From Archaeoglobaceae archaeon (GTDB taxonomy: Archaea; Halobacteriota; Archaeoglobi; Archaeoglobales; Archaeoglobaceae): a DNA stretch of 38,754 nucleotides. The DNA is taken from positions 1 to 38,754 of the forward strand of contig WAPX01000025.1 of NCBI GenBank assembly GCA_015520485.1, written 5' to 3'. Position numbers and translations under genes: made by a program. Position 1 is the stretch's first letter. Every line of letters starts with the position of its first letter. Shown here one piece after another: positions 1 through 38,754 of the stretch. Under the pieces are notes generated by a model that did no database searches, was not told the DNA's origin, and saw only the letters and a program-made list of their open reading frames with translations.

Positions 1-692
1 AGAAACGAAAAAAACGTGGATGTTTTTATTAAAGCAGATGGCGAGAAAACGACTGCGAGAGTCTTCAACCCAGCTTTTTCGTCACCAGTCGCATCCTTCA
101 GGTCTTTAAGAAAAGTTCCGGAAAGCATGAAGAAAGTCATGAGAAAGGCCACGCATAAAGTCCTGAGAGTTAGTCTGGAGAAAAGAGTCCAGACTGCTGC
201 CGTGTACATCGGTATGGATACGATGTAGGTTAGAACTTCTGTAACGTAGTGGTCTTTCCACCTTCGAATAAACTTTCCAGCAATCAGCCTGTCCGAGTAA
301 ATCCAGGTTGCAAGCGCCACGAGGGCAAAAGCAGAAATGGAAATTTTTACATCTTTCGAATACACGCACAGAATAGTAAAAGAGAAAGCGTAGAGAAGAA
401 AGCTTAGAGTGGCAACTTTCGACCTGAGTTCAGGGTTTTGGGTCAGGACGTTCCTTTTACCTGCAATCAAATCCTCCTCGAGATCGTTTACGTGGTTCCA
501 CAGGTTGATTCCTGCCTGAGAAACGAAGGTGAAGGCAACAGCCACAGCAAGAGCTTTCAGGCTTTTCGAGCCGGATAGCGAAAACACCAGAAATGCAAAA
601 AGTGGAAGCGGGTAAATTATCGAAGGAGGGGTTGCGGAGAGTTTGAAAATCTTTACCAGATATTCAATAAAATTTTTGATAAAATGGGTCAA
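1..692 (-). CDS. UbiA-family membrane prenyltransferase (partial, C-terminus beyond left edge)
   Basis: An open frame runs without a stop from a TTG codon at 692 to the left edge. It shows the two Asp-rich motifs of the UbiA superfamily: NLWNHVNDLEEDLIAGK near the N-terminal third and DLKDATGDEKAG later, with hydrophobic helices between them. Such enzymes transfer a polyprenyl group to an aromatic or lipid acceptor in the membrane. In Archaeoglobales the candidates are menaquinone synthesis (MenA-like) and digeranylgeranylglyceryl-phosphate synthase; I cannot choose between them. The TTG start is inferred from CGGGGG placed 6 nt upstream, the same arrangement as the TTG start at 36305. An in-frame TGA at 708-710 closes the frame upstream. 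The gene probably shares a promoter with the small ORF just before it. Confidence 0.85.
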   Translation of the reverse strand, partial: MTHFIKNFIEYLVKIFKLSATPPSIIYPLPLFAFLVFSLSGSKSLKALAVAVAFTFVSQAGINLWNHVNDLEEDLIAGKRNVLTQNPELRSKVATLSFLLYAFSFTILCVYSKDVKISISAFALVALATWIYSDRLIAGKFIRRWKDHYVTEVLTYIVSIPMYTAAVWTLFSRLTLRTLCVAFLMTFFMLSGTFLKDLKDATGDEKAGLKTLAVVFSPSALIKTSTFFSF

Positions 693-707
693 AAAAGACC
701 CCCGTGC

Positions 708-782
708 TCAGCAAGTTATAAAGAGCTTGACTCCCTTGAAGACCTTCTCAGCCTCTTCCTTCATTCTCTTCTCGTCCTTCAC
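708..782 (-). CDS. 24-codon small ORF upstream of the UbiA gene
   Basis: A GTG start at 782 is preceded by a perfect GGAGGTG (789-795) with exactly 6 nt spacing, the spacing used by well-supported genes in this window. The product is Lys/Glu-rich, begins MKDEKRMKEEAEKVF and ends in KLFITC before a TGA. It could form one short amphipathic helix. A TATA-like stretch lies about 25 bp before the expected transcript start. The prenyltransferase TTG follows the TGA after 15 nt and is in the same frame. It may be a leader peptide that couples translation to the downstream gene, or a small protein. I do not recognise a family. Confidence 0.5.
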   Translation of the reverse strand: MKDEKRMKEEAEKVFKGVKLFITC

Positions 783-840
783 TTTCACCACCTCCGTGCG
801 TACGTATGAAGAGAGGTTATTATATTTTATCAATTTTATA
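783..840 (-). promoter_or_regulatory. Promoter and Shine-Dalgarno of the small ORF / UbiA unit
   Basis: Read on the minus strand, TATAAAATTGATAAAATATA (821-840) is a strong archaeal TATA region. Transcription would start near 800. GGAGGTG follows at 795-789, so the leader is only a few bases long. Confidence 0.5.
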
Positions 841-1109
841 TATGTAAGTATAATAATTATTATGTACTTGTTTTAATAAAATTTATTAAATATAATTTGC
901 TGAATAACTGGGAAAACGACCTGTTACTTTTATGCAGGAACAAACAGATACAGCAAAACGTGATTCTAAGTGTCATTATCATGAGAATTTCGAATGGTAT
1001 ATATATTAGTTTCTATTTCTCACCCGAGATTTGAAATTGAACAGGAAATCACTATAACAAGAATCATAACTCGATTAAGGATTTTAAACAGGTAGCGTAG
1101 TTTACGGGT
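841..1109 (+). promoter_or_regulatory. AT-rich divergent intergenic region with promoter for the DUF502 gene
   Basis: No gene was found here. ATTTTAAAC at 1081-1089 lies about 25 bp before the ATG at 1110, which fits a leaderless transcript. A second AT-rich run, TATATATATTA, lies near 1000 and could be an additional promoter. The rest is AT-rich spacer between divergent units. Confidence 0.4.
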
Positions 1110-1697
1110 ATGTCAAAACTGATGGAAATCAGAAACACGTTCCTTACAGGATTGCTGATACTGATACCTCTCGCCACAACGACTTACATCGTTTACTGGA
1201 CGTTCACGACTCTTGACAACTTCATGAGGCCGGAACTGAGCAGACTATTCGGATTTTACGTGCCGGGCATGAGTTTAATTGCACTCATAGCAGTGATATT
1301 CCTGCTTGGAGTTTTTGGAAGACTCACCTTTGGAAAAAGGCTGATAGGATTCATCGAATCAAAACTTATGAAAATACCGGTAATAAGAACCATTTATTCA
1401 GCTACAAAAGAGGCGAGCAAGGCAATTCTTGTTTCAGAGACTGAAAAGATTAAAGGAGTCGTGTTAGTTGAATATCCGAGAAAGGGTCTGTACGCAATAG
1501 GATTTACCACGGGGGGTGAAATACCGGCTGCCTGCAAGAAGACTGGAAAGAGGTTGCTCAACGTCTTCATACCTACCTCGCCAAACCCCACATCGGGGCT
1601 CGTTGTGCTCGTGCCGGAGGATGAAGTTATTTACCTGAACATGAGCGTGGAGGATGCCCTGAGAATAGTAATTTCAGGAGGATTCACGAGGGTTTAA
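1110..1697 (+). CDS. DUF502 family membrane protein
   Basis: The 195-aa protein has two hydrophobic helices in its first 75 residues (TGLLILIPLATTTYIVYW and a second around 53-70), then a soluble part with a conserved GRLTFGKRLIGFIES-type link. The soluble part carries IPVIRTIYSATKEASKAI and an FIPTSPNPTSG segment, all typical of the DUF502 family found in bacteria and archaea. The family has no established function. The start is the ATG 25 bp after a TATA-like box. It is followed by the iron-regulator operon, but that operon has its own promoter, so a functional link is not implied. Confidence 0.85.
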   Translation: MSKLMEIRNTFLTGLLILIPLATTTYIVYWTFTTLDNFMRPELSRLFGFYVPGMSLIALIAVIFLLGVFGRLTFGKRLIGFIESKLMKIPVIRTIYSATKEASKAILVSETEKIKGVVLVEYPRKGLYAIGFTTGGEIPAACKKTGKRLLNVFIPTSPNPTSGLVVLVPEDEVIYLNMSVEDALRIVISGGFTRV

Positions 1698-1710
1698 ATT
1701 TGAAAAAAAC

Positions 1711-1751
1711 TTAGGTATACCGAAAGTATTATATAATTTAGGCAAGCCTAA
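1711..1751 (+). promoter_or_regulatory. feoA-dtxR promoter with two DtxR-like operators flanking the TATA box
   Basis: TTAGGTATACCGAA (1711-1724) and TTAGGCAAGCCTAA (1738-1751) are inverted repeats of the TTAGG(N)CCTAA type bound by DtxR/IdeR-family metalloregulators. The second has perfect 6-bp arms and the first has one mismatch. They are centred 27 bp apart on either side of the TATA-like ATTATATAATT (1728-1738). A repressor on these sites would block TBP/TFB. The expected transcript start coincides with the feoA GTG at 1758, so the mRNA is probably leaderless. Confidence 0.7.
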
Positions 1752-1757
1752 TTCAGT

Positions 1758-1991
1758 GTGAGCGAGCCGTTATCAACTCTTAAAAGTGGCGAAAGAGGTG
1801 TTGTTAAAGCGATACTCGGAGGAGCTGGAGCGCACAGAAACCTTATGGACCTCGGTATAGTCGTTGGCAAGGAGATAAAAGTCGTGAAAAACTCTGGAGG
1901 AGCAGTTCTCGTCGCTGTTAACGGAACGAAGCTTGTTGTTGGTAGAGGTTTGGCCATGAAAGTTCTCGTGGACAGGAGTGGCGAAAAATGA
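1758..1991 (+). CDS. feoA: FeoA-family SH3-like iron transport protein
   Basis: The 77-aa protein begins MSEPLSTLKSGERGVVKAI and carries the FeoA signature GAGAHRNLMDLGIVVGKEI followed by an SH3-like beta core ending in GRGLAMKVLV. FeoA is a small cytoplasmic partner of the ferrous iron transporter FeoB. No feoB follows; the next gene is the repressor, overlapping by an ATGA. The start is GTG, about 25 bp after the TATA box. Regulation by the downstream DtxR-type protein through the two operator-like repeats is likely. This is either an orphan FeoA serving a FeoB encoded elsewhere, or a detached SH3-like domain working with the repressor, which itself lacks an SH3 domain. Confidence 0.85.
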   Translation: MSEPLSTLKSGERGVVKAILGGAGAHRNLMDLGIVVGKEIKVVKNSGGAVLVAVNGTKLVVGRGLAMKVLVDRSGEK

Positions 1992-2449
1992 TATCCGAGG
2001 ATATGAAGCTCACAAGAAGAACTGAAGATTATTTAGAAGCAATATACTACTTAAGTGGGAGAAAAGGATACACGAGGGTAAAGGAGATTGCCGAACATCT
2101 CGGGGTTAAACCGGCAAGCGTTTCGGAGATGCTCTCCAAGCTATCTGACAAGGGTTTTATTGTGTACGAAAAGAGGTTGTTTGTATCCCTGACTCCAGAG
2201 GGGAAAAGAATAGCAGAATGCGTTAGAGAGAGGAGGGAAATTCTCGTAAAGTTTCTTGTAACGCTCGGAGTTCCCAGAAGTATAGCTGAGGAGGACGCAT
2301 GCATCATGGAACACGTTCTTCACAAAGAAACGGTAACACAGTTAAAGAAGTTCGTGAAGTTTGTTGAGGAATCTCCCGCAGACCCGATGTGGTTGAACCA
2401 CTTCAGGGAGTACTGCAGGAGTGGCGTGCATCCCTGTCTCAGAAGTTAA
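1988..2449 (+). CDS. DtxR/MntR-family metal-dependent transcriptional repressor
   Basis: The 153-aa protein has an N-terminal winged helix (YTRVKEIAEHLGVKPASVSE, residues 28-47) and a metal-binding dimerisation domain, without the C-terminal SH3 domain. Asp14 and Glu17 in TEDYLEAIY match the MntR metal ligands. Cys105, Glu108 and His109 in ACIMEH match the iron-type DtxR/IdeR ligands. The His expected in the MntR-type RHELL segment appears to be Arg83. Two extra Cys (143, 150) lie near the C-terminus. It overlaps feoA by 4 nt, so it is translated with it and probably represses its own operon in the presence of Fe(II). The start at 1988 is chosen for the overlap; an internal ATG lies at 2003. 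Confidence 0.88.
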   Translation: MISEDMKLTRRTEDYLEAIYYLSGRKGYTRVKEIAEHLGVKPASVSEMLSKLSDKGFIVYEKRLFVSLTPEGKRIAECVRERREILVKFLVTLGVPRSIAEEDACIMEHVLHKETVTQLKKFVKFVEESPADPMWLNHFREYCRSGVHPCLRS

Positions 2450-2503
2450 AATAAGCATATAAATGCATCAAAAAATAAATACCGGTAATAAACAAATTCC
2501 AAT

Positions 2504-3010
2504 TTAAACTATTCTGCATCCAAGCATTTCTAAGTGTTTCAGAGCGAACTTCTCGTTTTCCTCGCTTGTTCCGGCTGTACAGTCTTTAAGCACGCTGGTA
2601 GTATAGCCATGCTGTAACGCATCAACTGCAGTATGCATAACGCACACGTCTGTTGCAACTCCAGCAATGGTTATCTCTTCAGCGCCGATCTCCCTCAGCA
2701 AAAGCGGTAGATCCGTCATTAGAAAAGCCGAATACCTCCTTTTCTTTACGAAGTAATCAGGCTCTGGCAGTTTGTCAATAACTTCTGCTCCCCAGCTACC
2801 CTCCAGGCAGTGCTCCGGCCAGAGTTTAAATTCAGTATCCTGTTTTCTGTGCCAGTCCTGTGTGTAAATTACAAACTTTCCCGCTTTCTTAGCCCCTTCA
2901 ACTGCTTTTACAACGTTATCCACTATGTTTCTGCTCCGTTCGAGAAAAAGGCTCCCCTCCTCTCTGCAAAAATCGTTCTGCATGTCCACAACCAAAAGTA
3001 CGTGAGACAT
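2504..3010 (-). CDS. Isochorismatase-family hydrolase, probable nicotinamidase
   Basis: The 168-aa cysteine hydrolase has the family triad: Asp9 (VVDMQNDF), a Lys at 89/90 (VKKRRYSAF) and Cys123 (GVATDVCVMHT). The nicotinamidase-type metal ligands are visible as Asp52 and His54 (TQDWH) and His67 (WPEHCLEGSWGAE). Nicotinamidases deamidate nicotinamide to nicotinic acid in the NAD salvage pathway. The length is normal for an archaeal PncA. A TATA-like ACTTAAACT near 3035 is about 25 bp before the ATG, so the transcript may be leaderless. Related isochorismatase-fold amidases cannot be fully excluded. Confidence 0.8.
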   Translation of the reverse strand: MSHVLLVVDMQNDFCREEGSLFLERSRNIVDNVVKAVEGAKKAGKFVIYTQDWHRKQDTEFKLWPEHCLEGSWGAEVIDKLPEPDYFVKKRRYSAFLMTDLPLLLREIGAEEITIAGVATDVCVMHTAVDALQHGYTTSVLKDCTAGTSEENEKFALKHLEMLGCRIV

Positions 3011-3100
3011 ACCACTACTCAGTCTGGACGACTTAAACTTTCTGGGCCGATAGCTCGTTGGGCAATCGGTCTGATTCTGCTGTTTAAAGTTTTTAAACTG

Positions 3101-3679
3101 CTACTCAAGCACGGCGTGCCTCCTTTCAAGGTCTTTTTCTGTAAGGTTTTTAATGCTCATCAGCTCAGCAATCAAGCCGTCGAGGAATATCAGTGCTGTG
3201 AGTTCGAACATGGTTCCAAGAGGGGCTATACTGCTGAGAGCTTCATCTCTCTGGTGCTTGTTCTTTCCGTTCAGCAGCACGACTATGTCACTCATCTTTG
3301 CTAAGGTGGAGTTTTCGTTCTGGGTTATTGCAGCTAACGTTGACCCTATCTCTTCCTTGGCTTTTCTGCTGATGTTGACGACCGACGTCGTTTCTCCTGA
3401 ACCAGAAATTGTTATGAGCAAATCTTCTTCACCTATTCTTGGAGTTACCGTTTCTCCGACAACGTAAACGTCATAGCCAAGGTGCATGAGCCTCATGGCA
3501 AACGCTCTCGCCACGAACCCGCTCCTTCCTGCACCCATGACAAAGATTTTCCTCGCTCTCTCTATTGCGTCCATGAATTCCGCTACCTGCCTCATGTCAA
3601 TGGACTTCTTCAGGTTCTCAATCTGGTCTGAGATTACGTCAAGGAACTTCAACAGATTAGCCCCCACAAGTTGCTGCAT
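3101..3679 (-). CDS. hxlB: 6-phospho-3-hexuloisomerase (SIS domain)
   Basis: The SIS-domain protein shows KIFVMGAGRSGFVARAFAMR, then ISGSGETTSVV and a C-terminal TMFELTALIFLDGLIAELM block, as in PHI enzymes. PHI interconverts 3-hexulose-6-phosphate and fructose-6-phosphate. With hexulose-6-phosphate synthase it supplies pentose phosphates in archaea that lack the oxidative pentose pathway. I place the start at ATG 3679 (192 aa) because GAGGTG lies 6 nt upstream and the length then fits the family. The frame is open further upstream to 3832, but that part is not PHI-like. An AAATTTAAATT TATA-like run lies near 3755-3770. The synthase partner is not in the window. Confidence 0.87.
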   Translation of the reverse strand: MQQLVGANLLKFLDVISDQIENLKKSIDMRQVAEFMDAIERARKIFVMGAGRSGFVARAFAMRLMHLGYDVYVVGETVTPRIGEEDLLITISGSGETTSVVNISRKAKEEIGSTLAAITQNENSTLAKMSDIVVLLNGKNKHQRDEALSSIAPLGTMFELTALIFLDGLIAELMSIKNLTEKDLERRHAVLE

Positions 3680-3885
3680 AACCCGCACCTCTCCGCCGGC
3701 TCTCCCGTTACAGCGGAATACACACTTTTTCATCCTCAGTTTTTGAGCATACCAATTTAAATTTAAGCTTTTCTGATTGCAGAAGATTAAAAAACCCTGA
3801 AACATGTTCTGAGCTTTAAATACTGAAAACAAAAACAGACAGCAGGTAAGAAGAAATTAAATAGGAAAAGAACGAAATTACCAGC

Positions 3886-4683
3886 ATGGAAATTACCGAA
3901 TTTGGTAAAAATTCAGAAGTCCTTTACGAGGAGGTTGAATTCGACGGCAAAAAAGCGGCGTACATAACCCTGAACAGGCCCGAGAAGAGAAATGCTCTCT
4001 CTTTCGAAATGCTCAACGCCCTCTGCGATTCCCTGGATGAAGCAAACAGACCAGAAGTCAGGGCTGTTGTCATTAAAGGTGCTGGAAGCTGTTTTTCAGC
4101 GGGACATGACCTGAAAGAGGTAGCGGAGGGTGATGAAACGTTTGTGAGGTCGATATTTGAAAACTGCTACAGGGTTATGAGGAAGATTAGGCAGATACCA
4201 AAACCCGTCATAGCTCAGGTTCACGGTTACGCTTTGGCTGCCGGCTGTCAGCTCGTTGCCGCCTGTGACATGGCTTTGGCTGCCGAAAATGCCAGGTTCT
4301 CCTTACCGGGAGTTAAAATAGGGCTGTTCTGCACGACACCTCTCGCAGTTGTCAGCAGAGTTATTGGAAGAAAAAAGGCTTTTGAGATGGCCTTTACCGG
4401 GGAAATGATAGACGCATTTGAGGCTGAGAAAATCGGGCTCGTGAACAGGGTTGTGGAAGATGACAAACTTGAAGAAGAAGTTAAAAAACTCGTCGGGAAA
4501 CTTTTGAATTACAGCAGGGACGTAATGGAGAAGGGAAAGGAATTCTTCTACAGACAGTACTGCATGAACGAGTTTGAGGCGTTACTATACGGAATAGACG
4601 TAATAGTTGAGATGAGCAAGAGTGAAGCTGCAAAAGAGGGGCTTTCAGCTTTTCTGGAGAAGAGAGAAGCCAGACGGGATTAA
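3886..4683 (+). CDS. Crotonase-fold (enoyl-CoA hydratase/isomerase family) protein, ECHDC3-like
   Basis: The 265-aa protein has the full crotonase fold: LNRPEKRNALS (29-39), the CoA/oxyanion-hole segment FSAGHDLKEV (70-79) and ALAAGCQLVAACD (116-128). The residues aligned with the two catalytic glutamates of rat enoyl-CoA hydratase (E144, E164) are Gln122 and Gly142, so a normal hydratase reaction is unlikely. The block from AAGCQL to GLFCTTP and FEMAFTGE closely resembles eukaryotic ECHDC3, which shows the same changes. The start is ATG with a TATA-like ATTAAATAG about 27 bp upstream. It stands alone, with no beta-oxidation genes adjacent. Confidence 0.85.
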   Translation: MEITEFGKNSEVLYEEVEFDGKKAAYITLNRPEKRNALSFEMLNALCDSLDEANRPEVRAVVIKGAGSCFSAGHDLKEVAEGDETFVRSIFENCYRVMRKIRQIPKPVIAQVHGYALAAGCQLVAACDMALAAENARFSLPGVKIGLFCTTPLAVVSRVIGRKKAFEMAFTGEMIDAFEAEKIGLVNRVVEDDKLEEEVKKLVGKLLNYSRDVMEKGKEFFYRQYCMNEFEALLYGIDVIVEMSKSEAAKEGLSAFLEKREARRD

Positions 4684-4698
4684 TTGATCGCTTTATGA

Positions 4699-5358
4699 TT
4701 ATTTTAAAAGTTCCCTCTTCATCAGCTCTATTCCCTCCAGCATCTGTTCAACATCGTCCTCCTTTACCTCACAACCGAACTCATCCGAAACTCTCCTCAG
4801 CATATCCACATCGTAGCACGCTGTGTAAAACTTCGCCATCTCCTCCCCATCAAGCCTCTTTCCAGAACTGTAAAGTCCGAGAACGAGCTCCATGAAGACG
4901 TCATTCATTCTGTTGTATATCTCCGCTCCCTGATCCTCTATCCATTCTTTTACGCTCCACTCCTTCTGCTGCCTGTGACCTTCGCAGAAGTCCTCGTAAA
5001 CGATGTGGTAGTACTCCTCCTCGGGACTCCTCATTCTGACGAGCGGGTAGAGCCTGCAGGAAGCAGGTCTGTCTGAGTAAACGCTGCAACCCTTCTCGGT
5101 AACGAACGGACAGGCGTCGTTTTCAGGCTTCAGCGTAACAACGGGCAATCCCGTCGCAGCACCAACGTGCCACTCGGTGTACTTTTCAAGAAATTCCGTT
5201 GAGCTCATACCCAGACAGTTCTTCAGCCTGACTATGTCGTAGGGCATGAGAATCAGGGTTAAACTCCTGCAGCACATGTTGAAGCAGGAAAGTCCGGGGT
5301 GGCACGAAAACCTGAAAGTATCTTCTAACCCGAGTCTCCTTTCGTTGTCTATGAGCAT
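4699..5358 (-). CDS. YkgJ-family Cys-cluster protein (putative Zn/Fe-binding)
   Basis: The 219-aa protein has the YkgJ/UPF0153-type cysteine pattern: Cys19, Cys25, Cys29, Cys30 in the N-terminal part, then Cys83 (ACPFV), Cys91 (GCSVY), Cys101 (RPASCRLYPL) and Cys125. The family is thought to bind zinc or an iron-sulfur cluster; its function is not established. The C-terminal 80 residues are helical and acidic with no motif I recognise. The ATG is about 25 bp from a TATA-like TTTATTAAA on the minus strand (5379-5389), suggesting a leaderless transcript. It converges with the crotonase-like gene, leaving 15 nt between stops. A second, smaller member lies at 34369-34848. Confidence 0.8.
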   Translation of the reverse strand: MLIDNERRLGLEDTFRFSCHPGLSCFNMCCRSLTLILMPYDIVRLKNCLGMSSTEFLEKYTEWHVGAATGLPVVTLKPENDACPFVTEKGCSVYSDRPASCRLYPLVRMRSPEEEYYHIVYEDFCEGHRQQKEWSVKEWIEDQGAEIYNRMNDVFMELVLGLYSSGKRLDGEEMAKFYTACYDVDMLRRVSDEFGCEVKEDDVEQMLEGIELMKRELLK

Positions 5359-5463
5359 GAATTGAGTTTCAGGACGCGTTTATTAAAGTTGTCAGTTGTG
5401 ACCACTGGCTGTGAGTTACTGAAAAACAAAAGAGCTAACTAACGCTGCAAAAATTTAACTTCA

Positions 5464-7848
5464 ATGAAGCACACGGGCTGGCTCCTCGACGTGGACTACG
5501 TAACCAAAAACGAAAAAGCCGTAATCAGGCTCTGGTGCAAGAACGATAGCGAAACTTTCATAGTTTACGATGATTCCTTTCAGCCGTATTTCTACGCCTT
5601 CAGAGAAGAAGGAATAAGCGAGGGCGATTTGCTCAATCTCAGGGTTGAAAGAAGAGGCGAGCTCATTTCTCCGGAAAAAGTGGAGGTCGTTAATGCGAGG
5701 TACCTCGGAAAAGAGGTGGAGGTTTTTAAAATATATGCAAAACATCCCCAGCACGTACCAAAGCTAAGAGAAGCTGTTTCTTCTCTTGGCCTAGAAGTAA
5801 GAGAAGCGGACATACCGTTTGCGTACCGCTACCTGATCGACAGAGATCTTGCGTGCATGGATGGAATTGTCGTGGAAGGAGAGAAGACGATTTTCAGAGG
5901 AAGGTTGCCGGAAATTAAAGCTAAAAAAGTTGAGAGGCTCGAAAGAGACGAGTTTCCAGAGTTAAAAGTTCTCGCCTTTGACTGCGAAATGTTAACACCT
6001 GTAGGCATGCCAGACCCGGAAAAAGACCCAATTATAATCATCTCCACGAAATGCGGAGATTTTGAAGAGATAATACATATTGGAGAGGGAATGGGTGAAA
6101 AAGACGTTATCGTCAGATTCCTGCACATCATACGAGAGTTAGATCCAGACGTAATTGTGGGTTACAATCAGGATGCGTTCGACTGGCCGTACATAAGAAA
6201 AAGGGCTGAAAAATATGGAATAAAGCTTGATATAGGTAGAGACCTGTCCTCTCTCGTATTTAAACCCGGAAATCCGAGAAGACCAAAAATAGCTGGAAGA
6301 TTAAACATAGACCTGTACGACATAGCTCTGAGGAGCATAGACGTGAAGATCAAGAAGCTCGAGAACGTCGCTGAGTACCTAGGCACGAAAGTGGAAATTG
6401 CAGATATAGAAGCTAAAGACATATATAAAAAATGGAGTTCTGGAGATAGAGAGGCCGTTTTGAAGTACGCAAGGCAGGACGTGCTGAACACTTACTACAT
6501 TGCTGAAGAGCTGTTACCGATGCAGTACGAGCTGAGCAAAATGATAAGGATTCCCGCCGATGACGTTGCGAGAAGTGGAAGAGGAAAGCAGGTGGAATGG
6601 CTCCTGATGAGCGAGGCGTATAAAGCTGGAGAAATAGCTCCAAACCCGAACGAGAGAGAGGAAAGCTACGAAGGAGCGTTTGTACTCGAACCTGTTAGGG
6701 GGTTGCACGAGAACGTTATCTGCCTCGACTTTGCGTCCATGTACCCCTCGATAATGATAACGTTCAACATAAGCCCGGACACGTTAGTCAGGAGGAGGTG
6801 CGACGACTGTTACGTAGCTCCCGAGGTTGGACACGCTTTCAGAAAAGAGCCTGACGGATTCTTTCGAAGGATTCTCAAAATGCTCGTCGACAGGAGGAGA
6901 GCTCTAAAGAAAATAATGAAAAAGCTGGACAGAAACAGCGTTGAATACAGGATGTTAGACATAAAGCAGACGACTCTGAAAGTCCTTACGAATTCATTCT
7001 ATGGATATACGGGATGGGGTCTGGCAAGGTGGTACTGCAGAGAGTGTGCTGAAGCAACAACTGCGTGGGGTAGGCACTTCATAAAGAGTTCAGTTAAAAT
7101 AGCAAAAAATATGGGTTTTGAAGTACTCTACGGAGATACAGACAGCATATTTATAAAGAAAGACAATCTCGATCTGGATGAACTTGAAATAGAAGCAAGA
7201 AAGCTAATGAAAATGCTTAGAAAAAGAATGCCAATTCAGATAGATATAGATGAATTTTATATAAGTATATTTTTTGTGGAGAAGAAAAGATACGCTGGAC
7301 TTACGAGAGATGGCAGAGTCGTCGTTAAGGGTCTCGAAGTTAGGAGGGGAGACTGGTGCGAACTCGCAAAGCGCGTGCAGAAGGAGGTAATAGAGATAAT
7401 ACTGAAGGAGAGAAACCCGGATAAAGCAGTTGAATTCGTCAGAAAGGTCATAGAAAAAATAAAGTCCGGAAAGTTTCCGCTCGACCAGTACGTGATATAC
7501 AAGAGCCTGACTAAAAAACCTTCGAAGTACGAGAGCGTTCAGGCACACGTTAAAGCCGCTTTAAAAGCAGCGAAGAAAGGTATAGTTTACCCCGTTGGCT
7601 CGAAAGTTGGCTACGTGATACTTAAGGGCTCAGGGAACGTGGGAGACAGGGCATTTCCGGTTGATCTAATAGAGTCCTTCGACGGAGAGTTCATAGTTGA
7701 CAAAGACAAAAACAAGTACAGGCTGGACAAGGAGTACTACATAGAAAAGCAGGTCGTACCAGTCGTCATGAGAATTCTCGAAAGATTCGGCTTCTGCGAG
7801 AGCGAAATTAAGGGGAGCGGTCAGAAAACTCTCGATTCCTTCTTTTAA
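5464..7848 (+). CDS. polB: Family B DNA polymerase (replicative, 3'-5' proofreading)
   Basis: The 794-aa enzyme has exonuclease motifs ExoI (LAFDCEM), ExoII (VGYNQDAFDWPY) and ExoIII (LKYARQDVLNTYY). The polymerase motifs are A (DFASMYPSIM), B (KVLTNSFYGYTG) and C (YGDTDSIF), plus KKRYAG of the thumb. The catalytic aspartates of motifs A and C are intact. The last eight residues QKTLDSFF are a PCNA-interacting PIP box. The size matches Archaeoglobus PolB. The N-terminal uracil-sensing region is present by length, but I did not verify its pocket. The start is ATG 5464. The gene is monocistronic; on its 3' side lies a small gene on the opposite strand. Confidence 0.97.
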   Translation: MKHTGWLLDVDYVTKNEKAVIRLWCKNDSETFIVYDDSFQPYFYAFREEGISEGDLLNLRVERRGELISPEKVEVVNARYLGKEVEVFKIYAKHPQHVPKLREAVSSLGLEVREADIPFAYRYLIDRDLACMDGIVVEGEKTIFRGRLPEIKAKKVERLERDEFPELKVLAFDCEMLTPVGMPDPEKDPIIIISTKCGDFEEIIHIGEGMGEKDVIVRFLHIIRELDPDVIVGYNQDAFDWPYIRKRAEKYGIKLDIGRDLSSLVFKPGNPRRPKIAGRLNIDLYDIALRSIDVKIKKLENVAEYLGTKVEIADIEAKDIYKKWSSGDREAVLKYARQDVLNTYYIAEELLPMQYELSKMIRIPADDVARSGRGKQVEWLLMSEAYKAGEIAPNPNEREESYEGAFVLEPVRGLHENVICLDFASMYPSIMITFNISPDTLVRRRCDDCYVAPEVGHAFRKEPDGFFRRILKMLVDRRRALKKIMKKLDRNSVEYRMLDIKQTTLKVLTNSFYGYTGWGLARWYCRECAEATTAWGRHFIKSSVKIAKNMGFEVLYGDTDSIFIKKDNLDLDELEIEARKLMKMLRKRMPIQIDIDEFYISIFFVEKKRYAGLTRDGRVVVKGLEVRRGDWCELAKRVQKEVIEIILKERNPDKAVEFVRKVIEKIKSGKFPLDQYVIYKSLTKKPSKYESVQAHVKAALKAAKKGIVYPVGSKVGYVILKGSGNVGDRAFPVDLIESFDGEFIVDKDKNKYRLDKEYYIEKQVVPVVMRILERFGFCESEIKGSGQKTLDSFF

Positions 7849-7919
7849 CTGTAAAATTAACTATCAATTAATTAACTGAGTTATATTGACTGAGTTATCG
7901 CAAGACGAACTTTACAGAT

Positions 7920-8060
7920 TTACCATATCGATTTAACTGATCTTTTCACCCACGGATAACAAACACCTCCGTTTATTATGTTGTATTCACAATTCCAGCA
8001 TTCAACATCCGCTACTTTAAGAAGTTTCTTTTTCTCACAGAACACAACTTCTCCAATCAT
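7920..8060 (-). CDS. 46-aa small protein with four cysteines (possible zinc site)
   Basis: The ORF starts at ATG 8060 and ends at TAA 7920. The product begins MIGEVVFCEKKKLLKVADVE and continues CWNCEYNIINGGVCYPW to a basic C-terminus ending SVKSIW. Cys8, Cys21, Cys24 and Cys34 could bind one metal ion. A TATA-like AATATTTATATT centred near 8088 lies about 25-28 bp before the ATG, as for leaderless archaeal genes. It fills most of the apparent gap between polB and the pilus-like platform gene. I do not recognise a family. Confidence 0.6.
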   Translation of the reverse strand: MIGEVVFCEKKKLLKVADVECWNCEYNIINGGVCYPWVKRSVKSIW

Positions 8061-8245
8061 ATTCAGCACTATGTTTGTTTCAGAATATAAATATTACTGC
8101 AATCAAATTACTATGTTAATAATGATAATATTCTGATATTTCTCTTAAACCACCCAGAATTCAAGATATCACTTGAAAAATAGATACATATACCAAAACA
8201 AAATATTAAATAATATTAATTTATAAAAAAATTATTAATGAATTT
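8061..8245. other. AT-rich intergenic region
   Basis: Very AT-rich spacer with no gene seen. The part next to 8245, read on the minus strand, carries T-runs (AATTTTTTTATAAATTAAT) that could terminate the pilus-like operon. The part near 8081-8100 holds the promoter of the small cysteine protein. Confidence 0.4.
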
Positions 8246-10198
8246 TTAATGTATTAGCACCGTAAACAGCAGGTAGGCCATTACCAGCATTATTAAGGAA
8301 TGCTTCACTCCGGAAGAAAGGCTACCTTCACCCATCACACCTGCGACGAGTCCACCAAAGATGCCTTGAAATACCGAAGCGTGCATGAATATGTTCCTGT
8401 ACGTTTTTATGTTTACGCCCCTGAGCATGTTGATGTGAGCCCCACTCGCCGCAACTTTTGCGGCACTCTGGGCTAAGGTGGCGAGAAACGTTGTTGTTAT
8501 GATGTAAACTATCCCTATGAACACGAAGAACGATATGTATATTATTATAACGTACATGAACATGTTTGACTGCCTTTCCTTTCTTAGCAGCTCAGCATTG
8601 CTAGCATCCTTGGCAGAAATCATCAAAACCTCCGTAACGTTACCTGTTGATTTTAAAGCCTCGTTGAGCAGAGATATCGTTCTCGTCAGCTCGAATATCT
8701 TCAACCTGTTGGCAAACCTTATCAGAGCGTCGTTTAAACTTATACCCCAGTCGAGGTCTGCTTTTATCTTGGAGATTTCCTTCTTCAACGGCGTTGTGTC
8801 GGTCTTTGCAATCATCGCTATGGCTCGGTATATTGACATACCGCTCTCGTTTGCGGAGGCGAGTTTGTTCAGAAATATTGGTGTTAGCCTGAGAGTTTTC
8901 CTCGTGTTTCTCATCTTTAGCTCGTGAAAGATGACAAAAGGTAGTAACATTATAATCAGGCCTATGAACACGTAGTCGTCTATTTCAAACACCCAGTTCA
9001 TGCTCCTGTAGAACGGGTACATCTTCAATCCGTAGGCTATGAATAGAAGCCCTAACGGTACAGAAAAGGCGAATGCGTAAATCGGCTTCTGCTTCACTGG
9101 CCTTAAAGGATGTCTCAGAGCTTTTCTGAACTTCCACGACTTTACCTTTTTCTTAAGCTTCTCTATTCTCTTTAGCTCTTCCTTGCTCTCAGCTCCGGAA
9201 TGAGGTATTCTAAGGTAAGTGTACCTCTCTTTAAGTTCTGGAGGTTCTCCCTCTTCAGTTGGCGTAAGCAGCTTTATCACCATCGCGAAGAAGAAAGAAC
9301 CAATGGGTATAACCAGATATATCACAGCGTACAGCGCCGTTAAATTTCCCTGACCCATAACAACCATAACGGTCTGGATTATTATCAGAAACAGAGGACC
9401 CGCCACAAATGCAGTTATGTAGCTTTCAGCCATTAATCCGAGAAATTCGAGAAAGTTCTTCTGTTCCTGTCTCGCCCTTTCAAGGTAGAAATCCGCTCTC
9501 TCTTCCAGATATCTGCTTATGTCTCCACCGCTGTCTATAACCGTAATCAACCCGTGCAGGAACTCCCTGAAGTTTTCTGAAGGAGAGAGCTCTACTGCTT
9601 CTGCTAAAACGCTTCTGAGGTCTTTTCCAAGCACTTCCATGTCCCTGACTATTCTTGCTGCCTCTCTTGCAACTTCGCTGTAAACCTCGTAGTAGTTGGA
9701 GAGAGAACGAAAGATCTCTATTAAGTTCATTCCGCCCCTGCTTAAAGAGTACATAAACGTTATGGCGTGAGGTAAAGCCCGGTCTATCTTGCTTTTTCTG
9801 TCGCTTATTATTGTGGAGGGATAAATTGAGAAGAGGAATTTTCCGAATGCGTAAAAAGCTGCTGTAAGTATAGCTACCAGCACTCCAGCAATAACGTACT
9901 TTCTTATTTCCACCCACGTGCTGTAAACGTTTCCGGGAAGGGCTATTGGAAACAGAGCTTTCGGTAAATGCACAAAGTAAATCAACACAACTGCAAGGAA
10001 CAGACCGAGTATCAGTCCAGCGATTGCGAAGAAAATCGAAACAACCTTTGCAGTTGCTATGTACATTTCGGGAGGCATCGATATCATTGCCTGTCTGAGT
10101 TTTTTCTCGAGGTCGTAGTACTTCTCAGCCTTCTTCCTTATACTCTCTCCAAACAGCCTGTAACCGAGATACGTAAAGTAGTTAGCTTCCCTGAACAG
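8246..10198 (-). CDS. Type IV pilus-like membrane platform protein (TadC/FlaJ-type, two GspF domains)
   Basis: The roughly 650-aa polytopic protein has two GspF-type halves. The first follows hydrophobic helices near residues 50-130 and includes FMYSLSRGGMNLIEIFRSLS. The second includes LNKLASANESGMSIYRAIA and a C-terminal cluster of helices. It would be the inner-membrane platform of a type IV filament and pair with the ATPase just upstream. The start is uncertain: the GTG at 10207 lies inside GGAGGTG, whereas a CTG at 10198 lies exactly 6 nt after it. I place the start at CTG and flag it. The reading frame overlaps the ATPase end. No pilin is encoded nearby. Confidence 0.85.
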   Translation of the reverse strand: MFREANYFTYLGYRLFGESIRKKAEKYYDLEKKLRQAMISMPPEMYIATAKVVSIFFAIAGLILGLFLAVVLIYFVHLPKALFPIALPGNVYSTWVEIRKYVIAGVLVAILTAAFYAFGKFLFSIYPSTIISDRKSKIDRALPHAITFMYSLSRGGMNLIEIFRSLSNYYEVYSEVAREAARIVRDMEVLGKDLRSVLAEAVELSPSENFREFLHGLITVIDSGGDISRYLEERADFYLERARQEQKNFLEFLGLMAESYITAFVAGPLFLIIIQTVMVVMGQGNLTALYAVIYLVIPIGSFFFAMVIKLLTPTEEGEPPELKERYTYLRIPHSGAESKEELKRIEKLKKKVKSWKFRKALRHPLRPVKQKPIYAFAFSVPLGLLFIAYGLKMYPFYRSMNWVFEIDDYVFIGLIIMLLPFVIFHELKMRNTRKTLRLTPIFLNKLASANESGMSIYRAIAMIAKTDTTPLKKEISKIKADLDWGISLNDALIRFANRLKIFELTRTISLLNEALKSTGNVTEVLMISAKDASNAELLRKERQSNMFMYVIIIYISFFVFIGIVYIITTTFLATLAQSAAKVAASGAHINMLRGVNIKTYRNIFMHASVFQGIFGGLVAGVMGEGSLSSGVKHSLIMLVMAYLLFTVLIH

Positions 10199-11879
10199 CG
10201 TAATCACCTCCTTTTATCTCCATTTTTTCGAGAACTTTCTCCGGTTTGCTCTGATAAGCGTGTATCACGTTTGCGACTTCTCTGTAATCCCTTATACCGT
10301 GTTCAACCATGAATTCTAAGACAGCTTTTCTTCTCTCAAGCTCCTCCTCAAGCTCTTTCCTGCTCCACCCCCTGACGAGCCTGATTTCCTCAAGAGCCTT
10401 GGAGCTTCCAATCATGATCTGTTCATCCTTGACGCTGTCCCACTTGAAAACAGTCGTTGTTCTCAGCATCTTTGTGTGGGGGTCCAGACCAACTATTTCA
10501 GCTATTTCGACGTTTCTCCTCGCTCTTTTCTTGCCTATAAACACCTGAGCCTGAATACTTATTATGTCGAGAGCCTCAATCATAGGCCTCGGAACGTTTA
10601 TGGGGGGATTTTCGAGCCTGTGTATGACACCTTCAACTGAATCTGCGTGAAGTGTGGAGTAAGTTGTGTGTCCCGTACTCATTGCCTGGAAGAGTGTTAG
10701 AGCTTCTCTGCCCCTCACTTCACCAACTATTATGTATTCGGGTCTCTGCCTCAAAGCTGCTCTTAGTAAGTCGTACATGTCTATCGAACCCTCTTCACCC
10801 TGAAAGGTGTCTCTAGTAACTGCGGGAATCCAGTTCTCGTGTGGAAGCGTGAGCTCTCTCGTATCCTCAATGGTCACAATTTTCGCCCTTCTTGGAATGA
10901 ACAGAGCTGCTGCGTTCGTCGAAGTCGTTTTACCGCTCGCAGTCCCTCCGGCAAAAATCAGGTTCTTCTTGTTCTCTATGCACAGCCAGAGGTAGGCCAT
11001 CTGCTCACTGCTGAAGGTTTTCCACGCAATCAGGTCAATAGGCGTTATCGGTACATCTCTGAACTTCCTTATCGTGAAGGTAGAACCGTGGTCGGTAACT
11101 TCTCTGCCGAGAGTCATCTGAATTCTGCTTCCATCAGGCATCGAGGCGTCGACCATGGGCTCTGCTATGCTTATGTGCTTTCCACACTGCTGAGCTAACT
11201 TTATTACGAAAGAGTCGAGTTCGTCGCTTTCAAAGCTGATGTTTGTTTCTATATTGGCGTAATTTCTGTGAAACACGAATATCGGGCTGTTGTATCCGTT
11301 GCATGAAATATCTTCAAGCATCTTATCCATCATTAACACACTGATTTTATCGTAATAAATGAAATCTCTAATTATGTAATACAAAATTTTGTAGTATGAT
11401 TTAATATCAATGTCGATTTTCATGTCTTTTATGAGGTAGTCTACAACATCCTTTAAGACGACTTCTCTCAGCTCGCTTTCAACGTCCCTCTCTTCAAGTA
11501 TGTCCCTGAGAGCATCTCTGAGCTCGTTCAGAACTTCAGTTTCGTAAGCCGTTAACTCCGGCTCGACGACAATATACCTCTGCTCGTCGAGCTCTTCGTT
11601 CTGCACTATGACGACCTTGCTGTAGGGTTTCTGAATCCAGTACTCGTCTATTACCTCCCACCCTTCCTCAGGCTCGTATTCCAGCAGAGGTCCCACCTTC
11701 TCCTCACTGTACGGTTCAAAAAGCGGTTTCTTTCTGAGAAGTCCTTTTTTCCTGCCAATTTTACCTTTCAATGCACCTTCTACTTTTTTTGCTGCTTCTA
11801 TGGTCTCAACAGCCTCTCTCTCGTAATCTTCCAGTTTCTCCTCTTTCTTCTGACGACGAAACAACTTCATCATTACCAT
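10182..11879 (-). CDS. Type IV pilus-like secretion ATPase (GspE/FlaI superfamily)
   Basis: The protein has Walker A AGGTASGKTTSTNA, an Asp-box IVTIEDTREL and Walker B region PEYIIVGEVRGREALT, followed by the His-box STGHTTYSTLHAD. It is a hexameric ATPase powering assembly of a type IV filament with the adjacent platform protein. It is a paralogue of the archaellum FlaI at 27266-28915. The N-terminus is charged and coiled. I choose ATG 11879 (565 aa) because a TATA-like stretch (11901-11908) lies 25 bp upstream; the frame extends to 11927 without family similarity. A 16-bp inverted repeat overlaps the start. No pilins lie alongside. Confidence 0.88.
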   Translation of the reverse strand: MVMMKLFRRQKKEEKLEDYEREAVETIEAAKKVEGALKGKIGRKKGLLRKKPLFEPYSEEKVGPLLEYEPEEGWEVIDEYWIQKPYSKVVIVQNEELDEQRYIVVEPELTAYETEVLNELRDALRDILEERDVESELREVVLKDVVDYLIKDMKIDIDIKSYYKILYYIIRDFIYYDKISVLMMDKMLEDISCNGYNSPIFVFHRNYANIETNISFESDELDSFVIKLAQQCGKHISIAEPMVDASMPDGSRIQMTLGREVTDHGSTFTIRKFRDVPITPIDLIAWKTFSSEQMAYLWLCIENKKNLIFAGGTASGKTTSTNAAALFIPRRAKIVTIEDTRELTLPHENWIPAVTRDTFQGEEGSIDMYDLLRAALRQRPEYIIVGEVRGREALTLFQAMSTGHTTYSTLHADSVEGVIHRLENPPINVPRPMIEALDIISIQAQVFIGKKRARRNVEIAEIVGLDPHTKMLRTTTVFKWDSVKDEQIMIGSSKALEEIRLVRGWSRKELEEELERRKAVLEFMVEHGIRDYREVANVIHAYQSKPEKVLEKMEIKGGDYAVQGS

Positions 11880-11886
11880 AGTAATG
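11871..11886. promoter_or_regulatory. Inverted repeat over the pilus-ATPase start
   Basis: CATTACCATAGTAATG has perfect 6-bp arms around CATA and lies on the predicted transcript start of the ATPase gene. It is a candidate operator. Sequence alone cannot show what binds it. Confidence 0.35.
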
Positions 11887-11950
11887 TATAATTCCTTCAG
11901 TAATAAAGTTTTCCGTAGCCATTTCACTAATACTAAAAGTTAACATTAAA

Positions 11951-11966
11951 AGAGTAAGCTTACTCT
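11951..11966 (-). terminator. Perfect 16-bp palindrome at the fdhD stop, terminator-like
   Basis: AGAGTAAGCTTACTCT is a perfect palindrome covering the fdhD TAA. On the minus strand it is followed by TTTT. It could form a short hairpin that helps end the fdhD transcript, or be a protein site upstream of the pilus operon. Confidence 0.35.
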
Positions 11967-12610
11967 ATAGTTACTCGCTTTCCCACGATTAGACCGCTCG
12001 CAAAAGAGACAGCATTTACTCCACTTTTCAGGCAAAAATCTATGGCAGAGTCGAATATGGCTGCTTTTGACGCAATCAACGGTATTTCAGCTGTGTAGCA
12101 CATTTCAACAATGCTCCTCGATATTCTTCCGGAGAACAGGACGTAGCAATTTTTTACGTCAATGCTTCTTATTGTGCAGCTTCCGATAACCTTAGCCAAT
12201 ACAGAGTGTCTGCTCACGTCGTGCATTCTCGCAACGACCTCCCCATCCTTTACGGCAGCGGCTATGTGATATCCTCTCGTGTTTCTGTACTCTTCCACAT
12301 CGAGATAGCCAATCATTTTCTGCAGTTCTTTAACGGTTATCCCGGAAAGTTCAGACCTGAGTTCTTGCTTTTTTACCCTTTCACTTCCCGCTTCACTCTC
12401 TGCTTTGCATCCTGCCTCAACGTAAACTGTTTTACCCTTTACCTCCACGCTCACGATATCCTTCAGTCCAAACCTCGTTACAGCCACACCAGCTGCGAGC
12501 TCCACGAGGTTTTCTGGAGTGCAAACAACCTCCACGCCCTCGCCATTCACGACCACATCAATTCTATCCTCTTTGGCTATTTCAAGGCCTTTTGCAAACC
12601 TTCTTATCAC
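11960..12610 (-). CDS. fdhD: FdhD-like protein (formate dehydrogenase accessory family)
   Basis: The 216-aa protein matches the C-terminal core of FdhD: a TRGYHIAAAV stretch in place of TGGVHAAAL, HDVSRHSVLAKVIG in place of EDVGRHNAVDKVIG, then LFSGRISRSIVEMCYTAEIP and ASKAAIFDSAID. FdhD passes sulfur from a cysteine desulfurase to the molybdenum or tungsten cofactor of formate dehydrogenase. The CxxC loop normally found before this core is missing; only Cys68 (AGCKAES) lies in that area. The start is GTG 12610. It is divergent from the ligase gene. No formate dehydrogenase subunits are in the window. Confidence 0.75.
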   Translation of the reverse strand: MIRRFAKGLEIAKEDRIDVVVNGEGVEVVCTPENLVELAAGVAVTRFGLKDIVSVEVKGKTVYVEAGCKAESEAGSERVKKQELRSELSGITVKELQKMIGYLDVEEYRNTRGYHIAAAVKDGEVVARMHDVSRHSVLAKVIGSCTIRSIDVKNCYVLFSGRISRSIVEMCYTAEIPLIASKAAIFDSAIDFCLKSGVNAVSFASGLIVGKRVTIE

Positions 12611-12709
12611 GCTTCCACGAGTCCCATCACTATTTTTATCTTTATTCCTGAAAATTCAGAAACGGGGAAAAACGAAAAAAACATTATGGTTCTCTGTGCA
12701 TGCAGAATT

Positions 12710-14386
12710 ATGTCACTCACGTTTCGTGAATTTGCAGAATTCTGCAGTTCTATTGAAAAAATATCCTCAACTCTCGAGATAACTGCTAAAATAGCTGGAT
12801 TTCTGAAAAAGATTGAGGATGACGAAGATCTGTACGACATCGTTCTGTTTCTGACGGGCAGAGTTTACCCGCCGTGGGACGAAAGAGAGCTTGGAGTAGG
12901 AATAGGTCTTGTTTACGAAGCTCTGAAACTTGCCACGGGTGCTGAAAAACCGAAAATTGAAAACCTGCTGAGAGAAACGGGAGATCTCGGGAAAACAGCA
13001 GAGCTGCTCATGAGAAAGAGGAAACAGCTAACTCTGTTTCAGGAGGAGCTGACGATAAGGAAAATCAGGGAAGTGTTCGATACAATGAGCGCTCTTACAG
13101 GAGAAGGAAGTCAGAAGAGGAAAATCAGACTTCTTGCAGACCTTTACGTTTCGTCCACACCCATAGAAGCGAGGTACCTGACAAGGCTCGTGCTCGGGGA
13201 GATGAGGCTCGGAGTTGGAGAGGGGATAATGAGAGATGCAATAGCCAAGGCATGGGGCGTCAGCAGTGAGCTTGTCGAAAGGGCGTACATGATAACCAAC
13301 GACTTCGGCAGAGTTGCAGTTGTTGTTAAGAATGAGGGGAAGGAGGGGCTTAAAAAGCTGAAGATACAGCTTCACATCCCTGCCAAAATGATGCTCGCTC
13401 AGGTCGCTGAGAGTGTTGACAGCGCCGTGAAGGAGATGGGAAAAGTAGCGGTTGAATGGAAGTTCGACGGAACGAGAGTCCAGATTCACTGGGGAAATGG
13501 AAAGGTAACGATATTTTCGAGGAGGCTGGAGAACGTAACAAGGGCGTTACCGGATGTAGTCGAGGAAGTAAAAAGAGCAGTCAAAGAAGGAGTCATACTG
13601 GATGGTGAGGCAGTTGCAATAAAAGACGGAAAGCCAATGCCATTCCAGCACATACTCAGGAGGTTCAGAAGAAAACACGAGATAGGAAAAATGCTCGAAA
13701 AGATACCGATAAAGGTTTACGTTTTCGATATACTGTTTGCCGATGGTGAGGAAACGATAGATTTACCGCTGAGCGAGAGGAGAGCGCTGCTGGAGAGCGT
13801 CGTCGGAAAGTCGGAAAAAATCCTTCCAGCAGAACAGAAAGTTACTGACAGGGTGGAGGACATAGAGGACATGTACCATCAGGCTCTGAATGCGGGACAC
13901 GAAGGAGTCATGATGAAAAATCCAAAGTCTCCATACATACCGGGGAAGAGGGGCAAGCACTGGCTAAAGCTGAAACCCGTAATGGAAAATCTGGATCTCG
14001 TCGTTGTCGGTGGAGAGTGGGGAGAGGGAAAGAGGAGCCACGTTATAAGCTCGTACGAACTCGCCTGCATAGATGAACAGGGAAGACTGCTCAGAGTCGG
14101 AAAGGTGGCAACCGGTTTTACAGATGAGGAGCTCGAAGAGCTAACAGAACTGTTCAAACCCCTTATAGAGTATCAGGAGGGCAAGAAGATAAAATTCAGA
14201 CCATACTACGTATTCGAAGTTGCATATCAGGAAATACAGAAAAGTCCAAAGTACGAGAGCAGTTACGCCCTCAGATTTCCGAGATTCGTGAGACTCAGGG
14301 ACGACAAGAGCGTTGACGAGGCGGATACGATTGACAGGGTTGCAAGGCTGTACGAAGCTCAGTTCAAAAGTAAAAAACAGATTTAA
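12710..14386 (+). CDS. lig: ATP-dependent DNA ligase
   Basis: The 558-aa archaeal LigI-type enzyme has motif I VEWKFDGTRVQIH with adenylated Lys251, motif III VFDILFADG, motif IV HEGVMMKNP and motif V KHWLKLKP, followed by an OB-fold. It seals nicks in lagging-strand synthesis and repair. QLTLFQ at residue 106 sits where other archaeal ligases carry their PCNA-binding box. I choose ATG 12710 because ACATTATGG lies about 25 bp upstream and the length then fits the family. The frame is open much further upstream, but that part lies antisense to fdhD and does not look like coding sequence. Confidence 0.95.
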   Translation: MSLTFREFAEFCSSIEKISSTLEITAKIAGFLKKIEDDEDLYDIVLFLTGRVYPPWDERELGVGIGLVYEALKLATGAEKPKIENLLRETGDLGKTAELLMRKRKQLTLFQEELTIRKIREVFDTMSALTGEGSQKRKIRLLADLYVSSTPIEARYLTRLVLGEMRLGVGEGIMRDAIAKAWGVSSELVERAYMITNDFGRVAVVVKNEGKEGLKKLKIQLHIPAKMMLAQVAESVDSAVKEMGKVAVEWKFDGTRVQIHWGNGKVTIFSRRLENVTRALPDVVEEVKRAVKEGVILDGEAVAIKDGKPMPFQHILRRFRRKHEIGKMLEKIPIKVYVFDILFADGEETIDLPLSERRALLESVVGKSEKILPAEQKVTDRVEDIEDMYHQALNAGHEGVMMKNPKSPYIPGKRGKHWLKLKPVMENLDLVVVGGEWGEGKRSHVISSYELACIDEQGRLLRVGKVATGFTDEELEELTELFKPLIEYQEGKKIKFRPYYVFEVAYQEIQKSPKYESSYALRFPRFVRLRDDKSVDEADTIDRVARLYEAQFKSKKQI

Positions 14387-14413
14387 CTATTTTTACACTC
14401 TACAAAATTTAAG

Positions 14414-15607
14414 TTAAAACGTGCTGAGTTCTCCGTTGATAACCTTCTCGGTAATTCTCGTCGTGTCTTCGAGCCAGCTTTCCGCAATTTCCTCGATTCT
14501 CTTTTTCATTTTTTCCACTTCGTACCCTTTTTCGGGTATTATCTGAATGCTCAGCGCTCTCGGCTCGTTTATTGGCCTGCCTATCTGGCTGAGTATTCTC
14601 ACGTATATCTCTTCTATTCCCTCAACCTCATCGACGCACTCACTGGCTATCAGGTTTGCAAGCAAGTTGTATATCTTGCCTACATGGTTTATCGGATTTT
14701 TGCCGCTCGTCGCCTCCATGCTCATGGGTCTGCCGGGAGTTATGAGCCCGTTACACCTGTTTCCCCTTCCAACGCTCCCGTCATCTCCGTTCTCGGCAGA
14801 CGTTCCCGTTACCGTCAGGTAGTAGCAGTTCGTTTCGTAGCAGTCTGCGGTGTTGACGCAGACCTCAACGTCCCTTTCAGTGTACTCTCTGGCTATGTCC
14901 TCTATCCAGCTCTTGAGTTCCTGCTTCAGAGAATCGTATTCCTTTAAACTGGATATGTACTCACCTATGAAAGCACAGGCAACGGTTAGCTTAATTTTGT
15001 CTTTCTCTCTCAACCCCATGACCTTTACGTCCTCACCAACTCCGGGATTTTTCTTTCTGAACTCGCTGTATATCCTCTTTTCAACGTTGTAAACGAGCTT
15101 TTCGGTATCGCTAAGAGGAGCGTAGCCTATACCAAAGGAAGTGTCGTTTGCGAGAGGAACCTTACCTCTTCTGAAAACATCCTTCAAACTCGTGCTTCCC
15201 TCGCCGAGCTTCACGTCAAACACTACGTCGCTCTCAACATCCAAGGCGTGCATGCTCTGCCTTACGTAATCCTTTGCAGCCTTTAACGCAATTCTGTCTG
15301 CGGGAATGTAAACTCCGTCGAATTCCTTGGTTGCTCTGCCAACGAGCAGTATGTATATTGGCTGTATTACCTCCCCTCCACCAAACTCGGGTCTCGCTCT
15401 GCCTGCGACTATCTGCGTTTCGTCTGTGTTGTGGTGCAGAACGGTTCCAAGCCTTTTCATGTACTCCCGGCTTAAAGCTCTGCTCATCGCCTCGGCTATG
15501 CCGTCTGCAAGACTGTCGGGATGGCCAACTCCTTTTCTCTCGACGATCTCTATGTCCTGCTGTTCTATGGGCGTGTGGACGATTTCCTCTATGAATACGT
15601 TTGGCAT
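14414..15607 (-). CDS. mat: Archaeal S-adenosylmethionine synthetase
   Basis: The 397-aa protein is the archaeal-type methionine adenosyltransferase, which forms SAM from methionine and ATP. Visible family segments are [51 protein letters not shown] and [20 protein letters not shown]. The ATG is preceded by AGGTG at 5 nt spacing. It follows the S27e gene by 11 nt and is probably the last gene of a priS-gins51-rpl44e-rps27e-mat transcript. The SAM it makes would feed the radical SAM and methyltransferase genes elsewhere in the window, though that is true of any SAM synthetase. Confidence 0.95.
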
Positions 15608-15618
15608 CGTTTCACCTG

Positions 15619-15804
15619 TTACCTGTACTCCCTGTCAACTACCTCTACCACTTCAGCCTTTACCGCCGCTCTTCCCCCTGTTGGTTCGGCAAGAGTTCTT
15701 CCACAGACGAGACATTTAACAACAGTCGAAGCGTGGTCGAAGATGACCTGTACGTTTTCACAATCGGGACATTTGACCTTTATGAAGTGGCTTTTTTTCT
15801 GCAC
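15619..15804 (-). CDS. rps27e: 30S ribosomal protein S27e
   Basis: A short zinc-ribbon ribosomal protein with CPDC and [16 protein letters not shown] motifs, four Cys for one zinc. The start is chosen as GTG 15804 (61 aa) because GAGGTG lies 6 nt before it, giving an N-terminus [15 protein letters not shown] like other archaeal S27e. The ATG at 15822 lies upstream of that ribosome-binding site. It lies between L44e and the SAM synthetase gene in one operon. Zinc binding and ribosome location are established for the family. Confidence 0.93.
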
Positions 15805-15866
15805 GGCAATCACCTCTGTCATGGTATCGCGCTCACGTTTAAACAGGTAACCTCTAACTTCCGGTT

Positions 15867-16148
15867 TTACTTCTCCACGAGCTCGAACCTCTTAACCCTC
15901 CACGTCGGGCGGTGATGTGCTTTTTTGCACACAGTGCATCTGAACCTTATGTTGACCCTTTTCGTAGGCTTGTCTCCACCGGGAACCTTGCTGAACTTGC
16001 CGAGGTTTCCAACCTTACCTCTTCTCTTCTTCTGCCTGTTGATCCACCTGAGTGAGCTCTGCTTACCCTTGCTTACCTTTTCCACTTCGTGAATCGTGTG
16101 CCTGCCACAGTACTTGCAGAACGTCTTAACCTTCTTTGGGTACTTCAT
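15867..16148 (-). CDS. rpl44e: 50S ribosomal protein L44e
   Basis: The 93-aa basic protein has zinc-ribbon halves [20 protein letters not shown] and [20 protein letters not shown], the hallmark of archaeal and eukaryal L44e near the E site. The ATG is preceded by GAGGTG with 6 nt spacing. It follows gins51 by 18 nt and precedes S27e by 62 nt. The L44e-S27e pairing is common in archaea. Confidence 0.95.
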
Positions 16149-16166
16149 TCACGACACCTCACGAAA

Positions 16167-16727
16167 TTACCTCTTTATTTCAACTATTTCTGCGATACCG
16201 CCCTTTATCAGGGCATTAGCGTTAAGTGAAGGGAGCACTACTACATCTTCCCTCCTCAATTTATATGTTTTTCCGTCAATTCCTTCAAATTCGACACTGT
16301 CGAGAAGCCTTACAACCCTGTAACCTTCTGCATCCTCTATTTCTTCGCTTTCCTCTTTTTCAGCTTCTATACCGTATATCACCTCGTCCTTGAAAGACGA
16401 AATCAGGTCAACCAGTTCTCTGTAAAACAGCTTTTCTCTCGTCGTCAGGTTTTCCAGACCTTCAATTCCGCTAACAGTTCCGCACACCTCAGCCCATGCA
16501 GCCCTTATTATTTTCCCCGTTCTCTCCTCGAAGAGCTTTCTCTGTATTCTCCTGAGAGTTCTCAGCTCGTCGTCAATCCTCTGAATTTCCTCATCGCTGT
16601 CCGCAGATTTTTTCAGCTCCTCGAGCTCCGATATCCTCTCCTTCAGATCGTCAAAAAGCGACTCCTCAATAACAACCAGAGCTTTCCTGCTCTTTTCAAT
16701 CAGTATCATCAGTTCTTCAATGTCCAT
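16167..16727 (-). CDS. gins51: GINS complex subunit, Gins51 (Sld5/Psf1-type)
   Basis: The 186-aa protein has a long helical A domain at the N-terminus (coiled and Glu/Arg-rich, residues 1-115), an acidic linker near 125-135 and a small beta-rich B domain at the C-terminus ending KGGIAEIVEI. This A-then-B order identifies Gins51. GINS binds MCM and Cdc45/GAN to form the CMG-like replicative helicase. It overlaps the end of the primase gene by 11 nt, a typical archaeal gene pair linking helicase and primase. I rely on context and domain order because GINS sequence is weakly conserved. Confidence 0.85.
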   Translation of the reverse strand: MDIEELMILIEKSRKALVVIEESLFDDLKERISELEELKKSADSDEEIQRIDDELRTLRRIQRKLFEERTGKIIRAAWAEVCGTVSGIEGLENLTTREKLFYRELVDLISSFKDEVIYGIEAEKEESEEIEDAEGYRVVRLLDSVEFEGIDGKTYKLRREDVVVLPSLNANALIKGGIAEIVEIKR

Positions 16728-17817
16728 AAAGCACTATCCCCCTGCAAATCAGGAATACAGCCACGTATTCAGGAAGCGTCGTTTTATCACCCGGTTTAAT
16801 TTTAACGCTGACATCTCCAATTCTCAGTTTTGCCGGTTTCAGACCTCTGACTTTAACGCTTTCGCTTCCGAAGGCGATGGCATCCTCGAACGGATTGAAG
16901 TCAGGAAGTTCGTCAACTGTAAGGGGTTTAACGACGAACCCGGTTTTTCCGTGCAGGGAGTTTGGAAGCCTTATCAGCCTGTGCGTGTCCGACGTAACGG
17001 GCTCATCTATGTGAATTTTCATCAGCTCCGTGCAGGAGTTAAAACACTCTTCAAAAACCCTTTTTTCAGTTTTTGTGAGCGGACTGAGGTCGCATGCAGA
17101 TATTCTGTCCAGCACGTTTTTACTTAACTTGTTTTTCAATCTTTCAATGGTTTTTTTACTGATTCTACCGGTCTTGCCGATCTTTAAATTTTTCTCTTTT
17201 ATTCTGAACAGCATCAGCCTTGCGGCACACCTGCACAGCCTCAAGCCCTGAGTGGAATTTCTGCTGCTAATCCTGTTGAGCGTAAAGTAGTTGACTATTT
17301 CTCTCCTCTCCGCTGAACCGAGAGCTGAGAAATCCTCATCGTGAACGTGAATGTGGTAACCCCTGCTTCCTGAAAAAACGAGGCCCATGTCCTCAACTCC
17401 AAAGTCTTTTTCAAGAAGGGTGTACAGTCTGCCTATCTCTTTTTTCGCAATCTCCAAAGCCCTTACCATGTCTTCAAATTCGTTTCCGGTCTTTTTCAGC
17501 GGTATGTGGTCGGCATCTATGTCGAATATCAGGTCGGCTTTTATCCAGCGCTTGTCCTCCATTTTCTCCTCTCCCGGCTTTTCGTAGTGGGCTGAGGAGT
17601 GGTAAACGTGAAGTGGCGGATTTGAAAGGATGTACGCCTTTAACTCGTTTTCGCTGGAGAAAGAGAGGTGTCTATGCATGACAAAATCCGGAATGGCTTT
17701 TAAAGGTACGAATGCCCACTCCCTCATCTCAAGGTTCCTGACCTTTATTTTTGCTCCCGCATAGTACTCCCGAAATTTCTTCTGCAGGTACGCTCTGGTT
17801 ATCTCCACCGCTACCAC
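16717..17817 (-). CDS. priS: DNA primase small (catalytic) subunit
   Basis: The 366-aa protein has the AEP catalytic signature FDIDADH (Asp99, Asp101), LVFSGSRGYHIHVHD with the conserved His and the nucleotide-binding SGSRG, and a late VTSDTHRLIRLPNSLHGKTG. Two Cys pairs in the middle may hold zinc. PriS makes primers with PriL, which is not in this window. The start GTG 17817 has GAGGT 5 nt upstream; another GTG lies at 17808. It is the first gene of the operon and divergent from the Cas4-like gene. Confidence 0.95.
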   Translation of the reverse strand: MVAVEITRAYLQKKFREYYAGAKIKVRNLEMREWAFVPLKAIPDFVMHRHLSFSSENELKAYILSNPPLHVYHSSAHYEKPGEEKMEDKRWIKADLIFDIDADHIPLKKTGNEFEDMVRALEIAKKEIGRLYTLLEKDFGVEDMGLVFSGSRGYHIHVHDEDFSALGSAERREIVNYFTLNRISSRNSTQGLRLCRCAARLMLFRIKEKNLKIGKTGRISKKTIERLKNKLSKNVLDRISACDLSPLTKTEKRVFEECFNSCTELMKIHIDEPVTSDTHRLIRLPNSLHGKTGFVVKPLTVDELPDFNPFEDAIAFGSESVKVRGLKPAKLRIGDVSVKIKPGDKTTLPEYVAVFLICRGIVLYGH

Positions 17818-17891
17818 CGTTTACCTCTGCTTTTCCCCGTCAGTAAGGAATTAACGGCAAACTTCAACTGCAGAAAGCCACCCGTCGTTTC

Positions 17892-18407
17892 ATGGAATAC
17901 GGGTTGAAAGACCTTATGGAACTCTACGTCAGAGGTACTCAGGTTAACTACTACTTCGTCTGCAGAACAAAACTGTGGTTGTTTTCTCACAACATCAGCA
18001 TGGAAAGGGAGAGCGACCTCGTAAAGCTCGGAGAGCTTTTACACAGGGAGGTTTATTCGAGAAAGGAAAAGGAAGTGAGGATAGGTCCGATTGCGATTGA
18101 CGTTGTGGATAGAGGAGACGAGGTAGAGATAAGAGAGGTGAAGAAATCCGACAAAATCGAGAAAGCCCATGTCTATCAAACTCTTTACTACCTGTACTTT
18201 TTGAAGGCACACGGAATAAAGGCTAAGGGGAAAATCACGTATCCTAAGCAGAAAAAAGTAGTTGACGTTGAACTGAGCGAGGAGGCTGAGGAGGAAATCG
18301 AAAAACTGCTCGGAGAGATTGAAAGCATTGTTGAGGGAGATATGCCCGAACCGGAGTACAGGAAGATATGCAGGAAGTGTGCCTACTACGAATTCTGTTT
18401 CTGCTGA
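17892..18407 (+). CDS. Cas4/RecB-type 5' exonuclease with iron-sulfur cluster (solo)
   Basis: The 171-aa protein has all Cas4 landmarks: Cys24 (YYFVCRTKLWLF), His51 (LGELLHREVY), Asp70, Glu82 and Lys84 (IREVKKSD), Gln96 with Tyr100 (YQTLYYLYFL), and Cys160, Cys163, Cys169 (KICRKCAYYEFCFC). The cysteines would bind a 4Fe-4S cluster and the acidic residues a divalent metal. No cas1, cas2 or repeat array is nearby. It stands between primase and Hel308, so a role in DNA repair or recombination is as likely as one in CRISPR adaptation. Confidence 0.85.
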   Translation: MEYGLKDLMELYVRGTQVNYYFVCRTKLWLFSHNISMERESDLVKLGELLHREVYSRKEKEVRIGPIAIDVVDRGDEVEIREVKKSDKIEKAHVYQTLYYLYFLKAHGIKAKGKITYPKQKKVVDVELSEEAEEEIEKLLGEIESIVEGDMPEPEYRKICRKCAYYEFCFC

Positions 18408-18470
18408 GTTTGTAAATTCATCGCCCGATAAAACCAAAAAACAAAAATAATGTGAAAATATAACTTTGCT

Positions 18471-20642
18471 GTGGATTTTAAAAGAGCCGACGAAATCGAA
18501 GAAATCGAAGAGCTGGAGGAGACAGGCGGAGAAGAGAGCGAAGACGGGATGTCTGTGGAAGAGCTGGAGGAATACATTTCCAGATACGCAGTAAAAATTC
18601 TCAGGGAGAGAGGCGTTAAAAAGCTGTTTCCTCCCCAGAAGCTCGCAATCGAAAGGGGCCTGTTTTCAGACAGAAACCTGGTCGTGGCAGTTCCAACTGC
18701 AAGTGGAAAAACGCTCATAGCAGAGCTGGCGATGCTGAGAGAGGTCATACAGGGAGGAAAGTGCCTCTACGTCGTTCCGCTGAGGGCTCTCGCCAGTGAA
18801 AAGTACGAATGCTTCAGGGACTGGGAAAAAATCGGACTGAAAGTTGGAATAACAACGGGCGACTACGAATCGAAAGACGAGTGGCTTGGAGATTGCGACA
18901 TAGTCGTTACGACGGCGGAAAAGGCAGATTCCTTGATAAGAAATAAAGCGGGCTGGATTGACAGAGTTTCCTGTCTTGTCGTCGATGAGGTGCACCTGCT
19001 CGATTCTGCAAAGAGGGGACCAAATCTCGAAATACTGATATCGAAAATGAAGGACAGGAGAATAATCGCTCTATCCGCAACGATTCCAAACGCAGGGGAG
19101 CTTGCCGAGTGGCTCAATGCCGAATGCATCGAAAGCGAGTGGAGACCCGTTCCGCTGTACGAGGGAATTTTTTACAGCGGCAAACTCCAGCTGTACGAGG
19201 GGTTGAAGCTGAGAGAAGAAAGAGAGCTGGGGAAGGATTACACGTCCCTCGTCAGGGACTGCGTTGAGAGCGGTGGACAGGTTCTCGTTTTCGACTCGAC
19301 TAGGAGGAATGCTGAGAGCACGGCGATAAAGCTATCAAAGCTCAATTTTGAAGGCAGTGACGGTAAAAACCTCAGCAGAGTTGCCAGTGCCATTCTCGAG
19401 GAGAACGACGGAGAAATGAGCAGGAGGCTCGCTGAGTGCGTTGAGAGAGGCGTGGCTTTCCACCATGCAGGACTCCTCAGCTCGCAGAGAAAGGCTGTGG
19501 AGGATGCGTTCAGATCCGGTTTGATTAAGGTGATTGTTTCAACTCCAACTCTTGCCGCCGGTGTGAACTTACCGGCAAGGAGGGTGGTGATAAAGAGCTA
19601 CCACCGCTTTTCCGGATACGCGAGCACTCCGATAAAGGTAATGGAGTACAAGCAGATGGTTGGAAGGGCTGGCAGGCCGGGAATGGACGATAGAGGGGAG
19701 GCTGTGGTGGTCGTAAAGAGCGAAAGGGCAAAAAAAGAGGTTTTTGACAAGTACATAGCTGGAAGCGTGGAGAGAATAGAATCGAAGCTCGGAAGTGAGA
19801 GCTGCATGAGGTTTCACACTCTCGGCTTGGCTTCGGAGCTCAAAACTGTTGAGGGAATTGAAGAGTTCTTCGAATCCACGTTTTTCTTCCATCAGAACGA
19901 AATACCCGTGTGGTTCGAGATAGAAAGAATTCTCAGAAAGCTCGAAAACTGGGGTTTCGTGGAAACATCAGGGAGGAAAGTTACCGTAACTTCAATTGGA
20001 GAGCTCGTGTCGAGACTGTACATAGACCCGATGACCGGGAACGTATTCTGTTCGGAACTCGACAGACACGAAGAGTTCACCGAAATCTCCGCATTACACC
20101 TGATATGCAGAACTCCAGACATGGAGAGACTTTACGTCAGGAAAGACGACGACTGGTTAGAGGACTTGCTGTTTGAAGTGTACGACGAACTCACCTACGT
20201 TCCTTCATCCTCCTCAACCGATTTTGACTGGTTCCTCGAAGAATTGAAGACTGCTTCATGTCTGTGGGAGTGGATAAACGAGAGGGATGAAGATTCAATC
20301 TGCGAAAAGTACAGCATAGCTCCCGGAGACCTGAGAAGAATAGTCGAAACTGCTGAGTGGCTCGCAAACGCGCTTTACAGAATTGCCGAATTCAAAAACC
20401 ACAGCGCGAGAGGTTTCTTCAGCTCGCTCATCCTCAGAATTAAACACGGAGTGAAGAGCGAGCTGCTTGAACTCGTTCAGCTGAGGGGCATCGGGAGGGC
20501 GAGGGCAAGGAAACTGTACAGCTCCGGTATAACTGGAATTAAAGAATTGCTGGAGGAGAAGGAGAAAGCCGGGCAGATCGTCGGAAGAAAAGTTGTCGAG
20601 AACGCTTTGAAGTCAATCAGTCCTTTCAAACTCAGAAAATGA
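18471..20642 (+). CDS. hel308: Hel308-type ATP-dependent 3'-5' DNA helicase
   Basis: The superfamily 2 helicase has motif [13 protein letters not shown], motif Ia [13 protein letters not shown], motif II DEVHLLD, motif III SATIPN, motif IV region AFHHAGL, motif [15 protein letters not shown] and motif [14 protein letters not shown], then winged-helix, ratchet and C-terminal helix-hairpin-helix domains. It unwinds lagging strands at stalled forks. It aligns throughout with the crystallised A. fulgidus Hel308. That protein starts at the equivalent of ATG 18549; the GTG at 18471 adds 26 residues, mostly acidic. A TATA-like AAAAATAAT (18443-18451) supports 18471, so I keep it, but the start is uncertain. 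Confidence 0.93.
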
Positions 20643-20681
20643 ACCCAAAACCTTAAGTTATGTCAAAATTACTGATGGTGC

Positions 20682-21128
20682 ATGACACTCGCTTACAAAA
20701 ATACTTACCTTGAGAAAGTAGGAGAACTAATGAAGTACTGCATGGAGCTATCAAAAACCGTTGATGAAGCTTTAGACGACATAAAAAGGGTTTCCAAAGA
20801 TTTAAGAGATCCCGAGCTCGTTGCCGACATGTTCAGAAATGATGCAGAAGCGATGGTCAACATATTCGTGTCGGGAGAAGTTTCGATGGACGACGTTCAG
20901 GATAACCTGAAAAAGCTGAAGAGATACGCATTAACCCAGCTTGCCGAGCACTATTCCATGGTCATAACGATCCTAAGGGATACTCAGAAAAAGGTAAACG
21001 AGAGCATAGAGAGTACGATAGAAGAGATTGACGTTGAACTGCCGAAGTCAACTTTAGAGGAAGTGAAAAAGAGCATAGACAGAGCAATGGAGGAGATAGA
21101 AATCATAGCAAAAGAGATGCAGATCTAA
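20682..21128 (+). CDS. Helical hypothetical protein, 148 aa
   Basis: I do not recognise a family. The sequence is almost entirely amphipathic helix with charged heptads, few Gly or Pro, no Cys beyond Cys20 and no membrane segment. The C-terminal 45 residues are acidic (VNESIESTIEEIDVELPKST onward) and look like a coiled coil. CCTTAAGTTATG lies about 25 bp before the ATG, which fits a leaderless transcript. It converges with the acetyl-CoA synthetase gene, leaving 40 nt between stops. PhoU-like bundles have a comparable layout, but no PhoU motif is visible. Confidence 0.8.
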   Translation: MTLAYKNTYLEKVGELMKYCMELSKTVDEALDDIKRVSKDLRDPELVADMFRNDAEAMVNIFVSGEVSMDDVQDNLKKLKRYALTQLAEHYSMVITILRDTQKKVNESIESTIEEIDVELPKSTLEEVKKSIDRAMEEIEIIAKEMQI

Positions 21129-21168
21129 CAGATAGAGGTTCTTGAAATAAAAAATAGGTTGAGATTGA

Positions 21169-23124
21169 TTATTCCTCGGATATCTTTCTTTTTACCTCTT
21201 CCACAGCACTCGTGTCTTCGAGGGTTGTGACGTCTCCCACTGCCTCGCCCTTCTCTATTGCTCTCAGAATTCTCCTCATTATTTTACCGCTTCTCGTCTT
21301 CGGTAGCTTGTTCAGAAAGTGTATTTCTTCAGGCACCGCTATAGGACCTATCAGCTTTCTTACGTGCTGTTTAAGCTCCTTCTTGAGGTCAGGACTTGGC
21401 TTGTACCCTTCCTTGAGCACTACGAACGCAACGGGAACTTCACCTTTCACCTCGTGTGGCTTGCCTATTACTGCGGCTTCGCTGACTGCCTCGTGTGCAA
21501 CTAAAGCACTTTCTATTTCCGCCGTTCCCAGCCTGTGACCGCTGACGTTGAGCACATCGTCAACTCTGCCAAGTATCCAGAAGTATCCGTCTTCATCTAT
21601 TCTCGCACCATCACCGCTGAAGTAAACGAGCTTACCGGGATATGCGCTCCAGTAAACCTTGACGTACCTGTCTGGGTCGCCCCACAGTGTTCTGAGCATT
21701 GATGGCCATGGTCTCGTTATAACGAGCTTTCCACCGGCATTTGGCGGGCACGGATTGCCGTCATCATCCCATACCTCAGCCTTTATGCCGGGGAACGGTT
21801 TTGTTGCTGAACCGGGTTTGAGCTTGGTTATTCCCGGCAGTGGTGTTATAAGAATCATTCCCGTTTCGGTCTGCCACCAAGTGTCCATGATCGGGCATCT
21901 TTCCCCTCCTATAACCCTGTAGTACCACTTCCAAGCCTCCGGGTTTATGGGCTCTCCAACAGTTCCGAGTATTCTGAGTGTGCTCAGGTCGTGCTTCTTG
22001 GGCCACTCCTCTCCAAGCCTCATGAAAAACCTTATTGCAGTTGGGGCCGTGTAGAGAATCGTTACTCCAAACCTCTCGACTATGCTCCACCACCTGTCGG
22101 GCTTCGGATAGTCAGGAGCACCTTCGTACATTAGAGTCGTTGCGCCGTTGCTGAGCGGTCCGTATATAACGTAACTGTGCCCGGTAATCCAGCCAATGTC
22201 GGCTGTACACCAGTAGATGTCCTCGTCCTTTACGTCAAAAATCCACTTTGTTGTGATGTGAGTTCCAACGTTGTAGCCTCCGTGAACGTGAAGTACACCC
22301 TTTGGTTTACCTGTAGTGCCTGACGTGTAGAGTATGAAAAGCGGATCCTCAGCATCCATTACCTCTGGCTCGCATTCGGGCTTTACACCATACTGCACAT
22401 CATGCCACCAGAGGTCTCTGTCCTCTTCCATGTTTATTTCATGACCAATCCTCTTGAAAACGACCACGTTCTGTACGGATGGAGCGTCCTCCAAAGCGTC
22501 GTCAACTATTTTCTTTGCTTCGATGACCTTTCCTCTTCTGTAAAAGCCGTCCATTGTTATAACGAGTTTTGCCTGAGCGTCGTTTATTCTGTCCCTCAGG
22601 GCTGAGGAGGAGAAGCCGCCGAAAACGACGCTGTGTATTGCACCAATCCTCGCACAAGCGAGCATTGCAACTGCGAGCTCGGGAACCATTCCCATGTATA
22701 TCGTAACCCTGTCTCCCTTCTTAATGCCGAGGTCTTTCAGGGCATTTGCAAACCTGCAAACTCTCCTGTAGAGTTCGTAGTACGTTATTACCCTTACTTC
22801 GTTTTCGGGCTCGCCCTGCCATATTATTGCCACCTTGTTCTTCCTCCAGCTATTCACGTGCCTGTCGAGACAGTTGTACGTGATGTTTATCTTGCCGCCA
22901 ATAAACCACCTGTAAAACGGAGGGTTGCTATCGTCCAGAACCTTGTCGTAGGGTTCAAACCACTCCACTTCAGTTTTTGCTATCTCATCCCAGAACGAGA
23001 TGTAATCCTTTTCGGCCTTTTCGTAGATGCTCTCATCTTTAACCCATGCCTTCTCTTTTATCTCTTCTGGAGGTTCATAAACCTCTTCTACCTTGAGCAG
23101 GCTGTCAATTACTTTTTTTTCCAT
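21169..23124 (-). CDS. acsA: Acetyl-CoA synthetase (AMP-forming)
   Basis: The 651-aa ANL-superfamily enzyme has the adenylate-forming core [19 protein letters not shown], the acyl-pocket segment [29 protein letters not shown] and the hinge [20 protein letters not shown]. It ends in [12 protein letters not shown], which carries the catalytic and acetylatable Lys. It activates acetate to acetyl-CoA at the cost of two phosphate bonds. GGGGTG lies 5 nt before the ATG. The 5' region is long and rich in inverted repeats and faces mtd. Acetate use and C1 metabolism would fit a complete oxidation pathway in this lineage. Confidence 0.96.
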
Positions 23125-23242
23125 CTAAACACCCCGGACACAAATTTTTACCAGTCTAACCGTAAAAATCGTGATATATAAATCTTTCTACGTTAATTGC
23201 CGAATAAAATTAAAATATAAATATAAGCTGATACGTGTAAGC
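23125..23242 (-). promoter_or_regulatory. acsA promoter region
   Basis: On the minus strand, GATTTATATATC (23173-23184) is a TATA-like box placing the transcript start near 23150, about 25 nt before the ATG and just before the GGGGTG. A second AT-rich box lies at 23213-23225. No gene was found. Confidence 0.5.
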
Positions 23243-23307
23243 ACAGGTAATACAGTATTTGATGTATACCTGTCGTTCCCGACAGGTATCTGGGCGTTTT
23301 TACACGT
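23233..23307. promoter_or_regulatory. Nested inverted repeats with two competing hairpins between acsA and mtd
   Basis: ATACCTGTCG and CGACAGGTAT (23266-23289) form a perfect 10-bp stem with a TTCC loop. The same left arm can instead pair 7 bp with ACAGGTA at 23243-23249. Outer arms ACGTGTAA (23233-23240) and TTACACGT (23300-23307) enclose the whole. It lies between the acsA and mtd promoters. It may be a set of protein-binding half-sites or a small structured RNA; the strand is not known. Confidence 0.45.
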
Positions 23308-23418
23308 TTCACCCGTAGTTGACTTTTCAGGCGTTCTCATTTAAATATTTGACGAAATTGAGCTTATGCGTTTCAGAAAACTGAAATCAAGAGAATTTCG
23401 AAACGAAAAAGAAAACGA

Positions 23419-23426
23419 TTATAAAT
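23419..23426 (+). promoter_or_regulatory. mtd: TATA box of mtd
   Basis: TTATAAAT is centred 25 bp before ATG 23447, so the transcript is predicted to be leaderless. This also argues against an upstream ATG at 23429, which would fall in the promoter spacer. Confidence 0.6.
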
Positions 23427-23446
23427 GAATGATCGGTAGAGCCCTC

Positions 23447-24265
23447 ATGCGAATTTGTTTTGCCAAGCTTGGAGCTATAGGAACGGCCGTGCTTGCAGAG
23501 TACCTGCTCGACGAGAGGGCTGAGAGAGATCTGGAAGTTAGAGTCGTTACAGGTGGAGCAAAAATGGGGGAAAAAGAGGGCGAGGAAGTTGCGAAGAAAG
23601 TTCTGGAGTTCGACCCGGAGCTCGTAATTGCAATCTCTCCAAACGCAACTCTACCGGGGCCGACAAGGTTGAGGGAGATTTTGAAGGAAGCAAAAAAGCC
23701 GGTAATCGTCATAAGCGACTCTCCGACAAAAAAGATCTGCGACAGATTGGAGGAGGAGGGTTTCGGGTACATCATAGTTACGGCCGATTCGATGATAGGC
23801 GCGAGGAGAGAGTTTCTCGATCCCACAGAAATGGCACTTTACAACTCGTACATAATAAACGTGCTTTCAGCAAGTGGAGCCCTCAGAACCGTACAGCTTG
23901 CGCTCGACGAGTGCATAAACAGCTTAAAGAGTGGAAAAGTGGAACTTCCCCGGTTAATCGTTGACGTCTGGACGGCTGTGGGAAATGGAGGATTCTCAAA
24001 CCCTTACGCCTTTGCAAAGGCTTTTGCAGCTTACAGCATAGCGGAGAAAGTTTCAGCCATAACAACAAAAGCCTGCTTCGCAGAAAAGAAGATGGAGAGG
24101 TACATCCCCCTGGTCGCTGCCGCTCACGAAATGATGAGGTACGCCGCTAAACTTGCAGATGAAGCAAGAGAGCTCGAAAAAGCGGGAGACAGTGTTTTTA
24201 GGACACCTCACGCAAAGGATGGGAAGGTTTTAAGGAAAAAAAGATTGCTGAAAAAACCTGAATGA
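23447..24265 (+). CDS. mtd: F420-dependent methylenetetrahydromethanopterin dehydrogenase
   Basis: The roughly 272-aa protein begins MRICFAKLGAIGTAV and shows the Mtd blocks VVTGGAKMG, ISPNATLPGPTRLRE, VISDSPTKK, GYIIVTADSMIGARREFLDP and NPYAFAKAFAAYSIA. The enzyme interconverts methylene- and methenyl-tetrahydromethanopterin with coenzyme F420 in the C1 branch of Archaeoglobales and methanogens. ATG 23447 is chosen because it matches family N-termini and lies 25 bp from a TATA box. Its stop directly abuts the stop of the convergent methyltransferase gene, with no base between. Confidence 0.95.
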   Translation: MRICFAKLGAIGTAVLAEYLLDERAERDLEVRVVTGGAKMGEKEGEEVAKKVLEFDPELVIAISPNATLPGPTRLREILKEAKKPVIVISDSPTKKICDRLEEEGFGYIIVTADSMIGARREFLDPTEMALYNSYIINVLSASGALRTVQLALDECINSLKSGKVELPRLIVDVWTAVGNGGFSNPYAFAKAFAAYSIAEKVSAITTKACFAEKKMERYIPLVAAAHEMMRYAAKLADEARELEKAGDSVFRTPHAKDGKVLRKKRLLKKPE

Positions 24266-25162
24266 TTACCTGCCGCCGAACTCCACGACGAGCAAGTTTC
24301 TGCCGGCAGTTCTGTACCTGTAGTTTGCACCAGTAGCATCGAGGCATTCGAGTATTTCGGAAACTGCTGGAAATCTCCTGAACCCGGGTATCAACCTATA
24401 GTACAGCGACATCAGGCTTTCTTTATCGGGCTCGAGATCCCTGAACACCTCCGAAAACACTATTACCGTTCCATCGTAGTCGAGCAACTCTCCCGCGTTG
24501 CGCATCACAGCCTGAATGCTGTCAACGTACTGCAGTATTGAGGAACATATAACAACGTCGTATTTTCTTGCGGGTATAATTTTTGATTCCACGTTACCTT
24601 TTTTAATATTAACCCAGTCGAGCCTTTCAGTCTTTACCCTGTGTCTCGCTATGCTCACCATTGAGTGGGAGCTGTCAACGCCCGTGTATAATCCTTTAGA
24701 GCCGATTACGCTTCCGTAGTATACCGGAGAAACGCTACCACACCCAAAATCGACGACTTTCAGTTTATCGCTGCCAATATCTGCTATCTCTGCTATAGCC
24801 TCTCTTGAAATTCTGAAAGGCGATTCGGCAAGCCATATGTTCCAGAGGTCGGCATCTTTTATGAATCCAAGAGTTATGTTCGGATGGTTCGGGTGAATAA
24901 GTGCAAAGTACGAAGCTCTGTCTAATGTGTCGCAGAGGTCAAGGCATGAGACGTCCGCATTGAGACTCAAAAGCTTTAACGCGTGCTCCAAAACGTTTTT
25001 GTCCACGCTGCACTTTTTCCACTCTTCAGCGTAGGAGTGGTTCGGGTATTCAGACTGAATTACTCCCGTTCTCAGAACGAAGAAGTACGCCTTGAGCAGC
25101 ATGTAACCGTACATGAAATCGAGGCATTTTTCAAGCTCTCTCTCGAGTTTTAAAGAAATCAT
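24266..25162 (-). CDS. Class I SAM-dependent methyltransferase, archaellum-associated (Fam-like)
   Basis: The 298-aa protein has a helical N-terminal extension of about 130 residues and then a Rossmann core with motif I VVDFGCGSVSPVYYG, an acidic motif II YTGVDSS and the post-motif YDVVICSSILQYVDS. The target is not visible from the sequence. It overlaps the winged-helix gene by 4 nt and follows the archaellum operon. Thermococcales carry a fla-associated methyltransferase (Fam) in the same context, and this could be its counterpart. The start has GAGGTG 8 nt upstream. Confidence 0.75.
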   Translation of the reverse strand: MISLKLERELEKCLDFMYGYMLLKAYFFVLRTGVIQSEYPNHSYAEEWKKCSVDKNVLEHALKLLSLNADVSCLDLCDTLDRASYFALIHPNHPNITLGFIKDADLWNIWLAESPFRISREAIAEIADIGSDKLKVVDFGCGSVSPVYYGSVIGSKGLYTGVDSSHSMVSIARHRVKTERLDWVNIKKGNVESKIIPARKYDVVICSSILQYVDSIQAVMRNAGELLDYDGTVIVFSEVFRDLEPDKESLMSLYYRLIPGFRRFPAVSEILECLDATGANYRYRTAGRNLLVVEFGGR

Positions 25163-25482
25163 AGGCCGTACACCTCTTTCATGTACTTTACGACCTTTCT
25201 GCCGAGTTCGGTAATTCTGTAGTACTTGTAACCATCTTTTTCAATCAGCTCCACCAAACCGAGTTCTATAAGTGAGCTGTTACCGTTGTACCTGTTACCC
25301 ATGCCTCTCAGACAGCCGAGCACGTTTGAAGGGTCGCTACCTATGGCTCTCGCTATGTTTGCGAGGTAGTCAGAGTTTGGATGGACTGTATCAAGATGTA
25401 AAAGTACTTTTTTCCTCAAAACACTCTTATTTAACGATCTGAGTATGTGTGGGTCTATCGTGAACAGACTCTGAACGTGCAT
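25159..25482 (-). CDS. Winged-helix DNA-binding protein, candidate archaellum regulator EarA
   Basis: The 107-aa protein has an N-terminal helical part (SVLRKKVLLHLD), a recognition-helix region ANIARAIGSDPSNVLGCLRG and a beta-wing ending LVELIEKDGYKYYRITELGR. This is a simple winged helix with no ligand domain. EarA of Methanococcus and Thermococcales is a small winged-helix activator of the archaellum operon, and position next to flaJ and the methyltransferase fits that. A TATA-like TTTTTATTAC lies near 25520, and an inverted repeat ATTGT/ACAAT at 25500-25513. The assignment rests on context and fold, not on a decisive motif. Confidence 0.6.
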   Translation of the reverse strand: MHVQSLFTIDPHILRSLNKSVLRKKVLLHLDTVHPNSDYLANIARAIGSDPSNVLGCLRGMGNRYNGNSSLIELGLVELIEKDGYKYYRITELGRKVVKYMKEVYGL

Positions 25483-25579
25483 AGTCCATCACTATAGTAA
25501 TTGTTATGACAATGTAATAAAAATGTTTCTCTACCAATTAGAAAGAAATAAATTTTTTTCCTATAACTGCATTAAAGGT

Positions 25580-27256
25580 TTAAAAATTCACCCCGAGCAT
25601 GTTGATCATTACAGTGTGAGATACGTATCCAGCAATGGCAGCCACCCACGTCATTCCAACGAGGTGAATGAGGGAACTCATGTACCTTCCCCCATCCATT
25701 GCCTTTATCGAGAGAGAAGACACCACTGCGTGTATTAGCAGTATGAAGAAGACTATTCCGTTGAGCATCGCAATACTCGACGCCGGAACCGTGTGAAGAA
25801 TACTTCCAACAAACGTATTCGAAATGTGCAGCTTTGAGTACAGTTTGTTCATTGACTCTACAACACCGAAAGATATGTAGAGTGAAAACGCAACGCCGAT
25901 AATGACTCCGTAGGCTATTCCGATGAATGAACTCGTGGTCTGATTTCTCTTGGCTCTCAGCGTGTTGATTATCGTAAAGTTTTCGGCTATTATCTCCGCA
26001 ACATCTTTTGGATCGCTGCCGAGACCTATCGCTTCAACGAACATATCGGTAAACCTGTATATCAGGTTACTTCCAGTCTCTATGCTGAACTTCTCCCACG
26101 CTCTTTTCTTGTTTATCCTCGCTTTCAACCTCCTGTACAGTCTTCTCACGTCTTCTGTCAGAGCTCCAAAGTCATGAGCTGTTAAGAATTTTAGAGATTC
26201 GAGTACATCTCCACCTCTCGCTGATGCTGATGCTCCCAGACTCATTATGAAGGATGGAGCGTTTTTGTCCTTGTCCTTGATTACAGCTTCCTCTTTCCTC
26301 GACTTGTAACCGGGAATTGCGAGAGGTGTCACGGAGAGAGCGATTATAAACGGTAGAGGTATATTCACGATTCTGTACACGTAGTTCAGGACGAGTAGCA
26401 CTGCAAAAACAATCAGACAGGCCGCCATTGAAATGTAGAAGTACTTGTACAGGGTCCAGTCGACCGACGTTACCTCTCCAGAAGTCTGCCAGATTGGATC
26501 GTCAGGAGCCACTGACTTCAGGTAAACAAAAACTCCAACTTCCACTATTATAAAAACTATAACTATCGTATTCAGCATGAACGTTATGCTTATTCCCGTA
26601 AGGAAAGGCATGATAATTGCAAAAGCTGCGAAGAAAGACAGAGAAATAACTATGGACGTGTAAACTTCCTTGAATACATCTATGCTGTACAGCTTTCCCT
26701 GATAGTTCGTTGAGAAAGCGTTCATAACTGTTCTCTGTTCTCTTTTTATAAATTCCTTGAAGTCTTCACCGCTATCGAGTTCGTGCGCCATTCTGTCGAG
26801 AAACTCCGAAAATATTTTGCTCGGCGTCCTCCTCGCAATGAACCTGCACGCCTGAGACAGGTTCCTGTTCCACTTCTCCATCAGCAGGAAAATTTTTCTC
26901 GTTTCTTCAGCCAGAGCTTTGTACTCCTTCCTCTCCGAAATTATCTTCATCATTTCTTTTCTGTCGATATCTGAAGTGGCGAGAGCACCCATGTGAGTTA
27001 TGTAGAAGTGTATGTTGTTGTCTATCTGATTTCTCATTCTGCCTATAACCATTTTCGGGTAAAGCAGAGCTATGGATATGAGAAATACCGGTATAACGTA
27101 AATCAGCAGTGTGTACAACCCAATAGTTTTGAACATCTGTGCTGAAAACAGAGTAACTAAGATAAGCACGGCTAACGCTATACCGGATAGAGGTGCAAAT
27201 ACAAGTTTGAAGTACTTTTCTGGGGTTAATCCACAGTGTCTCAGGTTTTCGAACAT
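25580..27256 (-). CDS. flaJ: Archaellum membrane platform protein FlaJ (ArlJ)
   Basis: The roughly 558-aa integral membrane protein has hydrophobic clusters near residues 20-70, 205-250, 275-330 and at the C-terminus. Two cytoplasmic GspF-like loops are present, including IMSLGASASARGGDVLESLK and AIGLGSDPKDVAEIIAENF. It is the membrane anchor that the FlaI ATPase drives during archaellum assembly and rotation. I place the start at ATG 27256 because GAGGTG lies 5 nt upstream; an overlapping GTG at 27262 would sit on the ribosome-binding site. It is the last fla gene, 9 nt after flaI. Confidence 0.92.
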   Translation of the reverse strand: MFENLRHCGLTPEKYFKLVFAPLSGIALAVLILVTLFSAQMFKTIGLYTLLIYVIPVFLISIALLYPKMVIGRMRNQIDNNIHFYITHMGALATSDIDRKEMMKIISERKEYKALAEETRKIFLLMEKWNRNLSQACRFIARRTPSKIFSEFLDRMAHELDSGEDFKEFIKREQRTVMNAFSTNYQGKLYSIDVFKEVYTSIVISLSFFAAFAIIMPFLTGISITFMLNTIVIVFIIVEVGVFVYLKSVAPDDPIWQTSGEVTSVDWTLYKYFYISMAACLIVFAVLLVLNYVYRIVNIPLPFIIALSVTPLAIPGYKSRKEEAVIKDKDKNAPSFIMSLGASASARGGDVLESLKFLTAHDFGALTEDVRRLYRRLKARINKKRAWEKFSIETGSNLIYRFTDMFVEAIGLGSDPKDVAEIIAENFTIINTLRAKRNQTTSSFIGIAYGVIIGVAFSLYISFGVVESMNKLYSKLHISNTFVGSILHTVPASSIAMLNGIVFFILLIHAVVSSLSIKAMDGGRYMSSLIHLVGMTWVAAIAGYVSHTVMINMLGVNF

Positions 27257-27265
27257 GTGCACACC

Positions 27266-28915
27266 TCACAGTCTGAAAGGTAAACCCTGCATACCCTTCT
27301 TGTAGAAGTCCCAGATTACCTTAACAACCTTGTAGTAGTCGAAAATTTTTAATTCAACCATTCTTTCGAGAATTTTCGCCCTGAGCATCATTTCCTCGTA
27401 AATCTGCCTCGGATCTTCATAACCGGCAGTTTGAGCAATCTTGTTTTCCAGTATGTATGAGTTGTAAAGCCCTCTGAAGATGTGCTTGTCCGTTACTGAA
27501 TCCCACTCGAAAACTGTTCTCGTCACGACCCCTCCTATGTCTTCGTAGTAGCCTTCAATCTCCTCCACAACCAGACACCTTCTGAGAAACTGTCCCCTTC
27601 TGTAAACTGCCTGCTGTATGAGTGCCACGTTCAGGTTATCTACGAAAGTTATCGGAACGTTTATCGGATCTCCTGTAAGCCTCTGTATCAGCTTCTTCAC
27701 GCTGCCGGCGTGAAATGTTGAGAGAACCGGGTGGCCTGTTTGCATTGCCTGAAATGCGACAGCACCCTCCTTTCCTCTGATTTCACCAACAATTATGTAG
27801 TCCGGCCTGCTCCTCAAAGCCGCTTTGAGCAGGTCGAAGAGGTCAACCTTGCCGACCTCGCCTCTTTCCCTCGTGTTGAGCTGCTGCCATACCGGGTGTG
27901 GAACCTGAACTTCAGGAGTATCCTCTGCCGTATATATCTTTGAGTGAGGCTTTATGAAGGGAACCATTGCATTTAAAGTCGTAGTCTTACCGCTTGCGGT
28001 TTCACCGCTGACCCATATGCTCATTCCGTATTCCAAACAGAGCCAGAGGTACGCAGCCACTTCCGCTGAGAGAGTTCCCCAGTTTATCAGCTGGGTTATG
28101 CTTATCGGGACTGCAGTGAACTTACGGATTGTGAAGGATGGGCCTTTTAATGAGACATCTGTGCTGTATATTATGTTAATTCTGCTTCCATCCGGCAGGG
28201 AGCCGTCAACTATTGGCGTTCTCTCGCTGACGGGCCTGCCCATTCTTTCTCCGAGGTTCTTCAGGTATTCAGCCATGTAAAGGTCGTCTTTGAAGTCTAT
28301 GTTTGTTGGCATCATCTCGAAGATCTTGTGGACTATGTGCGTGTTGTGAGGTCCGATAACGTGGATATCTTCAATGTACGGATCCCTTACGAGAGGTTCG
28401 AGTGGGCCAACTCCAACTACCTCCCTCTTTATCACGTATCTGAACTTTATTGCCTCAGCCCTCGTTATCGGTATTTTTTCAGTTTTAATTCCAAAAGAGA
28501 ACAGTTTTTTTTTCTGGAATGGTTGTGGATTTTTCGTAATTACAGTAACCTTGTCAAATAACGTATCTATCAGCTTATCCATTTCCTCTTCGTTGCTCGG
28601 AACCTTCTCGTAAGGTGCGAGCTCGAGCATGCTGTCCATGATGCGGTTGAACTTTTCCTCATCCTTTTCCTCCAGTCTCGGTTCTACGGCAATGTAGTGC
28701 TTGTCTCCCTCTCTGTCAGTCCATATGTGTATGAATATTGGATCTCCCACTGGATAGATTAAATTGGGCCTCGGCAGGGACTTCATGTCCCTTGTTAAGG
28801 AGGGGACGAAGCTGGGGATGGTGCCCTCTCTTTTCTTAAACTTTGTCAGATACTCCTTTAGGTGCGGATTTCTTCTGAGTGCATCCTCAAGCCTGTCAGA
28901 TTTGACCACCTGCAT
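27266..28915 (-). CDS. flaI: Archaellum motor ATPase FlaI (ArlI)
   Basis: The roughly 549-aa secretion ATPase has Walker A SGETASGKTTTLNA, an Asp-box IYTAEDTPEVQVPHP, Walker B RPDYIIVGEIRGKEG and His-box QTGHPVLSTFHAGS. It powers both assembly and rotation of the archaellum with FlaH and FlaJ. The ATG at 28915 has GAGGTG 6 nt upstream; the GTG at 28924 lies inside that site. It is paralogous to the ATPase at 10182-11879, but its place in the fla operon identifies it. A 60-nt gap separates it from flaH. Confidence 0.95.
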   Translation of the reverse strand: MQVVKSDRLEDALRRNPHLKEYLTKFKKREGTIPSFVPSLTRDMKSLPRPNLIYPVGDPIFIHIWTDREGDKHYIAVEPRLEEKDEEKFNRIMDSMLELAPYEKVPSNEEEMDKLIDTLFDKVTVITKNPQPFQKKKLFSFGIKTEKIPITRAEAIKFRYVIKREVVGVGPLEPLVRDPYIEDIHVIGPHNTHIVHKIFEMMPTNIDFKDDLYMAEYLKNLGERMGRPVSERTPIVDGSLPDGSRINIIYSTDVSLKGPSFTIRKFTAVPISITQLINWGTLSAEVAAYLWLCLEYGMSIWVSGETASGKTTTLNAMVPFIKPHSKIYTAEDTPEVQVPHPVWQQLNTRERGEVGKVDLFDLLKAALRSRPDYIIVGEIRGKEGAVAFQAMQTGHPVLSTFHAGSVKKLIQRLTGDPINVPITFVDNLNVALIQQAVYRRGQFLRRCLVVEEIEGYYEDIGGVVTRTVFEWDSVTDKHIFRGLYNSYILENKIAQTAGYEDPRQIYEEMMLRAKILERMVELKIFDYYKVVKVIWDFYKKGMQGLPFRL

Positions 28916-28975
28916 AACTCTCACCTCTTTTATACCATTTCTGCCCCAGCTCCGTCCCGTGCTAAAAGTCAGAGT

Positions 28976-29668
28976 TCATGCTACAGCAGCAATCTCCACG
29001 ACCAGACCTATCTTCGGCTCGACTCTGAATGCAGTTTGCTTTGAATACTGACTTGCAGCAAAGTTATATTTTTTAATTAGCATTATATTTTTCAAATCAG
29101 TACCAACTTTCTTCGTAGTCGTTTCAATTATCAGCGAGGAGCACGACTCGACCTCGTTCATAACCGGGCTTGGTAACTCATCCTCAACTGCGGTCAGCAC
29201 GACAGCTTTTCCCGTAGCGACAACTCTTTTGAGAAAGCCCATCAAATCGACAACAGCGTTTTCGTCGATGTCGAATTTTATTAAAGAACTAAAGCTATCT
29301 ATAAATATTACTTCCTTTTCAAATATGGACTTTGCGGAAATTAACCTTCTCGTGTAGTCCCCTCTTTCCTTTATTTCGTTTATGAGAGGATAAACGGGAA
29401 AGAAAGTTAGCTTGCCCTTAATTATGCTATGCACGATGTTGTAGCCGAGAGAGAGCATCTGCTTGACGAAATCAGTCGTCGTCAGCTGGGTGGACACGTA
29501 GCTGATCTCGACATCGTTGTTCAGCATTCCGTAAACCATTCTCTGACATATTACAGACTTTCCGCTACCGTGTCCACCTTTTATAAGGGCTATCGTTCCA
29601 GGAGGTAATCCACCTCCAAGCTTTTTGTGAAACTCGTCGTTGTGTATCTGAACCGAGAACACCCTCAT
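28976..29668 (-). CDS. flaH: Archaellum ATP-binding protein FlaH (ArlH)
   Basis: The 230-aa RecA/KaiC-like protein has Walker A KGGHGSGKSVICQRM and Walker B VIFIDSFSS. FlaH binds ATP, forms a ring under the motor and interacts with FlaI. The ATG is preceded by GGAGGTG at 5 nt. It lies 14 nt after flaG. The catalytic Glu often seen after Walker B in active ATPases is not obvious, which agrees with FlaH usually binding rather than quickly hydrolysing ATP. Confidence 0.93.
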   Translation of the reverse strand: MRVFSVQIHNDEFHKKLGGGLPPGTIALIKGGHGSGKSVICQRMVYGMLNNDVEISYVSTQLTTTDFVKQMLSLGYNIVHSIIKGKLTFFPVYPLINEIKERGDYTRRLISAKSIFEKEVIFIDSFSSLIKFDIDENAVVDLMGFLKRVVATGKAVVLTAVEDELPSPVMNEVESCSSLIIETTTKKVGTDLKNIMLIKKYNFAASQYSKQTAFRVEPKIGLVVEIAAVA

Positions 29669-29682
29669 GAGATCACCTCCCG

Positions 29683-30135
29683 TTATATACTAAACTCCAT
29701 GCTCGCGGAAACTCCGTTGTAGAGAACTATCCTTATCGTGTGATCCCCGGACGAAAGAGTCGTCACGACGTCAACCTCTCCGGTCTGTCCCGGGCTGAGA
29801 ACGGGAGGAGAGGTCGTCACGTTTGCCTGAGAGATGAGAGTACCGTCTATCATAACAGTAATGGTGCTGTTTTCCAGCGGAAAGGAATCAGTTCCGGTAT
29901 TCTTGACGTAAAAAACGTAGGCTGTATTCGTTCCTACAGTCTTCGTTGGTATATTCTCCGGGTCGTTGATAATTTCGAAACTCGTTACGAGTAACTTTTG
30001 AACGTTACTACCCTGCTGCTCGATACCCATGGATATCTTCTGCACAGTCGTGGCCATCATTACCGAGAGAGACGAAGCCACTATCACCACGGCTATGAAC
30101 AGGATTATGTGTGCCGCACACTCTCCAAACCCCAT
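29683..30135 (-). CDS. flaG: Archaellum stator protein FlaG (ArlG)
   Basis: The 150-aa protein has one N-terminal membrane helix (AAHIILFIAVVIVASSLSVM) and an extracellular beta-sandwich domain similar in size to the flagellin fold, with AYVFYVKNTGTDSFPLENST. FlaG with FlaF anchors the motor to the S-layer. I choose ATG 30135 with GAGGTG 6 nt upstream; a GTG at 30144 is part of that site. It follows flaF after 67 nt. Confidence 0.88.
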   Translation of the reverse strand: MGFGECAAHIILFIAVVIVASSLSVMMATTVQKISMGIEQQGSNVQKLLVTSFEIINDPENIPTKTVGTNTAYVFYVKNTGTDSFPLENSTITVMIDGTLISQANVTTSPPVLSPGQTGEVDVVTTLSSGDHTIRIVLYNGVSASMEFSI

Positions 30136-30202
30136 TTCAATCACCTCTGATAGCGTCAGCTAACTGCATCTTTGTCAAATCCCTCGAAAATCAGAAACGA
30201 AC

Positions 30203-30643
30203 TCAGCTCACCGTGTACTCTGCGAACTTTGCTATTCCGTTACCCGAAACGACCTCAAGCCTGTGAGTTGAACCAACAGTTCCCTGCAGCCCGTCTATTG
30301 TAAACTTCATGTAGCTAAGCGGGTAGAAGTACGTGACGTTGTACGTTACGTTCTGCTGCAGAACACCGTCTATCAGGACTGAGAAGTCATTAGACTTCAG
30401 GGTTGTTGAGCCGTCGTTGTACAGAACGACCGTTAAGTCGTAAGTCGATATCGTCGTATTCGTGGCATTTACTGAAGTTATTTTGAAATCCGTGTTCGCC
30501 TTCTCGACCTTTAACTCAGTCTGCTGTTTTTCTGCGGCGTTTATTGCCCTTATATTGGTGTTCAACACTGTAACTATTGCTCCAAATGCCACGAGGCATG
30601 CGATCATCATCAGAGCAAACGCGGCAGTTACGCTAAATCCCAT
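30203..30643 (-). CDS. flaF: Archaellum stator protein FlaF (ArlF)
   Basis: The 146-aa protein has one N-terminal helix (FALMMIACLVAFGAIVTVL) followed by a soluble beta domain with TYDLTVVLYNDGSTTLKSND, as in FlaF proteins that bind the S-layer. It overlaps the flaD end by 11 nt. GGAGGT lies 11 nt before the ATG, somewhat farther than for other genes here. Its order before flaG is the standard one. Confidence 0.87.
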   Translation of the reverse strand: MGFSVTAAFALMMIACLVAFGAIVTVLNTNIRAINAAEKQQTELKVEKANTDFKITSVNATNTTISTYDLTVVLYNDGSTTLKSNDFSVLIDGVLQQNVTYNVTYFYPLSYMKFTIDGLQGTVGSTHRLEVVSGNGIAKFAEYTVS

Positions 30644-31721
30644 GGAGCTCCGCTACCTCCTTCTTCATTCTGTAAAGGTCTTTTTCAACCTCCATTATCA
30701 GGTTCCTGTTGAATCTCCCGGTTCTCAGTGCTTCTATGTAAAGCAGGCTCATCAAGTGATCCTGAACGTTCATGTAGCCAACCGGTCTCCAGTCGGAGTT
30801 TTCGTGGTAAAGTTTGATGCCTTTCGCATACCTCAACACGCACATGAGAACGTCCTCACTGATCCAGTATATGTCTACGTAGTAGTTCAGAACGTCCTCC
30901 AGACCCTCGTAGCCGACTTTTTCCATCAAAAACTCAATCCACTTCAGCAGAAGCATTATGCTCTTAGCATCGTCCGGAATTCTCGTGAGCCTCGGTTCTT
31001 CTGAAGGCAGCTCGTATTCATACGTGTCTTCGCAGTACTCGTACCTCTCACGCCTGTCTCTTCTTGCAGGATAACGGGGACTACTCCTGCTCCTTTCTAC
31101 CTCGGCATAGGCCTTGGGATGAACGTGAACTTCAGAGGGAACGCTCCTCATAACACCACCTCCAACAAACTCAGACGAACTTTCGATTTCAGGTCTCACT
31201 TCTGATTTTACTTCTACCCTTTCTTCAGACTTTATTTCAGGAATTTCAACAGGTTTTTCAGCCGAAATATCCTCAGCTTCAATTTTTTCGCCTTCAACAC
31301 TTCTCTCAACTCTTTCCTCAGAACTCTCAGCTTTTTCAGCAACGTTCTGACTCACACCCGATACATCGTGTTTGAGTAATCTTTCTAAACTTTCTAATTT
31401 TCTATATATATCATCAATCTTCCTAAGCTGATTGTCCGAATTCAGCACCAGCTCGACTCTTTCAACTATTCTGTCAATCTGAGCCTCTGTCACCCTTCTG
31501 CCCTTCAGCATCTCGTAGATGTCTCTGAGTATAACCGAAGGAATCCTACCCCTGTACCTCTCGAGATAGGACTTTATTTCGTCATCAGACAGGTATGGAG
31601 ACCTCGTCTTTGGCTCATTCTTTTCCTCGCTTACCTCGTTCTCTTCTTTTTTCTCCGTCTTTTCCTCCTTTAAATCCTCAAGAGAAATTATATTTCTGTT
31701 ATCCTGCTTGTTCGAAATCAT
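30633..31721 (-). CDS. flaD: Archaellum cytosolic ring protein FlaD/E (ArlD)
   Basis: The 362-aa protein has a charged N-terminal part with a helical segment (SYLERYRGRIPSVILRDIYE), a long acidic low-complexity middle (about residues 120-190) and a C-terminal FlaD/E domain with WIEFLMEKVGYEGLEDVL and DHLMSLLYIEALRTGRFN. FlaC, D and E form the cytoplasmic ring linking chemotaxis signals to the motor. GGAGGT lies 6 nt before the ATG, which overlaps the flaC stop by 4 nt. No separate flaE is present, so its role is probably covered by this C-terminal domain. Confidence 0.88.
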   Translation of the reverse strand: MISNKQDNRNIISLEDLKEEKTEKKEENEVSEEKNEPKTRSPYLSDDEIKSYLERYRGRIPSVILRDIYEMLKGRRVTEAQIDRIVERVELVLNSDNQLRKIDDIYRKLESLERLLKHDVSGVSQNVAEKAESSEERVERSVEGEKIEAEDISAEKPVEIPEIKSEERVEVKSEVRPEIESSSEFVGGGVMRSVPSEVHVHPKAYAEVERSRSSPRYPARRDRRERYEYCEDTYEYELPSEEPRLTRIPDDAKSIMLLLKWIEFLMEKVGYEGLEDVLNYYVDIYWISEDVLMCVLRYAKGIKLYHENSDWRPVGYMNVQDHLMSLLYIEALRTGRFNRNLIMEVEKDLYRMKKEVAELHGI

Positions 31722-32209
31722 AATGATACCTCCTCATAAAGAACTTGATTTACTATATCTTTAAGGCTTATGTTCTTTCTGAAAAGCATCCTCAGGTCGT
31801 CAACCACGTCGTTTACAAGCTGCTCGAGCTCTCTCAGCTCCTTCTCCATGTTGTCGAGCCTCTGTATGCTGAGGGCGGTAACCTTTGAGGAACCGACAAA
31901 GGGGTTTATCTGAGACGAAACAACTTCGTAGAGAGTTAACATGTCCTTTAACGAATCGTCCATCTTCTGTAAATCCTGTTTAAGTGAATCCACCTCTTTT
32001 TTCAGGTTGTTTATTGCAATGTCGATTCTCGGGAGCTTGTTGTCGATTTCGTTCAGCCTCTCCATTATTTTCTCCACTGTTTCGTCGCTGCCGCCTGAGC
32101 TTCTCGTTTCTTCCTCTTCCTGCTCCTTCTCTTCCTCGTCCTCTTCCTCCTCTTCTTCCTCTATTTCCTCTTCTTCCTCTTCCTTTTTCTTGAACAGCTT
32201 CAGTCCCAT
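31718..32209 (-). CDS. flaC: Archaellum cytosolic ring protein FlaC (ArlC)
   Basis: The 163-aa protein starts MGLKLFKKKEEEEEEIEE and has about 30 residues that are nearly all Glu/Asp. A coiled coil follows (RLNEIDNKLPRIDIAINNLK onward), then the FlaC hallmark SSQINPFVGSSKV. ATG 32209 is chosen because GGAGGTG lies 6 nt upstream. The acidic run could be a flexible or cation-binding linker and is unusual in strength. It follows the single flagellin gene after 76 nt that include an AT-rich stretch, which may reduce transcription of the rest of the operon relative to flagellin. Confidence 0.85.
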   Translation of the reverse strand: MGLKLFKKKEEEEEEIEEEEEEEDEEEKEQEEEETRSSGGSDETVEKIMERLNEIDNKLPRIDIAINNLKKEVDSLKQDLQKMDDSLKDMLTLYEVVSSQINPFVGSSKVTALSIQRLDNMEKELRELEQLVNDVVDDLRMLFRKNISLKDIVNQVLYEEVSL

Positions 32210-32285
32210 CGCTTGCACCTCCCCAAAAATAATTAAAAAATTCAAAAAAATTGTGTATTTATTTTACTTATGATAAAATATAATT

Positions 32286-32957
32286 TTACTGGAGGTCCAC
32301 TATGTTCACAGTGTACGTTGGCGGAGTTATGAAGTCGATTATACCCGGAGCGCCGAATTCCGGCCTGACCTGTCCGGTGACGTGTGTGCTGACAGGCAGA
32401 CCAGAGCCAAACACGGCAGAGACGTTTATCGTAAGAGCGACTTTGTCTCCGGAGTTCATGGTTGGTGTAGTGGCTGTTATTGAACCATCAGGATCCTGAA
32501 GAACGATTATACCGAAGTTGCTTGAACCGAGGTTGGTTGAGTTCCAGGCAGCGAGAGATGTAGAGAACAGGTCACCACCTGTGGTAAGGTCGGAGAATGC
32601 TGCGGTATTGCTGTACTGCAACACAGCAGCTTGCTGACCATTGCTTATTGTTACAGTAACCTTGCTCAAATCTATAGGCTGACCACCTGTGTTCGGCTCA
32701 ACGAGAACGGCAAGTTTCGTTATATTACCACCCGGAGCGTTTGGATCATAACCAAGAACCTGAGCAACCTTGAGACCGCTCGCAACTTCCTTCGTAGTTT
32801 CTCTACCCGTCGCCATTGCTTTCTGCTGCAGGTAGCCGACTGTCTGAATCAGCACTGCAGCACTCACTGCGGCAACCAGCACCATCGCTATGAAGACAAT
32901 CAGTGTCTCTATACCTATCGCACCTCTTTGGTCCTTTCTAAACCTCTTACTTACCAC
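32286..32957 (-). CDS. flaB: Archaellin (flagellin) FlaB precursor
   Basis: The 223-aa protein starts at GTG 32957, 6 nt after GGAGGTG. The N-terminus MVSKRFRKDQRG is a class III signal peptide cut after Gly by the prepilin peptidase FlaK/PibD. It is followed by AIGIETLIVFIAMVLVAAVS, the hydrophobic filament-core helix. The outer beta domain is Gly/Thr/Ser-rich, with several N-x-S/T sequons that could be glycosylated. It is the only flagellin in the operon. It leads the operon and has its own strong promoter. Confidence 0.93.
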   Translation of the reverse strand: MVSKRFRKDQRGAIGIETLIVFIAMVLVAAVSAAVLIQTVGYLQQKAMATGRETTKEVASGLKVAQVLGYDPNAPGGNITKLAVLVEPNTGGQPIDLSKVTVTISNGQQAAVLQYSNTAAFSDLTTGGDLFSTSLAAWNSTNLGSSNFGIIVLQDPDGSITATTPTMNSGDKVALTINVSAVFGSGLPVSTHVTGQVRPEFGAPGIIDFITPPTYTVNIVDLQ

Positions 32958-32997
32958 CTGCTCCACCTCCTTTGCGATGATTGTTGTGATTATCACC

Positions 32998-33090
32998 ATA
33001 TATAAGCTTTCTTTACTTTTAACATGGTAAAAAAATTTGTAGAGATATTTGCAGATGCTTACGCGGGAATGTGTGTAGGTACACATGTAT
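32998..33090 (-). promoter_or_regulatory. flaB promoter with upstream inverted repeat
   Basis: On the minus strand CTTATATATGG (32999-33009) is the TATA box, with transcription expected near 32975. Further upstream, TGTGTAGGTACACA (33072-33085) is a 6-bp-arm inverted repeat about 75 bp from the TATA box, a sensible position for an activator such as EarA. The 225-nt gap to the next gene holds no other ORF. Confidence 0.5.
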
Positions 33091-33182
33091 AGCACAGCAG
33101 GTGAGTCATTCGTGAAGGTTAAAATATAATAGGAAAGTATAATTATATAAAAAATTAAAAAAGTAATTGCTAATAAAAACGA

Positions 33183-34241
33183 TTAAACGTGTACGACGGC
33201 AAATCCCATGTTCCTGAGAATCCACCCGATGTCTTTTCTTATCGATTCCTTCCAGTTTTTACTGGAGTCTGCCACAATCAGCCTTCCCTTAGAGTAACAG
33301 TCTATAATTTTGCCAACACCATCTAGAAACTCCCTGCTGTTTACTTCATTTCCCACTTCAATACGCGTGCAGTTGTTTGCTTCAATGTCAATACCCACAT
33401 CAACTACGTGAGCTTTCAACTTTTCAGCCAAGCTCAGAACTTTTTTCCGGCTTCCTCCGGCTGTGTACACGATCATATCGTTTAAAGCGTTTTTTAACTG
33501 AGAGTGAAATATGCTCGTTTCCAGCACGTTATCATCTATGCCCCTAACGTGCCCGAACCAGTATACTATGTATCCATCTCCAAACATCTCTCTATACGCG
33601 CTGAACTGCTTTCTGCTGTAAATCTGGTGGGTTTTTGGATCGCCGAACAGGGCTTTGCTCTCCACCCACCTGACTTCAGCCCCGTTGAACCTCACTGGCT
33701 CTTCGAAAAAGAAATCCGGAGTTTTTGAGAACCTGTTTCTCAAGTCGTTTTCAGTGTAAAAGTCAATTCCCTTCTCTCTAAGCCACTCAAGCACTATTTC
33801 CTCACCAAGCTTTCCTCTCGCTCTCTGATGTCTCGCAGCAAGTGGAGAGTATACGTAGTCCGTGTAAAGAGCTTTCCATATCATTTTTTCGAGTTCCTCG
33901 GGGTGAAAAGAGGAATCAACCTCGGAATAAACTTTTTCAGGATCGTTTAAAATCCTGTTTGTTGCAGCCCTGGAAATGCCCATGGCTTTCAAAAGAAGCC
34001 TGACCCTCATTACCGGCGTCAATCTGAGCCATTCCGGTAGTTTTTTCTCGTTTTTCCATTTAGAAACTATATCGTCAAGTTTTTTTATTGCTTCTGGATA
34101 AAATTTCTTTACGGAGTCAACTTTTTTCTGAGAAAGTATTGTAAACAGCATTCCTCTCGGATAACCGGGTATCCCGAGACTTCTTACGTTAAAAACACTT
34201 CTTCTCAACCTCTTAAATTCTTCAACGTCTATCTGTATCAT
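33183..34241 (-). CDS. TPD-domain (CDIN1/C15orf41-like) putative nuclease
   Basis: The 352-aa protein carries the PD-(D/E)xK-type core of the TPD family: GKLGEEIVLEWLREKGIDF (143-161), KTPDFFFEEPV (173-183), WVESKALFGD (192-201) with Glu194 and Lys196, and QFSAYREMFGDGYIVYWFGH. Human CDIN1, mutated in congenital dyserythropoietic anaemia I, has the same motifs. The N-terminal 120 residues are helical. The C-terminal 100 residues carry no motif I recognise. The activity of archaeal members is not established. GGAGGT lies 11 nt before the ATG. It is upstream of the archaellum operon on the same strand but separated by its promoter. Confidence 0.8.
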   Translation of the reverse strand: MIQIDVEEFKRLRRSVFNVRSLGIPGYPRGMLFTILSQKKVDSVKKFYPEAIKKLDDIVSKWKNEKKLPEWLRLTPVMRVRLLLKAMGISRAATNRILNDPEKVYSEVDSSFHPEELEKMIWKALYTDYVYSPLAARHQRARGKLGEEIVLEWLREKGIDFYTENDLRNRFSKTPDFFFEEPVRFNGAEVRWVESKALFGDPKTHQIYSRKQFSAYREMFGDGYIVYWFGHVRGIDDNVLETSIFHSQLKNALNDMIVYTAGGSRKKVLSLAEKLKAHVVDVGIDIEANNCTRIEVGNEVNSREFLDGVGKIIDCYSKGRLIVADSSKNWKESIRKDIGWILRNMGFAVVHV

Positions 34242-34368
34242 GTTCAGGTTTTACCTCCAGCTTTGAAATTCAGTACTTCAAAACGTTAATCGGCTTTAAA
34301 TAGTTTTTTCAACGTTTAACGTTTGGCGTTTGCGTCCATCGTTTTCATAGAAAAATCAGAGTGAAAAA

Positions 34369-34848
34369 TCAGAGCACGGGATTGTAGCAGGGATTTATTT
34401 CTCTGCAGGTTATTCTTTCGACGTTTCTCCTCACACCTGTTACGAGTTCCACTGCTTCTCTCACCTTCATAGCTATGTCCGGGCTTTCCACAGGCTCTCC
34501 TGACAAAACAACGTTTGGACAGTCAGTTGAAACGTACACGTAGTAAACGTCATCCAGCTCGTAGAGAGCCAGCCCGGCATCTTTTGCAGGTCTTTTACGA
34601 ACCAGAAAAGGAAATACCTTGCACGAAAGGGGCTTCATTTCTCCCTGCAGAGTACAGAGATTTCCCCTCTGAAACGGGCATGAGCCGTTAACTTTCTTCA
34701 AGTAGTACCTTCCCACCCTCTCTTCTACGAATCCAGTGCCTCTCAGTTTCAGGTATTCGTAAAACGTTAACTTAGGTTTGAATTTTCTGCAGCACTCCCC
34801 ACATGCTGTACAGTGCCATGAAGCCACTCTCCTCCACGGCACGTACAT
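34369..34848 (-). CDS. YkgJ-family Cys-cluster protein (small)
   Basis: The 159-aa protein has the N-terminal cluster HCTACGECCRKF (Cys13, 16, 19, 20), then Cys57 (GSCPFQ), Cys65 (NLCTLQGEMKPLSC) and Cys76 (SCKVFPF), the full YkgJ pattern for a zinc or iron-sulfur site. Its biochemical role is unknown. ATG 34848 lies about 25 bp after a TATA-like CTTTAATTC, so it is probably separately transcribed. It lies 106 nt downstream of the membrane protein of the peptide/radical SAM locus and could be an accessory, but nothing in the sequence proves a link. Confidence 0.8.
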   Translation of the reverse strand: MYVPWRRVASWHCTACGECCRKFKPKLTFYEYLKLRGTGFVEERVGRYYLKKVNGSCPFQRGNLCTLQGEMKPLSCKVFPFLVRKRPAKDAGLALYELDDVYYVYVSTDCPNVVLSGEPVESPDIAMKVREAVELVTGVRRNVERITCREINPCYNPVL

Positions 34849-34957
34849 CACTGAAAGTTAGGGGAAGTGAATTAAAGTCTTTTGAGGATTTTATATATTG
34901 TTAGTACAAAAATATAAAATAGCGAGTAACGTAATGAAGTAATACAGACCAGAATAA

Positions 34958-35506
34958 CTAAAATATCGGATGTGTTACCAGATACCTTACAACCCTTTTA
35001 GCTGCGACGTCTCCAGCGTAGCCTGAAACAAAGGCTAAAATGCCGAGAACGACTGCTGCCTCCGGGGAAATTTTAACTATGCCTGCGTAAAGCGCTGCTG
35101 CCCAGTTCAGCAATATGCACGCCAAGTTACCTACACCACCGTTTACGTATTCCGTCAGCACTCCAAGCAGCAAAAATGAGAAGAAACCGGCCACGCTGAA
35201 CCAGTACGGTTCTACAATACCATACCACGGGCTGACGAACAGGCAAAAAGATACTGACAGCAGGGCTGTGGCAATTCCGTATCCCCTTCCGCAAAACCTG
35301 TACGGGAGGGATATCCAGAAAACTGTTAAAAACCCGAGAACCACTAAGTTTTTGAAAGGTGCTTTTAGAGGTAAAATCGTTTCGAGAAAAGGTTTCAGGT
35401 TCAGGTACATCAGCAGTGTAAAGATTATGTAGGCAGAGATAATCGTTATCAGCATCCTCTCAACAGGTCCAAGAGATTCACCAGAAACACTTTTTACATA
35501 TTTCAT
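34958..35506 (-). CDS. Polytopic membrane protein next to radical SAM enzyme
   Basis: The 182-aa protein has about six hydrophobic helices, near residues 18-36, 53-70, 77-93, 101-120, 124-144 and 150-165, with short loops and a basic C-terminus. It resembles small transporter or integral-membrane processing proteins, but I recognise no family. Its ATG lies inside the 3' end of the radical SAM gene (29-nt overlap in another frame), so the two are translated together. An ATG at 35455 is an alternative start. In this position it could export or protect against the modified peptide. Confidence 0.75.
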   Translation of the reverse strand: MKYVKSVSGESLGPVERMLITIISAYIIFTLLMYLNLKPFLETILPLKAPFKNLVVLGFLTVFWISLPYRFCGRGYGIATALLSVSFCLFVSPWYGIVEPYWFSVAGFFSFLLLGVLTEYVNGGVGNLACILLNWAAALYAGIVKISPEAAVVLGILAFVSGYAGDVAAKRVVRYLVTHPIF

Positions 35507-36305
35507 GTTTTCTCATCCCCGAAACGAATTTTACATGCCTTTTTAGCATGGTTTCGTAATCTGTCCTCGCGTCTCCGAGGTATTCCTCACTCAGATAAAC
35601 GCAGGAACACTGCATGCACTCCCAAGTAACAAACATCGTGTAAAGTGCAATTCTGCAAGGCTTCAGGTGCCTTGCTGGAAGATACACCTTTTTTCCACCA
35701 ATTTTCTTAACCTCCTTGAAGAGTTCTTTCTCCTCCTTCTTTCCTATGTACTTTACATCCGGATCGACCTTGTAAACGTTGAACAGCCTGTGCAGAACTA
35801 TACCATCAACGCCCATCCCGGCAAAAGTCCTGACGAGTTCAGGTATTTCCAGATAGTTGTCTCTGAACACAGTTATGTCAACGAAAATCACCGGTTTTTC
35901 ACTCTTTCGCTCTTTTCTTTCGTTTAAAAGCAGTTCAAGGTTGTTTAAAGCCTTTTCCCTTCCGTCAAAGGTGTAGATACCAAAAGAGATTTCGTCGAGT
36001 TTGCTGCTGAAGATCTCTTCAACGCATCTGTCCACCATAAACCCGTTTGTCCCCATACTGGCTTTTACGTTCAGGCTCTTCACGTATTCTACGAGTTTAA
36101 AGATGTCCGGATGCAGCAAAGGCTCCCCCCATCCGTGTAAGCAAACTTCTTTGAAGCTCGAAAGCGGTAATTTCCTGAACTCCTCGAAATTTATGTAACC
36201 CACAGGCCTTTCAAGGTATCTCCTCATGCAGGGTCTGCAGTTAAGAAAACAGTCGTTTGTTGATTCCACCTGCAGTATTTCCGGCTTTATCAGCTTTGAG
36301 AGCAA
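35478..36305 (-). CDS. Radical SAM enzyme with SPASM-like C-terminal cysteines
   Basis: The 275-aa protein has the radical SAM cluster C19-FLN-C23-RP-C26 and the SAM-binding GWGEPLLHP (58-66), followed by a TIM-barrel pattern (ASMGTNGFM and others). The last 60 residues hold six Cys (217, 230, 233, 235, 270, 273) spaced like a SPASM/twitch domain that binds auxiliary 4Fe-4S clusters. Such enzymes commonly modify peptides. The TTG start has CGGGGG 6 nt upstream. It has its own TATA box and a palindrome near its transcript start. It lies 88 nt downstream of a small Cys-containing peptide gene on the same strand. Confidence 0.85.
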   Translation of the reverse strand: MLSKLIKPEILQVESTNDCFLNCRPCMRRYLERPVGYINFEEFRKLPLSSFKEVCLHGWGEPLLHPDIFKLVEYVKSLNVKASMGTNGFMVDRCVEEIFSSKLDEISFGIYTFDGREKALNNLELLLNERKERKSEKPVIFVDITVFRDNYLEIPELVRTFAGMGVDGIVLHRLFNVYKVDPDVKYIGKKEEKELFKEVKKIGGKKVYLPARHLKPCRIALYTMFVTWECMQCSCVYLSEEYLGDARTDYETMLKRHVKFVSGMRKHEICKKCFW

Positions 36306-36324
36306 TACAATCCCCCGGACGTTA

Positions 36325-36360
36325 ACAGTTTAACTGTACGCTTAAACATTTTATATAAAT
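36325..36360 (-). promoter_or_regulatory. Promoter of the radical SAM gene with palindrome
   Basis: On the minus strand ATTTATATAA (36351-36360) is the TATA box. ACAGTTTAACTGT (36325-36337), with perfect 6-bp arms around one T, covers the expected transcript start near 36330, the position of a repressor operator. The core AGTTTA is shared with the palindrome at 36641-36657. Confidence 0.45.
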
Positions 36361-36393
36361 CTAATATTAAAAATAAAATTTTTTCTGTAAAAA

Positions 36394-36567
36394 TTACTTA
36401 CCAAATTTTGTAAGCGTCCTCAAAAGCTTTCCCACGCCACCCTTAAAGCAGAGCAAGGCGGCACTCACAACTCCGCCAGCGCCCATCAAGTGACTAACCA
36501 TGTACGCCTGAAACGCATTTACAGCAACTACCTGATGCAGGGCTGTTACAGATGCTGGTGCACACAT
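36394..36567 (-). CDS. Small hydrophobic Cys peptide A (57 aa), candidate modified-peptide precursor
   Basis: Starting at ATG 36567, 6 nt after GGAGGT, the product begins MCAPASVTALHQVVAV. It has a hydrophobic region AYMVSHLMGAGGVVSAALLC and a basic tail FKGGVGKLLRTLTKFGK. Cys2 and Cys40 are its only cysteines. Peptide B, encoded divergently at 36685, aligns without gaps in the hydrophobic block and has the same MC-x-P start. The frame extends to an ATG at 36585 that lies upstream of the ribosome-binding site and is unlikely to be the start. The radical SAM gene follows on the same strand. I do not recognise a family. Confidence 0.65.
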   Translation of the reverse strand: MCAPASVTALHQVVAVNAFQAYMVSHLMGAGGVVSAALLCFKGGVGKLLRTLTKFGK

Positions 36568-36684
36568 CTTCCTACCTCCTGACACCCAGTCCAGTTAACT
36601 TTTGAGTTGCTGGGTATTTATAATTTTGCATCTTGTGCGTAAAGTTTATTAAACTTTCGTGAAATCGTATTCACGGTGGTTAAC
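36568..36684. promoter_or_regulatory. Divergent promoter region of peptides A and B with 17-bp palindrome
   Basis: For A (minus strand) the TATA-like TTATAAAT lies at 36616-36623 and GGAGGT at 36574-36579. For B (plus strand) GTTTATTAAAC lies at 36644-36654, and GGTGG sits 5 nt before the GTG. AAAGTTTATTAAACTTT (36641-36657) is palindromic except for its central base. It overlaps the B TATA box, so one regulator could control both genes. Confidence 0.5.
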
Positions 36685-36828
36685 GTGTGCACCCCTGTTT
36701 ACGTTACTGTAAAGGCAGCATCAACAATGGCACCGATAGTTAGCTATGTCGTCGGAGCTGTTGTTCTCGGAGTGGGATCGGCTCTCTGCTTCGTGAAAGC
36801 TTTAAAGGCAAGGATCGCTCCAAGCTGA
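36685..36828 (+). CDS. Small hydrophobic Cys peptide B (47 aa), candidate modified-peptide precursor
   Basis: From GTG 36685 the product begins MCTPVYVTVKAASTM, continues APIVSYVVGAVVLGVGSALC and ends FVKALKARIAPS. Cys2 and Cys35 match peptide A's Cys2 and Cys40. The shared pattern is MC-x-P-x-x-VT, then A-x-x-VS-x-x-x-GA and LCF, followed by a basic tail. This similarity across a divergent pair, and the ribosome-binding site, argue that both are real genes. One predicted membrane or amphipathic helix covers residues 16-38. Its function is unknown; a bacteriocin-like, signalling or membrane-accessory role is possible. Confidence 0.6.
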   Translation: MCTPVYVTVKAASTMAPIVSYVVGAVVLGVGSALCFVKALKARIAPS

Positions 36829-36853
36829 GGTTAAATTTTTTTACCTGCTTTTT

Positions 36854-37522
36854 TTACCCGCTGCAGGCTTCCAGAGTTCTCACGAGCTCTTCCCAAACTT
36901 CTTTTTTGAGGTAATCCCTATCCGTGTTGGAAAAATAGTTCTCCTCGCACTCAACCTCAAATTCCGGTACGAATTCATCAACGTCCACTCTGCTTACGAT
37001 TTTCCGGTATCCGGTATTGGGAAATGCGAGGCAGACGACCGAATCAAATACCCTGTTTCTCCTGTACCACTCTTCAACGACTTCGGACAGTTTATCCCAG
37101 ACTCTTTCAGCAACATCTTCTCTCCACTTGTAACCGTACTTCTCTATCCAAGGAAAGAAGGGTGCATCGTAAATCAGGTTTATAGTCTTATTGCCTCTCC
37201 TCCACTTAAAACTCCAGAACTCTCTTGGCTCGAGAGCTAAGGGCTCAGAGACCGAGACCGTGTAAACGTCGTACTTTTTCTCGAGCTCAATTAGTCTTCT
37301 GTGAAACTCATCTCTCGGGGGGTCGTAGGGTTTTCTGGGCGTGCAAGGCACGAACAGCAAAATTCTGGTTTTCTTTGCTCTGTGTTCTTTGCTTATAAAA
37401 TTGAGCCACTCTCTAACGATTCTGTTGCTTTCCACGGCTCTCAAAACGTCAAGTGGAGAGGGGAAAAACAGTTCCGGGTTTATATCTGGGTTTAACTTTT
37501 TTGCGTCCTCAATCGTTATCAA
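36854..37522 (-). CDS. DUF5591-like protein (archaeosine synthase-related)
   Basis: The roughly 222-aa protein has ILLFVPCTPRKPYDPPRDEF, resembling the PC-x-x-KPYS-x-S motif of the DUF5591 domain in archaeosine synthases, and a later CLAFPNTGYRKIV segment. In full-length archaeosine synthase this domain is joined to a PUA domain that binds tRNA; here it stands alone. That makes a separate subunit or a different amide-transfer reaction possible. TTG 37522 is preferred as start, with GGGTG 6 nt upstream; a GTG at 37531 lies on that site. It converges with peptide B, 25 nt between stops. Confidence 0.6.
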   Translation of the reverse strand: MITIEDAKKLNPDINPELFFPSPLDVLRAVESNRIVREWLNFISKEHRAKKTRILLFVPCTPRKPYDPPRDEFHRRLIELEKKYDVYTVSVSEPLALEPREFWSFKWRRGNKTINLIYDAPFFPWIEKYGYKWREDVAERVWDKLSEVVEEWYRRNRVFDSVVCLAFPNTGYRKIVSRVDVDEFVPEFEVECEENYFSNTDRDYLKKEVWEELVRTLEACSG

Positions 37523-37561
37523 GCAATTCACCCGCTTTTTGTTTGTCGTTTATTCTGTTGC

Positions 37562-37987
37562 TCAACGTTTTAACCTTTTCACGGTACCGTCAACTTTCTC
37601 TGCAAGCTCTCTGACGTCATTTCCCCTGACAATCGTAGCCGGTACCTCTATCATCAGGTTCACTTCCTCGTAGGGGGAAAAACACCTGTGATCAGTCCTC
37701 ACACCTATTATCGGTTTTCCTCTTGCAAAGGCGTATCCAAGTTCAAATGCAACGCCGCTGTCCACGTCAATTCCGTCGAGAATCGCGACGACAACATCGC
37801 TACCTTCAAGTCCTTCAAGATCCATGGAAAAAATCTTTTTCTTATCCTCTTCGCTCTCGGAGTTGAGCAAAGGAAGCTCCTGAGCCAGAAACACTTCGTA
37901 TCCTCTTTTCCTCAACTCCTCCGCGAGTTTTGAGTTGAACTCCCTTTCAGCTGTGGAGAATATGGGTGCTGCGAGAAAGACCTTCAT
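37562..37987 (-). CDS. Nucleoside 2-deoxyribosyltransferase-family protein
   Basis: The 141-aa protein begins KVFLAAPIFSTAEREFNSKL and has IFSMDLEGLEGSDVVVAILDG and DSGVAFELGYAFARGKPIIG, with the catalytic Glu in the AFELGYA motif. This is the Nuc_deoxyrib_tr fold, which moves deoxyribose between bases or hydrolyses nucleotides such as dCMP/dGMP. The exact substrate cannot be told. The ATG is about 25 bp from a TATA-like ATTAATTTA. It is 39 nt upstream of the DUF5591-like gene on the same strand and may be transcribed with it. Confidence 0.85.
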   Translation of the reverse strand: MKVFLAAPIFSTAEREFNSKLAEELRKRGYEVFLAQELPLLNSESEEDKKKIFSMDLEGLEGSDVVVAILDGIDVDSGVAFELGYAFARGKPIIGVRTDHRCFSPYEEVNLMIEVPATIVRGNDVRELAEKVDGTVKRLKR

Positions 37988-38077
37988 CGATAGAAGTTAC
38001 GCTGAGAGTAAATTAATCTTGCCAGCCTGTTAACTGCAATTCTGTTTCGAGCAAAAATTCAAAAAATTTAGGAAAAA

Positions 38078-38754
38078 TTAGAATTCGCTTTCAGATTCGC
38101 CCTCAGATTCTCCTTCCTTCTCGCCTTCTTTCTCGCCGCTTATGCCCTTTGCCGCTATGACGTCGTCGATTCTCAGTATCATTATCGCCGCTTCAGTTGC
38201 ACTGCTTACAGCCTGTTTCTTGATTCTGAGTGGTTCGAGGACACCGAGCTCCTTCATGTTCTCCACTTTTCCGCTGAATACGTTAACTCCAGCGTACTTC
38301 TCTCCGTTTTCGTGAGCCTTTCTGAGCTCGACGATTATGTCTATCGGATCAAGTCCGGCGTTCTCAGCCAGGCTCCTCGGTATTATCTCCAGTGCGTTAG
38401 CAAACGCTTCAGCGGAGAGCTGTTCTCTACCACCAAGTGTTGGTGCCCACTGCCTGAGTCTCAGGCTGAGCTCTGTTTCTGGAGCACCACCGCCAGCAAC
38501 GACCTTTCCGTCCTCTAAAGCAGCCTTCACGACCTTGATTGAGTCAGTAAGCGACCTCTCGACTTCATCGACAATGTGCTCGGTTCCACCCCTGATCAGT
38601 ATCGTTACGGCCTTCGGGTTCTTGCATCCGGTGACGAACACCATCTTTTCGTCTCCGACCTTCCTCTCTTCAACGAGCTCTGCCTCTCCGAGGTCTTCGC
38701 TGCTTATGTCTCTCAGGTCGGTCAGAACCTTCGCTCCGGTGGCCTTCGCGAGCT
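38078..38754 (-). CDS. Thermosome subunit (group II chaperonin), C-terminal part
   Basis: The frame is open to the right edge, giving about 225 C-terminal residues. Visible are [20 protein letters not shown], the apical-to-intermediate segment [19 protein letters not shown], the ATPase segment [37 protein letters not shown] and the end [15 protein letters not shown], followed by a Gly/Glu/Ser-rich tail. The thermosome is the archaeal ATP-driven protein-folding complex. The start lies outside the window. An internal ATG at 38644 is not the real start. Confidence 0.95.

Follow-up and report, generated by a model that had tools for sequence, protein, structure and literature searches.

Linkage of a radical SAM enzyme subfamily to short peptides with an N-terminal MC-x-P motif in archaea and bacteria

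The closest described counterparts of the locus studied here are the radical SAM RiPP systems (sactipeptides, ranthipeptides and epipeptides), in which an enzyme with an auxiliary cluster, of the fold found in SkfB, CteB and SuiB, is encoded beside small peptides. Our locus shares this arrangement and fold; however, leader and core, RRE, exporter and protease are all missing from it, and its peptide is a predicted membrane anchor conserved at residues 1-8. The anaerobic sulfatase-maturating enzymes likewise combine a radical SAM enzyme with a Cys-x-Pro target motif, whereas our enzyme conserves four auxiliary Cys, in place of a SPASM set with two clusters, and its candidate target is an N-terminal membrane peptide without Arg at +4; the peptides have S, T, A or Y at that residue and do not match the sulfatase target motif C/S-x-P-x-R. 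BtrN has a single auxiliary cluster with four-Cys ligation (PMC9012708), a twitch type that the four conserved Cys of our enzyme, known here from sequence alone, resemble.

Among the NCBIfam models, the tungsten cofactor oxidoreductase radical SAM maturase TIGR04317 is the best match of the enzyme (103-119 bits), yet these scores are far under its 380-bit cut-off. The membrane protein of the locus is like the YkoE/ABC_cobalt (PF09819) ECF S-components in its fold (5edl) and by profile homology, although it misses the Pfam cut-off and an ECF module is adjacent only in some loci. A partner protein encoded in many loci has the metal-ligand residues of the FmdE family (PF02663), but is exported and longer. 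What is new is a widespread variant of the known pairing of a peptide with a radical SAM enzyme, one that lacks the leader and RRE features; no description of this system was found in the open-licence literature on FmdE/radical SAM, on ANME/RiPP and on radical SAM/TPR/small peptides.

The cassette in the window

The window is the whole stretch of DNA analysed, 38,754 nucleotides of contig WAPX01000025.1 from an Archaeoglobaceae archaeon. A check of its sequence and ORFs found all four ORFs of the cassette in place, including the two small divergent ORFs with matching MC-x-P ends described in an earlier note made from the sequence alone. Peptide A (36394-36567, reverse strand, 57 aa, ATG start) begins MCAPASVTALHQ and has an MC-x-P N-terminus, a single hydrophobic segment and a basic C-terminus; its full sequence is MCAPASVTALHQVVAVNAFQAYMVSHLMGAGGVVSAALLCFKGGVGKLLRTLTKFGK. 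Peptide B (36685-36828, forward strand, 47 aa) begins CTPVYVTVKAAS, is divergent from A and has the same motif and layout, with the full sequence MCTPVYVTVKAASTMAPIVSYVVGAVVLGVGSALCFVKALKARIAPS; it starts with GTG here versus ATG in its four close relatives. The intergenic region shared by A and B (36568-36684, assigned to neither strand) holds, as read from its letters, putative Shine-Dalgarno sequences of peptide A (GGAGGT, 36574-36579) and peptide B (GGTGGT, 36675-36680) and a TATA-like TATTTATAAT at 36615-36624. The radical SAM enzyme (35478-36305, reverse strand, 275 aa, TTG start) and the membrane protein (34958-35506, reverse strand, 182 aa) have overlapping genes, as had been noted, the 3' end of the former lying within the latter at 35478-35506.

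Orthologous A/B pairs with the same layout were found in four relatives. Comparison of these close relatives gave a pN/pS of 0.34 for A, 0.26 for B and 0.14 for the enzyme, values which indicate that both peptides are under purifying selection. A search of the window's own genome (1.57 Mb) with a peptide HMM returned A (E 8.3e-15) and B (E 2.0e-11) and no other match. Judged by such conservation, peptides A and B, the enzyme and the membrane protein form a cassette and not a chance arrangement.

Other genes flank these four in the window. A YkgJ-like CxxCxxCC protein is encoded directly downstream of the membrane gene (34369-34851); it was rejected as a part of the system, adjoining the cassette only here and in genome G219. 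A DUF5591 protein related to part of the archaeosine synthase ArcS (36854-37531) is adjoined by a nucleoside deoxyribosyltransferase-like gene (37562-37987).

Linkage and spread of enzyme and peptides

We scanned 84,980 species genomes with an alignment of the enzyme and obtained 68 loci, from which L109-L111 were left out as weak and outside the family, giving 65 family loci. The loci were found by the enzyme search, so that the link to the peptide was not built in. A small membrane ORF starting with Met-Cys, or the motif fused to a TPR protein, was present in 64 of the 65 loci; the sole exception (L063) has a contig that stops 47 bp past the enzyme. A motif ORF lay within -600/+700 bp of the enzyme in 57 of the 65 loci, and the 74 motif ORFs in these intervals compare with 0.1 expected in Markov-1 sequence, a density about 46 times that of the farther flanks. 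The motif ORFs of L061 and L071 lie further downstream, in L101 and L103 the motif takes the forms MCTT and MCTA, and L108, of the Methanoculleus chikugoensis type, has the peptide MCIPVILP. In two Clostridia (L092 and L107) the motif MCVPISV starts a TPR protein and no separate peptide was found at either locus.

The earlier note had taken retention of the enzyme without the peptide as grounds for giving up its reading. A survey of 394 genomes of the phylum, with the core enzyme defined by an E below 1e-90, showed that the peptide is present in each of the 32 genomes that have the core enzyme, that none has the core enzyme only and that two have the peptide only. One of these two is incomplete and has the peptide beside the membrane gene, the enzyme being missing at that locus (L202); in the other the peptide is at a contig end. 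Weaker enzyme homologues in this survey span E 1e-74 to 1e-89. Two of them, of the Methanoculleus type (L199 and L201), have the order membrane gene, membrane gene, peptide, enzyme; the profile missed their peptide, which reads MC(I/V)P(V/I)I. No small MC peptide was found near the weaker or outlying homologues L197, L198 and L200, nor did such an ORF occur at 18 loci that encode the closest radical SAM enzymes outside the family. L197 and L198, which belong to one genome, encode near their outlying enzymes proteins of 540-576 aa starting MCGP(I/V)VYPPVITS (1542-3161 and 1536-3266, respectively), without a Pfam family; these large proteins possibly carry the N-terminal motif of the peptides.

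The genome scan showed that the enzyme family is spread over several archaeal and bacterial phyla, with ANME-1, sulfate-reducer, Dehalococcoidia and hyperthermophilic archaeal genomes among the carriers, and a system limited to the Archaeoglobales was rejected on this ground. The suggestion of an undescribed archaeal modified-peptide system thus kept its first part, as the pairing is undescribed, and lost its restriction to archaea. The peptides of L053 and L054 are identical and that of L055 is a near copy, although the three genomes are named Micrarchaeota, Baldrarchaeota and Archaeoglobi. Some names of metagenome-assembled genomes among the carriers are therefore probably mis-binned, which calls for caution on the claimed spread.

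The family loci yielded 78 distinct peptides of 45-76 aa with the consensus M1-C2, A/T/V, P4, V/I, S/T/A/Y, V, T/A/S. Cys2 is the only invariant residue besides Met1, an invariance that is partly by construction, the M-C start having been demanded by the ORF search pattern. P4 is nearly constant and is missing from L101 and L103; because of these two relatives and of the Ala at position 6 in 13 of the 78 peptides, no fixed crosslink acceptor can be named. Two Cys per peptide had been reported, which is true of A and B; however, Cys2 is the sole Cys in 50 of the 78 peptides and the second Cys ('LCF') is restricted to close relatives of the window peptides, so that a conserved two-Cys bridge was rejected. 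Bacterial peptides have an additional GCxGxC stretch. The hydrophobic stretch begins near residue 19 and the C-side is the more positive one in 77 of the 78 peptides (mean +3.4), from which the positive-inside rule predicts membrane-anchored peptides with N-out, C-in topology. Conservation is confined to residues 1-8, at the extreme N-terminus and not in the helix, and only the helix and a basic tail follow, so that the peptides do not have the layout of a precursor with leader and core, as the earlier note had remarked.

The enzyme is a radical SAM protein (Pfam PF04055) with CxxxCxxC at residues 19-26. Six C-terminal Cys had been counted, correctly for the window protein, but alignments showed that four are conserved in the family (C217, C235, C270 and C273, the last in at least 90%). 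The four Cys suggest a 'twitch' pattern and not the full SPASM set, so that of the previous label, radical SAM/SPASM-like, the first half stands and the second needs this amendment; a radical SAM core with an auxiliary domain of the SPASM/twitch kind is present, and the relative in L073 matches SPASM PF13186. The AF2 model of the enzyme (pLDDT 94.8) has BlsE, SkfB, CteB, viperin, PqqE and SuiB as PDB fold neighbours. An N-terminal RRE was ruled out because the first cluster Cys is already at residue 19, and no conserved cluster of neighbours corresponding to a PqqD-like RRE partner was found at the family loci; without an RRE or a leader/core layout, the term RiPP-like applies in a loose sense.

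Scores against TIGR04317 were 101.9-118.8 bits in the family and 103 for the window enzyme. In a tree with a TIGR04317 member and other paralogues, the peptide-linked enzymes formed one clade (SH-aLRT 98), and the bona fide member L025, from a related archaeon (452 bits), fell outside it. Membership of the tungsten-maturase family was rejected on the basis of the low score and the separate clade, and the clustering with a known non-peptide family that had been named as a possible objection was not seen. Neither peptide A nor B has a Pfam or NCBIfam model, and the enzyme subfamily is likewise named by neither library.

Membrane protein, partner genes and metals

The AF2 model of the membrane protein (pLDDT 91.6) has about six long helices, the number expected from the earlier reading. 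Its only sensible PDB fold match is the ECF S-component 5edl (prob 0.97, TM 0.53, but E 0.33). Comparison of a profile of 42 members with PF09819 proteins gave an hhalign probability of 96.9% (E 1.5e-10), versus at most 1.1% for reversed or block-shuffled controls. The PF09819 gathering score was not reached in Pfam, where only weak matches came from 2 of the 42 members (the best with E 0.66), and a sequence-only PDB search returned no match. CbiM, CbiQ, ABC-3 and FecCD were rejected as homologues, using small control alignments. In L185, L187 and L188 a PF09819 protein is followed by an ORF with the nucleotide-binding motif GxSGSGKS. Profile and model together point to a remote homologue of the S-components of ECF uptake systems and not to an exporter of the RiPP type.

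Analysis of neighbour clusters showed a TPR protein gene in 25 family loci and a gene for an exported FmdE-like protein in about 36. The TPR protein is taken to be extracytoplasmic. Its gene alternates three times with the peptide in L071, and in the genome of the window it is on another contig (C41), 81% identical to the cassette-adjacent copy in L044. The FmdE-like protein carries a signal sequence, aligns to 2glz and has H164-x-H166-x-C168 and C202 as invariant residues. FmdE structures bind Zn/Ni, the H-x-H-x-C and later Cys of the FmdE-like protein correspond to their ligands, and most FmdE genes adjoin metal transporters (PMC2954224). An FmdE-like partner in the window's genome was rejected, as a search there gave no match.

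Genes of metal-type transport (CbiM/CbiQ/ABC, ZnuA/ABC-3, TonB receptors, FecCD and DUF4198) were seen near 12 loci (L062, L066, L069, L078, L080, L082, L088, L091, L092, L098, L104 and L107), a raw neighbourhood count from which a metal link of the cassette may be read; among these genes, TonB receptors and DUF4198 do no more than hint at metals. CbiQ/ABC genes adjoin only L062, L069 and L098 among the family loci. No metal gene is adjacent to the window's own locus, the CbiM/CbiQ/ABC cluster of that genome being on contig C20.

The TPR protein of L107 (6797-7993) begins (MMA)MCVPISVTTQE, and its equivalent in L092 (about 3786-4961) is split over two ORFs; at both loci it is preceded by ZnuA/ABC-3 genes and followed by genes for methyltransferase and FAD-oxidoreductase, a group that looks like a biosynthetic cluster. 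In L105 a short ORF (2780-2887) starts MCVPVAALL and ends GKSIPIPMMYQILGK, which matches the C-terminal end of the L099 TPR protein; a deletion has apparently left this remnant, in which the motif is joined to the tail of the TPR protein.

Proposed mechanism and its alternatives

We give about even chances to a leaderless membrane-anchored modified-peptide system with an S-component-like partner that would serve metal uptake or handling. Its starting material is seen in the sequence, namely two paralogous peptides of 47-57 aa with an N-terminal MC-x-P-(V/I/A)-(S/T/Y)-V-T and a hydrophobic helix. The near-exclusive linkage suggests that the twitch-type enzyme acts on the N-terminal motif, and Cys2 would be the most likely site, since it is the sole invariant residue besides Met1; oxidation or a thioether link are examples of what could be formed. 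The finished peptide would be embedded in the membrane, its N-terminal Cys facing out, next to the S-component-like protein and together with the TPR protein or, in other lineages, the exported FmdE-like protein with its metal-ligand residues. Judging from the neighbours, a transition metal or metal complex would then be captured or passed on for uptake.

We consider it probable that the enzyme has the peptide, or its motif, as substrate. The fusion of motif and TPR protein in Clostridia without a separate peptide argues for the pairing of enzyme and motif; as this fusion has no obvious membrane segment, display on the outside would not be universal. The peptide without enzyme in L202 and the enzyme homologue without a nearby MC peptide in L200 are counterpoints to the mechanism.

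The peptides could instead remain unmodified and act as small subunits in an ECF-like transporter, comparable to CbiN/NikN, and the enzyme would synthesise the cofactor that is transported or modify a different protein. The membrane protein is homologous to S-components, the single-helix peptides are of fitting size and CbiM/CbiQ/ABC operons adjoin three loci; we nevertheless consider this unlikely, as conservation is at the extreme N-terminus and not in the helix, the peptide tracks the enzyme more closely than does the membrane gene (present in 46 family loci, some loci being cut by contig ends), and the motif also starts TPR proteins without a helix.

Oxidation of Cys2 of the C-x-P to formylglycine, as by an anaerobic sulfatase maturase, would place an aldehyde near the N-terminus of the membrane peptide. 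The peptides have C-x-P in common with the sulfatase CxPxR motif (PMC11500405), the auxiliary set of the enzyme counts four Cys, as does that of the two-electron oxidase BtrN (PMC9012708), and the anSME structure 4k36 appears at rank 49 of its fold matches. The Arg at +4 is, however, missing from the peptides, Pro4 from L101 and L103, the auxiliary Cys are fewer than in SPASM enzymes and no anSME model is among the best family matches of the enzyme in NCBIfam, which makes this explanation quite improbable. A secreted RiPP of the classical type, with an antimicrobial or signalling role, whose parts A and B are crosslinked by the enzyme and then cut and exported, would fit the small peptide genes adjoining the enzyme and the similar fold of SkfB and CteB, which mature sactipeptides, but is very improbable given that no leader, RRE, exporter or dedicated protease was seen at the loci, that helix and basic tail predict retention in the membrane, that the N-terminal motif is kept across phyla, unlike in diversifying toxins, and that it is sometimes fused to a TPR protein.

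The modified-peptide reading may tentatively be carried further, to a new class of cofactor made by radical SAM chemistry, in which the modified N-terminal Cys of a membrane peptide, exposed outside, would be a ligand of a metal (Ni/Co-type) or a redox group, with hand-over by the FmdE-like or TPR protein to the S-component-like permease; it would be common to anaerobic archaea and bacteria, including ANME-1 and sulfate-reducer genomes assembled from metagenomes. In ANME-1, sulfate reducers, Dehalococcoidia and hyperthermophilic archaea, key enzymes are believed to be limited by the supply of metals. If the enzyme does modify the peptides, this would be a widespread post-translational modification system outside the curated libraries, of a kind that tools based on leader or RRE would miss. 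The N-terminal MC-x-P motif makes such systems simple to search for and is a target open to direct tests, and a step up to a new class would be possible if a metal or cofactor role were shown.
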